Shown here one piece after another: positions 1-40,557 of a stretch of 40,557 nucleotides of DNA (the first letter of the stretch is position 1; each line of letters starts with the position of its first letter). A model generated the notes under the pieces. The model was given only the letters and a program-made list of their open reading frames with translations. It searched no databases and was not told the DNA's origin. The translations under genes and the position numbers were made by a program. The DNA comes from Magnetococcales bacterium. GTDB lineage: Bacteria > Pseudomonadota > Magnetococcia > Magnetococcales > UBA8363. The DNA lies in the NCBI GenBank assembly GCA_002753515.1, contig PEAK01000040.1, positions 1 to 40,557 on the forward strand. Direction: 5' to 3'.

Positions 1-355
1 CCAGGTCGCGTACCAACCGGTCATGGACCTCCCTGGCATGGTTGCCTGTCCGCTTGAGAATGCGTCCCACGGTTTCCCTTGACACCCCGGTCAACCGGGA
101 TGTCTTCCGGACGCCTGTACCATCTGCCAAGTGGTTGACAACAGATACTATTTCCTCATGAAGAATCCGAAGGCCAAACAGGGGTGTCCCGTGTCGCTCT
201 GAGAACTCCGCTCGGCAACGTCGACAACGGAGGAATCGTATGCCATCAACTCCATAACGACTCCGAACGGTCACATTTTCCCGGCATTCCACGCCGTATT
301 CATCACACTTCGGGTTTACGCAAACAGTATCATGGGCAATTTCAGTGGTGGCCAT
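1..355 (-). CDS. IS1-like transposase, N-terminal part (truncated by window edge)
   Basis: Reading leftwards from the ATG at 353-355 gives an open frame of 118 codons that continues past base 1. The N-terminus has cysteines in a zinc-ribbon-like arrangement (CVNPKC, then CRRC after about 30 residues). A helix-turn-helix segment follows (TSRLTGVSRETVGRIL), then AREVHDRLVRDL. A zinc ribbon followed by an HTH is the layout of the IS1 InsA DNA-binding protein and of fused IS1-family transposases. The catalytic DDE part would lie outside the window. GGAGG stands six bases before the ATG, a good ribosome-binding site. A decayed homologue lies at 500-665. The family call rests on motif order only; another zinc-ribbon transposase family is possible. 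Confidence 0.6.
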   Translation of the reverse strand, partial: MATTEIAHDTVCVNPKCDEYGVECRENVTVRSRYGVDGIRFLRCRRCRAEFSERHGTPLFGLRILHEEIVSVVNHLADGTGVRKTSRLTGVSRETVGRILKRTGNHAREVHDRLVRDL

Positions 356-400
356 GACTTCCTCCAAGTTACGTCAACGAGAAGGCCTTTGTAGCACACC
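1..400 (-). mobile_element. Partial IS1-like insertion sequence (runs off the left edge)
   Basis: The stretch holds the 5' part of a transposase gene on the minus strand. About 45 bases upstream of its start is a GGTGTGCTAC-type end, seen reverse-complemented at 391-400. It resembles the GGTG... termini of IS1-family elements. The other end and any target duplication lie outside the window, so the boundary at 400 is an inference. Confidence 0.5.
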
Positions 401-499
401 TAATCAATTAATGAAACTGTGGCAGACCACCAAGCAAAGTTGTCGAACCTCTGCTTCCAGCGGATATCCTTTTTCATGATATGCTCTCCATGCCCCCCA

Positions 500-665
500 G
501 CCTTCGCAGGTTTTCCCGGATCACTTTCTCCAACCGGGATGTCATCCGGACTCTGGTTCCCTCTACCAAGCGAACGACAATATATATTATTTTATCATAA
601 TGAACCCGAAGACCAAACAGAGGAGTACCGCGTCGCTCTGAAAATTCCGCTCGGCGACTTAGACG
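500..665 (-). pseudogene. Decayed remnant of a second IS1-like transposase
   Basis: The minus strand encodes AEFSERRGTPLFGLRV, then TRVRMTSRLEKVIREN. This aligns residue by residue with the intact copy at 1-355 (AEFSERHGTPLFGLRI; GVRKTSRLTGVSRETV). The zinc-ribbon cysteines next to the match are replaced and similarity stops on both sides, with no start codon and no catalytic domain. It is an old, truncated relative. The long plus-strand frame across this area (419-1345) is a shadow. Confidence 0.6.
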
Positions 666-772
666 GTATCACTCGCAGACTCGCACCCGGCGCGTTATTT
701 CCGCAAAAATCACGTGAAAATAACTCTTTGTTTCAAGGGATACACAAAGAAACAAACAAAGATCAACACGAC

Positions 773-1261
773 TTAAGAATTATACCCTTCAATGTAGAAG
801 AAAAACTCCACAAAGAATGGCCCGGCGTCACATTTAAAATATTGCTTGATGCTGTGAAAATTGGTTTTGTACTGCATTTTATAGTCGGTGCCGGCAATCA
901 ACGTCGGCGGCGTCAGATTGATGATGCCAAAGCGTTCCGACAAACGCGTCTGCAAGCCACCGGCGACGATGTTGTTAATCTCGCCGTAGCCATCGCCCGC
1001 CTCACCGAACAATTCGGAATACTGTTCGCCGGAAAACCTGGAGGTCAGTTCCATGGCCGTGTGCCTCGGACTTGCCAAGTGGACGCCACCCTGCATACCG
1101 CCGGAAAAGTTGATGATGGCGGTCACCTCGGTATCGGGTGGGCGGTACGGATCGGCCTCCTTCTTGGACACAGTCGGACCCATATTGATCTCCATGTCCA
1201 TGTAAGCGAGAAAGAGTTCGTAGACCGACTCTCTGATCATCTTGGCAAATTCATCTTTCAT
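773..1261 (-). CDS. cheX: CheX-like chemotaxis phosphatase domain protein
   Basis: This 162-residue protein has the size and layout of CheX, a cytoplasmic phosphatase that removes phosphate from CheY-P. The diagnostic part is GDGYGEINNIVAGG: E94 and N97 form the ExxN signature of CheC/CheX/FliY phosphatases. It follows an INFSGGMQGGVHL strand typical of the fold. Only one ExxN motif is visible, as expected for CheX rather than CheC. The C-terminal strand (FFVEFFFYIEG) is present, so the protein looks complete. No other chemotaxis gene is in view, so it may serve a distant cluster or another response regulator. The ATG at 1261 has only a weak GGAA upstream. IS debris begins about 100 bases beyond its stop. 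Confidence 0.75.
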   Translation of the reverse strand: MKDEFAKMIRESVYELFLAYMDMEINMGPTVSKKEADPYRPPDTEVTAIINFSGGMQGGVHLASPRHTAMELTSRFSGEQYSELFGEAGDGYGEINNIVAGGLQTRLSERFGIINLTPPTLIAGTDYKMQYKTNFHSIKQYFKCDAGPFFVEFFFYIEGYNS

Positions 1262-1446
1262 GCGTTTTCATTCCAGGCAAGTAGTGGTTTCTGGCATAGG
1301 GCCGAATCATCCACCCCAACACCCACTCCAACACTGTACTTATAGGTAAAAAACGGGCGGGAAACAATCTTTTTTTTGTTGTTGGATGCGCAAAAAATCT
1401 CTAAACTTCAATAATTTATACTTAACGCAATCCATTCAGACAGGTA

Positions 1447-2232
1447 TCAATCCCCTCCCCTGACCAACGCTACCCACAACTCTCCCCATCGCACTTCCAG
1501 ATGGCGAATGACCAAACCAGCGGCTTGCACCTCCTCAGCAAAGGTTTCCTGGGTATATTCAATTTCGTGCGTCCGATCCAGACGCCATTCGACCCCCAAT
1601 TCCTGTTTCAGGGGCACCCGCCAGTCCCTCTCAAACAAGGGAACCCGTATCAAAAGCAGCTGCGGTTGATAACGGGACACAACCGCCCGCAAGAATTCAA
1701 CCCGTCCCTGGAGATGTTCCAGAACATTGGATAAAACAACGACATCAAAGGTCGCGGCAACAAACTCCCGAAGGGCATTCCCTTGACGAAAGGTCAGGTT
1801 GGGATGAACATGCTTCAGTTGGGCCTTGTCGATGTTGTCCCGGGAAATGTCCATGCCCACCACGATCACACCCTTTTCCGCCAATCTGAAAGCCATGTAC
1901 CCATCACCACAACCAATGTCGATGGCTTTTTGCCCGGGATGGACCCGTGCGACAAAAAAATCATGGTAGCGTGTATGACGATATTTGGTATGCACACCCT
2001 GGTCGTAACGAACGGCCTGATGCCCCTGGAGCCCATAGAAGACGGCATCCAAACGAAACAAAAAACGCAAAGCTTCCGCCGGTTGCAACTGTTGAACCCG
2101 ATCCCTGACCATGATTTCCATGGTTTCCCTGATCGGTTCGACTGCGAGCGTCCGCCCCAGTTCCAGAATCAGACGCATTCTCAGGTCAGAGGGTAACAAA
2201 GATAGTATCGAACTCATTATTTTCTTAATCAT
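1447..2232 (-). CDS. Class I SAM-dependent methyltransferase
   Basis: The 261-residue protein has a Rossmann-type methyltransferase domain from about residue 95. Motif I is AIDIGCGDGYMA (around D105-G111) and the acidic end of strand 2 is VVGMDIS (D128). VVLSNVLEHL is the usual motif around strand 4. About 95 helical N-terminal residues precede it and may fix the substrate or partner. The substrate cannot be read from sequence; ubiquinone/SmtA-like and glycan methyltransferases share this core. It is divergent from the deacetylase-like gene at 2282 with only 49 bases between starts, so the two may share control. An alternative start is the ATG five codons in. No strong ribosome-binding site is visible. 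Confidence 0.75.
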   Translation of the reverse strand: MIKKIMSSILSLLPSDLRMRLILELGRTLAVEPIRETMEIMVRDRVQQLQPAEALRFLFRLDAVFYGLQGHQAVRYDQGVHTKYRHTRYHDFFVARVHPGQKAIDIGCGDGYMAFRLAEKGVIVVGMDISRDNIDKAQLKHVHPNLTFRQGNALREFVAATFDVVVLSNVLEHLQGRVEFLRAVVSRYQPQLLLIRVPLFERDWRVPLKQELGVEWRLDRTHEIEYTQETFAEEVQAAGLVIRHLEVRWGELWVALVRGGD

Positions 2233-2281
2233 TGCCCCACCCCTGTAACCGGATTGTTACAGCCAGGAGGCCCGACATGCC

Positions 2282-3430
2282 ATGATTTTCATCCTCCCAT
2301 CCGCTGACTATGAGTTTTATCTCGGACAAAACCATCTTCCAGAACACGAGGTTTTGTTCGAACCCACCGAACAACTCCTGAACCTGTACGAATCCCTGGG
2401 ACTCAGGACTACATTGTTTTGTGATGTCGCCAGTATCTGGCGCTATCGGGAGTGGGGGAAAGAAACCATTGCCAGCCAAATGGAAAGGCAAATGGTTGAA
2501 GCCATCACTCGCGGCCATGATGTCCAAGCCCATCTCCACCCCCACTGGTTACAAACAGAAATGATAAACGGCAGATATCTTTTTGCCGAGAAAGATTTTT
2601 TGTTGGGATCACTCCATGCCGACCTGGATTCATGCCAGCGGATCGTCGAACAACTCCTCACACGAACGGTAACCTATCTCCAGAAACTATTGCAACCCGT
2701 AGATCCCAACTATCGTTGCCTGGCCTTCCGTGCCGGTGGCTACGGCCTGCAACCTCGAGAAAAAATGGTCCTGGCCGCCTTAATTCAATCGGGATTTGTC
2801 ATGGACTCAAGTATCATCCCCGGGTTGCAGCAACACTCATCAACCCATCAGGTTGACTTCTCCAAAGTTCCCAGGCAAGCGAACTATTGGCTTGACCCCC
2901 AGGGGGGCATTGAAGATCCAGGGCGCGAGGGTGTGGGACTTTTGGAAATCCCCATACCCGGCTACCACGCAACCCCATGGCAAGCCTGGCGCATCAACCT
3001 TCCAGAAGCCATGCGTCAGGGAGCCCATATTTTATTGGGGCTTACGAAAAAACAACAACCCAGGGGGCAACCCTGCGGCGTAGCAACAAAAGACCAAGCA
3101 GCCCCTGAAACCTCCCGGCTCCGCCAAGCCTACTGGCGCAGTCGCGCCATGCTCAACACCCGTTTTCACCGCCTGGAAGCGGGTCCCAGCTTGAAAATCA
3201 TGGAATCGGTCCTGGAAGGTTACCTTGCCAGTCTTCCCCATCACCCACCATCGATTTACCTTTCCCTCATCAGCCATCCCAAGGGGATGTCCGCACGCCA
3301 TTTTAACGTGCTACGACGCTTTCACCAGCGACTGCAACGATATCGGAGGGATACCTTTCAGAGTATCACTTTTCGGGAAGCTTGGCACCAGCAGGCAGAA
3401 AAACTCCGGAGTCTCAAAACCAATCCATGA
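2282..3430 (+). CDS. Polysaccharide deacetylase-like (NodB-type fold) protein
   Basis: The 382-residue protein opens with a strand and SADYEF. At 79-88 it has GHDVQAHLHPHW, which matches the metal-binding His region of carbohydrate esterase family 4 and related barrels. Later come LAFRAGGYGLQP (about residue 150) and MDSSIIPG, both typical of polysaccharide-deacetylase-like proteins of glycan clusters. The expected role is hydrolysis of N-acetyl groups on a surface polysaccharide. No signal peptide is seen, so a cytoplasmic or non-classical location is implied. AGGAGG at 2265-2270 lies 11 bases before the ATG. An ATG at 2276 is followed at once by a stop and is excluded. It is divergent from the methyltransferase gene. 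Confidence 0.65.
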   Translation: MIFILPSADYEFYLGQNHLPEHEVLFEPTEQLLNLYESLGLRTTLFCDVASIWRYREWGKETIASQMERQMVEAITRGHDVQAHLHPHWLQTEMINGRYLFAEKDFLLGSLHADLDSCQRIVEQLLTRTVTYLQKLLQPVDPNYRCLAFRAGGYGLQPREKMVLAALIQSGFVMDSSIIPGLQQHSSTHQVDFSKVPRQANYWLDPQGGIEDPGREGVGLLEIPIPGYHATPWQAWRINLPEAMRQGAHILLGLTKKQQPRGQPCGVATKDQAAPETSRLRQAYWRSRAMLNTRFHRLEAGPSLKIMESVLEGYLASLPHHPPSIYLSLISHPKGMSARHFNVLRRFHQRLQRYRRDTFQSITFREAWHQQAEKLRSLKTNP

Positions 3431-3902
3431 TCCATCGCATTGGCGCAGACAAAATCATGTTACAAATGGTATCCTTTTACACCCCTTCAGTTGCAACGGG
3501 GATTGCCTTGTCTCACCGGAGTGCCGTGAACAACGTAGCATGCGCGTTGAAGTTACTATCTAAACCGCAACCAACGCGGAACACGTAGTTTTCTAGCGTC
3601 ATTCCCGCGAAAGCGGGAGTCCAGAAAGTCAGGGAAAGGTGTGTAAATCCCCCCCGATTCAGGCATTCGGGGGCAAGCTCTGGATCCCCGCTTTCGCGGG
3701 GATGACAAGAACTACGCATCCCAAGATAGCTGCGGTTTAATACCCATGCATTCCGAACCAAGGAAAACTCTTTCTTGGAACACCCTTGACAGCGACACTT
3801 TTCTTGTGCCAGTCTGCCAGATTCCTGGGAAGCGCCATTGGAATATGCAATATATCATATTTACATTCTTACTGTAATTCTACCACTTTTTAGAGAAGTG
3901 CG
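3431..3902. other. Gene-free stretch between the deacetylase-like and SulP genes
   Basis: It holds the MITE-like repeat at 3561-3739. The rest shows short frames only, none with coding features I can defend. The last 60 bases before the SulP start are AT-rich and a TTGACA occurs at 3785, but no matching -10 box stands at the right distance. Confidence 0.5.
3561..3739. repeat. MITE-like dispersed repeat, copy 1
   Basis: The element starts with TAAACCGCA and ends with TGCGGTTTA, a perfect 9-base terminal inverted repeat. Just inside are GTCATTCCCGCGAAAGCGGG and, near the other end, CCCCGCTTTCGCGGGGATGAC. The whole can therefore fold into a long hairpin. A second copy in the same orientation is at 40214-40363. 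The outermost TA on both sides would fit a TA target duplication, as made by IS630/Tc1-type transposases. The internal CATTCCCGC...GCGGGAAT motif is widespread in bacterial genomes. Confidence 0.75.
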
Positions 3903-6020
3903 ATGCCCTCTAATAAACTGTTGTTGCGACTTTTTCCGTTTCTAAGCTGGTTTCCAGTTCAAACCACAGTTCTGCGCGATGATTTGGTTGCTGGAATCAC
4001 TGGAGCCCTGGTATTGGTTCCCAAAGCAATGGCTTATGCGCAACTATCCGGTTTACCAGTTCATTTTGGACTATATACCGCTCTATTACCCGCCTTTCTC
4101 GGTGCCCTCTGGGGATCAAGCCGCCTGCTCGCTACCGGCCCTGTAGCTATCGTTTCACTGATGACTGCCGCCGCCGTTACCCCACTGGCAATTCCCCTCA
4201 CCGACGAATATGTCGGCATTGCCCTGTTGTTGGCATTATTGGTTGGTATCATTCAACTTATACTTGGTATTGTAAAACTTGGGACTATCGTCAATTTTGT
4301 TTCCCATCCCGTTATTTTAGGATTCATGAATGCAGCCGCAATTATTATCGCCATGTCTCAACTTGATATGTTGCTGGGCATACCCAAGGGACGTAGCGAT
4401 TCCTTCTTAAAAGACATGTGGGAAATGATGACCTACCTGCCCCAAACCCACCTGCCGACACTCTTCATGTCACTATTGGCTTTGGTGCTCATGTTGGTGC
4501 TGAAAAAAGTATCGTTTCTTTCCAAACCGAGTGTATTGGTCGTTGTCGTCATAACCACACTGCTCAGCGGAGCCATCGGCTTTGCGCATAAAGAAAAAAT
4601 CCAACCTAGCCAAATCGCCAGTCCCGCAGTACGAGAGTTGATAACCGAATATGCTGAAACTGACCAACAAATTGTAGCAATGATGGTTAAGTCAACTTCC
4701 AAGTCAACCCAGCTACGTGCCGCCCTCAAAGAAGAAGATGTCCATGCTGTCGCCAATCTGAACCATGAGATCAATCTTATGGAACTTGATGCGAAAGCGA
4801 TAAAAAAACTAAATAATGAACGCCTCAGACAAATTAACCGCTTGTACCTGGAACGGACCAGGGAAGTTAAAAATGAACTTTCAACTTTTTACTCTCGCGG
4901 TTCGGTACCAGCAGGCATTGAAACTGATGGTCGTCTCTGGCACGTCAAAAAAATTGATAAAAGTGCGGTAATCTTGAGTAGCGGTGGCGATGTGGTTGGC
5001 GACATTCCTGCCGGTTTGCCAGCTATTCGTCTGCCCACCCTTGCGTGGGACGCCGTCATGTCGCTCTTTTTTCCAGCCCTGATCATCGCCCTGGTCGCCT
5101 TCATGGAATCAATTTCAATGGCGAAAGCCATGGCTACCAAGTCAAAACAGATGATTGATCCCAACCAGGAATTGATCGGTCAGGGAATCGCCAATATCGG
5201 AGGTTCCTTTTTCCAGGCCTACCCCGCTTGTGGTTCTTTTACCGGGTCGGCAATCAATCTTCAAGCAGGTGCCAAAACCGGGTTTGCCATGGTGTTCAAC
5301 GGTATCTTTGTCGCTGTCACCCTGCTCTTTTTTACACCCTATCTGTACCATTTGCCCAAAGCAGTTCTGGCTGTCATCATCCTGCTGGCCGTTACCAGCC
5401 TGATTACGCCCACGGCCATCAAACACACTTGGCAGGCCAGCCGTATTGACGGCATTATCGTCTTGGTAACCTTTATCGTAACACTTCTGGTCGCCCCCCA
5501 TCTCGACAAAGGTATTATCGTCGGTACGGTGTTGTCGTTATTCATATTCCTCTATCACACAATGAAACCACGGGTGGCAATCCTCAGCCGCTTTCACGAC
5601 GGCACCCTGCGCGATGCCAAAGTCAACAGCCTCCCAACCTCCCAACTTGTCACGGCCATTCGTTTTGACGGTCGTTTGTACTTTGCAAATGTCGCCTATT
5701 TTGAGGATGCCGTTCTCAATGCCATAGCTGATAATCCCAAAGCATCCTATGTGTTAATTGTCGGAGATGGTATCAACGCCATCGATTCGTCCGGCGAGGA
5801 AGTCATTCACCATTTGGTGGAACGTCTTGAAGAACATGGCATAGAGATGTTGTTTTCCGGCCTGAAAAAACAGGTGCTCAACGTTATGAATGCCACGGGC
5901 TTGCTTGGCAAAATCGGTGAAAATCATGTCTTCCCCACCGCCGATCAGGCACTGGAAACCATCTTTTCCCGAAATAGCGATTCAAGTATCGATGATCCGT
6001 TGCGGCCCATAAAAAAATAG
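3903..6020 (+). CDS. SulP/SLC26-family anion permease with STAS domain and an unusual hydrophilic insertion
   Basis: This 705-residue inner-membrane protein starts with the SulP signature (LVAGITGALVLVPKAMAYAQ, then GLYTALLPAFLGALWGSS). Many membrane segments follow, then a C-terminal STAS domain (about 570-690) with VGDGINAIDSSG. The family moves sulfate, bicarbonate or other anions, usually by proton or sodium symport. Residues 229-370 form a charged, mostly helical insertion between membrane segments, ending at the normal SulP sequence GDIPAGLPAIRLP. That makes the protein about 100-150 residues longer than usual; the neighbouring SulP at 6658 lacks the insertion. The start ATG has only a weak AGAGAAG upstream. 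Substrate is unknown. Confidence 0.88.
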   Translation: MPSNKLLLRLFPFLSWFPVQTTVLRDDLVAGITGALVLVPKAMAYAQLSGLPVHFGLYTALLPAFLGALWGSSRLLATGPVAIVSLMTAAAVTPLAIPLTDEYVGIALLLALLVGIIQLILGIVKLGTIVNFVSHPVILGFMNAAAIIIAMSQLDMLLGIPKGRSDSFLKDMWEMMTYLPQTHLPTLFMSLLALVLMLVLKKVSFLSKPSVLVVVVITTLLSGAIGFAHKEKIQPSQIASPAVRELITEYAETDQQIVAMMVKSTSKSTQLRAALKEEDVHAVANLNHEINLMELDAKAIKKLNNERLRQINRLYLERTREVKNELSTFYSRGSVPAGIETDGRLWHVKKIDKSAVILSSGGDVVGDIPAGLPAIRLPTLAWDAVMSLFFPALIIALVAFMESISMAKAMATKSKQMIDPNQELIGQGIANIGGSFFQAYPACGSFTGSAINLQAGAKTGFAMVFNGIFVAVTLLFFTPYLYHLPKAVLAVIILLAVTSLITPTAIKHTWQASRIDGIIVLVTFIVTLLVAPHLDKGIIVGTVLSLFIFLYHTMKPRVAILSRFHDGTLRDAKVNSLPTSQLVTAIRFDGRLYFANVAYFEDAVLNAIADNPKASYVLIVGDGINAIDSSGEEVIHHLVERLEEHGIEMLFSGLKKQVLNVMNATGLLGKIGENHVFPTADQALETIFSRNSDSSIDDPLRPIKK

Positions 6021-6657
6021 CAGTGGGAGTCGATTCTTGACAGGTTGAGGAGGGTTTATGATGCCTTGCATGGCCGTTCTCCCCGACAGAGTGTTGGACA
6101 TTATCAACACTTCTGAAGGGAACTTTACCTGCTTTTCGTCAGCACCAACGTCACAAAGCCATCGATGAACTTCTTGCTATCTGTTTCGTTCCATCCTGAA
6201 TTGATTGTGTATATATGTAACAATGCGTGATTAGTCCAATTTAAGGCTTCATGCGTCATAAAACGGCGGTGTCCCTTTTTTGATCGAGAAGAGCGTCTCT
6301 CCAAGCAAATTCCACTATTGACGAAGTCGTTTCAGGCAGGAAAATAACCATTTCGGCTACATTTCCCATATTGGGTAAGTGAAATAGGAGCGCCAAGCAA
6401 TCAGCGCACTTTTTTCATGTATCTTAAGGAATACTGTTGCCTGATCATGCGGACAAACCAATATTCCAAATCCACAACCGTCCGGTTCCATGCGATGAAA
6501 TTACCTGTATTGCCGGCCCATGCATTTCAAGTACCTGGCGACAAGAGCCACATGTTTTGCATGGCACAAAGCTTTCTATTCCCAACGTGATTCCCAAATA
6601 AATGTTCCAGCCCCAAAAAAAAGGGCTCAAAGCATTTATTTACCGGAGAATATTCCA
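6021..6657. other. 637-base intergenic stretch between two SulP genes
   Basis: Apart from a 36-codon frame with a strong ribosome-binding site at 6058 I see no gene. The plus-strand SulP frame is open from 6520, but the upstream residues (HFKYLATRATCFAWHK...) do not resemble a transporter N-terminus. I treat 6520-6657 as non-coding leader. Confidence 0.4.
6058..6168 (+). CDS. Possible 36-residue small protein or decayed gene start
   Basis: ATGATG at 6058 is preceded by a near-perfect ribosome-binding site, GAGGAGGG. The frame runs 36 codons (MMPCMAVLPDRVLDII...) to a TGA at 6166-6168. I recognise no family. The strong Shine-Dalgarno ahead of a very short frame suggests either a real small protein or the surviving 5' end of a gene lost by deletion or frameshift. 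Confidence 0.2.
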   Translation: MMPCMAVLPDRVLDIINTSEGNFTCFSSAPTSQSHR

Positions 6658-8445
6658 ATGACCAAACAGCCGACCTCGGCACCAGCACTCATATTACGCT
6701 CATTGATACCACCACTGAATTGGTGGCACCTGGTTACGAAAGAAACCATCAAACTCGATTTCATAGCCGGTTTGACCGGTGCCATCGTCGTCATCCCACA
6801 AGGCATGGCATTTGCCACTATCGCCGGCATGCCGCCTATCTACGGTCTTTACGCCGGGATGATCCCCGCCATGATCGCCGCCTTTTTCGGCTCATCCTGG
6901 CACTTGGTGTCGGGCCCCACAACCGCTGCCTCCATCGTCTTGTTTTCCCTCCTCAGCCCCCTCGCAGAACCTGGGAGCGCCGCCTATGTACAACTGGCCA
7001 TCACCATGACCTTGCTGGTTGGCCTGACCGAATTTGCACTGGGCCTCATGCGCATGGGCGTCCTGGTCAACTTCATCTCCCACTCCGTCGTCATCGGCTT
7101 CACCTCGGGTGCCGCTATCCTCATCGCCAGCAACCAGGTGCAAAACTTTTTTGGCATCCCCATCCCGAAAGGAAGCCAGTTCTACGAAACGCTTAACATA
7201 TTTTTTAACCAAATCAACAATATCAACCCCACCATACTCACGGTCAGTGGAACCACCTTGCTCACCGGGCTCGTTATCCGCAAGATTTGGCCCCGAATTC
7301 CCTACATGATCATCGCCCTTGCCCTGGGATCCCTGACAGCACTGGCTACTGATCTCTTTCTGGGAAAACCTTCTGGAATCACCTATGTTGGTTCCCTCTC
7401 CGGGACACTCCCCCCCCTCACCATGCCCGATTTCTCCCTGAATACCTTGCGCGCTCTGGCTCCAGGCGTTTTGGCCGTAACCATTCTCGCTTTGACCGAA
7501 GCCATCTCCATCGCCCGGGCCATGGCTTTACGTAGCGGGCAATCCATCAACGCCAACCAGGAGTTCCTTTCCCAAGGACTTTCCAATGTGGCTGGAAGCT
7601 TTTTCTCCTCGTACGTGGCGACCGGATCTTTCAATCGTAGTGGACTCAATTATGATTCCGGTGCCAAAACGCCCATGGCCGCATTCTTTTCCGGCATGCT
7701 CTTGATCGGCTTGGTTGTCCTGGTCGCCCCCCTGGCCGCCGCCTTGCCCCATGCCGCCATGGCAGCCGTACTGTTTCTCGTGGCCTGGGGACTCCTCGAC
7801 TGGCACCATATCTTCCACACTTTCCAAACCAGCCATTCGGAAACGATCATTTTGATCGCCACTTTCCTGGGCACCCTGTTCTTCAATCTGGAAATCGCCA
7901 TCCTGTTTGGTGTCATGCTTTCGCTGGGTATTTACCTGCACCGTACCTCCCATCCCAAGGTCTTTACCCGCATACCCGATCCCAATCATCCCCATCGCCG
8001 CTTCAAGACACCAGAAATCACAACCCCACTGTGCCCGATCATCCGCCTCCTGCGTATCGATGGTTCTTTGTTTTTTGGTGCCATCCCTTCGGTCGAAGAA
8101 CAGATTGAAACCCTGGCCCCACCCGATACCCACCTGATTATCGTCGCATCGGGAATTAATTTTATCGATCTGGCCGGGGCCGATTTCCTCGCCAACCTAG
8201 CCCGAAAACATCGCAGCGCCGGCGGCAATCTCTACGTGGTCCGTCTCAAACGTGGCCCCGAATCCCTCCTGGAAAAGGGACATTATCTCGATAGTATTGG
8301 TAAGGAAAATCTGTTTCGATCCAAAGAAGACGCCATTCAGGCAGCATTCGCCCATATGGATGACAACCCATGTGCCCAGTGTAGCATCAATATGTTTCTG
8401 GAATGCCATGGCCAGAACCACAGGATGCATCCCATCAGCGCCTAA
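6658..8445 (+). CDS. SulP/SLC26-family anion permease with STAS domain
   Basis: The chosen start gives 595 residues, the usual SulP length. The N-terminus carries the family signature (FIAGLTGAIVVIPQGMAFA, GLYAGMIPAMIAAFFGSS), followed by some ten to twelve membrane segments. LALTEAISIARAMA and VAGSFFSSYVATGSFNRSG are conserved core motifs. The STAS domain follows (about 445-560), with ASGINFIDLAGADFL. The tail ends in CAQCSINMFLEC, a cysteine motif that recurs at the end of proteobacterial SulP proteins. GGAGA eleven to fourteen bases before the ATG at 6658 supports this start over an open-frame ATG at 6520. It follows another SulP gene by 637 bases, so separate transcription is likely. Confidence 0.88.
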   Translation: MTKQPTSAPALILRSLIPPLNWWHLVTKETIKLDFIAGLTGAIVVIPQGMAFATIAGMPPIYGLYAGMIPAMIAAFFGSSWHLVSGPTTAASIVLFSLLSPLAEPGSAAYVQLAITMTLLVGLTEFALGLMRMGVLVNFISHSVVIGFTSGAAILIASNQVQNFFGIPIPKGSQFYETLNIFFNQINNINPTILTVSGTTLLTGLVIRKIWPRIPYMIIALALGSLTALATDLFLGKPSGITYVGSLSGTLPPLTMPDFSLNTLRALAPGVLAVTILALTEAISIARAMALRSGQSINANQEFLSQGLSNVAGSFFSSYVATGSFNRSGLNYDSGAKTPMAAFFSGMLLIGLVVLVAPLAAALPHAAMAAVLFLVAWGLLDWHHIFHTFQTSHSETIILIATFLGTLFFNLEIAILFGVMLSLGIYLHRTSHPKVFTRIPDPNHPHRRFKTPEITTPLCPIIRLLRIDGSLFFGAIPSVEEQIETLAPPDTHLIIVASGINFIDLAGADFLANLARKHRSAGGNLYVVRLKRGPESLLEKGHYLDSIGKENLFRSKEDAIQAAFAHMDDNPCAQCSINMFLECHGQNHRMHPISA

Positions 8446-8814
8446 AATAATTAAAACATTCCATCTTGAACTCATTGGTTCAATATGACATGCAATAGTC
8501 GTCATATAGGCAGATTTTTTATATATTAAAGTTTATTTAATTTAGCTAATAACTATATACTTTTTTATAAATAATCATATTTTCATCACGCGAAAAGAGT
8601 TGGCGCGTTAGTCCCAGTCTGCCCTTTGCTCGTTTCGTTGGAATCAGAAAAGTTACCGGGTCGAACACATTTCCAGATGGTTGCAGGACCGACAATTTGT
8701 TATCATCTCAGGTGCCAAGGTGCGCAAGAGATCATCAACGATTCCGGCCTCCCTTTACCCTGGGCCTTCATGATTAATGGACAATGATACTCCGTCCCAC
8801 CCGAAGGATGCTCA
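8446..8814. other. AT-rich intergenic region before the hybrid kinase
   Basis: The stretch 8515-8585 is very AT-rich and probably holds the kinase promoter, though no clear -35/-10 pair stands out. Two hairpins near its left end are listed as a possible terminator. No gene is visible. Confidence 0.4.
8466..8520 (+). terminator. Possible terminator after the second SulP gene
   Basis: TTGAAC/GTTCAA (8466-8483) and ATATGAC/GTCATAT (8483-8507) can form adjacent hairpins. A run of six T follows at 8515-8520. The stems are AT-rich and the T run is eight bases away from the second stem, so termination strength is doubtful. Confidence 0.3.
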
Positions 8815-11481
8815 ATGGATAAAAGCCTTCACTATCTCCGACGAAGGAATTGGGAACGCCAAGAATACCAAACCGGGATGACCCTGGAATTAAACTCTGG
8901 AATCGTCATAAGCGGTTATACGCTGGATGTCAGCCTGGGCGGGGTGTTCCTCCTGACCGATACCCCACTCACCCATATCAGTCTTGGTGACAAAGGGACC
9001 ATACACATCAAGATTGCCCAGTTGAACCTGGCCTTTCCCTGTGTCGTCGCCCGAATCAACCCCCGTGGCATCGGGGTCAATTTTATCGCCAAACAATCCG
9101 AGTTCGGCATGATGATCAGCCATGATATGACCCTCGGGCTGATCACCCGTACCAACAACGCCTTTGCCCAATCGATGGACCTGGAAACGACCCTGAAAAC
9201 CAGCGTTTCCCACATTAAAAATTATATGCAAGCAGAAGCGGCTTCCCTGTTCCTCATCGAAGATAACCAATCCGGCATCGTCTGCCGCGCTTGTACCGGA
9301 CCCGTCAACATCCAGGGAACGCGCCTATCCCTTGGTGAAGGTATCGTCGGTCGCTGTATCATGCAGGGCAAGGCAGAAATCGTTCATTACCCAAAAAATG
9401 ATAGAGGATTTGCAAGCCATATAGACGAATCTACAGGTTTTGTAACCGAATCGCTCCTGTGCGCCCCTCTGGTGGTCGGAGATGCAACCATCGGCGCCAT
9501 GGAAATACTCAATAAACGCGGATCGGGAACCTTTACCGATCGCGATCTCATCGCCCTCGAAGCCCTGGCTTCCATCTCCGCTTTGGCTATCCATAACGCC
9601 AAGGAAATGAGCCAACGCCTGGCCGCAGAGTCGGCCAGCCATGCCAAAGGCGAGTTCTTGGCCAACATGAGCCATGAAATCCGTACCCCACTGAATGCCA
9701 TCATCGGCCTGACCTACCTGTGCCTCCAAACAACACTGAGCGAACAGCAAAAGGATTATTTAACCAAAGTCAATCTAAGTGCCAACAACCTGCTGACATT
9801 GATCAATGATATCCTCGACTTTTCCAAAATTGAGGCGGGTAAGTTGGCCATGGAAACCGTGGCGTTTTCCCTGGATGATGTGTTCGCCAGTGTCGTCGCT
9901 GTCTTGGAGGTCAAAATCCAGGAAAAAGGGCTGAAACTCCTTATCAATGCCAATCTTGACAAGCCTTGGCAACTTCGGGGCGATCCCCTCCGCCTGGGAC
10001 AGGTACTGACCAATCTGGTCGGCAATGCCGTCAAATTTACCCATGTGGGGGAAATCACCGTGCAAGTAACCCCACTGGAAGAAACCCGCGACATACTAAC
10101 GCTGGAATTCCGCGTCCGTGATACCGGCATAGGCATGTCACAACCACAGATGGATAACCTGTTCACCGCTTTCTTCCAAGGTGATTCCTCAACGACAAGA
10201 AACTATGGTGGTACTGGTTTGGGATTGGCAATCAGCAAACGGTTGGTGGAAATGATGGGGGGCCAGTTCACGGTTGAAAGCCAACTGGGTGTCGGAAGTT
10301 GCTTCACCTTCTCCGCCCAATTCGAAAAAGGCGCGGCAACAACAAATACTGAAACAAAGCATGGCATCCCGGGTGGACCCGGCACTATCCGTGCCACCAA
10401 ACCACTACCTATGCCACACCTCATGCAATTTCCCGGTGTCCGTATACTTGTTGCCGAGGATAATGATATTAATCAACAAGTTGCAAAAGAGCTGCTCGAA
10501 AAGGTGGGAATCCATGTCATCATGGTCAATAATGGCGCCGAAGCAGTTCATGCAGTGCAAAAAGAATTGTTTGACGCCATCCTCATGGATGTGCAAATGC
10601 CCGTTCTCGATGGATTTCACGCCACCCGGGCAATCCGCATGCAAAAATCCCTCGCCAATGTGCCCATCATCGCCATGACCGCCAATGCCATGCAAGGTGA
10701 CCGGGAAAAATGCTTGCTGGCAGGGATGAACGATCATATCGCCAAACCCGTTGCTCCCCGGGAATTGTACGCCACCCTGTCCCGTTGGATCGGTAACCAT
10801 GTCAAAACCACCCCCCCGAACCAAGCAACCATTGTCCCGCCGTTTTCCACCGACTGCATCCCATCCATCCCTGGGATTGATCTTTCCATCGGACAACGGT
10901 ATGTTGGAAACAATACCAACCTTTTCAAAGTGGTATTGCTCAAGTTCGCCCGAGGAACCGACAGACCCTATTTTCGCTTGCGACAATTCATTCGGGATAA
11001 CGATGCCGAGGGACTGAAACAAGCCTCACACGCCCTCAAGGGAGTTGCAGCCACCCTGGGAGCAACCACCTTGTCACACATGGCGGCTCAGATCGAAACT
11101 GAGGCCAAAATAACCCATAACCTCCAGGATCTGGCCGCACCAGTCCATGAACTCTCCGATGCATTGGACCAGCTGATCCATACCATTGAAACCGCGTTGG
11201 CCGATACCTTGACAACTGCATCCCTCGCAACCTCACCACCATCCCCCGATGTCACAAAACTCCTGGCTCCCTTAATAGCAAAAGCGGTAAAATTATTGGC
11301 CGACTATGATTCCGAATGCGATGAAGTTGTTGCCCAACTGGCATCAATCGTGACCCTCAACACCCACAAAGAAAAGCTCACTACTATCAAAAAAGCCCTG
11401 GATATTTATAATTTTGAAAAAGCCCTGACCCTTTTCAAGGATTGGGCACACGATGAACAGATCGCATTGGATGAACCATAA
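8815..11481 (+). CDS. Hybrid sensor histidine kinase: PilZ-GAF-HisKA-HATPase-REC-Hpt
   Basis: The 888-residue soluble protein starts with a PilZ domain whose cyclic-di-GMP motifs are intact: R11-x3-R15 and D38-x-S40-x-GG. A GAF domain follows (about 120-275). The kinase core has the phospho-acceptor H287 in [15 protein letters not shown], an N box (GNAVKF), DTGIGM, and [14 protein letters not shown] receiver domain has D592 ([12 protein letters not shown]) and the lysine in HIAKPV. A C-terminal Hpt domain has H739 in [12 protein letters not shown]. No membrane segment is present, so the signal is cytoplasmic. Cyclic-di-GMP through PilZ and a GAF ligand are the likely inputs. Its stop overlaps the start of the HD-GYP regulator (TAATG). 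AGGA precedes the chosen ATG. Confidence 0.92.
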
Positions 11482-12557
11482 TGACATCACTCGAAGAAAC
11501 ACCTAAAAGAAAAACAATTCTAATTGTTGACGATGTTCCAGAAAATCTGTTTGTGCTGCAAAAAATTCTTTCACCCCATTACCGGGTGCAAGTGGCTACC
11601 AATGGACGGACCGCCATTAAAATTGCCCTCTCGGTCGGCCAACCCGATTTGATCCTTTTGGATGTCATGATGCCCGAGTTGGACGGTTATGAAGTCTGTC
11701 ATATCCTGAAACAGCAAGAACTCACCCGAAATATTCCCATCCTGTTCGTGACCGCCAAATCCGAAGCCGAAGATGAAACCCGGGGGTTTGAACTGGGGGC
11801 CGCCGACTACCTGGTTAAACCCATCAGCCCCCCCGTGGTCCTGGCCCGGGTTAAAACCCATCTGGCCATGCACGACCAGAGAAAACTCCTGGCGGACCAA
11901 GTCGCCCTGCGGACCGCCCAACTCCAGGTTCGCAATCTGGAATTGGAAGAAAGCCACAAGGAAGTCATCCGGCAGTTGGGACGCGCCTCGGAATACCGCG
12001 ATAACGAAACCGGATTGCATGTGGTGCGCATGAGCCGCTATGTACACCTCCTGGCCCTGAAATCGGGTCTGAGCGAGCCCGAAGCCAATCAACTGATGCA
12101 GGCGGCACCGATGCATGACCTTGGTAAAATCGGCATCCCTGACCACATCCTCCTCAAACAAGCCAAACTCACCGCCGAAGAGTTCGACATCATCAAGAAA
12201 CATCCTGAAATAGGCTATGAAATCATTGGCCAGCAAAAGTCGGAACTGCTCAACCTGGGACGCATCATCGCCTTGACCCATCATGAAAAATGGAATGGCT
12301 CCGGCTACCCCAAGCAACTGCGTGGCGAGGAGATCCCCTTACCGGGCCGATTGGCTGCTATCGGCGACGTTTTCGACGCCTTAACCTCCAAAAGACCCTA
12401 TAAAAAAGCCTGGACATGCGATGACGCCTTGGGCCTGATCGCCAAGGAGGCCGGAGAACACTTTGATCCCAACCTGTCGCATCTGTTTCAAAGTTTGCGC
12501 GCTGAACTGATCGACATCATGGAACGGTACCAGGATACCAATGATACCGAAGAGTAA
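11481..12557 (+). CDS. Response regulator with HD-GYP domain (cyclic-di-GMP phosphodiesterase)
   Basis: The 358-residue protein has an N-terminal receiver domain with phospho-acceptor D61 (LILLDVMMPELDG) and the conserved K in LVKPI. A short helical linker leads to an HD-GYP domain. This has the metal-binding HD pair H212-D213 in PMHDLGKIGIPD, HHEKWNGSGYP around residue 264, and GDVFDALTSKRPYK. HD-GYP proteins hydrolyse cyclic-di-GMP to pGpG or GMP in the cytoplasm. Its ATG overlaps the stop of the hybrid kinase by one base, so the two are translationally coupled and almost certainly form a phosphorelay pair. All signature residues are present, so activity is expected. Confidence 0.93.
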   Translation: MTSLEETPKRKTILIVDDVPENLFVLQKILSPHYRVQVATNGRTAIKIALSVGQPDLILLDVMMPELDGYEVCHILKQQELTRNIPILFVTAKSEAEDETRGFELGAADYLVKPISPPVVLARVKTHLAMHDQRKLLADQVALRTAQLQVRNLELEESHKEVIRQLGRASEYRDNETGLHVVRMSRYVHLLALKSGLSEPEANQLMQAAPMHDLGKIGIPDHILLKQAKLTAEEFDIIKKHPEIGYEIIGQQKSELLNLGRIIALTHHEKWNGSGYPKQLRGEEIPLPGRLAAIGDVFDALTSKRPYKKAWTCDDALGLIAKEAGEHFDPNLSHLFQSLRAELIDIMERYQDTNDTEE

Positions 12558-12611
12558 TCTCCCCATTTTGACTTGTTCCCGGGTAGACAACACAACTAGA
12601 GCCACTATTCC

Positions 12612-13169
12612 ATGGGTTTCGTCGTCAATCTGACCGCCTTCCTCATTTTATTGGCCACTTCTTTTCTGTTGTTGCGTCAAGCCATTCATGACCTTGATCA
12701 CGGACTCGCTTGGACCCTGTTCTTTATCTTGTTTGTCGTCGTATTCTTCGTTTATCTCGCTCGGCAAGTTTTCTTTAATATCTTTGACCGGCGCCAACGC
12801 GAAAGCCTGACCCGCTTCATCGACCCACGCAGCAATGCCCAGATTCGTGGTCAACCCGATCGCATCCTGAAAAGTGTCTCCTGGCTGGGCATGGTTTCCT
12901 GGGCATCACTCATGGCCTTGATCATCACCCTGAAAGAGGGACTCAATAATCCTCTGGAAAAAAACGCTTCCTGGATCGATGGTTTGTCTCAATCATTGGA
13001 TCCCAAATGGCGGCACTACGCGACAATATTCAGCTTGATTAGCCTGCTGGTGAGTGGCCTGGGCCTCTTCTTGAAAAGCCGACGTAACAATCGGAAGGGC
13101 GATCGCTATCCCCCCAGCCTGATTGTCATATTTATTGTATCGGTCCTGTTATTTATCATTCTATCCTGA
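12612..13169 (+). CDS. Unrecognised membrane protein, four predicted helices
   Basis: I do not recognise the family. The 185-residue protein has two hydrophobic segments near the N-terminus (about 5-22 and 34-53). A polar stretch rich in Arg follows (DRRQRESLTRF). Further hydrophobic segments are at about 95-112, 137-155 and 165-185. Loops are short, with a basic cytoplasmic patch (KSRRNNRKGDRYP). It lies 54 bases after the HD-GYP gene on the same strand and may share its transcript. No strong ribosome-binding site precedes the ATG. Confidence 0.6.
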   Translation: MGFVVNLTAFLILLATSFLLLRQAIHDLDHGLAWTLFFILFVVVFFVYLARQVFFNIFDRRQRESLTRFIDPRSNAQIRGQPDRILKSVSWLGMVSWASLMALIITLKEGLNNPLEKNASWIDGLSQSLDPKWRHYATIFSLISLLVSGLGLFLKSRRNNRKGDRYPPSLIVIFIVSVLLFIILS

Positions 13170-13342
13170 TCCTTCGGATACAGATAGAGCGTTGCACACA
13201 ACGCAGACATATGGTACCCAACATGCGAGGCGGGGATATTCACTGCCGCAGGCTCTCTCGCCTACGGCGAAATAAACGGCCTGATGGTCGCTTAACCATT
13301 TTCCATCATTCCAGTTTTTTATTGTATTGATCGGTCGCAACC

Positions 13343-14278
13343 ATGTCTAATCCCATTCAACCACCCTCCTTTGCTGCAGACCAGCACGTCCAAACCTTGG
13401 ATTCCCCCCAGGAGGGGCAGGACAGGACCAGTGATGAGATCGATATTTTCGAACTTTGGCAGGTGCTGTGGCGACAAAAATGGTTGATCATCTTTTTCTC
13501 CATTCTGGGTGCTGCTTCTTCCGTCCTGACCGTGATGTCCTCACCGCCTATCTACCGAGCGGAAGTCCTCATGACTGTTGCAGAAGAACAAAAGAGCGTC
13601 GGCGGAGGCTTGCTAGCTCAATACGGTGGACTGGCCTCTATGATGGGAATCTCCTCCACTGGTAGCACCAACAATTCCAAGGGGACAGCACTCGCCATAC
13701 TCCACTCGCGCTCGTTTAGTGAAGCTTTCGTCACTGATGAAAAAATTTCTCCAGGCGCTTTTTATAAGAAATGGGACATTCTTAACCAAATATGGAAAGA
13801 TACTGATACTTCCAATATAAATATAAAAGATATGGCCAACGATTTTAGGAGTATTTTTAGGACGGCAGATGACAAAAAAACTGGCATGATAACCTTAACC
13901 GTCGAATGGCGTGATAGAGAACAGGCTGCCCAATGGGCCAACCTACTCGTAGATAAAATTAACCGCTATATGATGGAACGTACCATCTTAGAAGCCACTA
14001 AAGCTGTAGAATTTCTTAAAAATGAATGGACAAAAAACAGCGCAGTCGAACTACAACAAGCAGTCGCCGGACTGTTAGAATCGCAAATAAAAATGATTAT
14101 GCTGTCTAAGATGCGCTCTGACTATGTCTTTACGGTCATTGATCCCGCAATTGCACCAACCGCGCATTTTCAACCCAGAAAAAGAATGATTTTCTTGGTT
14201 GGAACTTTCGCCGGTATCTTTCTCGGTATCATTATGGCTATGTTAAGAAATATGGTCCAATCTAAAAGATTCAAGTGA
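13343..14278 (+). CDS. Wzz-type polysaccharide chain-length determinant protein
   Basis: The 311-residue protein has the layout of Wzz/PCP proteins, which set O-antigen or exopolysaccharide chain length. A short polar N-terminus has the entry motif IDIFELWQVLWRQKW. A first membrane helix (about 50-69) is followed by the typical SPPIYRAEVLMTV. A periplasmic helical domain comes next, then the closing VIDPAIAPTAHFQPRKR before a second membrane helix (about 280-302). No tyrosine-kinase domain is fused. It is the first gene of a stretch that continues with two SGNH hydrolases and a GT41-like protein, which supports a role in surface glycan assembly. The second half of the gene is clearly more AT-rich than the first. 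Confidence 0.8.
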   Translation: MSNPIQPPSFAADQHVQTLDSPQEGQDRTSDEIDIFELWQVLWRQKWLIIFFSILGAASSVLTVMSSPPIYRAEVLMTVAEEQKSVGGGLLAQYGGLASMMGISSTGSTNNSKGTALAILHSRSFSEAFVTDEKISPGAFYKKWDILNQIWKDTDTSNINIKDMANDFRSIFRTADDKKTGMITLTVEWRDREQAAQWANLLVDKINRYMMERTILEATKAVEFLKNEWTKNSAVELQQAVAGLLESQIKMIMLSKMRSDYVFTVIDPAIAPTAHFQPRKRMIFLVGTFAGIFLGIIMAMLRNMVQSKRFK

Positions 14279-14474
14279 ATTAGAATTTCCCGTTTTAGTG
14301 ACACATCTGACTTGTGATAATTGAAGATGGTAGCTGAAACGGCAATCGAGGCCATGCTGAGTAAGGGCGGTAATGGCTGAAACGATGGTCAAGGCTGCGG
14401 CGTGCCATGACTTATTGGAAGTTATCGTTTTTATTTGGAGAAATAGACAAGATAACTTCTAAAGGGCTGTTTCA

Positions 14475-15599
14475 ATGAAAATTAAAAGATATGTCAGTGT
14501 TTTATTATTAATTATTATAACATTTACTCCATTCATAGCTGTTGAATTCGGATATAGATTTTACAAGCGATACGTACCAAGAGAAACTGGTGGTGACTAT
14601 CGTGAGTTAGCTCAACTACAAGGCTGGACGTCTCATCAAATAAATAAACACATTGATTCGTGTTCAACATTTAGCAATATGTACCGTGATTATTACTTGT
14701 TCAGTTTGGAACCAAAAAATGTTGGCGATATAAATATTACTGAGTATTTCTCAGCCAGATCGACACCAGATAGTGTTCATATTGGAGAGGCAACAAGTAT
14801 AATATGGATGTTTGGTGGGTCTACCATGCAGAACTTTGAAACCAACGATAAGTTATCTATTGCTAACACTATTGCAATTGCTGCCAATAAAAAAGAAAAA
14901 GTTGCGGTATTAAATTTTGGGACTGGATCATTCCACTCGATTACAGAATCAATAAAATTTTTTGACTTGTTGCGCAGAATCAATCCAATCGAATACCCAA
15001 AAATTGCTATTTTTTACGATGGGTATAATGATGCCGAACATTCGTATTTGTATGGGCCGGGAAATTTGAATGGCAATTGGACTAAACCAATCTCTTATAT
15101 TGTCAAGGGAAATTATGATAAATTGTTTGCATTGAGTGCAAACATCATGTTGTCGGAATATATTAAGGTGTATAAGAGCATACAAATTCATTTGGATACC
15201 ATCTTAAAAAAAGAAACATCAAGCAACTTGAAATATTATTCTGATCCTGGACAATCTGTATCTGTTTACTTAACTAATCGCAAACAAATTGAGGCAGTTT
15301 GTAATAGTTTCAATGTTCGGTGTCTTTTTGTTCTTCAGCCACTACTAGTCACTAAAAGTCCATTGCATCCTTTTGAAGAGAAGGTGCTTTCACGTCAGAT
15401 GCCTGGCTTGGTTCAATTCACCAGAGATTTTTACAGTATGGTCTTAGCCAATAGCCGAAATAATAAGAACTTTGTTGATTTGTCACAAATTCTAAACAAT
15501 GAGACAACTCCTCATTTCTATGATTTTGGCCACACAGGACCACTTACTGGGAAGATAATTGGAGAAGCAATATCCGCGAGTCTTTCTGTTTCAGAGTAA
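14475..15599 (+). CDS. Membrane-anchored SGNH/GDSL-like hydrolase
   Basis: A single N-terminal hydrophobic segment (about 8-26) anchors or exports this 374-residue protein. The SGNH-type nucleophile block is WMFGGSTMQN (S116), followed by VLNFGTGSFHS, FYDGYND, and a C-terminal block DFGHTGPLTGKIIGEAI carrying the expected Asp and His. Such proteins often remove or transfer acyl groups on glycans; the substrate is unknown here. Base composition is markedly AT-rich compared with the kinase and lpt genes, which suggests transfer from elsewhere. A second SGNH protein follows. Similarity between the two is limited to the catalytic blocks, so they are not recent duplicates. Confidence 0.65.
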   Translation: MKIKRYVSVLLLIIITFTPFIAVEFGYRFYKRYVPRETGGDYRELAQLQGWTSHQINKHIDSCSTFSNMYRDYYLFSLEPKNVGDINITEYFSARSTPDSVHIGEATSIIWMFGGSTMQNFETNDKLSIANTIAIAANKKEKVAVLNFGTGSFHSITESIKFFDLLRRINPIEYPKIAIFYDGYNDAEHSYLYGPGNLNGNWTKPISYIVKGNYDKLFALSANIMLSEYIKVYKSIQIHLDTILKKETSSNLKYYSDPGQSVSVYLTNRKQIEAVCNSFNVRCLFVLQPLLVTKSPLHPFEEKVLSRQMPGLVQFTRDFYSMVLANSRNNKNFVDLSQILNNETTPHFYDFGHTGPLTGKIIGEAISASLSVSE

Positions 15600-15842
15600 T
15601 AGAGGATTATATCGTATATACCCTGGTATCGGAAAAGGACTCTGTCGTAAACTTCCTCCCCTCCCAGTTTCTGTCCTCTGAAAGACCGCATGATCATTGG
15701 AGATCTTCGAGAGCCCCTCCATCAGATCAGAAAGTTTGCGACATGGCCACAGGAAATGTCTCATTTTCATTGACACATTCCGGTTTGTATACATTCACGC
15801 TAAACCAGAACAAGCTCCCTATGCTAGAGGTGTTTTATCCAG

Positions 15843-16877
15843 ATGAAAGGCTCCAAATACATTAACTGGGCATTCCTTTTGATAATAACATTTATTGGAA
15901 TATATGTATCGATAGAAGCCACATTCCAGGTAGTAATCTCACCTAAGTCTGGAGTTGCAAATGAGTTGGCTGCAATGGGGGAAAATGCAAAGAAACACGC
16001 CATGTCTGTTCGTGAGTATGCGAAACAAAGAGGGCACACACCGTTATTAGGATGGGGTCAAAAATTCATTTATAATATACATGAACCTGAAAATAAAGAA
16101 TCAACTCATTATACGATAGTATTTCTTGGAGACTCAGTAACAGCTGGCCACGGTGTTGCTCCAGGTGAAAGTTACGTTGATTTACTGTCAAGTAAACTTC
16201 GAAATAAAGGAGTTAGGATAGTTAACCTGGCCGTCAGCGGGTATGGGATCGATCAAATGTGGTTAAAACTAGAACTTGAAGCGCAACAATTCAAACCTAA
16301 TTTGATTATCTTCTCATTCATACCTCACGATTTAATAAGACCAGGAATAGACTTTAACTACAGTTCCACAAAGCCAAAATTTGTTTTTTCAAACAATAGC
16401 GCACAATTAAAACTTGCAAAAGACTATGGAGACTATTATGAAGATTTTTTGAACGCTAAGAAGCATTACTGGCTCGCTTCTTGGTTCTTTAGACGTTATT
16501 ATGAAAATTATGAATATTACTTGCCGGAGTTGTCAACAGGATACTATCAACAATTCTATAAATATATCGCCACAAGCCTTGGCGCTCATTCATCCATGTA
16601 TAAGACACCGATCGTTATTGTGAAGCTTGCAAATTCATTTGAGTTTCGAGGAAAGGATCGACTTCTTGCAATATCAAGTGCGCAATTTGACAAAACATGC
16701 AATGAATTAGGCGAAAATAGACTGAAGTATATCTCAACAGATAAATGTGCCCAGGATGCCGCTATCCAAAGGAATGTAGATTTCCAAAGCGAGTTCGCTT
16801 TTCATCCCGGAAAACTTGGCCATAGCATTATAGCAAATTGTCTGGCAGAAAGCCTAGAGACGTTTGATGGAATATGA
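15843..16877 (+). CDS. SGNH/GDSL-family hydrolase with N-terminal anchor
   Basis: The 344-residue protein has a hydrophobic segment at about 9-26. The classical GDS block follows: VFLGDSVTAGHGV, S98. Block II is VNLAVSGYGIDQM, with the usual glycine. The C-terminal catalytic dyad is in FHPGKLGHSIIA. It is probably a periplasmic esterase or acyltransferase partner for a surface glycan. It is AT-rich like its upstream neighbour. It converges on the TPR/GT41-like gene with only three bases between the stop codons, so no separate terminator fits between them. Confidence 0.75.
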   Translation: MKGSKYINWAFLLIITFIGIYVSIEATFQVVISPKSGVANELAAMGENAKKHAMSVREYAKQRGHTPLLGWGQKFIYNIHEPENKESTHYTIVFLGDSVTAGHGVAPGESYVDLLSSKLRNKGVRIVNLAVSGYGIDQMWLKLELEAQQFKPNLIIFSFIPHDLIRPGIDFNYSSTKPKFVFSNNSAQLKLAKDYGDYYEDFLNAKKHYWLASWFFRRYYENYEYYLPELSTGYYQQFYKYIATSLGAHSSMYKTPIVIVKLANSFEFRGKDRLLAISSAQFDKTCNELGENRLKYISTDKCAQDAAIQRNVDFQSEFAFHPGKLGHSIIANCLAESLETFDGI

Positions 16878-16880
16878 CGA

Positions 16881-18917
16881 TCAATAACTGTGGAATGGTT
16901 GGCACCCATTGCATACGATGAACTCCAACGCCCGTTCCAAACCCCGTACCGGCTCCTGATCTTCGTACAATACCGATTTTGCAGCAGCAATCGACTGTAC
17001 AACTTCGTTGCGAAAACCAATATCCTGGGCCAATCGAATCGCTATGGCAACGTACTCCTCCAGACTTGACGCCTGTGTCGCCTGAATCCCCAATCGCTTG
17101 AGGATACCGTGGGTATGTCGGCTGCGAAACAGTTCCCCCGGAAAGGTTACAATGGGTTTATTCAAGGAGAGGGCTTCCATGCTGGAATTGTTCCCAGACC
17201 AGGAAATACCATCCAAAACAATATCAGCCGCCTGAATCAAACCGAAAAAACGTACCAGTTCCATTTTGGGAAATAGCCGACAATACAGCGCATGGTCCAG
17301 CCCCTGGGCGCTAAATACCTCTTTTAGACGGTCACGAAACAAATCCCCGATATGGCCACCCAGGTCAATAAACCAAAACTGGCTGTTCGGTACCGCACGG
17401 GCAATAGCGGCATAGACCCAGTCATGCTGGGGCAATAGTTTGATCATATTCTGCAAATTGCAAAACACCACGTCATTCGTGTTTCGTTCCGCACCCCGGG
17501 GCGTAACTGCCAGATGCGATGCGGGAGTGGGATAACAATGGGCCAGATTGGGTAAACGTATCAAGGTCTCACTATAATGGTCCTGTGCCCGGTCACTTTC
17601 CATGGCATCACTGCTGAGAAAATAATCCATATTGGCCAACCCGGAAGTAATGGGATGACCACCCGCATTGCACTGAATGGGAGCCAGTCGCAATGCCGAC
17701 ACCAGATTGAAGATCGGATCCATGCCCAAATCGGTATAAATCAAAACCTGCGGTTTGAGCTTGTGAAGAGTCGCAAGCAAACGGGAACTGTTGGCACCGA
17801 CATCATGAAATCCATCCGCGTTTTTCATGACAAATCGCAAAGATTCATCCTTGATGGTGCCAGTGTATACGACACTGACAAAAAAACGCTGTCGATTCAG
17901 CAAGGTCGCCAAACGAGAATGGGTTTTGTAAACCGAATGGCCGTGCAAAAACGAGGAAACAAAGGCAACGTGAATTTTTTCCCCAGGTTTTGGAGGTAAC
18001 AAGGGCAAAGGCTGATCATGGCCTGGGTAAACCAGATGGGCGATACGGGTCAGGAGATGACCCTGGGCCTTTTGCGCCTCCAAATCATTGTACCCCTGGT
18101 AATGAAGATAAAAATTGGTCGTGGATTCGCAAGCATGTCGCGCCTCCTCCAAGGATTCGGCCTGACTGGGATGAAATATTTTTTCCAGTTCCGCTACCCC
18201 CGCCAACCAGCGTTGACGGGCCGGTGCCACATCGTCCTGGCTTACATAAAAGGTGGGCAATACCATATGTTTTGCCCATACTGCCCGCCAATAGTCGGGC
18301 TTCAACCGGATCGCCGCATCATAATGCGTCAACGCCGCATCGGTTCGATTGCTCAGTTGTTCGATCAATCCCAGATTGAAGTGTGCTTTCCAGTGACCCG
18401 GGTCTAACTCCAAGGTTCGCCTGAGATGATGCACTGCCTGGTCATTCTTTCGCTGTTCCCGATACAGCGTGGCCAGATTATAGTGTACTTGGGGAAACTC
18501 TTCCTGTATAGCCAAAGCCTGGAGATACCAGGATTCGGCCTGATCCAACTCTTTTGACTCCATGGCCAGACTTCCCAGACTGGCCAAATAGCTGGGATTG
18601 TCGGGTGCCAACGCCAAGGCTTGATGCAGGCTATCCATGGCTGCTTGGAATCGACCCAGCGCTTGCAAACTCAATCCCATGTAGTGGTAACCGTCCGCCT
18701 GATTGGCACCCAAGGAAATGGATCTGGCAAATCGCGCTACGGCATCTTCATATTCCCCTAATTCATGAGCCGCCAACCCCCACAAATACCATGCATCGGC
18801 AAATTCAGGTAGCGACCGGACGATCTCACGGTACAAAGGCTCGGCCCCCCTGGGATTGCCAGAACCATGGATCTCAAGGGCTTGCTGAAATTGTTTCGTC
18901 AAACGGGTTTTGTCCAT
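16881..18917 (-). CDS. TPR protein with O-GlcNAc-transferase-like (GT41/SPINDLY) C-terminal domain
   Basis: The first 240 residues are tandem TPR units (for example AEPLYREIVRSLPEFADAW and SWYLQALAIQEEFPQVHYNL). The C-terminal half looks like the GT41 family: KIHVAFVSSFLHGHSV opens the catalytic region, followed by NLQNMIKLLPQHDWVY. The nucleotide-sugar lobe reads VLDGISWSGNNSSMEAL, then KPIVTFPGELFRSRHTHGIL. The family adds GlcNAc or another sugar to Ser/Thr of proteins; in bacteria, flagellins and adhesins are frequent targets. The large surface protein at 33461 would be one conceivable substrate, but that is inference only. I prefer the ATG at 18917; an in-frame TTG at 18950 would add 11 residues. 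Neither has a good ribosome-binding site. Confidence 0.82.
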   Translation of the reverse strand: MDKTRLTKQFQQALEIHGSGNPRGAEPLYREIVRSLPEFADAWYLWGLAAHELGEYEDAVARFARSISLGANQADGYHYMGLSLQALGRFQAAMDSLHQALALAPDNPSYLASLGSLAMESKELDQAESWYLQALAIQEEFPQVHYNLATLYREQRKNDQAVHHLRRTLELDPGHWKAHFNLGLIEQLSNRTDAALTHYDAAIRLKPDYWRAVWAKHMVLPTFYVSQDDVAPARQRWLAGVAELEKIFHPSQAESLEEARHACESTTNFYLHYQGYNDLEAQKAQGHLLTRIAHLVYPGHDQPLPLLPPKPGEKIHVAFVSSFLHGHSVYKTHSRLATLLNRQRFFVSVVYTGTIKDESLRFVMKNADGFHDVGANSSRLLATLHKLKPQVLIYTDLGMDPIFNLVSALRLAPIQCNAGGHPITSGLANMDYFLSSDAMESDRAQDHYSETLIRLPNLAHCYPTPASHLAVTPRGAERNTNDVVFCNLQNMIKLLPQHDWVYAAIARAVPNSQFWFIDLGGHIGDLFRDRLKEVFSAQGLDHALYCRLFPKMELVRFFGLIQAADIVLDGISWSGNNSSMEALSLNKPIVTFPGELFRSRHTHGILKRLGIQATQASSLEEYVAIAIRLAQDIGFRNEVVQSIAAAKSVLYEDQEPVRGLERALEFIVCNGCQPFHSY

Positions 18918-19143
18918 GGCATCGCTTTTGGCATGATTTAATAAATCCAAACTTCAATTAACACAACCTTGCCGCACCATTCTACAAATTTCTCCCAAAA
19001 ATTCCATGGTTTTTATTTTTTTAGATGCGATGATGGCCTTCATCATGGTCAGCCATGTGAAGAACGATGAGACGACGATGCGCCTCTTTGACCAATCTGG
19101 AAGATCGTGAGAAACTGAATTATGAAAGTGTGACCGCAAGAAC

Positions 19144-19187
19144 GAAGCGGTGAGGAAAAACGGAAAGCCAAACGAAAGGACCGCTTC
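19144..19187 (+). repeat. Inverted repeat in the gap between two minus-strand genes
   Basis: GAAGCGGT at 19144-19151 is repeated inverted as ACCGCTTC at 19180-19187. The sequence after it is TATTATTTATAT. The 28-base loop is long for an intrinsic terminator, so function is unclear. Confidence 0.3.
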
Positions 19188-19227
19188 TATTATTTATATC
19201 ATATATTGCAATAAATATAATATACCA

Positions 19228-19875
19228 TTAAGCATATTGACCTTGATCTATCGTTGCATCGCGTAAAATCTCATAAAAGAAATCACATTCTGAACATTTT
19301 ACAAGTTTCTTTTCCCCGGTAAGCGGTCGCCCATTTTTGCACAGTGTTTCATCGATAAAAGCACAAAACCTTCCACCGTTTTTGCCACCGAACAGGCCAT
19401 CAAATTTAACGGATGTACCTGCAACACAGTAATTTTCCTTACCGCACTTGTTCGCTTCCCAACAGTTGAGCTTTCTGTCACTGGAATCTTGCCTAGTGTC
19501 AACAACCCCAATAACATTTTGATAGGACTGAGCTCTGATAAGCTGTTTCAAGGTTGAATCTTCAAGAAGTATTTCATGACGTGCAATGATTCTATATAAG
19601 GAAAGCCCATTTTCAATTCGTATTGTAACTCTGTGGAAATCCGATTTCACAATATTCCCACGGGAATAGTGTTCTGCATCTTTTACCTGGATCCACAAAA
19701 AACAGCGCGTCCCCTCCTCAGCATTGCAATCCATTTCAACGCTGCATTCCGTTTGATTGATATTTTTCAAAACTCCATTAAAGACCCCCATACCTTGCAA
19801 CCTCAAACGCGCAACGTAGTCACCCTTCAACGAAGCATGAGTCAGATTATTCTTCATGTTTTGTGTGCTTTCCAT
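19228..19875 (-). CDS. Cysteine-rich two-CW-type protein with possible PilZ-like N-terminal domain
   Basis: The C-terminal third carries NCWEANKCGKENYC, then GRFCAF, ETLC, and KCSECDFFYEI. This resembles the CWE...CG two-CW motif found at the ends of bacterial signalling proteins. The N-terminal 120 residues (GDYVARLRLQGMGVFNGVLKNI, VTIRIENGLSLYRI) look like a small beta-barrel. That is compatible with a PilZ-like fold, but the RxxxR and DxSxxG signatures are missing. The cysteines could bind metal or a redox cofactor. The frame is open from a TTG at 19938, which would add a short Cys/His-rich stretch; I chose the ATG at 19875, and the ATG at 19857 with GGAAAG upstream is also possible. No operon partner is close. 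Confidence 0.5.
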   Translation of the reverse strand: MESTQNMKNNLTHASLKGDYVARLRLQGMGVFNGVLKNINQTECSVEMDCNAEEGTRCFLWIQVKDAEHYSRGNIVKSDFHRVTIRIENGLSLYRIIARHEILLEDSTLKQLIRAQSYQNVIGVVDTRQDSSDRKLNCWEANKCGKENYCVAGTSVKFDGLFGGKNGGRFCAFIDETLCKNGRPLTGEKKLVKCSECDFFYEILRDATIDQGQYA

Positions 19876-19938
19876 AATTTCAGCAAGTCCGTTATGTACG
19901 TATACACGACAGTGGCCATAGTGACATGGTATTATCAA

Positions 19939-20246
19939 AACTACAAATAAATTAATTTATTGTTTCAACAGGTAAATCTATCCAATAACGACAACTCCAT
20001 CCGCCCGTAAGTGGGGCAGCACCACGTGACCGATGCCAAAGTTGTACCGGTTCACTGAGCGACCTGGATACATCACTCCGTATAATACATCATTATTGGT
20101 GCTTATTATGGCTAAAATACACACTACCGTTACAAATCACTTGGTTATAACGTGCTTGCGCTTTCTAACCTAAACCCAAATTTGTAACAGGAAGACTTGC
20201 AACGCTGCGGTTCCCTTGTTTACAGTACAAGGCACCATGATAGTAA
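19939..20246. other. Intergenic stretch without a supported gene
   Basis: It contains an AT-rich part and a 31-codon minus-strand frame (19978-20073) that I do not support as a gene. The TAATACATC and TTATTATGG stretches near 20090-20110 could include promoter elements, but no consensus pair is clear. Confidence 0.35.
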
Positions 20247-20948
20247 TTGAATTGGAATTGCGTCTATTCTTTAACAAAAAAATCAGGTATTTCACCTTTG
20301 CAAACACAGAAACACAGCCGACACCTTGGCAAAATTGTCGATCTCCTCCAAACCAGGATCAGACAATGGATTACCCCCTTGAATCATGTGACCCAGTGCA
20401 TACCCAATGGGGTCAATGTCTTGGAGTTGGGCTGCGGCCAGGGAATATTGATACAAAAATTAGCAGGAAGAATGCAACATATCACCGGGGTGGATTACGA
20501 CCCGCGCAAATGCCAATTGGCGCTGGAACTGTTCAAGGATTCCCCCAATATCACAATCATCAAAGGAGATATACTGGAATATTTGCGCAATACCCCAACA
20601 CAACTCTATGATATCATCATCCTGGCCGATACCCTGGCAAGTATAACTATGGAAAACCAGGACACCATTCTAGAAGAATGTTCTCGGGTCATCCAGGAAA
20701 AGGGAACTCTCATCCTTAAGATTATGGATGTCACCCCCAGATATAAATATAAAATATCGTTATTGGTGGCCAGTCTGGTCTACAAAGTACTTCGTCTGTC
20801 CATTTCCGATGGTCAACGATTTTACCATCGCTCCAGCACCACCCTGGCCACCAAGCTCCAGTCACTGGGCTTTACCACCACAATCCTCCCCCTGCACCAA
20901 ATACACTACAATCCCCTTTCCCATACGGTTATCCTGGGTAAAAAATAA
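20247..20948 (+). CDS. Class I SAM-dependent methyltransferase
   Basis: The 233-residue frame contains a complete methyltransferase core. Motif I is VLELGCGQGILIQ (about residue 57), strand 2 ends in ITGVDYDPRK, then IIKGDILEYL and YDIIILADTLASI. The C-terminal substrate part (YHRSSTTLATKLQSLGF) resembles methyltransferases of glycan or lipid clusters; the substrate is unknown. The start is uncertain. A stop codon stands directly before the TTG at 20247, no ATG lies near it in frame, and no ribosome-binding site is seen. An ATG at 20237 opens a different frame, so a frameshift near the 5' end is possible. It converges on the acyl-CoA-synthetase/GNAT gene, with 30 bases between. Confidence 0.7.
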   Translation: MNWNCVYSLTKKSGISPLQTQKHSRHLGKIVDLLQTRIRQWITPLNHVTQCIPNGVNVLELGCGQGILIQKLAGRMQHITGVDYDPRKCQLALELFKDSPNITIIKGDILEYLRNTPTQLYDIIILADTLASITMENQDTILEECSRVIQEKGTLILKIMDVTPRYKYKISLLVASLVYKVLRLSISDGQRFYHRSSTTLATKLQSLGFTTTILPLHQIHYNPLSHTVILGKK

Positions 20949-20978
20949 ACTGTCATAGTCCAGAGCCCCCCCCCCGTG

Positions 20979-23666
20979 TCATTCAATCTCTTTGCGCGCA
21001 ATAATCAGATCATTGTCGGGGAAATGCCGAACCGAAAAGCCAAAACCTTTGACAAACTCAATCATCCGATGATTGGAAGGATCAACGTGGCCCTCCATCA
21101 CCCGAACATTGCGGCTACGACAGTATTCAATGGTCTTTTCCATCAGTTTACGACCCAATCCCATCCCCTTGATGTCGGTACGCACCACGATGGCAAATTC
21201 ACAGGCATCTTTATCCAGGTCCAAGAAGATACGATTGACACCCAAGGTTTCCCGATTACCCGTCCGCGGATCCCTGACCGTGGCAATAAAAGCCATCTCC
21301 CGGTTGTAATCAATCTGAGTGAGGCGGGCCGCCTCGGCGTGCGGAATCACCCGGCGTACCGATAAGAAACGATAAAATAAATCTTCCGGAGAAAGTCGGG
21401 ATAAAAATTCCAGGTGTTGTGGTTCATCTTCCGGACGAATGGGTCGCAACAACACCGGTCGGTTATCCCCCAAAAACCAGGTCTCTTCCAACTCTTTCGG
21501 ATAAGGGCGAATGGCCAATCGATGTTTGCCACCGCTCGAACGCCAAGTCGTGGAAAGACGTATCCGGGCATCAACGGCAATGACCCCATGACTGTCAGCA
21601 AACAAAGGATTGATATCCAACTCAATAATTTCCGGGATATCAATGATCAGTTGCGACAATTTGATCAACACCGTACATAAGGCTTCCATATTAATCGGTT
21701 TGCGGTCGCGATATCCCTTGAGCAGCCGGTAAATCCGCGTACGCGAGATCAATTCCTGGGCCAGGTTCATGTTCAGCGGTGGCAAAGCAACGGCATTATC
21801 ATCGATCACCTCCACCCCCGTGCCCCCCTGACCAAACATGATGACCGGCCCAAAAATGGGATCCGTCGCCATGCCCACCAACAATTCATGTGCCCCGGGG
21901 CGAATGGCCATTTCCTGTACCGAAAATCCTTGAATCCGGGCATTGGGCATCTTTTCGTGGATGTTTTTCAACATGTGTTCGGCTGCCGACTTGACAATCT
22001 GCGGAGAATCCAAAAACAAATCCACCCCGCCCATATCGCTCTTATGAGTGATATCCTCCGATAAAATTTTCAATGCGACGGGAAATTTCATCTCCTTGGA
22101 AATAGCCGAAGCATCTTCCGGAGTTTTGGCGATATGGGTCGTTACCGTTGGAATACCATAGGCTGAAAGAACCGCCTTGGATTCCGCCTCACTCATGACA
22201 TCCCGGTCAATCGCCAGGTTGTTTTCAATCACCAGGCGAGCGGTAGCGGTGGCAGGAAAAAAATCCTCCAATACCGAGGGAGGTGTTTCCATTAGCATTT
22301 GCTGATTGCGCGCATAGCGCACCATATGCATGAATGCAGAAACGGCTCGTTCCGGTGATTCATGGGTTGGTATGTTGGCCTGATGGAAAGCCCGACGGGC
22401 AGCCGCCACCCCATCACCCCCGATCCAACACGTGAGAATATTGGACTTGCACTTCTTGGCCGCCTCGATGGTCGCCAAAGCCGCCTCGGTACTATCGGCA
22501 GTGGCCAGTGGCGAATGCATGACCAACAGGGCATCCACATCGGCACTGGCCGCCATGATGGAAACGGCATTGCGGTATCGCTCGCCCGAGGCATCCCCAA
22601 TGATGTCCACCGGATTGGAATGCGACCAGGTAGGTGGTAATACCGCATCCAAAGCCTGAATGGTCTCCGGTTGCAAATGCGCCAACCTTCCCCCTTTTTC
22701 CATCAGGCTGTCCACTGCAATCACACCAAAACCGCCTCCATTGGTAATGATTCCCAAACGTTCGCCATTCAAAGGTTGCGCCCGGGCCAAAGTTTCCACA
22801 GCCGCGAACAATTCATCCAGTTCATAAACTCTGAGCATGCCCGCCCGGCGAATAGCGGTATCAAAAACCTTGTCGGAACCGGCCAATGCCCCGGTGTGCG
22901 AAGCCGCCGCCTGTAATCCCTCCGGGACGCGACCCGATTTAATGACCAAAATGGGCTTGTTGCGAGCCGCCGCCCGGGCCGCCGACATGAAATCCCGACG
23001 CTCATGGATCGACTCAATATAAAGAAGGATTGCCCGGGTTTTCGGATCCGCCCCCAGGTAGTCGATGACATCACCAAAATCAAGATCCAAGGCATCTCCC
23101 AGGGAAACAAAGTGGGAAAAACCAATCTTCTGACTGTTGGCCCAATCCAGTACCGAGGTACACATGGCCCCCGATTGCGAAACAAAGGCAATATGGCCGG
23201 GATACGCCTGGACATGGGAAAAACTGGCGTTCAAACCAATATTGGGAACCAATAATCCCAAACAGTTGGGTCCCAAGAGTCGCATTCCCGAATTACGTGC
23301 CAAACGTAACACAACCTCATGCAATGTCTGTCCGTTCTCATCCCGATGCAACTGCAACCCGGCCGTTATGATAATCGCGGCCCGAGTACCGCGACGAATA
23401 AGACTTTCCAACAACTTGGGCACAACAGTTGGCGGAGTGCAGATGAGCGCCAGATCAGGTACTTTGGGGAGAAGTTCCACCGATGGATAGGCCAAAACAC
23501 CCGCAATCGATTCATATTTGGGATTCACCGGCATGATGGGGCCGGAAAATCCACCCTGAAGCAGGTTACGACATATGAGAAAACCCAATGAATTGGGACG
23601 GGGTGAAGCCCCCAATACGGCGACTGATGAAGGATTAAATAAATTTTTCAAGTTTCTTGTGGTCAT
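20979..23666 (-). CDS. Pat-type protein: NDP-forming acyl-CoA-synthetase domains fused to GNAT acetyltransferase
   Basis: The 895-residue protein has three parts. First is a CoA-binding domain (NPSSVAVLGASPRPNSLG, LGPNCLGL) with a succinyl-CoA-ligase-like region. An ATP-grasp domain follows (about 470-690; PVALKILSEDITHKSDMGG, VGMATDPIFGPVIMFGQGG). A C-terminal GNAT domain has VLLRPIRPEDE and the acetyl-CoA loop VRTDIKGMGLGRKLM. This is the layout of bacterial Pat/PatZ enzymes, which acetylate lysines of targets such as acetyl-CoA synthetase. H257 in the SHTGALAG motif is the phosphohistidine position of ADP-forming acyl-CoA synthetases, so ligase activity is not excluded. The ATG at 23666 has AGAGGGG just before it; a TTG at 23699 is the alternative. 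It is a monocistronic cytoplasmic enzyme as far as the sequence shows. Confidence 0.88.
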   Translation of the reverse strand: MTTRNLKNLFNPSSVAVLGASPRPNSLGFLICRNLLQGGFSGPIMPVNPKYESIAGVLAYPSVELLPKVPDLALICTPPTVVPKLLESLIRRGTRAAIIITAGLQLHRDENGQTLHEVVLRLARNSGMRLLGPNCLGLLVPNIGLNASFSHVQAYPGHIAFVSQSGAMCTSVLDWANSQKIGFSHFVSLGDALDLDFGDVIDYLGADPKTRAILLYIESIHERRDFMSAARAAARNKPILVIKSGRVPEGLQAAASHTGALAGSDKVFDTAIRRAGMLRVYELDELFAAVETLARAQPLNGERLGIITNGGGFGVIAVDSLMEKGGRLAHLQPETIQALDAVLPPTWSHSNPVDIIGDASGERYRNAVSIMAASADVDALLVMHSPLATADSTEAALATIEAAKKCKSNILTCWIGGDGVAAARRAFHQANIPTHESPERAVSAFMHMVRYARNQQMLMETPPSVLEDFFPATATARLVIENNLAIDRDVMSEAESKAVLSAYGIPTVTTHIAKTPEDASAISKEMKFPVALKILSEDITHKSDMGGVDLFLDSPQIVKSAAEHMLKNIHEKMPNARIQGFSVQEMAIRPGAHELLVGMATDPIFGPVIMFGQGGTGVEVIDDNAVALPPLNMNLAQELISRTRIYRLLKGYRDRKPINMEALCTVLIKLSQLIIDIPEIIELDINPLFADSHGVIAVDARIRLSTTWRSSGGKHRLAIRPYPKELEETWFLGDNRPVLLRPIRPEDEPQHLEFLSRLSPEDLFYRFLSVRRVIPHAEAARLTQIDYNREMAFIATVRDPRTGNRETLGVNRIFLDLDKDACEFAIVVRTDIKGMGLGRKLMEKTIEYCRSRNVRVMEGHVDPSNHRMIEFVKGFGFSVRHFPDNDLIIARKEIE

Positions 23667-24047
23667 GGCCCCTCTTACGGTTGCAGGTGATCCTGACAAA
23701 CAAAAATTCTTTGTGATCCCAGTGTAGCGCCGTTTTCAATGTCAATAAATGGGGTAGCGAAATAAGACCCCATCGTCACGGATGGATCGGCTCCTTTGTA
23801 GACATGATTATGTGTTTGTAGAGGGTAAAATCACGATTTATCCATACGACAGGTTACAAATGAACCAGCGAGCAGGGAGAAAATCGGTTGTTTATGATTG
23901 GTTGACTCCTTCCCCTGGGAACCTTATACGAAGACTACCAGCAACGTCCAACAAAATCGTACAACGTCAGATCAATCGCACTTGAAAGTCACCTGCTGGG
24001 GCAATGGCGAACTGACGGAAGTTTTGCTAAGTTGTTGCTCATGAATA
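23667..24047. other. Intergenic stretch with one short hairpin
   Basis: ATGGGGT at 23749-23755 pairs with ACCCCAT at 23767-23773 across an 11-base loop. A 67-codon plus-strand frame (23782-23985) has no ribosome-binding site or recognisable motif, and I do not support it as a gene. The rest is featureless to me. Confidence 0.35.
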
Positions 24048-24503
24048 TCATGCCTGTACAGGTGATGCGCGAAGCCGACCGGCCATGCGCAAACCATCTC
24101 GTACATTCCGTGCCAGCAAAATCAGGTTGATCGGTCCTGCGATCAACTCGATTGCCTGCACCACATAGAAGGTGGTGTCGAAGCTGCCAACGGCTGCCCA
24201 GCGATTGAGTAAAATGGCACAGGGCAACAGGACGAGCAGTCCATTGGCAGCGATGAACGGCATGCGCTTTTTCTTGGTGTCAACCAGCCGTCCACGCCGC
24301 GACTTGCCCATAAACATGCCACTACCTCCAGCCATCGCGATGGCCGGAATCAAAATCCATAGACCCGGCGTGACGATAAGTGATTTCAATTGCGCTACCG
24401 CAGGGTGCGAGCCAAACAATTCGACGAACACGGTGGATGTCCAGAAAAGTGCGATGCAGAGCGGAGCAGCAAAGCCTCCAATGCGATGAATGATCTTGGG
24501 CAT
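24048..24503 (-). CDS. Small integral membrane protein, divergent from a MarR regulator
   Basis: I do not recognise a named family. The 151-residue protein has about four hydrophobic segments: near 8-26 (GFAAPLCIALFWTSTVFVE), 40-60, 80-98 and 112-130. A basic loop lies between the second and third (GKSRRGRLVDTKKKR). AAAGGA nine bases before the ATG at 24503 decides this start over an upstream in-frame ATG at 24542. It is transcribed away from the MarR gene, and an inverted repeat stands between them. It is therefore probably the regulator's target and may handle a small toxic or lipophilic compound; that is inference from context. Confidence 0.6.
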   Translation of the reverse strand: MPKIIHRIGGFAAPLCIALFWTSTVFVELFGSHPAVAQLKSLIVTPGLWILIPAIAMAGGSGMFMGKSRRGRLVDTKKKRMPFIAANGLLVLLPCAILLNRWAAVGSFDTTFYVVQAIELIAGPINLILLARNVRDGLRMAGRLRASPVQA

Positions 24504-24574
24504 AGGAAAAGGTCCTTTCAGGTGTCGAATCAGGCCGGGCATCAGAGTTGTAGCCGCATCGAATTGGATGTATT

Positions 24575-24630
24575 ATGTCAATATGGTACCACAAAGCCTT
24601 ATTGTGTACAATTGACATCGTGATGTCAAC
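24575..24630. promoter_or_regulatory. Probable MarR operator and divergent promoter region
   Basis: TTGACATC at 24612-24619 and GATGTCAA at 24622-24629 form a perfect 8-base inverted repeat with a 2-base spacer, the size of MarR-family operators. A third half-site, ATGTCAAT, is at 24575-24582. On the minus strand TTGACA followed 17 bases later by CACAAT could be the promoter of the membrane-protein gene, with the operator over its -35 box. Confidence 0.5.
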
Positions 24631-24648
24631 GTGGCAATGTTCACCAGT

Positions 24649-25116
24649 ATGAACAAAGACAAACGCACCCCGTCCGGCAAAGCCTTGACTGATCTCGTCC
24701 TCGAACTATTTCGTTTGAATAATCGACTGCTGGTCGCAGGAGACCGTCTGGTCGCCAACATTGGCCTTACGAGTGCCCGTTGGAAAGTACTCGGCACGAT
24801 CACTGCGAGTGAGCGCCCTCAACCTGTTGCCTGGCTTGCGCGCGACATGGGAGCAAACCGACAGAATATCCAGCGGATCGTCAATGACCTTACGAATGAG
24901 GGTTTGGTGGTGCTACGGTCAAATCCCCATCACCGGAGAGCTCCATTGGTGGTACTCACCGACGCAGGGACTCGTGCTTTTGAACAAGCGATGCGCCTTC
25001 AGGCACCTTGGATCAACGAACTTTCGGATGGCCTGCCGGTCATCGACATTGAAACGACCCTCCGAGTGATTACTGCCGTTTCCAGGAAACTGGAGGGTGA
25101 TGGGAAGTCGGAGTAG
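24649..25116 (+). CDS. MarR-family transcriptional regulator
   Basis: The protein (155 residues from the ATG at 24649) has the winged-helix layout of MarR regulators. It has an N-terminal dimerisation helix (LVLELFRLNNRLLVAGDRL), LTSARWKVLGTI, and a recognition helix in PVAWLARDMGANRQNIQRIVNDL. The wing reads LRSNPHHRRAPLVVLT, and dimerisation helices follow at the C-terminus. These cytoplasmic dimers bind palindromic operators and release DNA on binding small phenolic or drug-like ligands. The frame is also open from a GTG at 24631 and an ATG at 24637. I chose 24649 because the likely operator ends at 24629, against the upstream starts. It probably represses itself and the divergent membrane-protein gene. 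Confidence 0.82.
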   Translation: MNKDKRTPSGKALTDLVLELFRLNNRLLVAGDRLVANIGLTSARWKVLGTITASERPQPVAWLARDMGANRQNIQRIVNDLTNEGLVVLRSNPHHRRAPLVVLTDAGTRAFEQAMRLQAPWINELSDGLPVIDIETTLRVITAVSRKLEGDGKSE

Positions 25117-25236
25117 TTGCAAAAAGCCATATAATCTGATAGACTCTCGGTATTTCTAAGTGCTATCTAGTTTATAGGATTATTATAAATTTAACGCATA
25201 ACTAGAAAATTGAAAGAAAAATAATCGAAAGATAAT

Positions 25237-26058
25237 ATGGAAAAAACTTGGATTAAAGCGATAAAGAAGGTGCTGGCCGATCCGGAGTATGCATCTGGAC
25301 TGCACTATACCGAAATCACCGAGCAGATTTTTTTTCGTGGCCTCTACGAAACGGATGGGGCGACTCCTGCTGCAACGGTCAGAGCACAAATTAACTCCTC
25401 CATTAAGCACAAAGGCAGTGCTTCTCCGTTTATTAAGATTGGCCCAGGAGTGTTTGCCCTTAGAACAACTCAATCAAATCAAATTGAGAATCTGGACGAT
25501 ACCGAGTTGGAAGAAAGAAACAGCGCTCATGAGGTTCCAGAGCTGGAATCAAATTCAATGTCGATTATCCGCTCATTCGGCATGTACTGGCATAGAGAAC
25601 TTATCGTATGGAGGGCCGATCCTAAATTGCTTGGAAAGCAGTCGACGGGATCAAAACAAGTCGATTTTTGCAAACAAAAAGGAATTTATATCCTTTACGA
25701 TCACCATTCTGTTATTTACGTTGGACGATCCATCGACAGACCGTTAGGCAAACGTTTGTTTGAGCATACCGTTGACAGACTGGGTAGCCGTTGGAACCGA
25801 TTTTCTTGGTTTGGTCTCCTCAACGTTGCAAAAGACGGTAATTTGCGCGAGGTTCAATTTAATTCGTCTGCTTCATCCCTCATCACATCCCTGGAAAGTC
25901 TTCTCATCGAAGCTTTGGAACCACCATTGAATCGAAAACGTGGAGAGAATTTTTCTGAGTATGAGTATATCCAGGATATTGATCAAGAATTACGAGAACG
26001 TGACCTGCAACATACCCTTCGATTGATCGAGACTAAATTGAGAGGACAGAGCGAATAA
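25237..26058 (+). CDS. HARE-HTH domain fused to GIY-YIG nuclease (candidate restriction or defence enzyme)
   Basis: The 273-residue protein has two recognisable parts. Residues 3-77 (TWIKAIKKVLA, LHYTEITEQIFFRGLY, TVRAQINSSIK, FIKIGPGVFAL) fit the HARE-HTH winged helix, a DNA-reading domain of restriction enzymes and chromatin proteins. Residues 148-235 form a GIY-YIG nuclease: GIYILYD (149-155), VIYVGRS (159-165), the arginine in KRLFEH (R173), and the metal-binding glutamate in LESLLIEALEPPLN (E220). All catalytic positions are therefore intact. A linker of about 70 residues joins them. No methyltransferase or helicase gene is adjacent, so it would act alone or with distant partners. It lies next to a HicAB pair in a small accessory patch. 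The Shine-Dalgarno is weak (AAAGAT). Confidence 0.78.
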   Translation: MEKTWIKAIKKVLADPEYASGLHYTEITEQIFFRGLYETDGATPAATVRAQINSSIKHKGSASPFIKIGPGVFALRTTQSNQIENLDDTELEERNSAHEVPELESNSMSIIRSFGMYWHRELIVWRADPKLLGKQSTGSKQVDFCKQKGIYILYDHHSVIYVGRSIDRPLGKRLFEHTVDRLGSRWNRFSWFGLLNVAKDGNLREVQFNSSASSLITSLESLLIEALEPPLNRKRGENFSEYEYIQDIDQELRERDLQHTLRLIETKLRGQSE

Positions 26059-26288
26059 GGGGTCAGCGGGATGCGTTCGTTCAGATTCACCCAACGATCT
26101 GAATAGTAATATATTTACTAATAAAATGGAGTAATTCTATGCCTCACGGAGCAAAGGTTTCTATCGTTGACCGGAAATACGATACCGACCATAAGATAAA
26201 TTTTTATTTAAGATGGCAATAATTATTATCCGTCAGATGATTTATTCGGGAGTGCTTTTGTAACATGGAATCATCCATGACAAAAGGT

Positions 26289-26705
26289 CTACTCAAACGA
26301 AATGATTAACCGGTGCCCAAGGACTGCTGCAGTCTTTTCAAGTTGTTTTAACGATGGCCAGTGACGTACGTTTTCCATCCGATTGGCGGCTGGCCATGAT
26401 GTCCCCATGGCTCTGGCGATTTCTGACATGGGTCGGTCACCCCTGGAGCGACGAACGAGAAGTGCAGCCTGTGTTTTGGCATCAGGGGCCACATAACGTG
26501 CCCCAACCACTCCGATGGAAGGTTCTGGAATGGTCTGGTTATTGTCCATTCGCCACTCCAGCATAGCGGTCAACACTTCGGCGGCATTGAAGAGCGCCTC
26601 CTCTTCCGTTTCTCCCTCGGTAAAGGTGTCGTCCAAATCCTGAAACCTGACAAAAAATCCCTTCGGTTTCTGGGGTTCCAAAATGGCTGGATAGCGAATG
26701 TCCAT
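26289..26705 (-). CDS. hicB: HicB-family antitoxin
   Basis: The 138-residue protein starts with the HicB partial RNase-H fold (RYPAILEPQKPKGFFVRFQDLDDTFTEGETEEEALFNAAEVL). A C-terminal helix-turn-helix follows at about 90-125 (MSEIARAMGTSWPAANRMEN). HicB binds and neutralises the mRNA-cleaving HicA toxin, and its HTH represses the operon. It follows hicA by 15 bases on the same strand, the usual toxin-first order. The promoter upstream of hicA carries a palindrome that is the likely HicB target. Confidence 0.88.
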   Translation of the reverse strand: MDIRYPAILEPQKPKGFFVRFQDLDDTFTEGETEEEALFNAAEVLTAMLEWRMDNNQTIPEPSIGVVGARYVAPDAKTQAALLVRRSRGDRPMSEIARAMGTSWPAANRMENVRHWPSLKQLEKTAAVLGHRLIISFE

Positions 26706-26720
26706 GTGTGGTCCCTTCGG

Positions 26721-26906
26721 TTACTTCATTCGAATGCCGGTTTGTCGATGAATCGCAGCTAACAGACCATTGCCCAGGTCATGTTTACCATGCACGGGGA
26801 CCGGGACTGCTTTTCCATCCTTTGCCATGATGTGGTGACTTCCGGATATGCGGTCCAGTTTCCACCCTGCAGATTTCAGCTTGGCAATGACATCTTGTCC
26901 GGTCAT
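26721..26906 (-). CDS. hicA: HicA-family mRNA interferase toxin
   Basis: At 61 residues this has the normal HicA size. It shows the double-stranded-RNA-binding-like fold pattern: an N-terminal helix with VIAKLKSAGWKLDRI, the catalytic histidine in GSHHIM (H24 or H25), a strand with VPVPVHG, and the ending LAAIHRQTGI. HicA cleaves mRNA and arrests growth when hicB product is lost. It is co-transcribed with hicB. A clear -35/-10 pair lies just upstream. Confidence 0.88.
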   Translation of the reverse strand: MTGQDVIAKLKSAGWKLDRISGSHHIMAKDGKAVPVPVHGKHDLGNGLLAAIHRQTGIRMK

Positions 26907-26913
26907 ACCTGTG

Positions 26914-26941
26914 ATGATATATCAAATTTGATTGATGTCAA
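26914..26941 (-). promoter_or_regulatory. hicAB promoter with palindromic operator
   Basis: On the minus strand TTGACA (26936-26941) is followed after 16 bases by TATCAT (26914-26919), a good sigma-70 promoter. Between the boxes is a perfect 12-base palindrome, ATCAAATTTGAT (26921-26932). A repressor bound there would block RNA polymerase; HicB is the natural candidate. Confidence 0.6.
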
Positions 26942-27001
26942 CACCAATGGCTGTTAAGCTGCAGACCCACTTAAGAACATCTATCGAATGGATCCATCTC
27001 T

Positions 27002-27505
27002 TTATGGACTTGTTTCTTCATTGGTTTTGGGGTGACGAGATTGGAGCGTCCAACCTGTTTCGGGGGAATGGATCCAATACTCCATCCGACACCCCGAATC
27101 ACGATAGCGCCGGTATCGTTCACGACTGGCTTGCACCCCCTCGGCAATGTGACCGGGGACAAAATCCAGGACCATGTCAAAGTCACCAAATCTTTCCTCA
27201 AACCGCCCATGGGCCAGGAGCAAAACAGTCGCACCATTGATATCCTGCGGTTCCGTACACAAAAGGATGGGATGCCAGACGCTGTCGGCCCCGCCACAGA
27301 TGCCGTGGGGCAAAAAGGAATCGTTGCCCTGTGTCCACAAGGCCTCATCCAGCCTAGCCGCATGGTTCTGATCGGCCACCACAACGCACGCCTTGATGTT
27401 TTTGGCGACAATCCGACTCAAGAGTCCGAACAACAGGCGCTCCATGGGTCCCTGGGCCCATTGATAAAACCTGACTAATGTGACCCCGGGTTCCACCCGC
27501 GCCAC
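27002..27505 (-). CDS. holC: DNA polymerase III chi subunit
   Basis: The 167-residue protein matches HolC. It has an N-terminal strand and helix (TLVRFYQWAQGPMERLLFGLLSRI), CVVVADQNHAARLDEALWT, and the family hallmark FLPHG (NDSFLPHG). The C-terminus has the R-rich helix ASRERYRRYRDSGCR. Chi binds psi and single-strand-binding protein within the clamp loader of the replisome. The start is a GTG directly after the pepA stop (TAGGTG), with AAGGAG nine bases upstream inside pepA. The pair is therefore translationally coupled, the classic pepA-holC order. Confidence 0.88.
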   Translation of the reverse strand: MARVEPGVTLVRFYQWAQGPMERLLFGLLSRIVAKNIKACVVVADQNHAARLDEALWTQGNDSFLPHGICGGADSVWHPILLCTEPQDINGATVLLLAHGRFEERFGDFDMVLDFVPGHIAEGVQASRERYRRYRDSGCRMEYWIHSPETGWTLQSRHPKTNEETSP

Positions 27506-29035
27506 CTATTGCAGCTCCTTTTGGGCAAAACGGCACAGCAATCGTACACCAACACCCGTAGCCCCTTTGGGCTGACTGGGCTTTTTACCATTCATATCCC
27601 ACGCGGTCCCGGCAATGTCGATGTGCGCCCAGGGTGTGTCTTTATCGACAAACCGCGACAGGAAACACCCCGCAGTAATTGCTCCGGCATCCCGACCTCC
27701 GACATTTTTCATATCGGCCACAGGTGATTTGAGCAATTCCTGATAGCCGGGAAACAAAGGCAAGGGCCAAAGCCTTTCCCCCACTTTTTTGCCCGCCCGA
27801 CCCAAGCGGCGCAGCAATTTTTTATCAAATCCCATGAGACCGCTCGCCTCATGGCCCAAGGCCACGACACACGCCCCGGTCAGTGTCGCCAGATCGATAA
27901 TCATGTCCGGGGCCAAGGATCGGGCATGGTGCAAGGCATCGGCGAGGATCAACCGCCCTTCCGCATCGGTATTGATCACTTCGACCCATTGGCCACTGGC
28001 TGTTTCAATAATATCACCAGGACGTTGTGCCGTGGCCGAAGGCAAATTTTCTGCGGTGGGCACCAGACCAACAACGTTGACCGGAAGTTTCATGGCGGCG
28101 ATGGCATGCATAAAACCCAGCACTGCCGCCCCCCCCGCCATGTCAAACTTCATCTCCTCCATTTTGGCCCCTGGTTTTAACGAAATCCCTCCCGAATCGA
28201 AAGTAATCGCCTTGCCAACGACCACCAAAAGCGGACGGTCACCACCCTGCCGATATTCCAGCATGATCAACCGGGGCGGGTGGACACTCCCCTGACCAAC
28301 GGCCAGGATACCGTTCATCTTCTGTTTTTTCAGTTGTTTTTCATCCCATACCGTCACCTGGATGGGCAACGTTTCGGCCATCTTGCGTGCCTCTTGCGCC
28401 ATCCCCTCCGGGGTCAACACATTACCCGGCATATTACCCAGGTCTCGTGCCAAACACTGACCGTCACACACATGCTTGATGTGCTGCAATGTGTCACGCA
28501 ACCGTTCCAGACGCTTGCCCATGACGGCCAACTCCAGGGTAATTACATCCTGGGAAACCGCATCACCCTCCTGACCTTTCGTCTTGAATTGCTCAAAACG
28601 ATACCCCCCCAACCAAGCCCCCTGGGCCAAATACCCCGCACAAGCCCCCAAACCAATACCATTGTGCCGATCCAAGGCTAGGAGACACCCCAACCTGGCA
28701 ATCCCATGCGACCGGGCGATCTTGACCAGACGCGCACCAGTATCTTCCAAGGTTTGCGGCGTCACGGCCTTTTCCTTACCCAGGCCAATCAGCAATAACC
28801 GAACCGGGGCCTGGCCACTCCCCGCCACCGGCAAAAATAAAAAATGACCCTCTTTGCCTCGCAACCAGCCTGCGGCCAACGCCCGATCAATCTCCTTGGA
28901 CCACTCCTTGCAAGCAGTTGCCACAACCTTCTGGGGCTGACCGTCTTCATAAACACCAATGGCCAAGGCATCACAGGGCCAGGAGGGAATGGCATCCGCA
29001 TAGAGTTCGATATTCGTGTGCGCAGTATTCATCAT
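27506..29035 (-). CDS. pepA: Leucyl aminopeptidase (M17 family)
   Basis: The 509-residue protein has the usual PepA length. The catalytic C-terminal domain carries the metal-binding and active-site motifs: GKAITFDSGGISLKPG, EEMKFDMAGGAAVLG, and the M17 signature NTDAEGRLILADAL. Cytoplasmic hexamers of this family remove N-terminal residues from peptides using two metal ions; some homologues also bind DNA. The N-terminal domain is more divergent, as usual. Two adjacent ATG codons (29035 and 29032) are both possible starts. holC follows immediately. The gene is divergent from lptF, with 74 bases between. Confidence 0.93.
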   Translation of the reverse strand: MMNTAHTNIELYADAIPSWPCDALAIGVYEDGQPQKVVATACKEWSKEIDRALAAGWLRGKEGHFLFLPVAGSGQAPVRLLLIGLGKEKAVTPQTLEDTGARLVKIARSHGIARLGCLLALDRHNGIGLGACAGYLAQGAWLGGYRFEQFKTKGQEGDAVSQDVITLELAVMGKRLERLRDTLQHIKHVCDGQCLARDLGNMPGNVLTPEGMAQEARKMAETLPIQVTVWDEKQLKKQKMNGILAVGQGSVHPPRLIMLEYRQGGDRPLLVVVGKAITFDSGGISLKPGAKMEEMKFDMAGGAAVLGFMHAIAAMKLPVNVVGLVPTAENLPSATAQRPGDIIETASGQWVEVINTDAEGRLILADALHHARSLAPDMIIDLATLTGACVVALGHEASGLMGFDKKLLRRLGRAGKKVGERLWPLPLFPGYQELLKSPVADMKNVGGRDAGAITAGCFLSRFVDKDTPWAHIDIAGTAWDMNGKKPSQPKGATGVGVRLLCRFAQKELQ

Positions 29036-29109
29036 TTATCACCCTATTTTCCCTGGGATTTTGCCCAATCCCAGGCATCTCGTTGGAAAAGATGGCAGGC
29101 TGTCATGTC

Positions 29110-30285
29110 ATGATCAGGCTCTACAGATATCTATTCATCGAGTGCGCCATTTCTACGGCACTGGTGCTTTTTGTACTCACCTTTCTGATCATGCTGCCTA
29201 AAATCCTCAATCTGGTCGATCTATGGGTCAACAAAGGCGTGGACATTGGCGTCCTGGGCAGCATGATCCTTTGGCTCAGCCCCCAGTTCGTCGTCTCGGT
29301 GGTCCCCATGGCCTTGCTGATGGGAATCCTGCTGGCCCTGGGTCGCCTGTCCCAGGATAGCGAAATCGTCATTCTCAAGGCCAGTGGCATGAGTCTCTAC
29401 CAGATACTCTTCCCCATTGCAATCTTGATCACCCTCTTCACCCTGCTGACCATTGCCCTCAACATGACCGTGGTCCCCAACAGTTTCCATCGCTTTTCCA
29501 TCTTGCGTAACGCCTTGATATCCTCCACCACCTTGGCCTTGAAACCACAAACTTTCAACCAAACCATCCCCGGACTGACCATCTACATCCACGAAAAATC
29601 GGAAAATGGCAGCGTCATGTCCGGATTGCTCATCCACGACGAACGCAAACCAGACTCAATCGTCACGTTGACCGCCCGCAAGGGACAACTGCAGTTGCAC
29701 GGTGAAAACGATTCCATCCTGCTCCTGGAAGAGGGCAGCCGTCATGAAAAATTTCCCGGTGGTCGCTATCGCCACCTGCGTTTCGCCAATTACAATCTGG
29801 ATTTGGGGGTCTCCCTGGGACTGAAGGAGGAACAGCACAAGGCCAGTCAAAGAGAAATGGAACTCTCCAGCCTGATCGATTCCATCCTTTTCGATCCGCC
29901 GGAAGAATCCCTCAAGGGAATGGCCGAGCTTCATCGGCGCCTGGCCTACCCGGTCGCTGGCTTGATCCTGGGCGTGTTCTCAGTCGCCCTGGGCCTGCAA
30001 CAATCCCATCGCACCGGGCGCGTCTACGGTTTCATCGTCGCGGTCTTGACGCTCCTCTTCCATTATATGCTCCTCTCCTTCGGCGATGTCGCTGTCACCC
30101 GCGAACTCATTCCCACCGCCGCCGGTTATTGGTTACCCAACCTCCTCATGGCCCTGGTAACACTCTACGTCACCATTCATACCGCCAAAGATGGTTCGTT
30201 TACCGCCATCATCTGGCTATCGCAAAATATCGCCGCCCTGCCACAAAAATTTTTACGGCCACGCCCTACGCCGGGAGATTTTTGA
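29110..30285 (+). CDS. lptF: LPS export ABC transporter permease LptF
   Basis: The 391-residue protein has the LptF/LptG permease layout. Three N-terminal membrane segments come first (including ALVLFVLTFLIMLPKIL and FVVSVVPMALLMGILLALG). A periplasmic beta-jellyroll domain follows (about 130-270; GLTIYIHEKSENGSVMSGLL). Three C-terminal membrane segments close it (AYPVAGLILGVFSVALGLQ onward). RLSQDSEIVILKASGMSL is the conserved cytoplasmic loop that contacts LptB. LptB2FG extracts LPS from the inner membrane. The chosen ATG gives MIRLYRYLF, the standard LptF start; an ATG at 29092 is in frame. lptG follows four bases after the stop. Confidence 0.93.
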   Translation: MIRLYRYLFIECAISTALVLFVLTFLIMLPKILNLVDLWVNKGVDIGVLGSMILWLSPQFVVSVVPMALLMGILLALGRLSQDSEIVILKASGMSLYQILFPIAILITLFTLLTIALNMTVVPNSFHRFSILRNALISSTTLALKPQTFNQTIPGLTIYIHEKSENGSVMSGLLIHDERKPDSIVTLTARKGQLQLHGENDSILLLEEGSRHEKFPGGRYRHLRFANYNLDLGVSLGLKEEQHKASQREMELSSLIDSILFDPPEESLKGMAELHRRLAYPVAGLILGVFSVALGLQQSHRTGRVYGFIVAVLTLLFHYMLLSFGDVAVTRELIPTAAGYWLPNLLMALVTLYVTIHTAKDGSFTAIIWLSQNIAALPQKFLRPRPTPGDF

Positions 30286-30289
30286 ACCA

Positions 30290-31378
30290 ATGCCCATCCT
30301 GTTTCAATACCTCCTCAAACTCTTTCTGCAAAATTTCATGCAGGTGGTACTGGTCTTTATCGGGCTGTTCTTCGTGATCGACGGCCTCGAAAACGTCAGG
30401 CGTTTTTCCCAAAAAATCTATTTTTCCTGGGGCGATCTGGGATTGCTGCTCTTGAGCCGCCTGCCCGGCTTCCTCTCTCTTTTGCTGCCCGCCTTCGCTT
30501 TGCTAGCCTCCATGCTGGTCGTCTCCATCCTGAGCCGGCGCAACGAAATCACCGTCATGCGCGCCAGTGGCATCTCCCTACATCGTATCCTCATCCCCTT
30601 TTTGCTCGGAGGCATGATCATCGCCGCCCTGCACGTCATCCTCCAAGAGCAAATCGTCTGGCGCTGCAATTTGGCCGAACAATTCCTCCAGGATCGAATT
30701 ACCGGACGCTTTCTCACCGCCAAATCCAGCGAGGGGAGTTTTTGGTTGCGCAGTGGTCGACAGATCGTCCACGCCGCAAAGGCCAACCCTTCGGGCCTGG
30801 AACTTGAAGACGTCAGCGTGTTCCGCTTCGATGACAATAACAGTCTGACCACTCGCATCGATGCGGAAAACGCCTACTACCAAAACGGTCGCTGGTACTT
30901 GAGCAACGGCACGGTCTACCTCTTCGGCAAGGAAGCCAACGCCGAACCATTCCTCTACCAGGAATGGCCCGTCACCCTGGAACCAGTACAAATGGATCGT
31001 ACCCTGCCCGAACCGGAATATTTGTCCCTGTTGCAGCTTTGGGACCTCATGACCCGCCTCAAAAATGAAGGGGTGGACACCACCAGTTATGAAGTAACGT
31101 TTCACCGCAAAGTGGTGGAACCTTTCATAATCATGACAGCAATCCTGCTGGGATTTCCCTTTGCCATGCGGATACCGCGTCAGGGTGGCTTGACCCGTTC
31201 CATTTTCCTGGGAATCGTCCTGGGTTTTGCCATGTTCGTCATCGTCGATCTATCCTCCGCCATGGGGCTGGGAAACCGCCTGCCACCCCTGGTCGCCGCC
31301 TGGGCACCCGAACTGTTCTTTCTGGGAATTGGAGGATTTTTATTCCTGCATCTGGCCGAACCAAGGCGCGGCGGCTGA
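30290..31378 (+). CDS. lptG: LPS export ABC transporter permease LptG
   Basis: The 362-residue protein mirrors LptF: N-terminal membrane segments (FMQVVLVFIGLFFVIDGLE, FLSLLLPAFALLASMLVV), the LptB-contact loop SRRNEITVMRASGISLHRI, a periplasmic jellyroll domain, and three C-terminal segments. These include FIIMTAILLGFPFAMRIP and LGIVLGFAMFVIVDLSSAMG. It pairs with LptF in the LptB2FG exporter. The ATG at 30290 follows the lptF stop by four bases and has GGGAG about 13 bases upstream, inside lptF. No lptB, lptA or lptC is in the window. Confidence 0.93.
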   Translation: MPILFQYLLKLFLQNFMQVVLVFIGLFFVIDGLENVRRFSQKIYFSWGDLGLLLLSRLPGFLSLLLPAFALLASMLVVSILSRRNEITVMRASGISLHRILIPFLLGGMIIAALHVILQEQIVWRCNLAEQFLQDRITGRFLTAKSSEGSFWLRSGRQIVHAAKANPSGLELEDVSVFRFDDNNSLTTRIDAENAYYQNGRWYLSNGTVYLFGKEANAEPFLYQEWPVTLEPVQMDRTLPEPEYLSLLQLWDLMTRLKNEGVDTTSYEVTFHRKVVEPFIIMTAILLGFPFAMRIPRQGGLTRSIFLGIVLGFAMFVIVDLSSAMGLGNRLPPLVAAWAPELFFLGIGGFLFLHLAEPRRGG

Positions 31379-31500
31379 CAACCTATGCAACGTGGAGACC
31401 ACTCGGCCCCCATGCCCAAACGACTACAACCGATAGCAGCCGCTTCCTTGGTTCACCATGATGTGTCATACCTTCCAGGTCGATGAGGAAGCAAGCTGGT

Positions 31501-32244
31501 TCATGGCTTGGCGTCCCCCGATGCGACCGTATCCAGAAGGGACGCAAACTGTCTCTTACACCCCTTGGCATGCATCCAGGCCACTTGCGCCGGAACTGCC
31601 GTTACCGCTTTTGGGATCATATGGAGATTGGCCTCAATTTTACGCTTGCCAACTTCCAAATCCATGCGACTGCCATCCTTGAATGGAACATCAGGGGGTA
31701 ATTGAAGATTGGCCTCGCCTTTGGGCCAATCGGTATGCGCTTTCCATCTTTTCTTATCCAGGGTGACACCAACCACGGTATCCGACTTGGCATCGGCACG
31801 CCAGAGAACCAGACTTCCCCCCTCGCGGTAGCAATAACTGCCCCCTTGTGTCACATCAATCATCCAGGGATCTGGAAGTTTGTTACCCCCTTTATCGGTT
31901 GTCATGCTGCGGGTGGCTCCCAATTGGCTCTGGTCCTTGGCTTTGGAACCCGTGGTCAAGGCTGCCAAGGCCTCTTTGACGCCACCCGTCGTTGTGTCCC
32001 CCGCAGTCACCACTGGTCCCGAATAGGGTCCTTTCAGACGAATGATGCGGCCCGTTTCCGATACAAAAGCGGCGCTTTCTTTCGCGGCCAGGGAAAGGGT
32101 GGTGGTGCTGTCGACAGCTTGCCCGACCTGCAACTTACCCCCCTTGGCCTCCAACACCACCAGATTATCCGCCTGACTGCTGGCGGCACCCAAAAAACCT
32201 GCTACGGCCAAGACCGTTCCTGCCCAAATTTTTCCGCGCATCAT
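31501..32244 (-). CDS. Secreted protein of unknown function, paralog of the gene upstream
   Basis: I do not recognise a named family. The 247-residue protein has a signal peptide (about 1-26; AVAGFLGAASSQA before DNLVV). The mature part starts LVVLEAKGGKLQVGQAVDST, then FVSETGRIIRLKGPYSG. That glycine-rich beta pattern resembles FecR-like or SH3-like envelope proteins. It aligns along its whole length with its tandem neighbour (GGSYCYREGG against GGVHCYQEGE; WKAHTDWPKG in both; HAKGCKRQF against HEKGCQNQF). A conserved cysteine pair suggests a disulfide and a periplasmic or outer location. GGGAGGGG sits just before the ATGATG, which decides this start over a 20-residue extension. It follows its paralog by 14 bases in one operon. 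Confidence 0.7.
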   Translation of the reverse strand: MMRGKIWAGTVLAVAGFLGAASSQADNLVVLEAKGGKLQVGQAVDSTTTLSLAAKESAAFVSETGRIIRLKGPYSGPVVTAGDTTTGGVKEALAALTTGSKAKDQSQLGATRSMTTDKGGNKLPDPWMIDVTQGGSYCYREGGSLVLWRADAKSDTVVGVTLDKKRWKAHTDWPKGEANLQLPPDVPFKDGSRMDLEVGKRKIEANLHMIPKAVTAVPAQVAWMHAKGCKRQFASLLDTVASGDAKP

Positions 32245-32258
32245 CCCCTCCCGGATCG

Positions 32259-33002
32259 TTATTGCTTGATGGTACTCAACAAGGCCATAAATTGATTCTG
32301 ACATCCTTTTTCATGCAACCAAGCCACCCGGGCGGGATCCGTGGCAACCGTTTTGGGAACCTCATAGAGTACAGCCTCGGTTTTTTTACCTTCGACGTCA
32401 GCAGTGAGCTTCATACCATCCTGAACGGGTACGTTGTCCGGGAGCAGCAGACTGCTTTTGCCTTTGGGCCAGTCGGTATGGGCTTTCCATATATCGTTGC
32501 CCAAAGTGACGCGTATATTGGTGTCACGGCTGGGATCGGGACGCCAGAAGACCATGCGTTCACCCTCCTGATAGCAATGGACACCGCCCTGGCTGACATC
32601 GACCATCCACAAATCGGGTGGTGAGGGCGTTTTTTTGCCATCCTTGGCCATTTTAAAGGTGGAATCAGCGCTACGAGTAGCCCCCAGGGCACCTTTATCC
32701 TTGTCGCCGGCGCTGAGCAAACTCGCCATGGCGTCCTTGACCGAACCCGCAGCGGCTTCTCCCGAAGCCAATGCCGGGCCGGAATGGGGACCTTTCAGGC
32801 GAACGATACGTCCGGTATCGGCGACCAAAGAGGCACTTTCCCCTTCAGCCAGGTTCAGGGGTGTCGCGCTGTCAATGACCGCTCCCGCTTTCAATCCACC
32901 TCCTTTGGCATCCATAACCACCAGATTGACTGCCCCTGCAATTCTCCATACAAACAGGCAGCTGACCGCCAGGGCGCTGCCCAACCATAGTTTCCTGTTC
33001 AT
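32259..33002 (-). CDS. Secreted protein of unknown function, first of a tandem pair
   Basis: This 247-residue protein has a signal peptide (about 1-23; ALAVSCLFVWRIAGA before VNLVV). A domain shared with the next gene follows: VMDAKGGGLKAGAVIDSA, LVADTGRIVRLKGPHSG, LWMVDVSQGGVHCYQEGE, WKAHTDWPKGKSSLLLP, and WLHEKGCQNQF near the end. Function is unknown. The two cysteines of the mature part are at equal places in both paralogs. A strong AGGAGGAGG precedes the ATG. The operon is divergent from the giant surface-protein gene, with 458 bases between, so an envelope role linked to that protein is plausible but unproven. Divergence between the paralogs is substantial, so the duplication is old. Confidence 0.7.
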   Translation of the reverse strand: MNRKLWLGSALAVSCLFVWRIAGAVNLVVMDAKGGGLKAGAVIDSATPLNLAEGESASLVADTGRIVRLKGPHSGPALASGEAAAGSVKDAMASLLSAGDKDKGALGATRSADSTFKMAKDGKKTPSPPDLWMVDVSQGGVHCYQEGERMVFWRPDPSRDTNIRVTLGNDIWKAHTDWPKGKSSLLLPDNVPVQDGMKLTADVEGKKTEAVLYEVPKTVATDPARVAWLHEKGCQNQFMALLSTIKQ

Positions 33003-33460
33003 AGCCTCCTCCTATAATTACCAGGTCAACGGACTCTACCGCCCCCTGCTATAGTATAGCGCAAAACATGGGCCAATATCATGGGGAAGAAAAGTAGTAC
33101 AAACCATGGTTTTTTCCCTGCTTTTATCTTTGGATAATCAGGAAAATTTTATTTTATCCGCAGCCCGGATCATCCACTCGCCCGGATCAGGAAAACGAGA
33201 AAGTGTTGAATCATTTTACAGGATATGACATATTTTTTTACACTCCTGCAAGGCCGGACACCATTATCCACCGTCATGTCACTCTTTGGAAGAGCCGACA
33301 ATCCGTGTTGCATCAGGGTTGGGTCCCAAGCACAATCAGGATGCAACCAACGCATGAAGCTGGCACAGGTTTGGCTTGAGTAGATAGTAAAGATAAAGCT
33401 GCAACGAGTTTGTCCGGATACACACGATAGAAACTACGTTCCATAAGGAAGGCTCTTAAC
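33003..33460. other. Divergent intergenic region between the secreted pair and the giant protein gene
   Basis: It must hold both promoters. TATACT and TATAG-like boxes occur on the minus strand around 33045-33060. On the plus side AAGGAAGG (about 33443-33450) is the ribosome-binding site of the giant gene. I find no convincing -35 box for either. No gene is visible. Confidence 0.45.
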
Positions 33461-36400
33461 ATGGAAACCCAATGTCAGTGGGGCCAACCATTTCCTGTCC
33501 AATCCATAGCCTTGGAACCCCGTTTGATGTTTGATGCGGGACTGGCCGCCTTGGCCATGGAAACCATGGCGGGGGAACGGGTTGTCTCAACCCAACATAT
33601 CGATTGGATCCATCAGGGCCAGGATCCCGATCACCAACAGGAAATCCAGGCCTTGTTGCACCACTGGGAAAAACCAACCAATGCACCGCAAACAGTGGTG
33701 TTCATCGATTCCCGTGTTCCCGATTTAAACAGTTTGCTGACCGCGATTCCCCAGGGTACCCACGTGGAAATCATCAAACCCGGTGAGGATGGCATTGCCC
33801 GGATTACCCATGAACTTCAGGGGATGAAAAATCTGGAATCGATCCAAATTATTTCGCACGGATCTTCCGGGCATGTGCTTTTGGGCAATGCCAATGTGGA
33901 TATCGGCTCCATCAAAGCCAAGGAAGCCTCTTTGGCACAATGGGGAAAGGCATTAATACCGGGTGGGGATCTGTTGTTGTATGGTTGTGATATCGCCAAG
34001 GGCCTCGAAGGTCAGGCCTTTATCCGGGAGTTGGCCCACGAAACCGGGGCGGCGGTTGCTGCTTCCACAGATGATACCGGAGCCAAACCCTTGGGGGGCA
34101 ACTGGGATTTGGAATACAAGGTGGGTGTCGTTCAGGATCATTGGGGATTAAACCCGTTGGCCAAGGATGAGTATACAGGGTTGCTGGCCAATTTGTTGGT
34201 GACCAGTACCAACGATTCGGGGGCGGGAACTTTGCGTAATACGGTGGCGGCCGCTGCGGCGGGCGACACCATCCAATTTGACCCGAACCTGCGTAATGGT
34301 GCGGGACAAATTGCCATTTCCCTGACTTCGGGTGCTATTGCCCTGCCCAATGTGACGGTCGATGGCGATATCGCCTATACCGGCCACGCATTGGATGGCA
34401 AAGCGGACGTCACGATCGATGGCAGTACCAACAACAGCAGTATTTTTACCATCGCATCGGGTGCAACACTGAAAAGTTTGACGCTGACTCATGGTGCCGG
34501 AACCATCATCGGTGCCAGTCGCCTGGGCGGCGATGTTTATATCACCGGTGGCACGGTCACGATAACCGACACCAGTATCACGGCAGGGACGGCTACGTTT
34601 GGTGGTGGTTTGCGCGTTGACAGTGCCACGGTCACACTGACCCGCTGCACCGTGTCGGGTAATGCGGTAACGGCTGCAGGAACGGCATCGGGCGGCGGTA
34701 TCTATGCCAGTAACAGCACGCTAACGCTTACCGACAGTACAGTTTCCAACAACACAGCCAAGACTAACGGAGGCGGTATTTATGTGTCTTCCGCAACTGC
34801 CAACGCCACACTCACGATTCTAAACAGCACTGTCACCGCTAACGTTGCCAAATACAGTCTTGCAGGGGTGGGTAATGAAGGTGGTGGTGTGTTAACGTTT
34901 GCTGGAATTGGAACCATGACATTTTACATAGGGAACAGCCTTGTCAAAGAGAACTATTTGGGGAGTATCGGCGGGACTGCCAATGATATAAATCGGGCGG
35001 GCCTTTCTTACTCGTATGGCTATAATATGATTGGGAAACTTAATTTAATCAGTGGAGCTAGTTTTGCCGTAGCCAGTGATTTGGAGGGAACATCGTACAA
35101 TGCCGGGCTTCTCCCGCTGGCTGACAACGGCGGTACAACGCAAACCCATGCCTTAACGTCTTCCAGCCAAGCGATCAATAAAGGGGATCCCAACTATTCC
35201 GGTAGTTTGACCACAGACCAGGCGGGTCATCAACGTGTGGTCGGCAGCAGTATCGATATCGGTGCCTACGAATTGCAATACATCGAAGGTCTGACAGCAG
35301 GTCAGACGGTCAACGACAACAGTCAACTCTCTCCCTTCAGCAGCGTAACCATCCCCAATGATGGTACGGTCACCGTGACCATTACCTTGGACGATGCCGC
35401 CAAAGGCAGCTTTACGGCAGCCTCGTTGACCGCGTCGGGATTTACCGGACCGGTTGGAAATGCCTATTCCCTGGCTTCCACAACAGCAGCACTGGCCCAA
35501 ACCGCCATTCGCGCCCTGGTCTTTACCCCCACCTCCAATCGTGTCGCTCCCGGTTCCACCGAAACGACGACCCTGACCACGGTGATCACCGATGGCTCCT
35601 TGACCTTCAACGATGCCACGACAACCATTATTTCCACCTCCATCAACGATGCCCCAACCGCCACCCAGACCAATCAAAGCGTCACTTTCCTTGAAGATGC
35701 GGCCAGTGTCGCCTTGACGCCTATTGTAGTTGGTGATGTCGATGTGAGCGCGGTTATCACGGCTACCTTGACCCTGGCCAATCCGGCGGCGGGAAGCCTA
35801 ACGACAACCGGAGGCGGAAGTTATGTGTCCGGAACCGGGGTGTGGAGTATAACGGGTACTGTGTCCCAGGTGAATACAGCCCTGGCTGCGCTCACTTTTA
35901 TCCCTACTGCCAACTGGGAAACCAATACCACTCTGGCGGTTAACGTGACGGACGGCACCCTGGCAACGACTGGGACAACTTCCCTGAATGTCACCCCGGT
36001 CAACGATGCCCCAACAGCAACCAACACCACACAAAACATCACCTTCACTGAAAATGCGGCCAGCGTGACCTGGACCCCTGTAGTGGTCAGTGATGTGGAT
36101 ACGGGAGAAGTGATCACGGCCCAATTGACATTGGCGGACCCGGCGGCAGGTGTATTGACGACCACCGGAGGCGGAAGTTATGTGGCCGGGACCGGGGTAT
36201 GGAGCGTGACGGGCAGCGTCTCCACGGTCAACACGGCGTTGGCATCCGTCACTTTGGTGCCGAGTAGCCACTGGACAAGCGCAACCTCGATTGCCATCAA
36301 CATTGCCGATGGCGGTGAGGATGGCCAGTTGCCGGCCACCGGAACCATTGCCTTCACTGTGACGCCATTATCTTCTTCCGGTCCTACTGCAACGAACACG

Positions 36401-39400
36401 ACGCAAACCGTGACCTATGTGGAGGACGCTGCCCAGGTGACGTGGACACCCATCGTGGTTACCGATACGGACGCAGGTGCAACCATTACCGCCACCGTAA
36501 CACTGGCAGATCCGGCGGCGGGGAGTTTGACGATAACCGGGGGGGGGAGTTATGTGGCCGGGACTGGCGTATGGAGTGTAACAGGTAGTGTGTCCCAGGT
36601 GAATACAGCCCTGGCTGCAATCACTTTCATCCCAACGACCAACTGGGATAGCAATACCACTCTGGCGCTCAACGTGACGGATGGTACTGTAGCGGTGACC
36701 GGGTCAATCGCCCTGAACGTCACCCCGGTCAACGATGCCCCAACGGCCACCAACACCTCGCAAAACATAACCTTCACTGAAAATTCGGCCAGTGTGACCT
36801 GGACACCCGTGGTGGTCAGTGATGTGGATACGGGAGAAGTGATCACGGCCCAATTGACATTGGCCGATCCAGCCGCAGGCGTGTTGACAACAACTGGAGG
36901 TGGAAGTTATGTCTCCGGGACCGGGGTATGGAGCGTGACGGGCAGCGTCTCCACGGTCAATACGGCGTTGGCATCCGTCACTTTGGTGCCAAGTAGCCAC
37001 TGGACAAGCACAACTTCGATTGCCATCAACATTGCCGATGGCGGTGAAAATGGTCAATTGCCGGTTACCGGTAGCATCTCCTTCACAGTGACGCCATTAC
37101 CTTCTTCCGGTCCCACTGCGACAAACACGACGCAAACCGTGAGCTATGTGGAAGACGCTAGCCAGGTGACGTGGACACCCATTGTGGTTACCGATACGGA
37201 CGCAGGTGCAACCATTACCGCCACCCTAACACTGGCAGATCCGGCGGCGGGGAGTTTGACGACAACCGGGGGGGGAAGTTACGGGGTCAACACCGGAATA
37301 TGGAGCGCGACGGGTAGCGTATCCCAGGTGAACACAGCCCTGGCTGCGCTCACTTTCATCCCAACGACCGACTGGGATACCAACACCACTCTGGCGCTCA
37401 ACGTGACGGATGGTACTGTAGCGGTGACCGGGTCAATCGCCCTGAACGTCACCCCGGTCAACGATGCCCCAACAGCCACCAACACCACGCAAAACATAAC
37501 TTTCACTGAAAATTCGGCCAGTGTGACCTGGACCCCTGTGGTGGTCAGCGATGTGGATACGGGAGAAGTGATCACGGCCCAATTGACATTGGCCGATCCA
37601 GCCGCAGGCGTGTTGACAACAACTGGAGGCGGAAGTTATGTCTCCGGGACCGGGGTGTGGAGCGTGACGGGGAGTGTGGCTCAAGTCAACACGGCGTTGG
37701 CAGCGGTCACTTTGGTGCCGAGTACCCACTGGACAAGCACAACTTCGATTGCCATCAACATTGCCGATGGCGGTGAAAATGGTCAATTGCCGGTTACCGG
37801 TAGCATCTCCTTCACGGTAACACCCTTACCTTCATCCGGTCCCACTGCGACAAACACAACGCAAACCGTGACCTACGTGGAAGACGCTACCCAAGTGACA
37901 TGGACGCCCATCGTGGTTTCCGATACGGACGCGGGTGCAACCATTACCGCCACCCTTACACTGGCAGATCCGGCGGCGGGGAGTTTGACGACAACCGGGG
38001 GGGGAAGTTACGGGGTCAACACCGGGATATGGAGCGCGACAGGTAGCGTATCCCAGGTGAACACAGCCCTGGCTGCGATCCGTTTCATCCCAACAACCGA
38101 CTGGGATGTCAACACCACTCTGGCGGTCAACGTGACGGATGGTACTGTGGCAGCAACCGGGACCATCGCCCTGGACGTCACCCCGGTCAACGATGGGCCA
38201 ACGGCAACCCATACAACCCAGAGCGTGACGTTTGTTGAAAATGCGGCCAGCGTGAGCTGGACCCCTGTGGTGGTGAGTGACGTGGATACCGGAGACTTTG
38301 TAACTGCACAACTGACGTTGGCGGACCCGACGGCGGGCGTGTTGACGACAACCGGGGGGGGAAGTTATGTGTCCGAAACCGGCGTATGGAGCGTGACGGG
38401 CAGCGTCTCCCAGGTCAATACGGCGTTGGCTTCTGTCACTTTGGTACCAGGTACCCACTGGACAAGCACAACTTCGATTGCCATCAACATTGCCGATGGC
38501 GGTGAAAATGGCCAATTGCCCGTAACTGGTAGCATTTCTCTGCAAGCAACACCAAAAGACACCCTTACGCCCCCCACTCCCAATCAACCCGTGGACACCA
38601 CCCCTCCCCAGAAGCCGACCGATGCCACGACGCCCCAGAAGCCGACCGATGCCACGACGCCCCAGAAGCCGACCGATGCCACGACGCCCCAAACGCCAGC
38701 CCCAGGCGATACGGTAGCCAACCAAACCACTCCAAGCACAAGTTCGACATCAAATGCTGTAACGACGATCCCGTTGGCAACGGATTCGGTGCCCGCCCCG
38801 ACCGCGACACGCCCGATTGTCATACCCCAGGGGGGCGATCACGTTACGAATAAGGACATCAATCCAATCACCGAACTCGCTCACCTGCAAACCTCTGCCA
38901 ATGATGCCAATCACCAGATTTCATCACCCTGGGCACCTGCCATCAATGGCGTCGGATCTGGTGGGGGGCGGGGCATGTTCAATACCCAGGGGGGAACAAC
39001 GGAAACAGGTTCGGGACTGGGAAGCCACTGGGATGTTAAAGACATCTCGCCTTCTCTGGAAACCCTGTTGCATGTAACCGACAACGTCACCAAGGGTGTC
39101 ATGGATATGGGAGTCCTGGTATCCACCATGAACCAGGCGGGATTGTCGATCACGGAGCAGAAAATACTGCTACAGCATTTGGGAAGTTCTGCAATTCTGG
39201 ACGGATACAATGCGGCAGGAAATCTTGACTATCGCCAGGGGGCCGACGTTCTGGAACGTTTGGCCAGAGGCGAAACAGTGACCCAAGGTGAATGGCTCCA
39301 GGTGATGGATAAAAACAATCTGGACCCCAAGGAACGGTTAAGTCACATGTTGGCGTTCCAAGTGGTACAAAAGGCACAGAGAACCGAAATGTTCGCCCAG

Positions 39401-40210
39401 GCCCTGGTGCAATTGGATACTCAGGAACAGAGCAATCCCTTTGAACGGGTCAAACCCATGGAGGAAGATGTCACGTATTTCAAGGGCAAATTTCCTGAAC
39501 TAACCTCTTCCAAGGTAGCAATACTCATCGGGATCAATACCTATCCGTTCCCGGTCCCAAGTTTGGGGACCGCGATCAACGATATTTCCGCCATTGGAGA
39601 CCAACTCACGTCATCAGGATATCAGGCCATTGAACTCAAGGACGCCAAGTATGACGATATTGTCGACATGTTTCAGTACCTCGCCAAGAAGGTCAAACCA
39701 GGTCAGGATGTGATCATTTATTTTGCCGGTCATGGCTACTTGCGGGAAGAGACCGGGATTGGCTATTGGATACCTTCCGATGTGGATGTAACTTCTTCGG
39801 AAAAATGGATTTCCACCAAGCATATCTCCGAATATTTGAGCAAGATTTCGGCCTCGCATATCATGGTGATTTCCGACAGTTGCTACTCAGGCTCCTTGAC
39901 GCGGGAATACACCTACTCCACCGACGGCGACACATTAAGCCCGGAGGAGATGAGCAAACGTCGTGCAGTCATGGCACTCTCTTCAGGTGGGGAAGAACCC
40001 GTTATGGACGGGGGTGGGGATGGCCATTCGGTCTTTGCCCGTCATCTGCTTTCAAGCCTAGCCAAGGGCAACCGATTACGCACCGGGTTTGACCTTTTCC
40101 ATGAAGTACGAAGCGAAGTGGTCAAGGAAGCCCCGCAAACACCCCAGTACGGGGCCATGATTTCCGCAGGCCATCAAGTGGGTGGCGATTATTTGTTCAC
40201 GGGCCAGTAG
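33461..40210 (+). CDS. Giant surface protein: LEPR motif, DUF4347-like domain, beta-helix, eight Ig/cadherin-like repeats, C-terminal caspase-like (C14) domain
   Basis: The 2249-residue protein starts with LEPRLMFDAG (about 20-29), the LEPR motif of large exported proteins. A DUF4347-like domain follows (about 67-235) with H133 in ISHGSSGHVLLGN and C176 in LYGCDIAKG. Residues 245-600 are a parallel beta-helix with GGGIY and TLTDSTVSNN turns. Then come an Ig-like segment (600-729) and eight PTATNTTQ-type repeats (730-1700). A Pro/Thr linker with TPQKPTDAT units precedes a helical region. The caspase-like domain (about 2025-2240) has VAILIGINTYPFP, H2091 in YFAGHGY and C2141 in SDSCYSG. No classical signal peptide or RTX repeats are seen, so export is unclear; type I secretion is a guess. 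The expected role is adhesion or cell contact with proteolytic control. Confidence 0.85.
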   Translation: METQCQWGQPFPVQSIALEPRLMFDAGLAALAMETMAGERVVSTQHIDWIHQGQDPDHQQEIQALLHHWEKPTNAPQTVVFIDSRVPDLNSLLTAIPQGTHVEIIKPGEDGIARITHELQGMKNLESIQIISHGSSGHVLLGNANVDIGSIKAKEASLAQWGKALIPGGDLLLYGCDIAKGLEGQAFIRELAHETGAAVAASTDDTGAKPLGGNWDLEYKVGVVQDHWGLNPLAKDEYTGLLANLLVTSTNDSGAGTLRNTVAAAAAGDTIQFDPNLRNGAGQIAISLTSGAIALPNVTVDGDIAYTGHALDGKADVTIDGSTNNSSIFTIASGATLKSLTLTHGAGTIIGASRLGGDVYITGGTVTITDTSITAGTATFGGGLRVDSATVTLTRCTVSGNAVTAAGTASGGGIYASNSTLTLTDSTVSNNTAKTNGGGIYVSSATANATLTILNSTVTANVAKYSLAGVGNEGGGVLTFAGIGTMTFYIGNSLVKENYLGSIGGTANDINRAGLSYSYGYNMIGKLNLISGASFAVASDLEGTSYNAGLLPLADNGGTTQTHALTSSSQAINKGDPNYSGSLTTDQAGHQRVVGSSIDIGAYELQYIEGLTAGQTVNDNSQLSPFSSVTIPNDGTVTVTITLDDAAKGSFTAASLTASGFTGPVGNAYSLASTTAALAQTAIRALVFTPTSNRVAPGSTETTTLTTVITDGSLTFNDATTTIISTSINDAPTATQTNQSVTFLEDAASVALTPIVVGDVDVSAVITATLTLANPAAGSLTTTGGGSYVSGTGVWSITGTVSQVNTALAALTFIPTANWETNTTLAVNVTDGTLATTGTTSLNVTPVNDAPTATNTTQNITFTENAASVTWTPVVVSDVDTGEVITAQLTLADPAAGVLTTTGGGSYVAGTGVWSVTGSVSTVNTALASVTLVPSSHWTSATSIAINIADGGEDGQLPATGTIAFTVTPLSSSGPTATNTTQTVTYVEDAAQVTWTPIVVTDTDAGATITATVTLADPAAGSLTITGGGSYVAGTGVWSVTGSVSQVNTALAAITFIPTTNWDSNTTLALNVTDGTVAVTGSIALNVTPVNDAPTATNTSQNITFTENSASVTWTPVVVSDVDTGEVITAQLTLADPAAGVLTTTGGGSYVSGTGVWSVTGSVSTVNTALASVTLVPSSHWTSTTSIAINIADGGENGQLPVTGSISFTVTPLPSSGPTATNTTQTVSYVEDASQVTWTPIVVTDTDAGATITATLTLADPAAGSLTTTGGGSYGVNTGIWSATGSVSQVNTALAALTFIPTTDWDTNTTLALNVTDGTVAVTGSIALNVTPVNDAPTATNTTQNITFTENSASVTWTPVVVSDVDTGEVITAQLTLADPAAGVLTTTGGGSYVSGTGVWSVTGSVAQVNTALAAVTLVPSTHWTSTTSIAINIADGGENGQLPVTGSISFTVTPLPSSGPTATNTTQTVTYVEDATQVTWTPIVVSDTDAGATITATLTLADPAAGSLTTTGGGSYGVNTGIWSATGSVSQVNTALAAIRFIPTTDWDVNTTLAVNVTDGTVAATGTIALDVTPVNDGPTATHTTQSVTFVENAASVSWTPVVVSDVDTGDFVTAQLTLADPTAGVLTTTGGGSYVSETGVWSVTGSVSQVNTALASVTLVPGTHWTSTTSIAINIADGGENGQLPVTGSISLQATPKDTLTPPTPNQPVDTTPPQKPTDATTPQKPTDATTPQKPTDATTPQTPAPGDTVANQTTPSTSSTSNAVTTIPLATDSVPAPTATRPIVIPQGGDHVTNKDINPITELAHLQTSANDANHQISSPWAPAINGVGSGGGRGMFNTQGGTTETGSGLGSHWDVKDISPSLETLLHVTDNVTKGVMDMGVLVSTMNQAGLSITEQKILLQHLGSSAILDGYNAAGNLDYRQGADVLERLARGETVTQGEWLQVMDKNNLDPKERLSHMLAFQVVQKAQRTEMFAQALVQLDTQEQSNPFERVKPMEEDVTYFKGKFPELTSSKVAILIGINTYPFPVPSLGTAINDISAIGDQLTSSGYQAIELKDAKYDDIVDMFQYLAKKVKPGQDVIIYFAGHGYLREETGIGYWIPSDVDVTSSEKWISTKHISEYLSKISASHIMVISDSCYSGSLTREYTYSTDGDTLSPEEMSKRRAVMALSSGGEEPVMDGGGDGHSVFARHLLSSLAKGNRLRTGFDLFHEVRSEVVKEAPQTPQYGAMISAGHQVGGDYLFTGQ
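35648..38563 (+). repeat. Four 729-base super-repeats coding for alternating A and B Ig-like modules
   Basis: Module A (357 bases, 119 residues) alternates with module B (372 bases, 124 residues). B modules start at 36005, 36734, 37463 and 38192, exactly 729 bases apart each time. A modules start at 35648, 36377, 37106 and 37835. Each A ends in VTPVNDAPT-like sequence and each B contains INIADGGE. The spacing is in frame throughout. Confidence 0.92.
38603..38700 (+). repeat. 27-base tandem repeat in the Pro/Thr linker of the giant gene
   Basis: The unit starts ACGCCCCAGAAGCCG and codes for TPQKPTDAT. Two copies at 38630-38656 and 38657-38683 are identical. A variant precedes them and a partial copy follows. 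The number of copies could change by slippage without loss of frame. Confidence 0.8.
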
Positions 40211-40557
40211 TTCTAAACCGCAACCAACACGGGAAACGTAGTTTTCCAGTGTCATTCCCGCGAAAGCGGGAATCCAGAAAGTCAGGGGAGGTAGGAAAGT
40301 CCTCTGGATCCCCGCTTTCGCGAGGATGACAATAACTACATATCCCAAGATAGCTGCGGTTTACTTGCTTTATAATGATATTTTTATTTGCCAGAATGGT
40401 TGGCACCCAGCCCCCACCTTCATGACAAGGAACAGCTGCGGACATCGGCCTGGAAATGTCATAAAAGCAGCGGTTTGAAATTGTTCTTCCCGCCTTTTCT
40501 TCCCATTTTCTTCATTTATTCTTTTATTTTTTCTTTCATTCGATAACTTTTTCCTTC
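40211..40557. other. Gene-free right end of the window
   Basis: It starts with the second MITE-like repeat. The remaining 190 bases show no supported gene and end in T-rich sequence. Confidence 0.4.
40214..40363. repeat. MITE-like dispersed repeat, copy 2
   Basis: The copy has the same TAAACCGCA/TGCGGTTTA ends, the same orientation and the same inner CATTCCCGCGAAAGCGGG and CCCCGCTTTCGCG blocks as copy 1 at 3561-3739. It is 29 bases shorter in the central loop. It begins four bases after the stop of the giant gene and could act as a hairpin at the end of that transcript. Confidence 0.75.

Follow-up and report, generated by a model that had tools for sequence, protein, structure and literature searches.

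A HARE-HTH/GIY-YIG fusion gene in Magnetococcales, a predicted one-gene restriction nuclease with relatives carried as integron cassettes

The GIY-YIG restriction enzymes R.Eco29kI and Hpy188I belong to type II systems; to our knowledge, they come with cognate methyltransferases and neither carries a HARE-HTH domain. In humans, HARE-HTH is the N-terminal domain of the ASXL proteins. Darracq et al. 2025 and Kieffer et al. 2025 are said to have described defence genes as integron cassettes. Closest in architecture are the fusions Ahi29725I and Apa233I, in which a winged-helix (wH) reader lies N-terminal to a GIY-YIG nuclease in a single chain; both cut Dam-modified DNA preferentially, outside the site, and linked methylases are rare among such fusions (PMC11037411). 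HARE-HTH has been proposed as a sensor of cytosine modification (work cited in PMC11037411) and of modified bases (PMC10853773), and in fusions to a REase of the PD-(D/E)XK fold, found in Dnd and BREX neighbourhoods, it is the proposed modified-DNA discriminator on the nuclease (PMC10853773, PMC12839542). In the literature found, this reader function is a prediction and not a demonstration. A literature search returned no paper on a HARE/GIY-YIG fusion or on cassettes of it; the 2012 HARE-HTH paper (Aravind and Iyer), which the search did not cover, may list such a fusion, and one report, in which HARE is unmentioned, concerns an Aeromonas integron cassette with a GIY-YIG domain.

The window analysed here is a stretch of 40,557 nucleotides from a Magnetococcales genome (contig PEAK01000040.1), for which an earlier sequence-only reading had proposed a compact HARE-HTH/GIY-YIG fusion acting as a solo defence nuclease. 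The open reading frame was recovered at the coordinates, on the strand and with the length that had been claimed, and its parts are as follows.

25237..26058, plus strand: whole gene of the predicted HARE-HTH/GIY-YIG nuclease, 273 aa (open reading frame; relatives, best 80 of 104)
25246..25467, plus strand: HARE-HTH, putative winged-helix-like DNA reader, residues 4-77 (PF05066, E=1.7e-12; confident model, winged-helix matches in the PDB)
25474..25548, plus strand: flexible linker, residues 80-104 (sole region with pLDDT <50)
25564..26055, plus strand: GIY-YIG nuclease half, residues 110-273, with a C-terminal helix at 250-271 (PF20815, E=3e-4, under cut-off)
25687..25719, plus strand: GIY...YVG core, Y151 (25687-25689) and Y161 (25717-25719), each kept in 76/77 relatives
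25753..25767, plus strand: R173 (25753-25755) and H177 (25765-25767), kept in 76/77 and 77/77
25789..25815, plus strand: subfamily signature RWNRFSWFG, residues 185-193, near-invariant across 77 relatives
25894..25932, plus strand: E220 (metal-binding position) and N232, kept in 75/77 and 76/77

The identity of the N-terminus had been left to a profile search, which placed it in HARE-HTH: PF05066 scored 48 bits (cut-off 25.9), covered model positions 2-70 of 71 and was matched by all 55 aligned relatives. The same approach did not secure the nuclease half. GIY_YIG_2 (PF20815) aligned with residues 151-181 at 21.2 bits against a cut-off of 22.4, the general GIY-YIG model PF01541 did not reach the window protein in a whole-genome profile search of its own genome, and at E<=0.01 the two models matched 7 and 4 of 55 relatives, respectively. 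As the Pfam models stayed under their cut-offs, the GIY-YIG assignment stands on the active-site residues, and here the claim that the catalytic positions Y151, Y161, R173 and E220 are intact was borne out by their conservation in at least 75 of 77 distinct relatives. The sole exceptions at Y151 and Y161 both come from locus L074, where the gene is apparently frame-shifted. By this motif, the half is, as far as sequence goes, a divergent member of the superfamily. Every position of the RWNRFSWFG stretch is invariant in the 77 relatives except N187 (76/77), and on such sequence grounds it is a marker of the subfamily. No match to the window protein was returned by PADLOC, PHROGs or NCBIfam, and a PDB sequence search was set aside as uninformative, its matches (ribosomal L12, C-type lectins) being due to chance.

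The arrangement of these residues bears on one alternative, an orphan sequence-specific restriction nuclease in which HARE-HTH would read unmodified sequence and the host would be guarded by a distant methyltransferase or by rarity of the site. The active-site set is that of the type II enzyme R.Eco29kI, with an equal spacing of 4 between R173 and H177 and of 12 between E220 and N232; the R.Eco29kI counterparts (R104, H108, E142 and N154) are required for cleavage according to mutagenesis (PMC1952068). Structure modelling of the whole protein (pLDDT 85.5, pTM 0.60) gave a head resembling a winged helix, joined through a disordered linker (residues 80-104) to a compact nuclease half, which on its own was modelled at pLDDT 86.8 and pTM 0.80. 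When this half was searched against PDB folds, type II Hpy188I ranked first, followed by the UvrC GIY-YIG domain, with all E >=0.46, so that at this weakness both count by rank only; matches of the whole model were likewise weak (E >=0.15), with UvrC GIY-YIG among the top. The first rank of Hpy188I is a further point for the orphan type II-like enzyme. The UvrC matches favour a second alternative, a nuclease of DNA repair or recombination that would be structure-selective like UvrC, with HARE-HTH as its reader of damaged bases.

The surroundings of the gene in the window include the following features.

20979..23699, minus strand: patZ-like acetyltransferase/CoA ligase, bounding the variable site on the left (adjoins holC in genomes G003-G006)
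23775..25959, no strand assigned: stretch missing from the nearest relative, G001, comprising the open reading frame at 24048, the MarR gene and the greater part of the nuclease gene (blastn and tblastn of locus L107, junction read)
24048..24542, minus strand: uncharacterised open reading frame in the insertion patch (no family above cut-off; absent from G001 and G003-G006)
24631..25116, plus strand: MarR-family regulator, upstream neighbour (PF12802, E=1.5e-10; absent from G001)
26289..26705, minus strand: HicB antitoxin in the patch (PF15919 over cut-off; 100% identical in G001)
26721..26906, minus strand: HicA toxin in the patch (PF07927, E=1.6e-17; 90% identical in G001)
27002..27505, minus strand: holC (DNA polymerase III chi), bounding the variable site on the right (PF04364, E=4e-28)

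The gene is thus flanked by MarR and HicAB, with the patZ-like gene and holC-pepA outside, as had been described, and the view that this patch interrupts housekeeping genes was upheld by the same-genus genomes G003, G004, G005 and G006, in which the order is pepA-holC-patZ and the holC-patZ gap measures about 24-96 bp. The same interval in the window spans 3.3 kb and holds the uncharacterised open reading frame, MarR, the nuclease gene and HicAB. In G001, whose PepA is 97% identical to that of the window, HicAB is kept and the nuclease gene survives as a 3' stub with a broken frame (residues ~242-271; locus L107). The simplest reading of these sequences is that the nuclease gene would have been present at the holC-patZ site in the shared ancestor and then lost in the sister G001, a loss that would mark it as accessory and dispensable. 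Its G+C content is 43.8%, versus 51-56% in the neighbouring genes. The MarR gene was considered as a co-moving regulator of the nuclease family and rejected, as it is not recurrent and is absent from G001. With regard to the HicAB pair, it persists in G001 where most of the nuclease gene is gone, with HicB 100%, HicA 90% and the flanking proteins 93-98% identical between window:26289-26906 and L107:3211-3825. Another genome of the same genus, G007, has a holC-patZ gap of ~760 bp (L110:6787-7552), possibly another insertion at this variable site. Its relatives place the host of the window among Magnetococcales; loci L056 and L064 have the same sequences as G002 and G010.

Scanning a single genome for each species turned up 104 relatives, and the best 80 of them were taken further. 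Among these best 80, most are from Pseudomonadota, and Bacteroidota, Planctomycetota, Cyanobacteriota, Verrucomicrobiota, Thermodesulfobacteriota and others are also represented; many relatives come from metagenome bins, so single phylum labels may be binning errors. Phyla are intermixed in the family tree, and the 8.9-kb Solidesulfovibrio magneticus plasmid pDMC2 carries a 38%-identical copy. The presence in many phyla, the mixed tree and the plasmid copy speak for horizontal spread of the family. Prevalence is low, at 7/397 genomes in a phylum sample that includes close relatives and 15/251 in the order of genome G417. Adjacent genes differ at nearly every locus and are often single housekeeping genes (the neighbour names mutM, metG and uvrA were read by eye); apart from a generic response-regulator group in seven loci there were no recurrent neighbour clusters, and no conserved partner gene was found across the loci. 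No methyltransferase was found adjacent to the gene in the window, in agreement with the sequence-only reading, and a methyltransferase-like open reading frame within five genes was seen at four loci, none of them recurrent. The nuclease gene is therefore solo, its neighbours being non-recurrent and any methylase unlinked. This is what is expected of type IV restriction, which has no cognate methyltransferase, and not of type II restriction-modification, where one is linked.

The repair alternative can point, besides UvrC, to loci in which the gene follows mutM- or uvrA-like genes (L018, L060; read by eye), but a sporadic gene (7/397 in the phylum sample) in variable positions, decayed in the closest relative G001 and mobile as a cassette, makes a poor candidate for a repair function, which we regard as very unlikely. 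The expectation that homologues would not sit consistently in housekeeping repair operons was confirmed by neighbours that are different almost every time.

Cassette mobility was evident from the boundaries of the genes. The core site GTTRRRY was concentrated at offsets of -21 to -23 relative to the start codon in 19 of 79 loci, and RYYYAAC lay 1-4 bases past the stop codon in 14 loci, all other offsets having single counts. A covariance model trained on ten attC sites from the relatives' loci then revealed whole attC arrays in L019, L022, L036, L055 and L068, nearly all in the orientation of the gene, with many matches outside the training set and E down to 8e-10; an initial pattern scan with loose helix rules gave few sites and was superseded by the positional counts and this model. 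An attC site was found downstream of the gene in L015, L019, L022, L024, L026, L036, L047, L048, L055, L065, L068 and L077. At least 12 of the 80 loci hence hold the relative as an integron gene cassette, and in L047 and L077 it has the look of a lone cassette inserted outside an array. For the window copy itself, cassette status was rejected: neither the pattern scan nor the covariance model found an attC site in the window, a second covariance search found none in the Magnetococcales synteny loci, and no IntI above cut-off was present in the window genome. An integron integrase exceeded its cut-off in 20 of 49 carrier genomes, but within one order the frequency among carriers (8/15) did not differ from the base rate (131/251), and co-occurrence with the integrase is therefore not claimed.

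The same boundaries weigh on the possibility of a mobility or homing-type selfish endonuclease that promotes its own spread. GIY-YIG domains are common among homing endonucleases, and the nuclease half has stand-alone relatives in phage and virus-like contigs. The cassette copies, however, are mobilised via attC sites, the insertion sites are mutually unrelated, and we know of no HARE-HTH domain in homing enzymes, all of which makes this explanation highly improbable.

Some loci place the gene in defence-related company. In Acidithiobacillus sulfuriphilus (L019:4852-9318), consecutive attC-bounded cassettes hold, in this order, the genes for a TIR protein (PF13676, also ThsB_TIR), for an AIPR protein and for HARE/GIY-YIG. 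Directly after the nuclease gene lies a XamI restriction gene in L026, and a HindVP endonuclease and a C5 methylase follow it in L029. HicAB are the sole defence-linked genes in the window; at other loci, BrnT or ParE toxins are among the neighbours. Most neighbours across the loci are nevertheless housekeeping genes, and a survey for defence islands, as proposed earlier, gave a divided answer, with most homologues outside classical islands. In a PADLOC tally of the loci, the hits were scattered and came mainly from methyltransferase models matching two proteins, and the tally was dropped as a basis for a defence-island claim. The notion of a solo defence nuclease is supported in part: by the HARE-HTH domain with an intact GIY-YIG active site, the missing linked methylase, the variable site, the presence or absence of the gene among close relatives, and the finding of family members as integron cassettes, on a small plasmid and next to restriction or immune genes. 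Defence, DNA cleavage and the reading of modified DNA are predicted functions. As a separate observation, the L019 array resembles a small store of candidate immune genes.

These toxin and immune neighbours (TIR and AIPR cassettes in L019, HicAB in the window, BrnT or ParE elsewhere) could also be taken to favour a DNase of abortive-infection style, silent until an infection cue, with HARE-HTH as DNA anchor or regulator and not as reader of modification. Toxin-antitoxin genes are, however, common integron cargo in any case, and neither a partner nor an antitoxin recurs beside the gene, so that such a DNase seems quite unlikely.

The methyltransferases of the carriers were considered with regard to both the orphan enzyme and the candidate target. 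C5 methyltransferases (PF00145) were above cut-off in 31 of 49 carrier genomes and D12-type methyltransferases in 24 of 49, both counts standing without a matched control set. The window genome has no PF00145 match and a weak D12 match only, inside a 990-aa frame, and the Pseudoalteromonas carrier G454 has a strong D12-type match. For the orphan sequence-specific enzyme, the several C5 methyltransferases elsewhere in many carriers and two loci directly beside type II restriction-modification genes are in its favour. Against it, the methylase is unlinked in the window and at nearly all loci, the gene's own genome lacks a C5 methyltransferase, and a lone cassette crossing phyla would be expected to harm hosts without the matching methylase. 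On balance, this explanation is unlikely.

Mutual exclusion between the nuclease and C5 or D12 methyltransferases was not seen in the 49 carriers, a comparison that is weak for want of a matched control. Because many carriers encode these enzymes, neither plain 5mC, whatever its context, nor G6mATC is likely to be a universal target, and the simplest form of the original proposal, a reader of plain 5mC or Dam-type 6mA, is disfavoured. The D12 matches, including the strong one in G454, likewise speak against a G6mATC dependence of the Ahi29725I type. Phage hypermodification (5hmC or a derivative) would fit all carriers, in an argument made without a matched control.

An inserted solo gene with cassette relatives, once located after two immune-type genes, is probably a one-gene restriction enzyme directed against modified foreign DNA. 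We lean towards a type IV-like restriction nuclease encoded by one gene and spreading as an accessory gene, with a predicted defence activity, and infer its role in defence from mobility, company and analogy. A more specific version, held tentatively, is that of a new family of HARE-HTH-guided GIY-YIG one-gene restriction enzymes, methylase-free readers of cytosine hypermodification that would travel across phyla as cassettes and settle beside housekeeping genes. In such an enzyme, HARE-HTH would dock on invading duplex DNA whose bases carry a modification that the host does not have. In keeping with the published HARE-HTH prediction, this would most likely be a hypermodified cytosine, for example 5hmC or a derivative of it. 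The tethered GIY-YIG domain would cut nearby with the help of a single metal ion. The host's own DNA, being without the mark, would escape cleavage; a protective methylase would then be unnecessary, and a single gene would be enough, which would suit an integron cassette.

By analogy, we infer that the HARE/GIY-YIG protein works like the wH-GIY-YIG enzymes, with which it shares an N-terminal winged-helix-type reader, a single chain and the rarity of linked methylases, and that the HARE reader and the cassette lifestyle are what is new. Modification dependence is experimental for Ahi29725I and Apa233I and predicted for the window protein. Those enzymes are of ~24 kDa and read G6mATC through a DpnI-like wH, whereas the 273-aa window protein has a HARE-HTH with an extra helix as a predicted reader of cytosine modification, the RWNRFSWFG signature and a C-terminal helix in its GIY half, and D12-type methyltransferases in about half of its family's carriers. 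R.Eco29kI and Hpy188I differ as members of type II systems, the window gene being without a linked methylase. The HARE-HTH-REase fusions have another nuclease fold and act in multi-gene systems, in contrast to the solo gene described here. The likeness to integron defence cassettes lies in compact attC-bounded genes, as in L019, directly after TIR and AIPR; the window copy differs in not being a cassette.

A compact bacterial nuclease with HARE-HTH in the same chain would make the reader prediction directly testable through DNA cleavage or phage restriction. Furthermore, integrons are coming to be viewed as stores of antiphage genes, and the packaging as cassettes puts forward one more candidate, a gene that in the public annotation of the pDMC2 copy appears as an HTH protein only.

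Several variants of the two halves were also noted. Small stand-alone proteins consisting of the nuclease half without HARE-HTH, with the signature RW[NS]RFSWFG, occur in virus-like contigs (L115-L122), and at L058:4250-4741 such a protein is encoded directly upstream of a HARE/GIY-YIG gene. Conversely, a protein of 360-384 aa in L010/L012 (G048:C10:9131-9619) matches the HARE-HTH half of the query twice, at separate places, and may be a tandem-HARE protein without a nuclease. A full-length relative with 43% identity (L114) was found on IMG/VR contig 3300027905_000728, which is classed as viral, and this locus starts with the apparent end of a tRNA gene.
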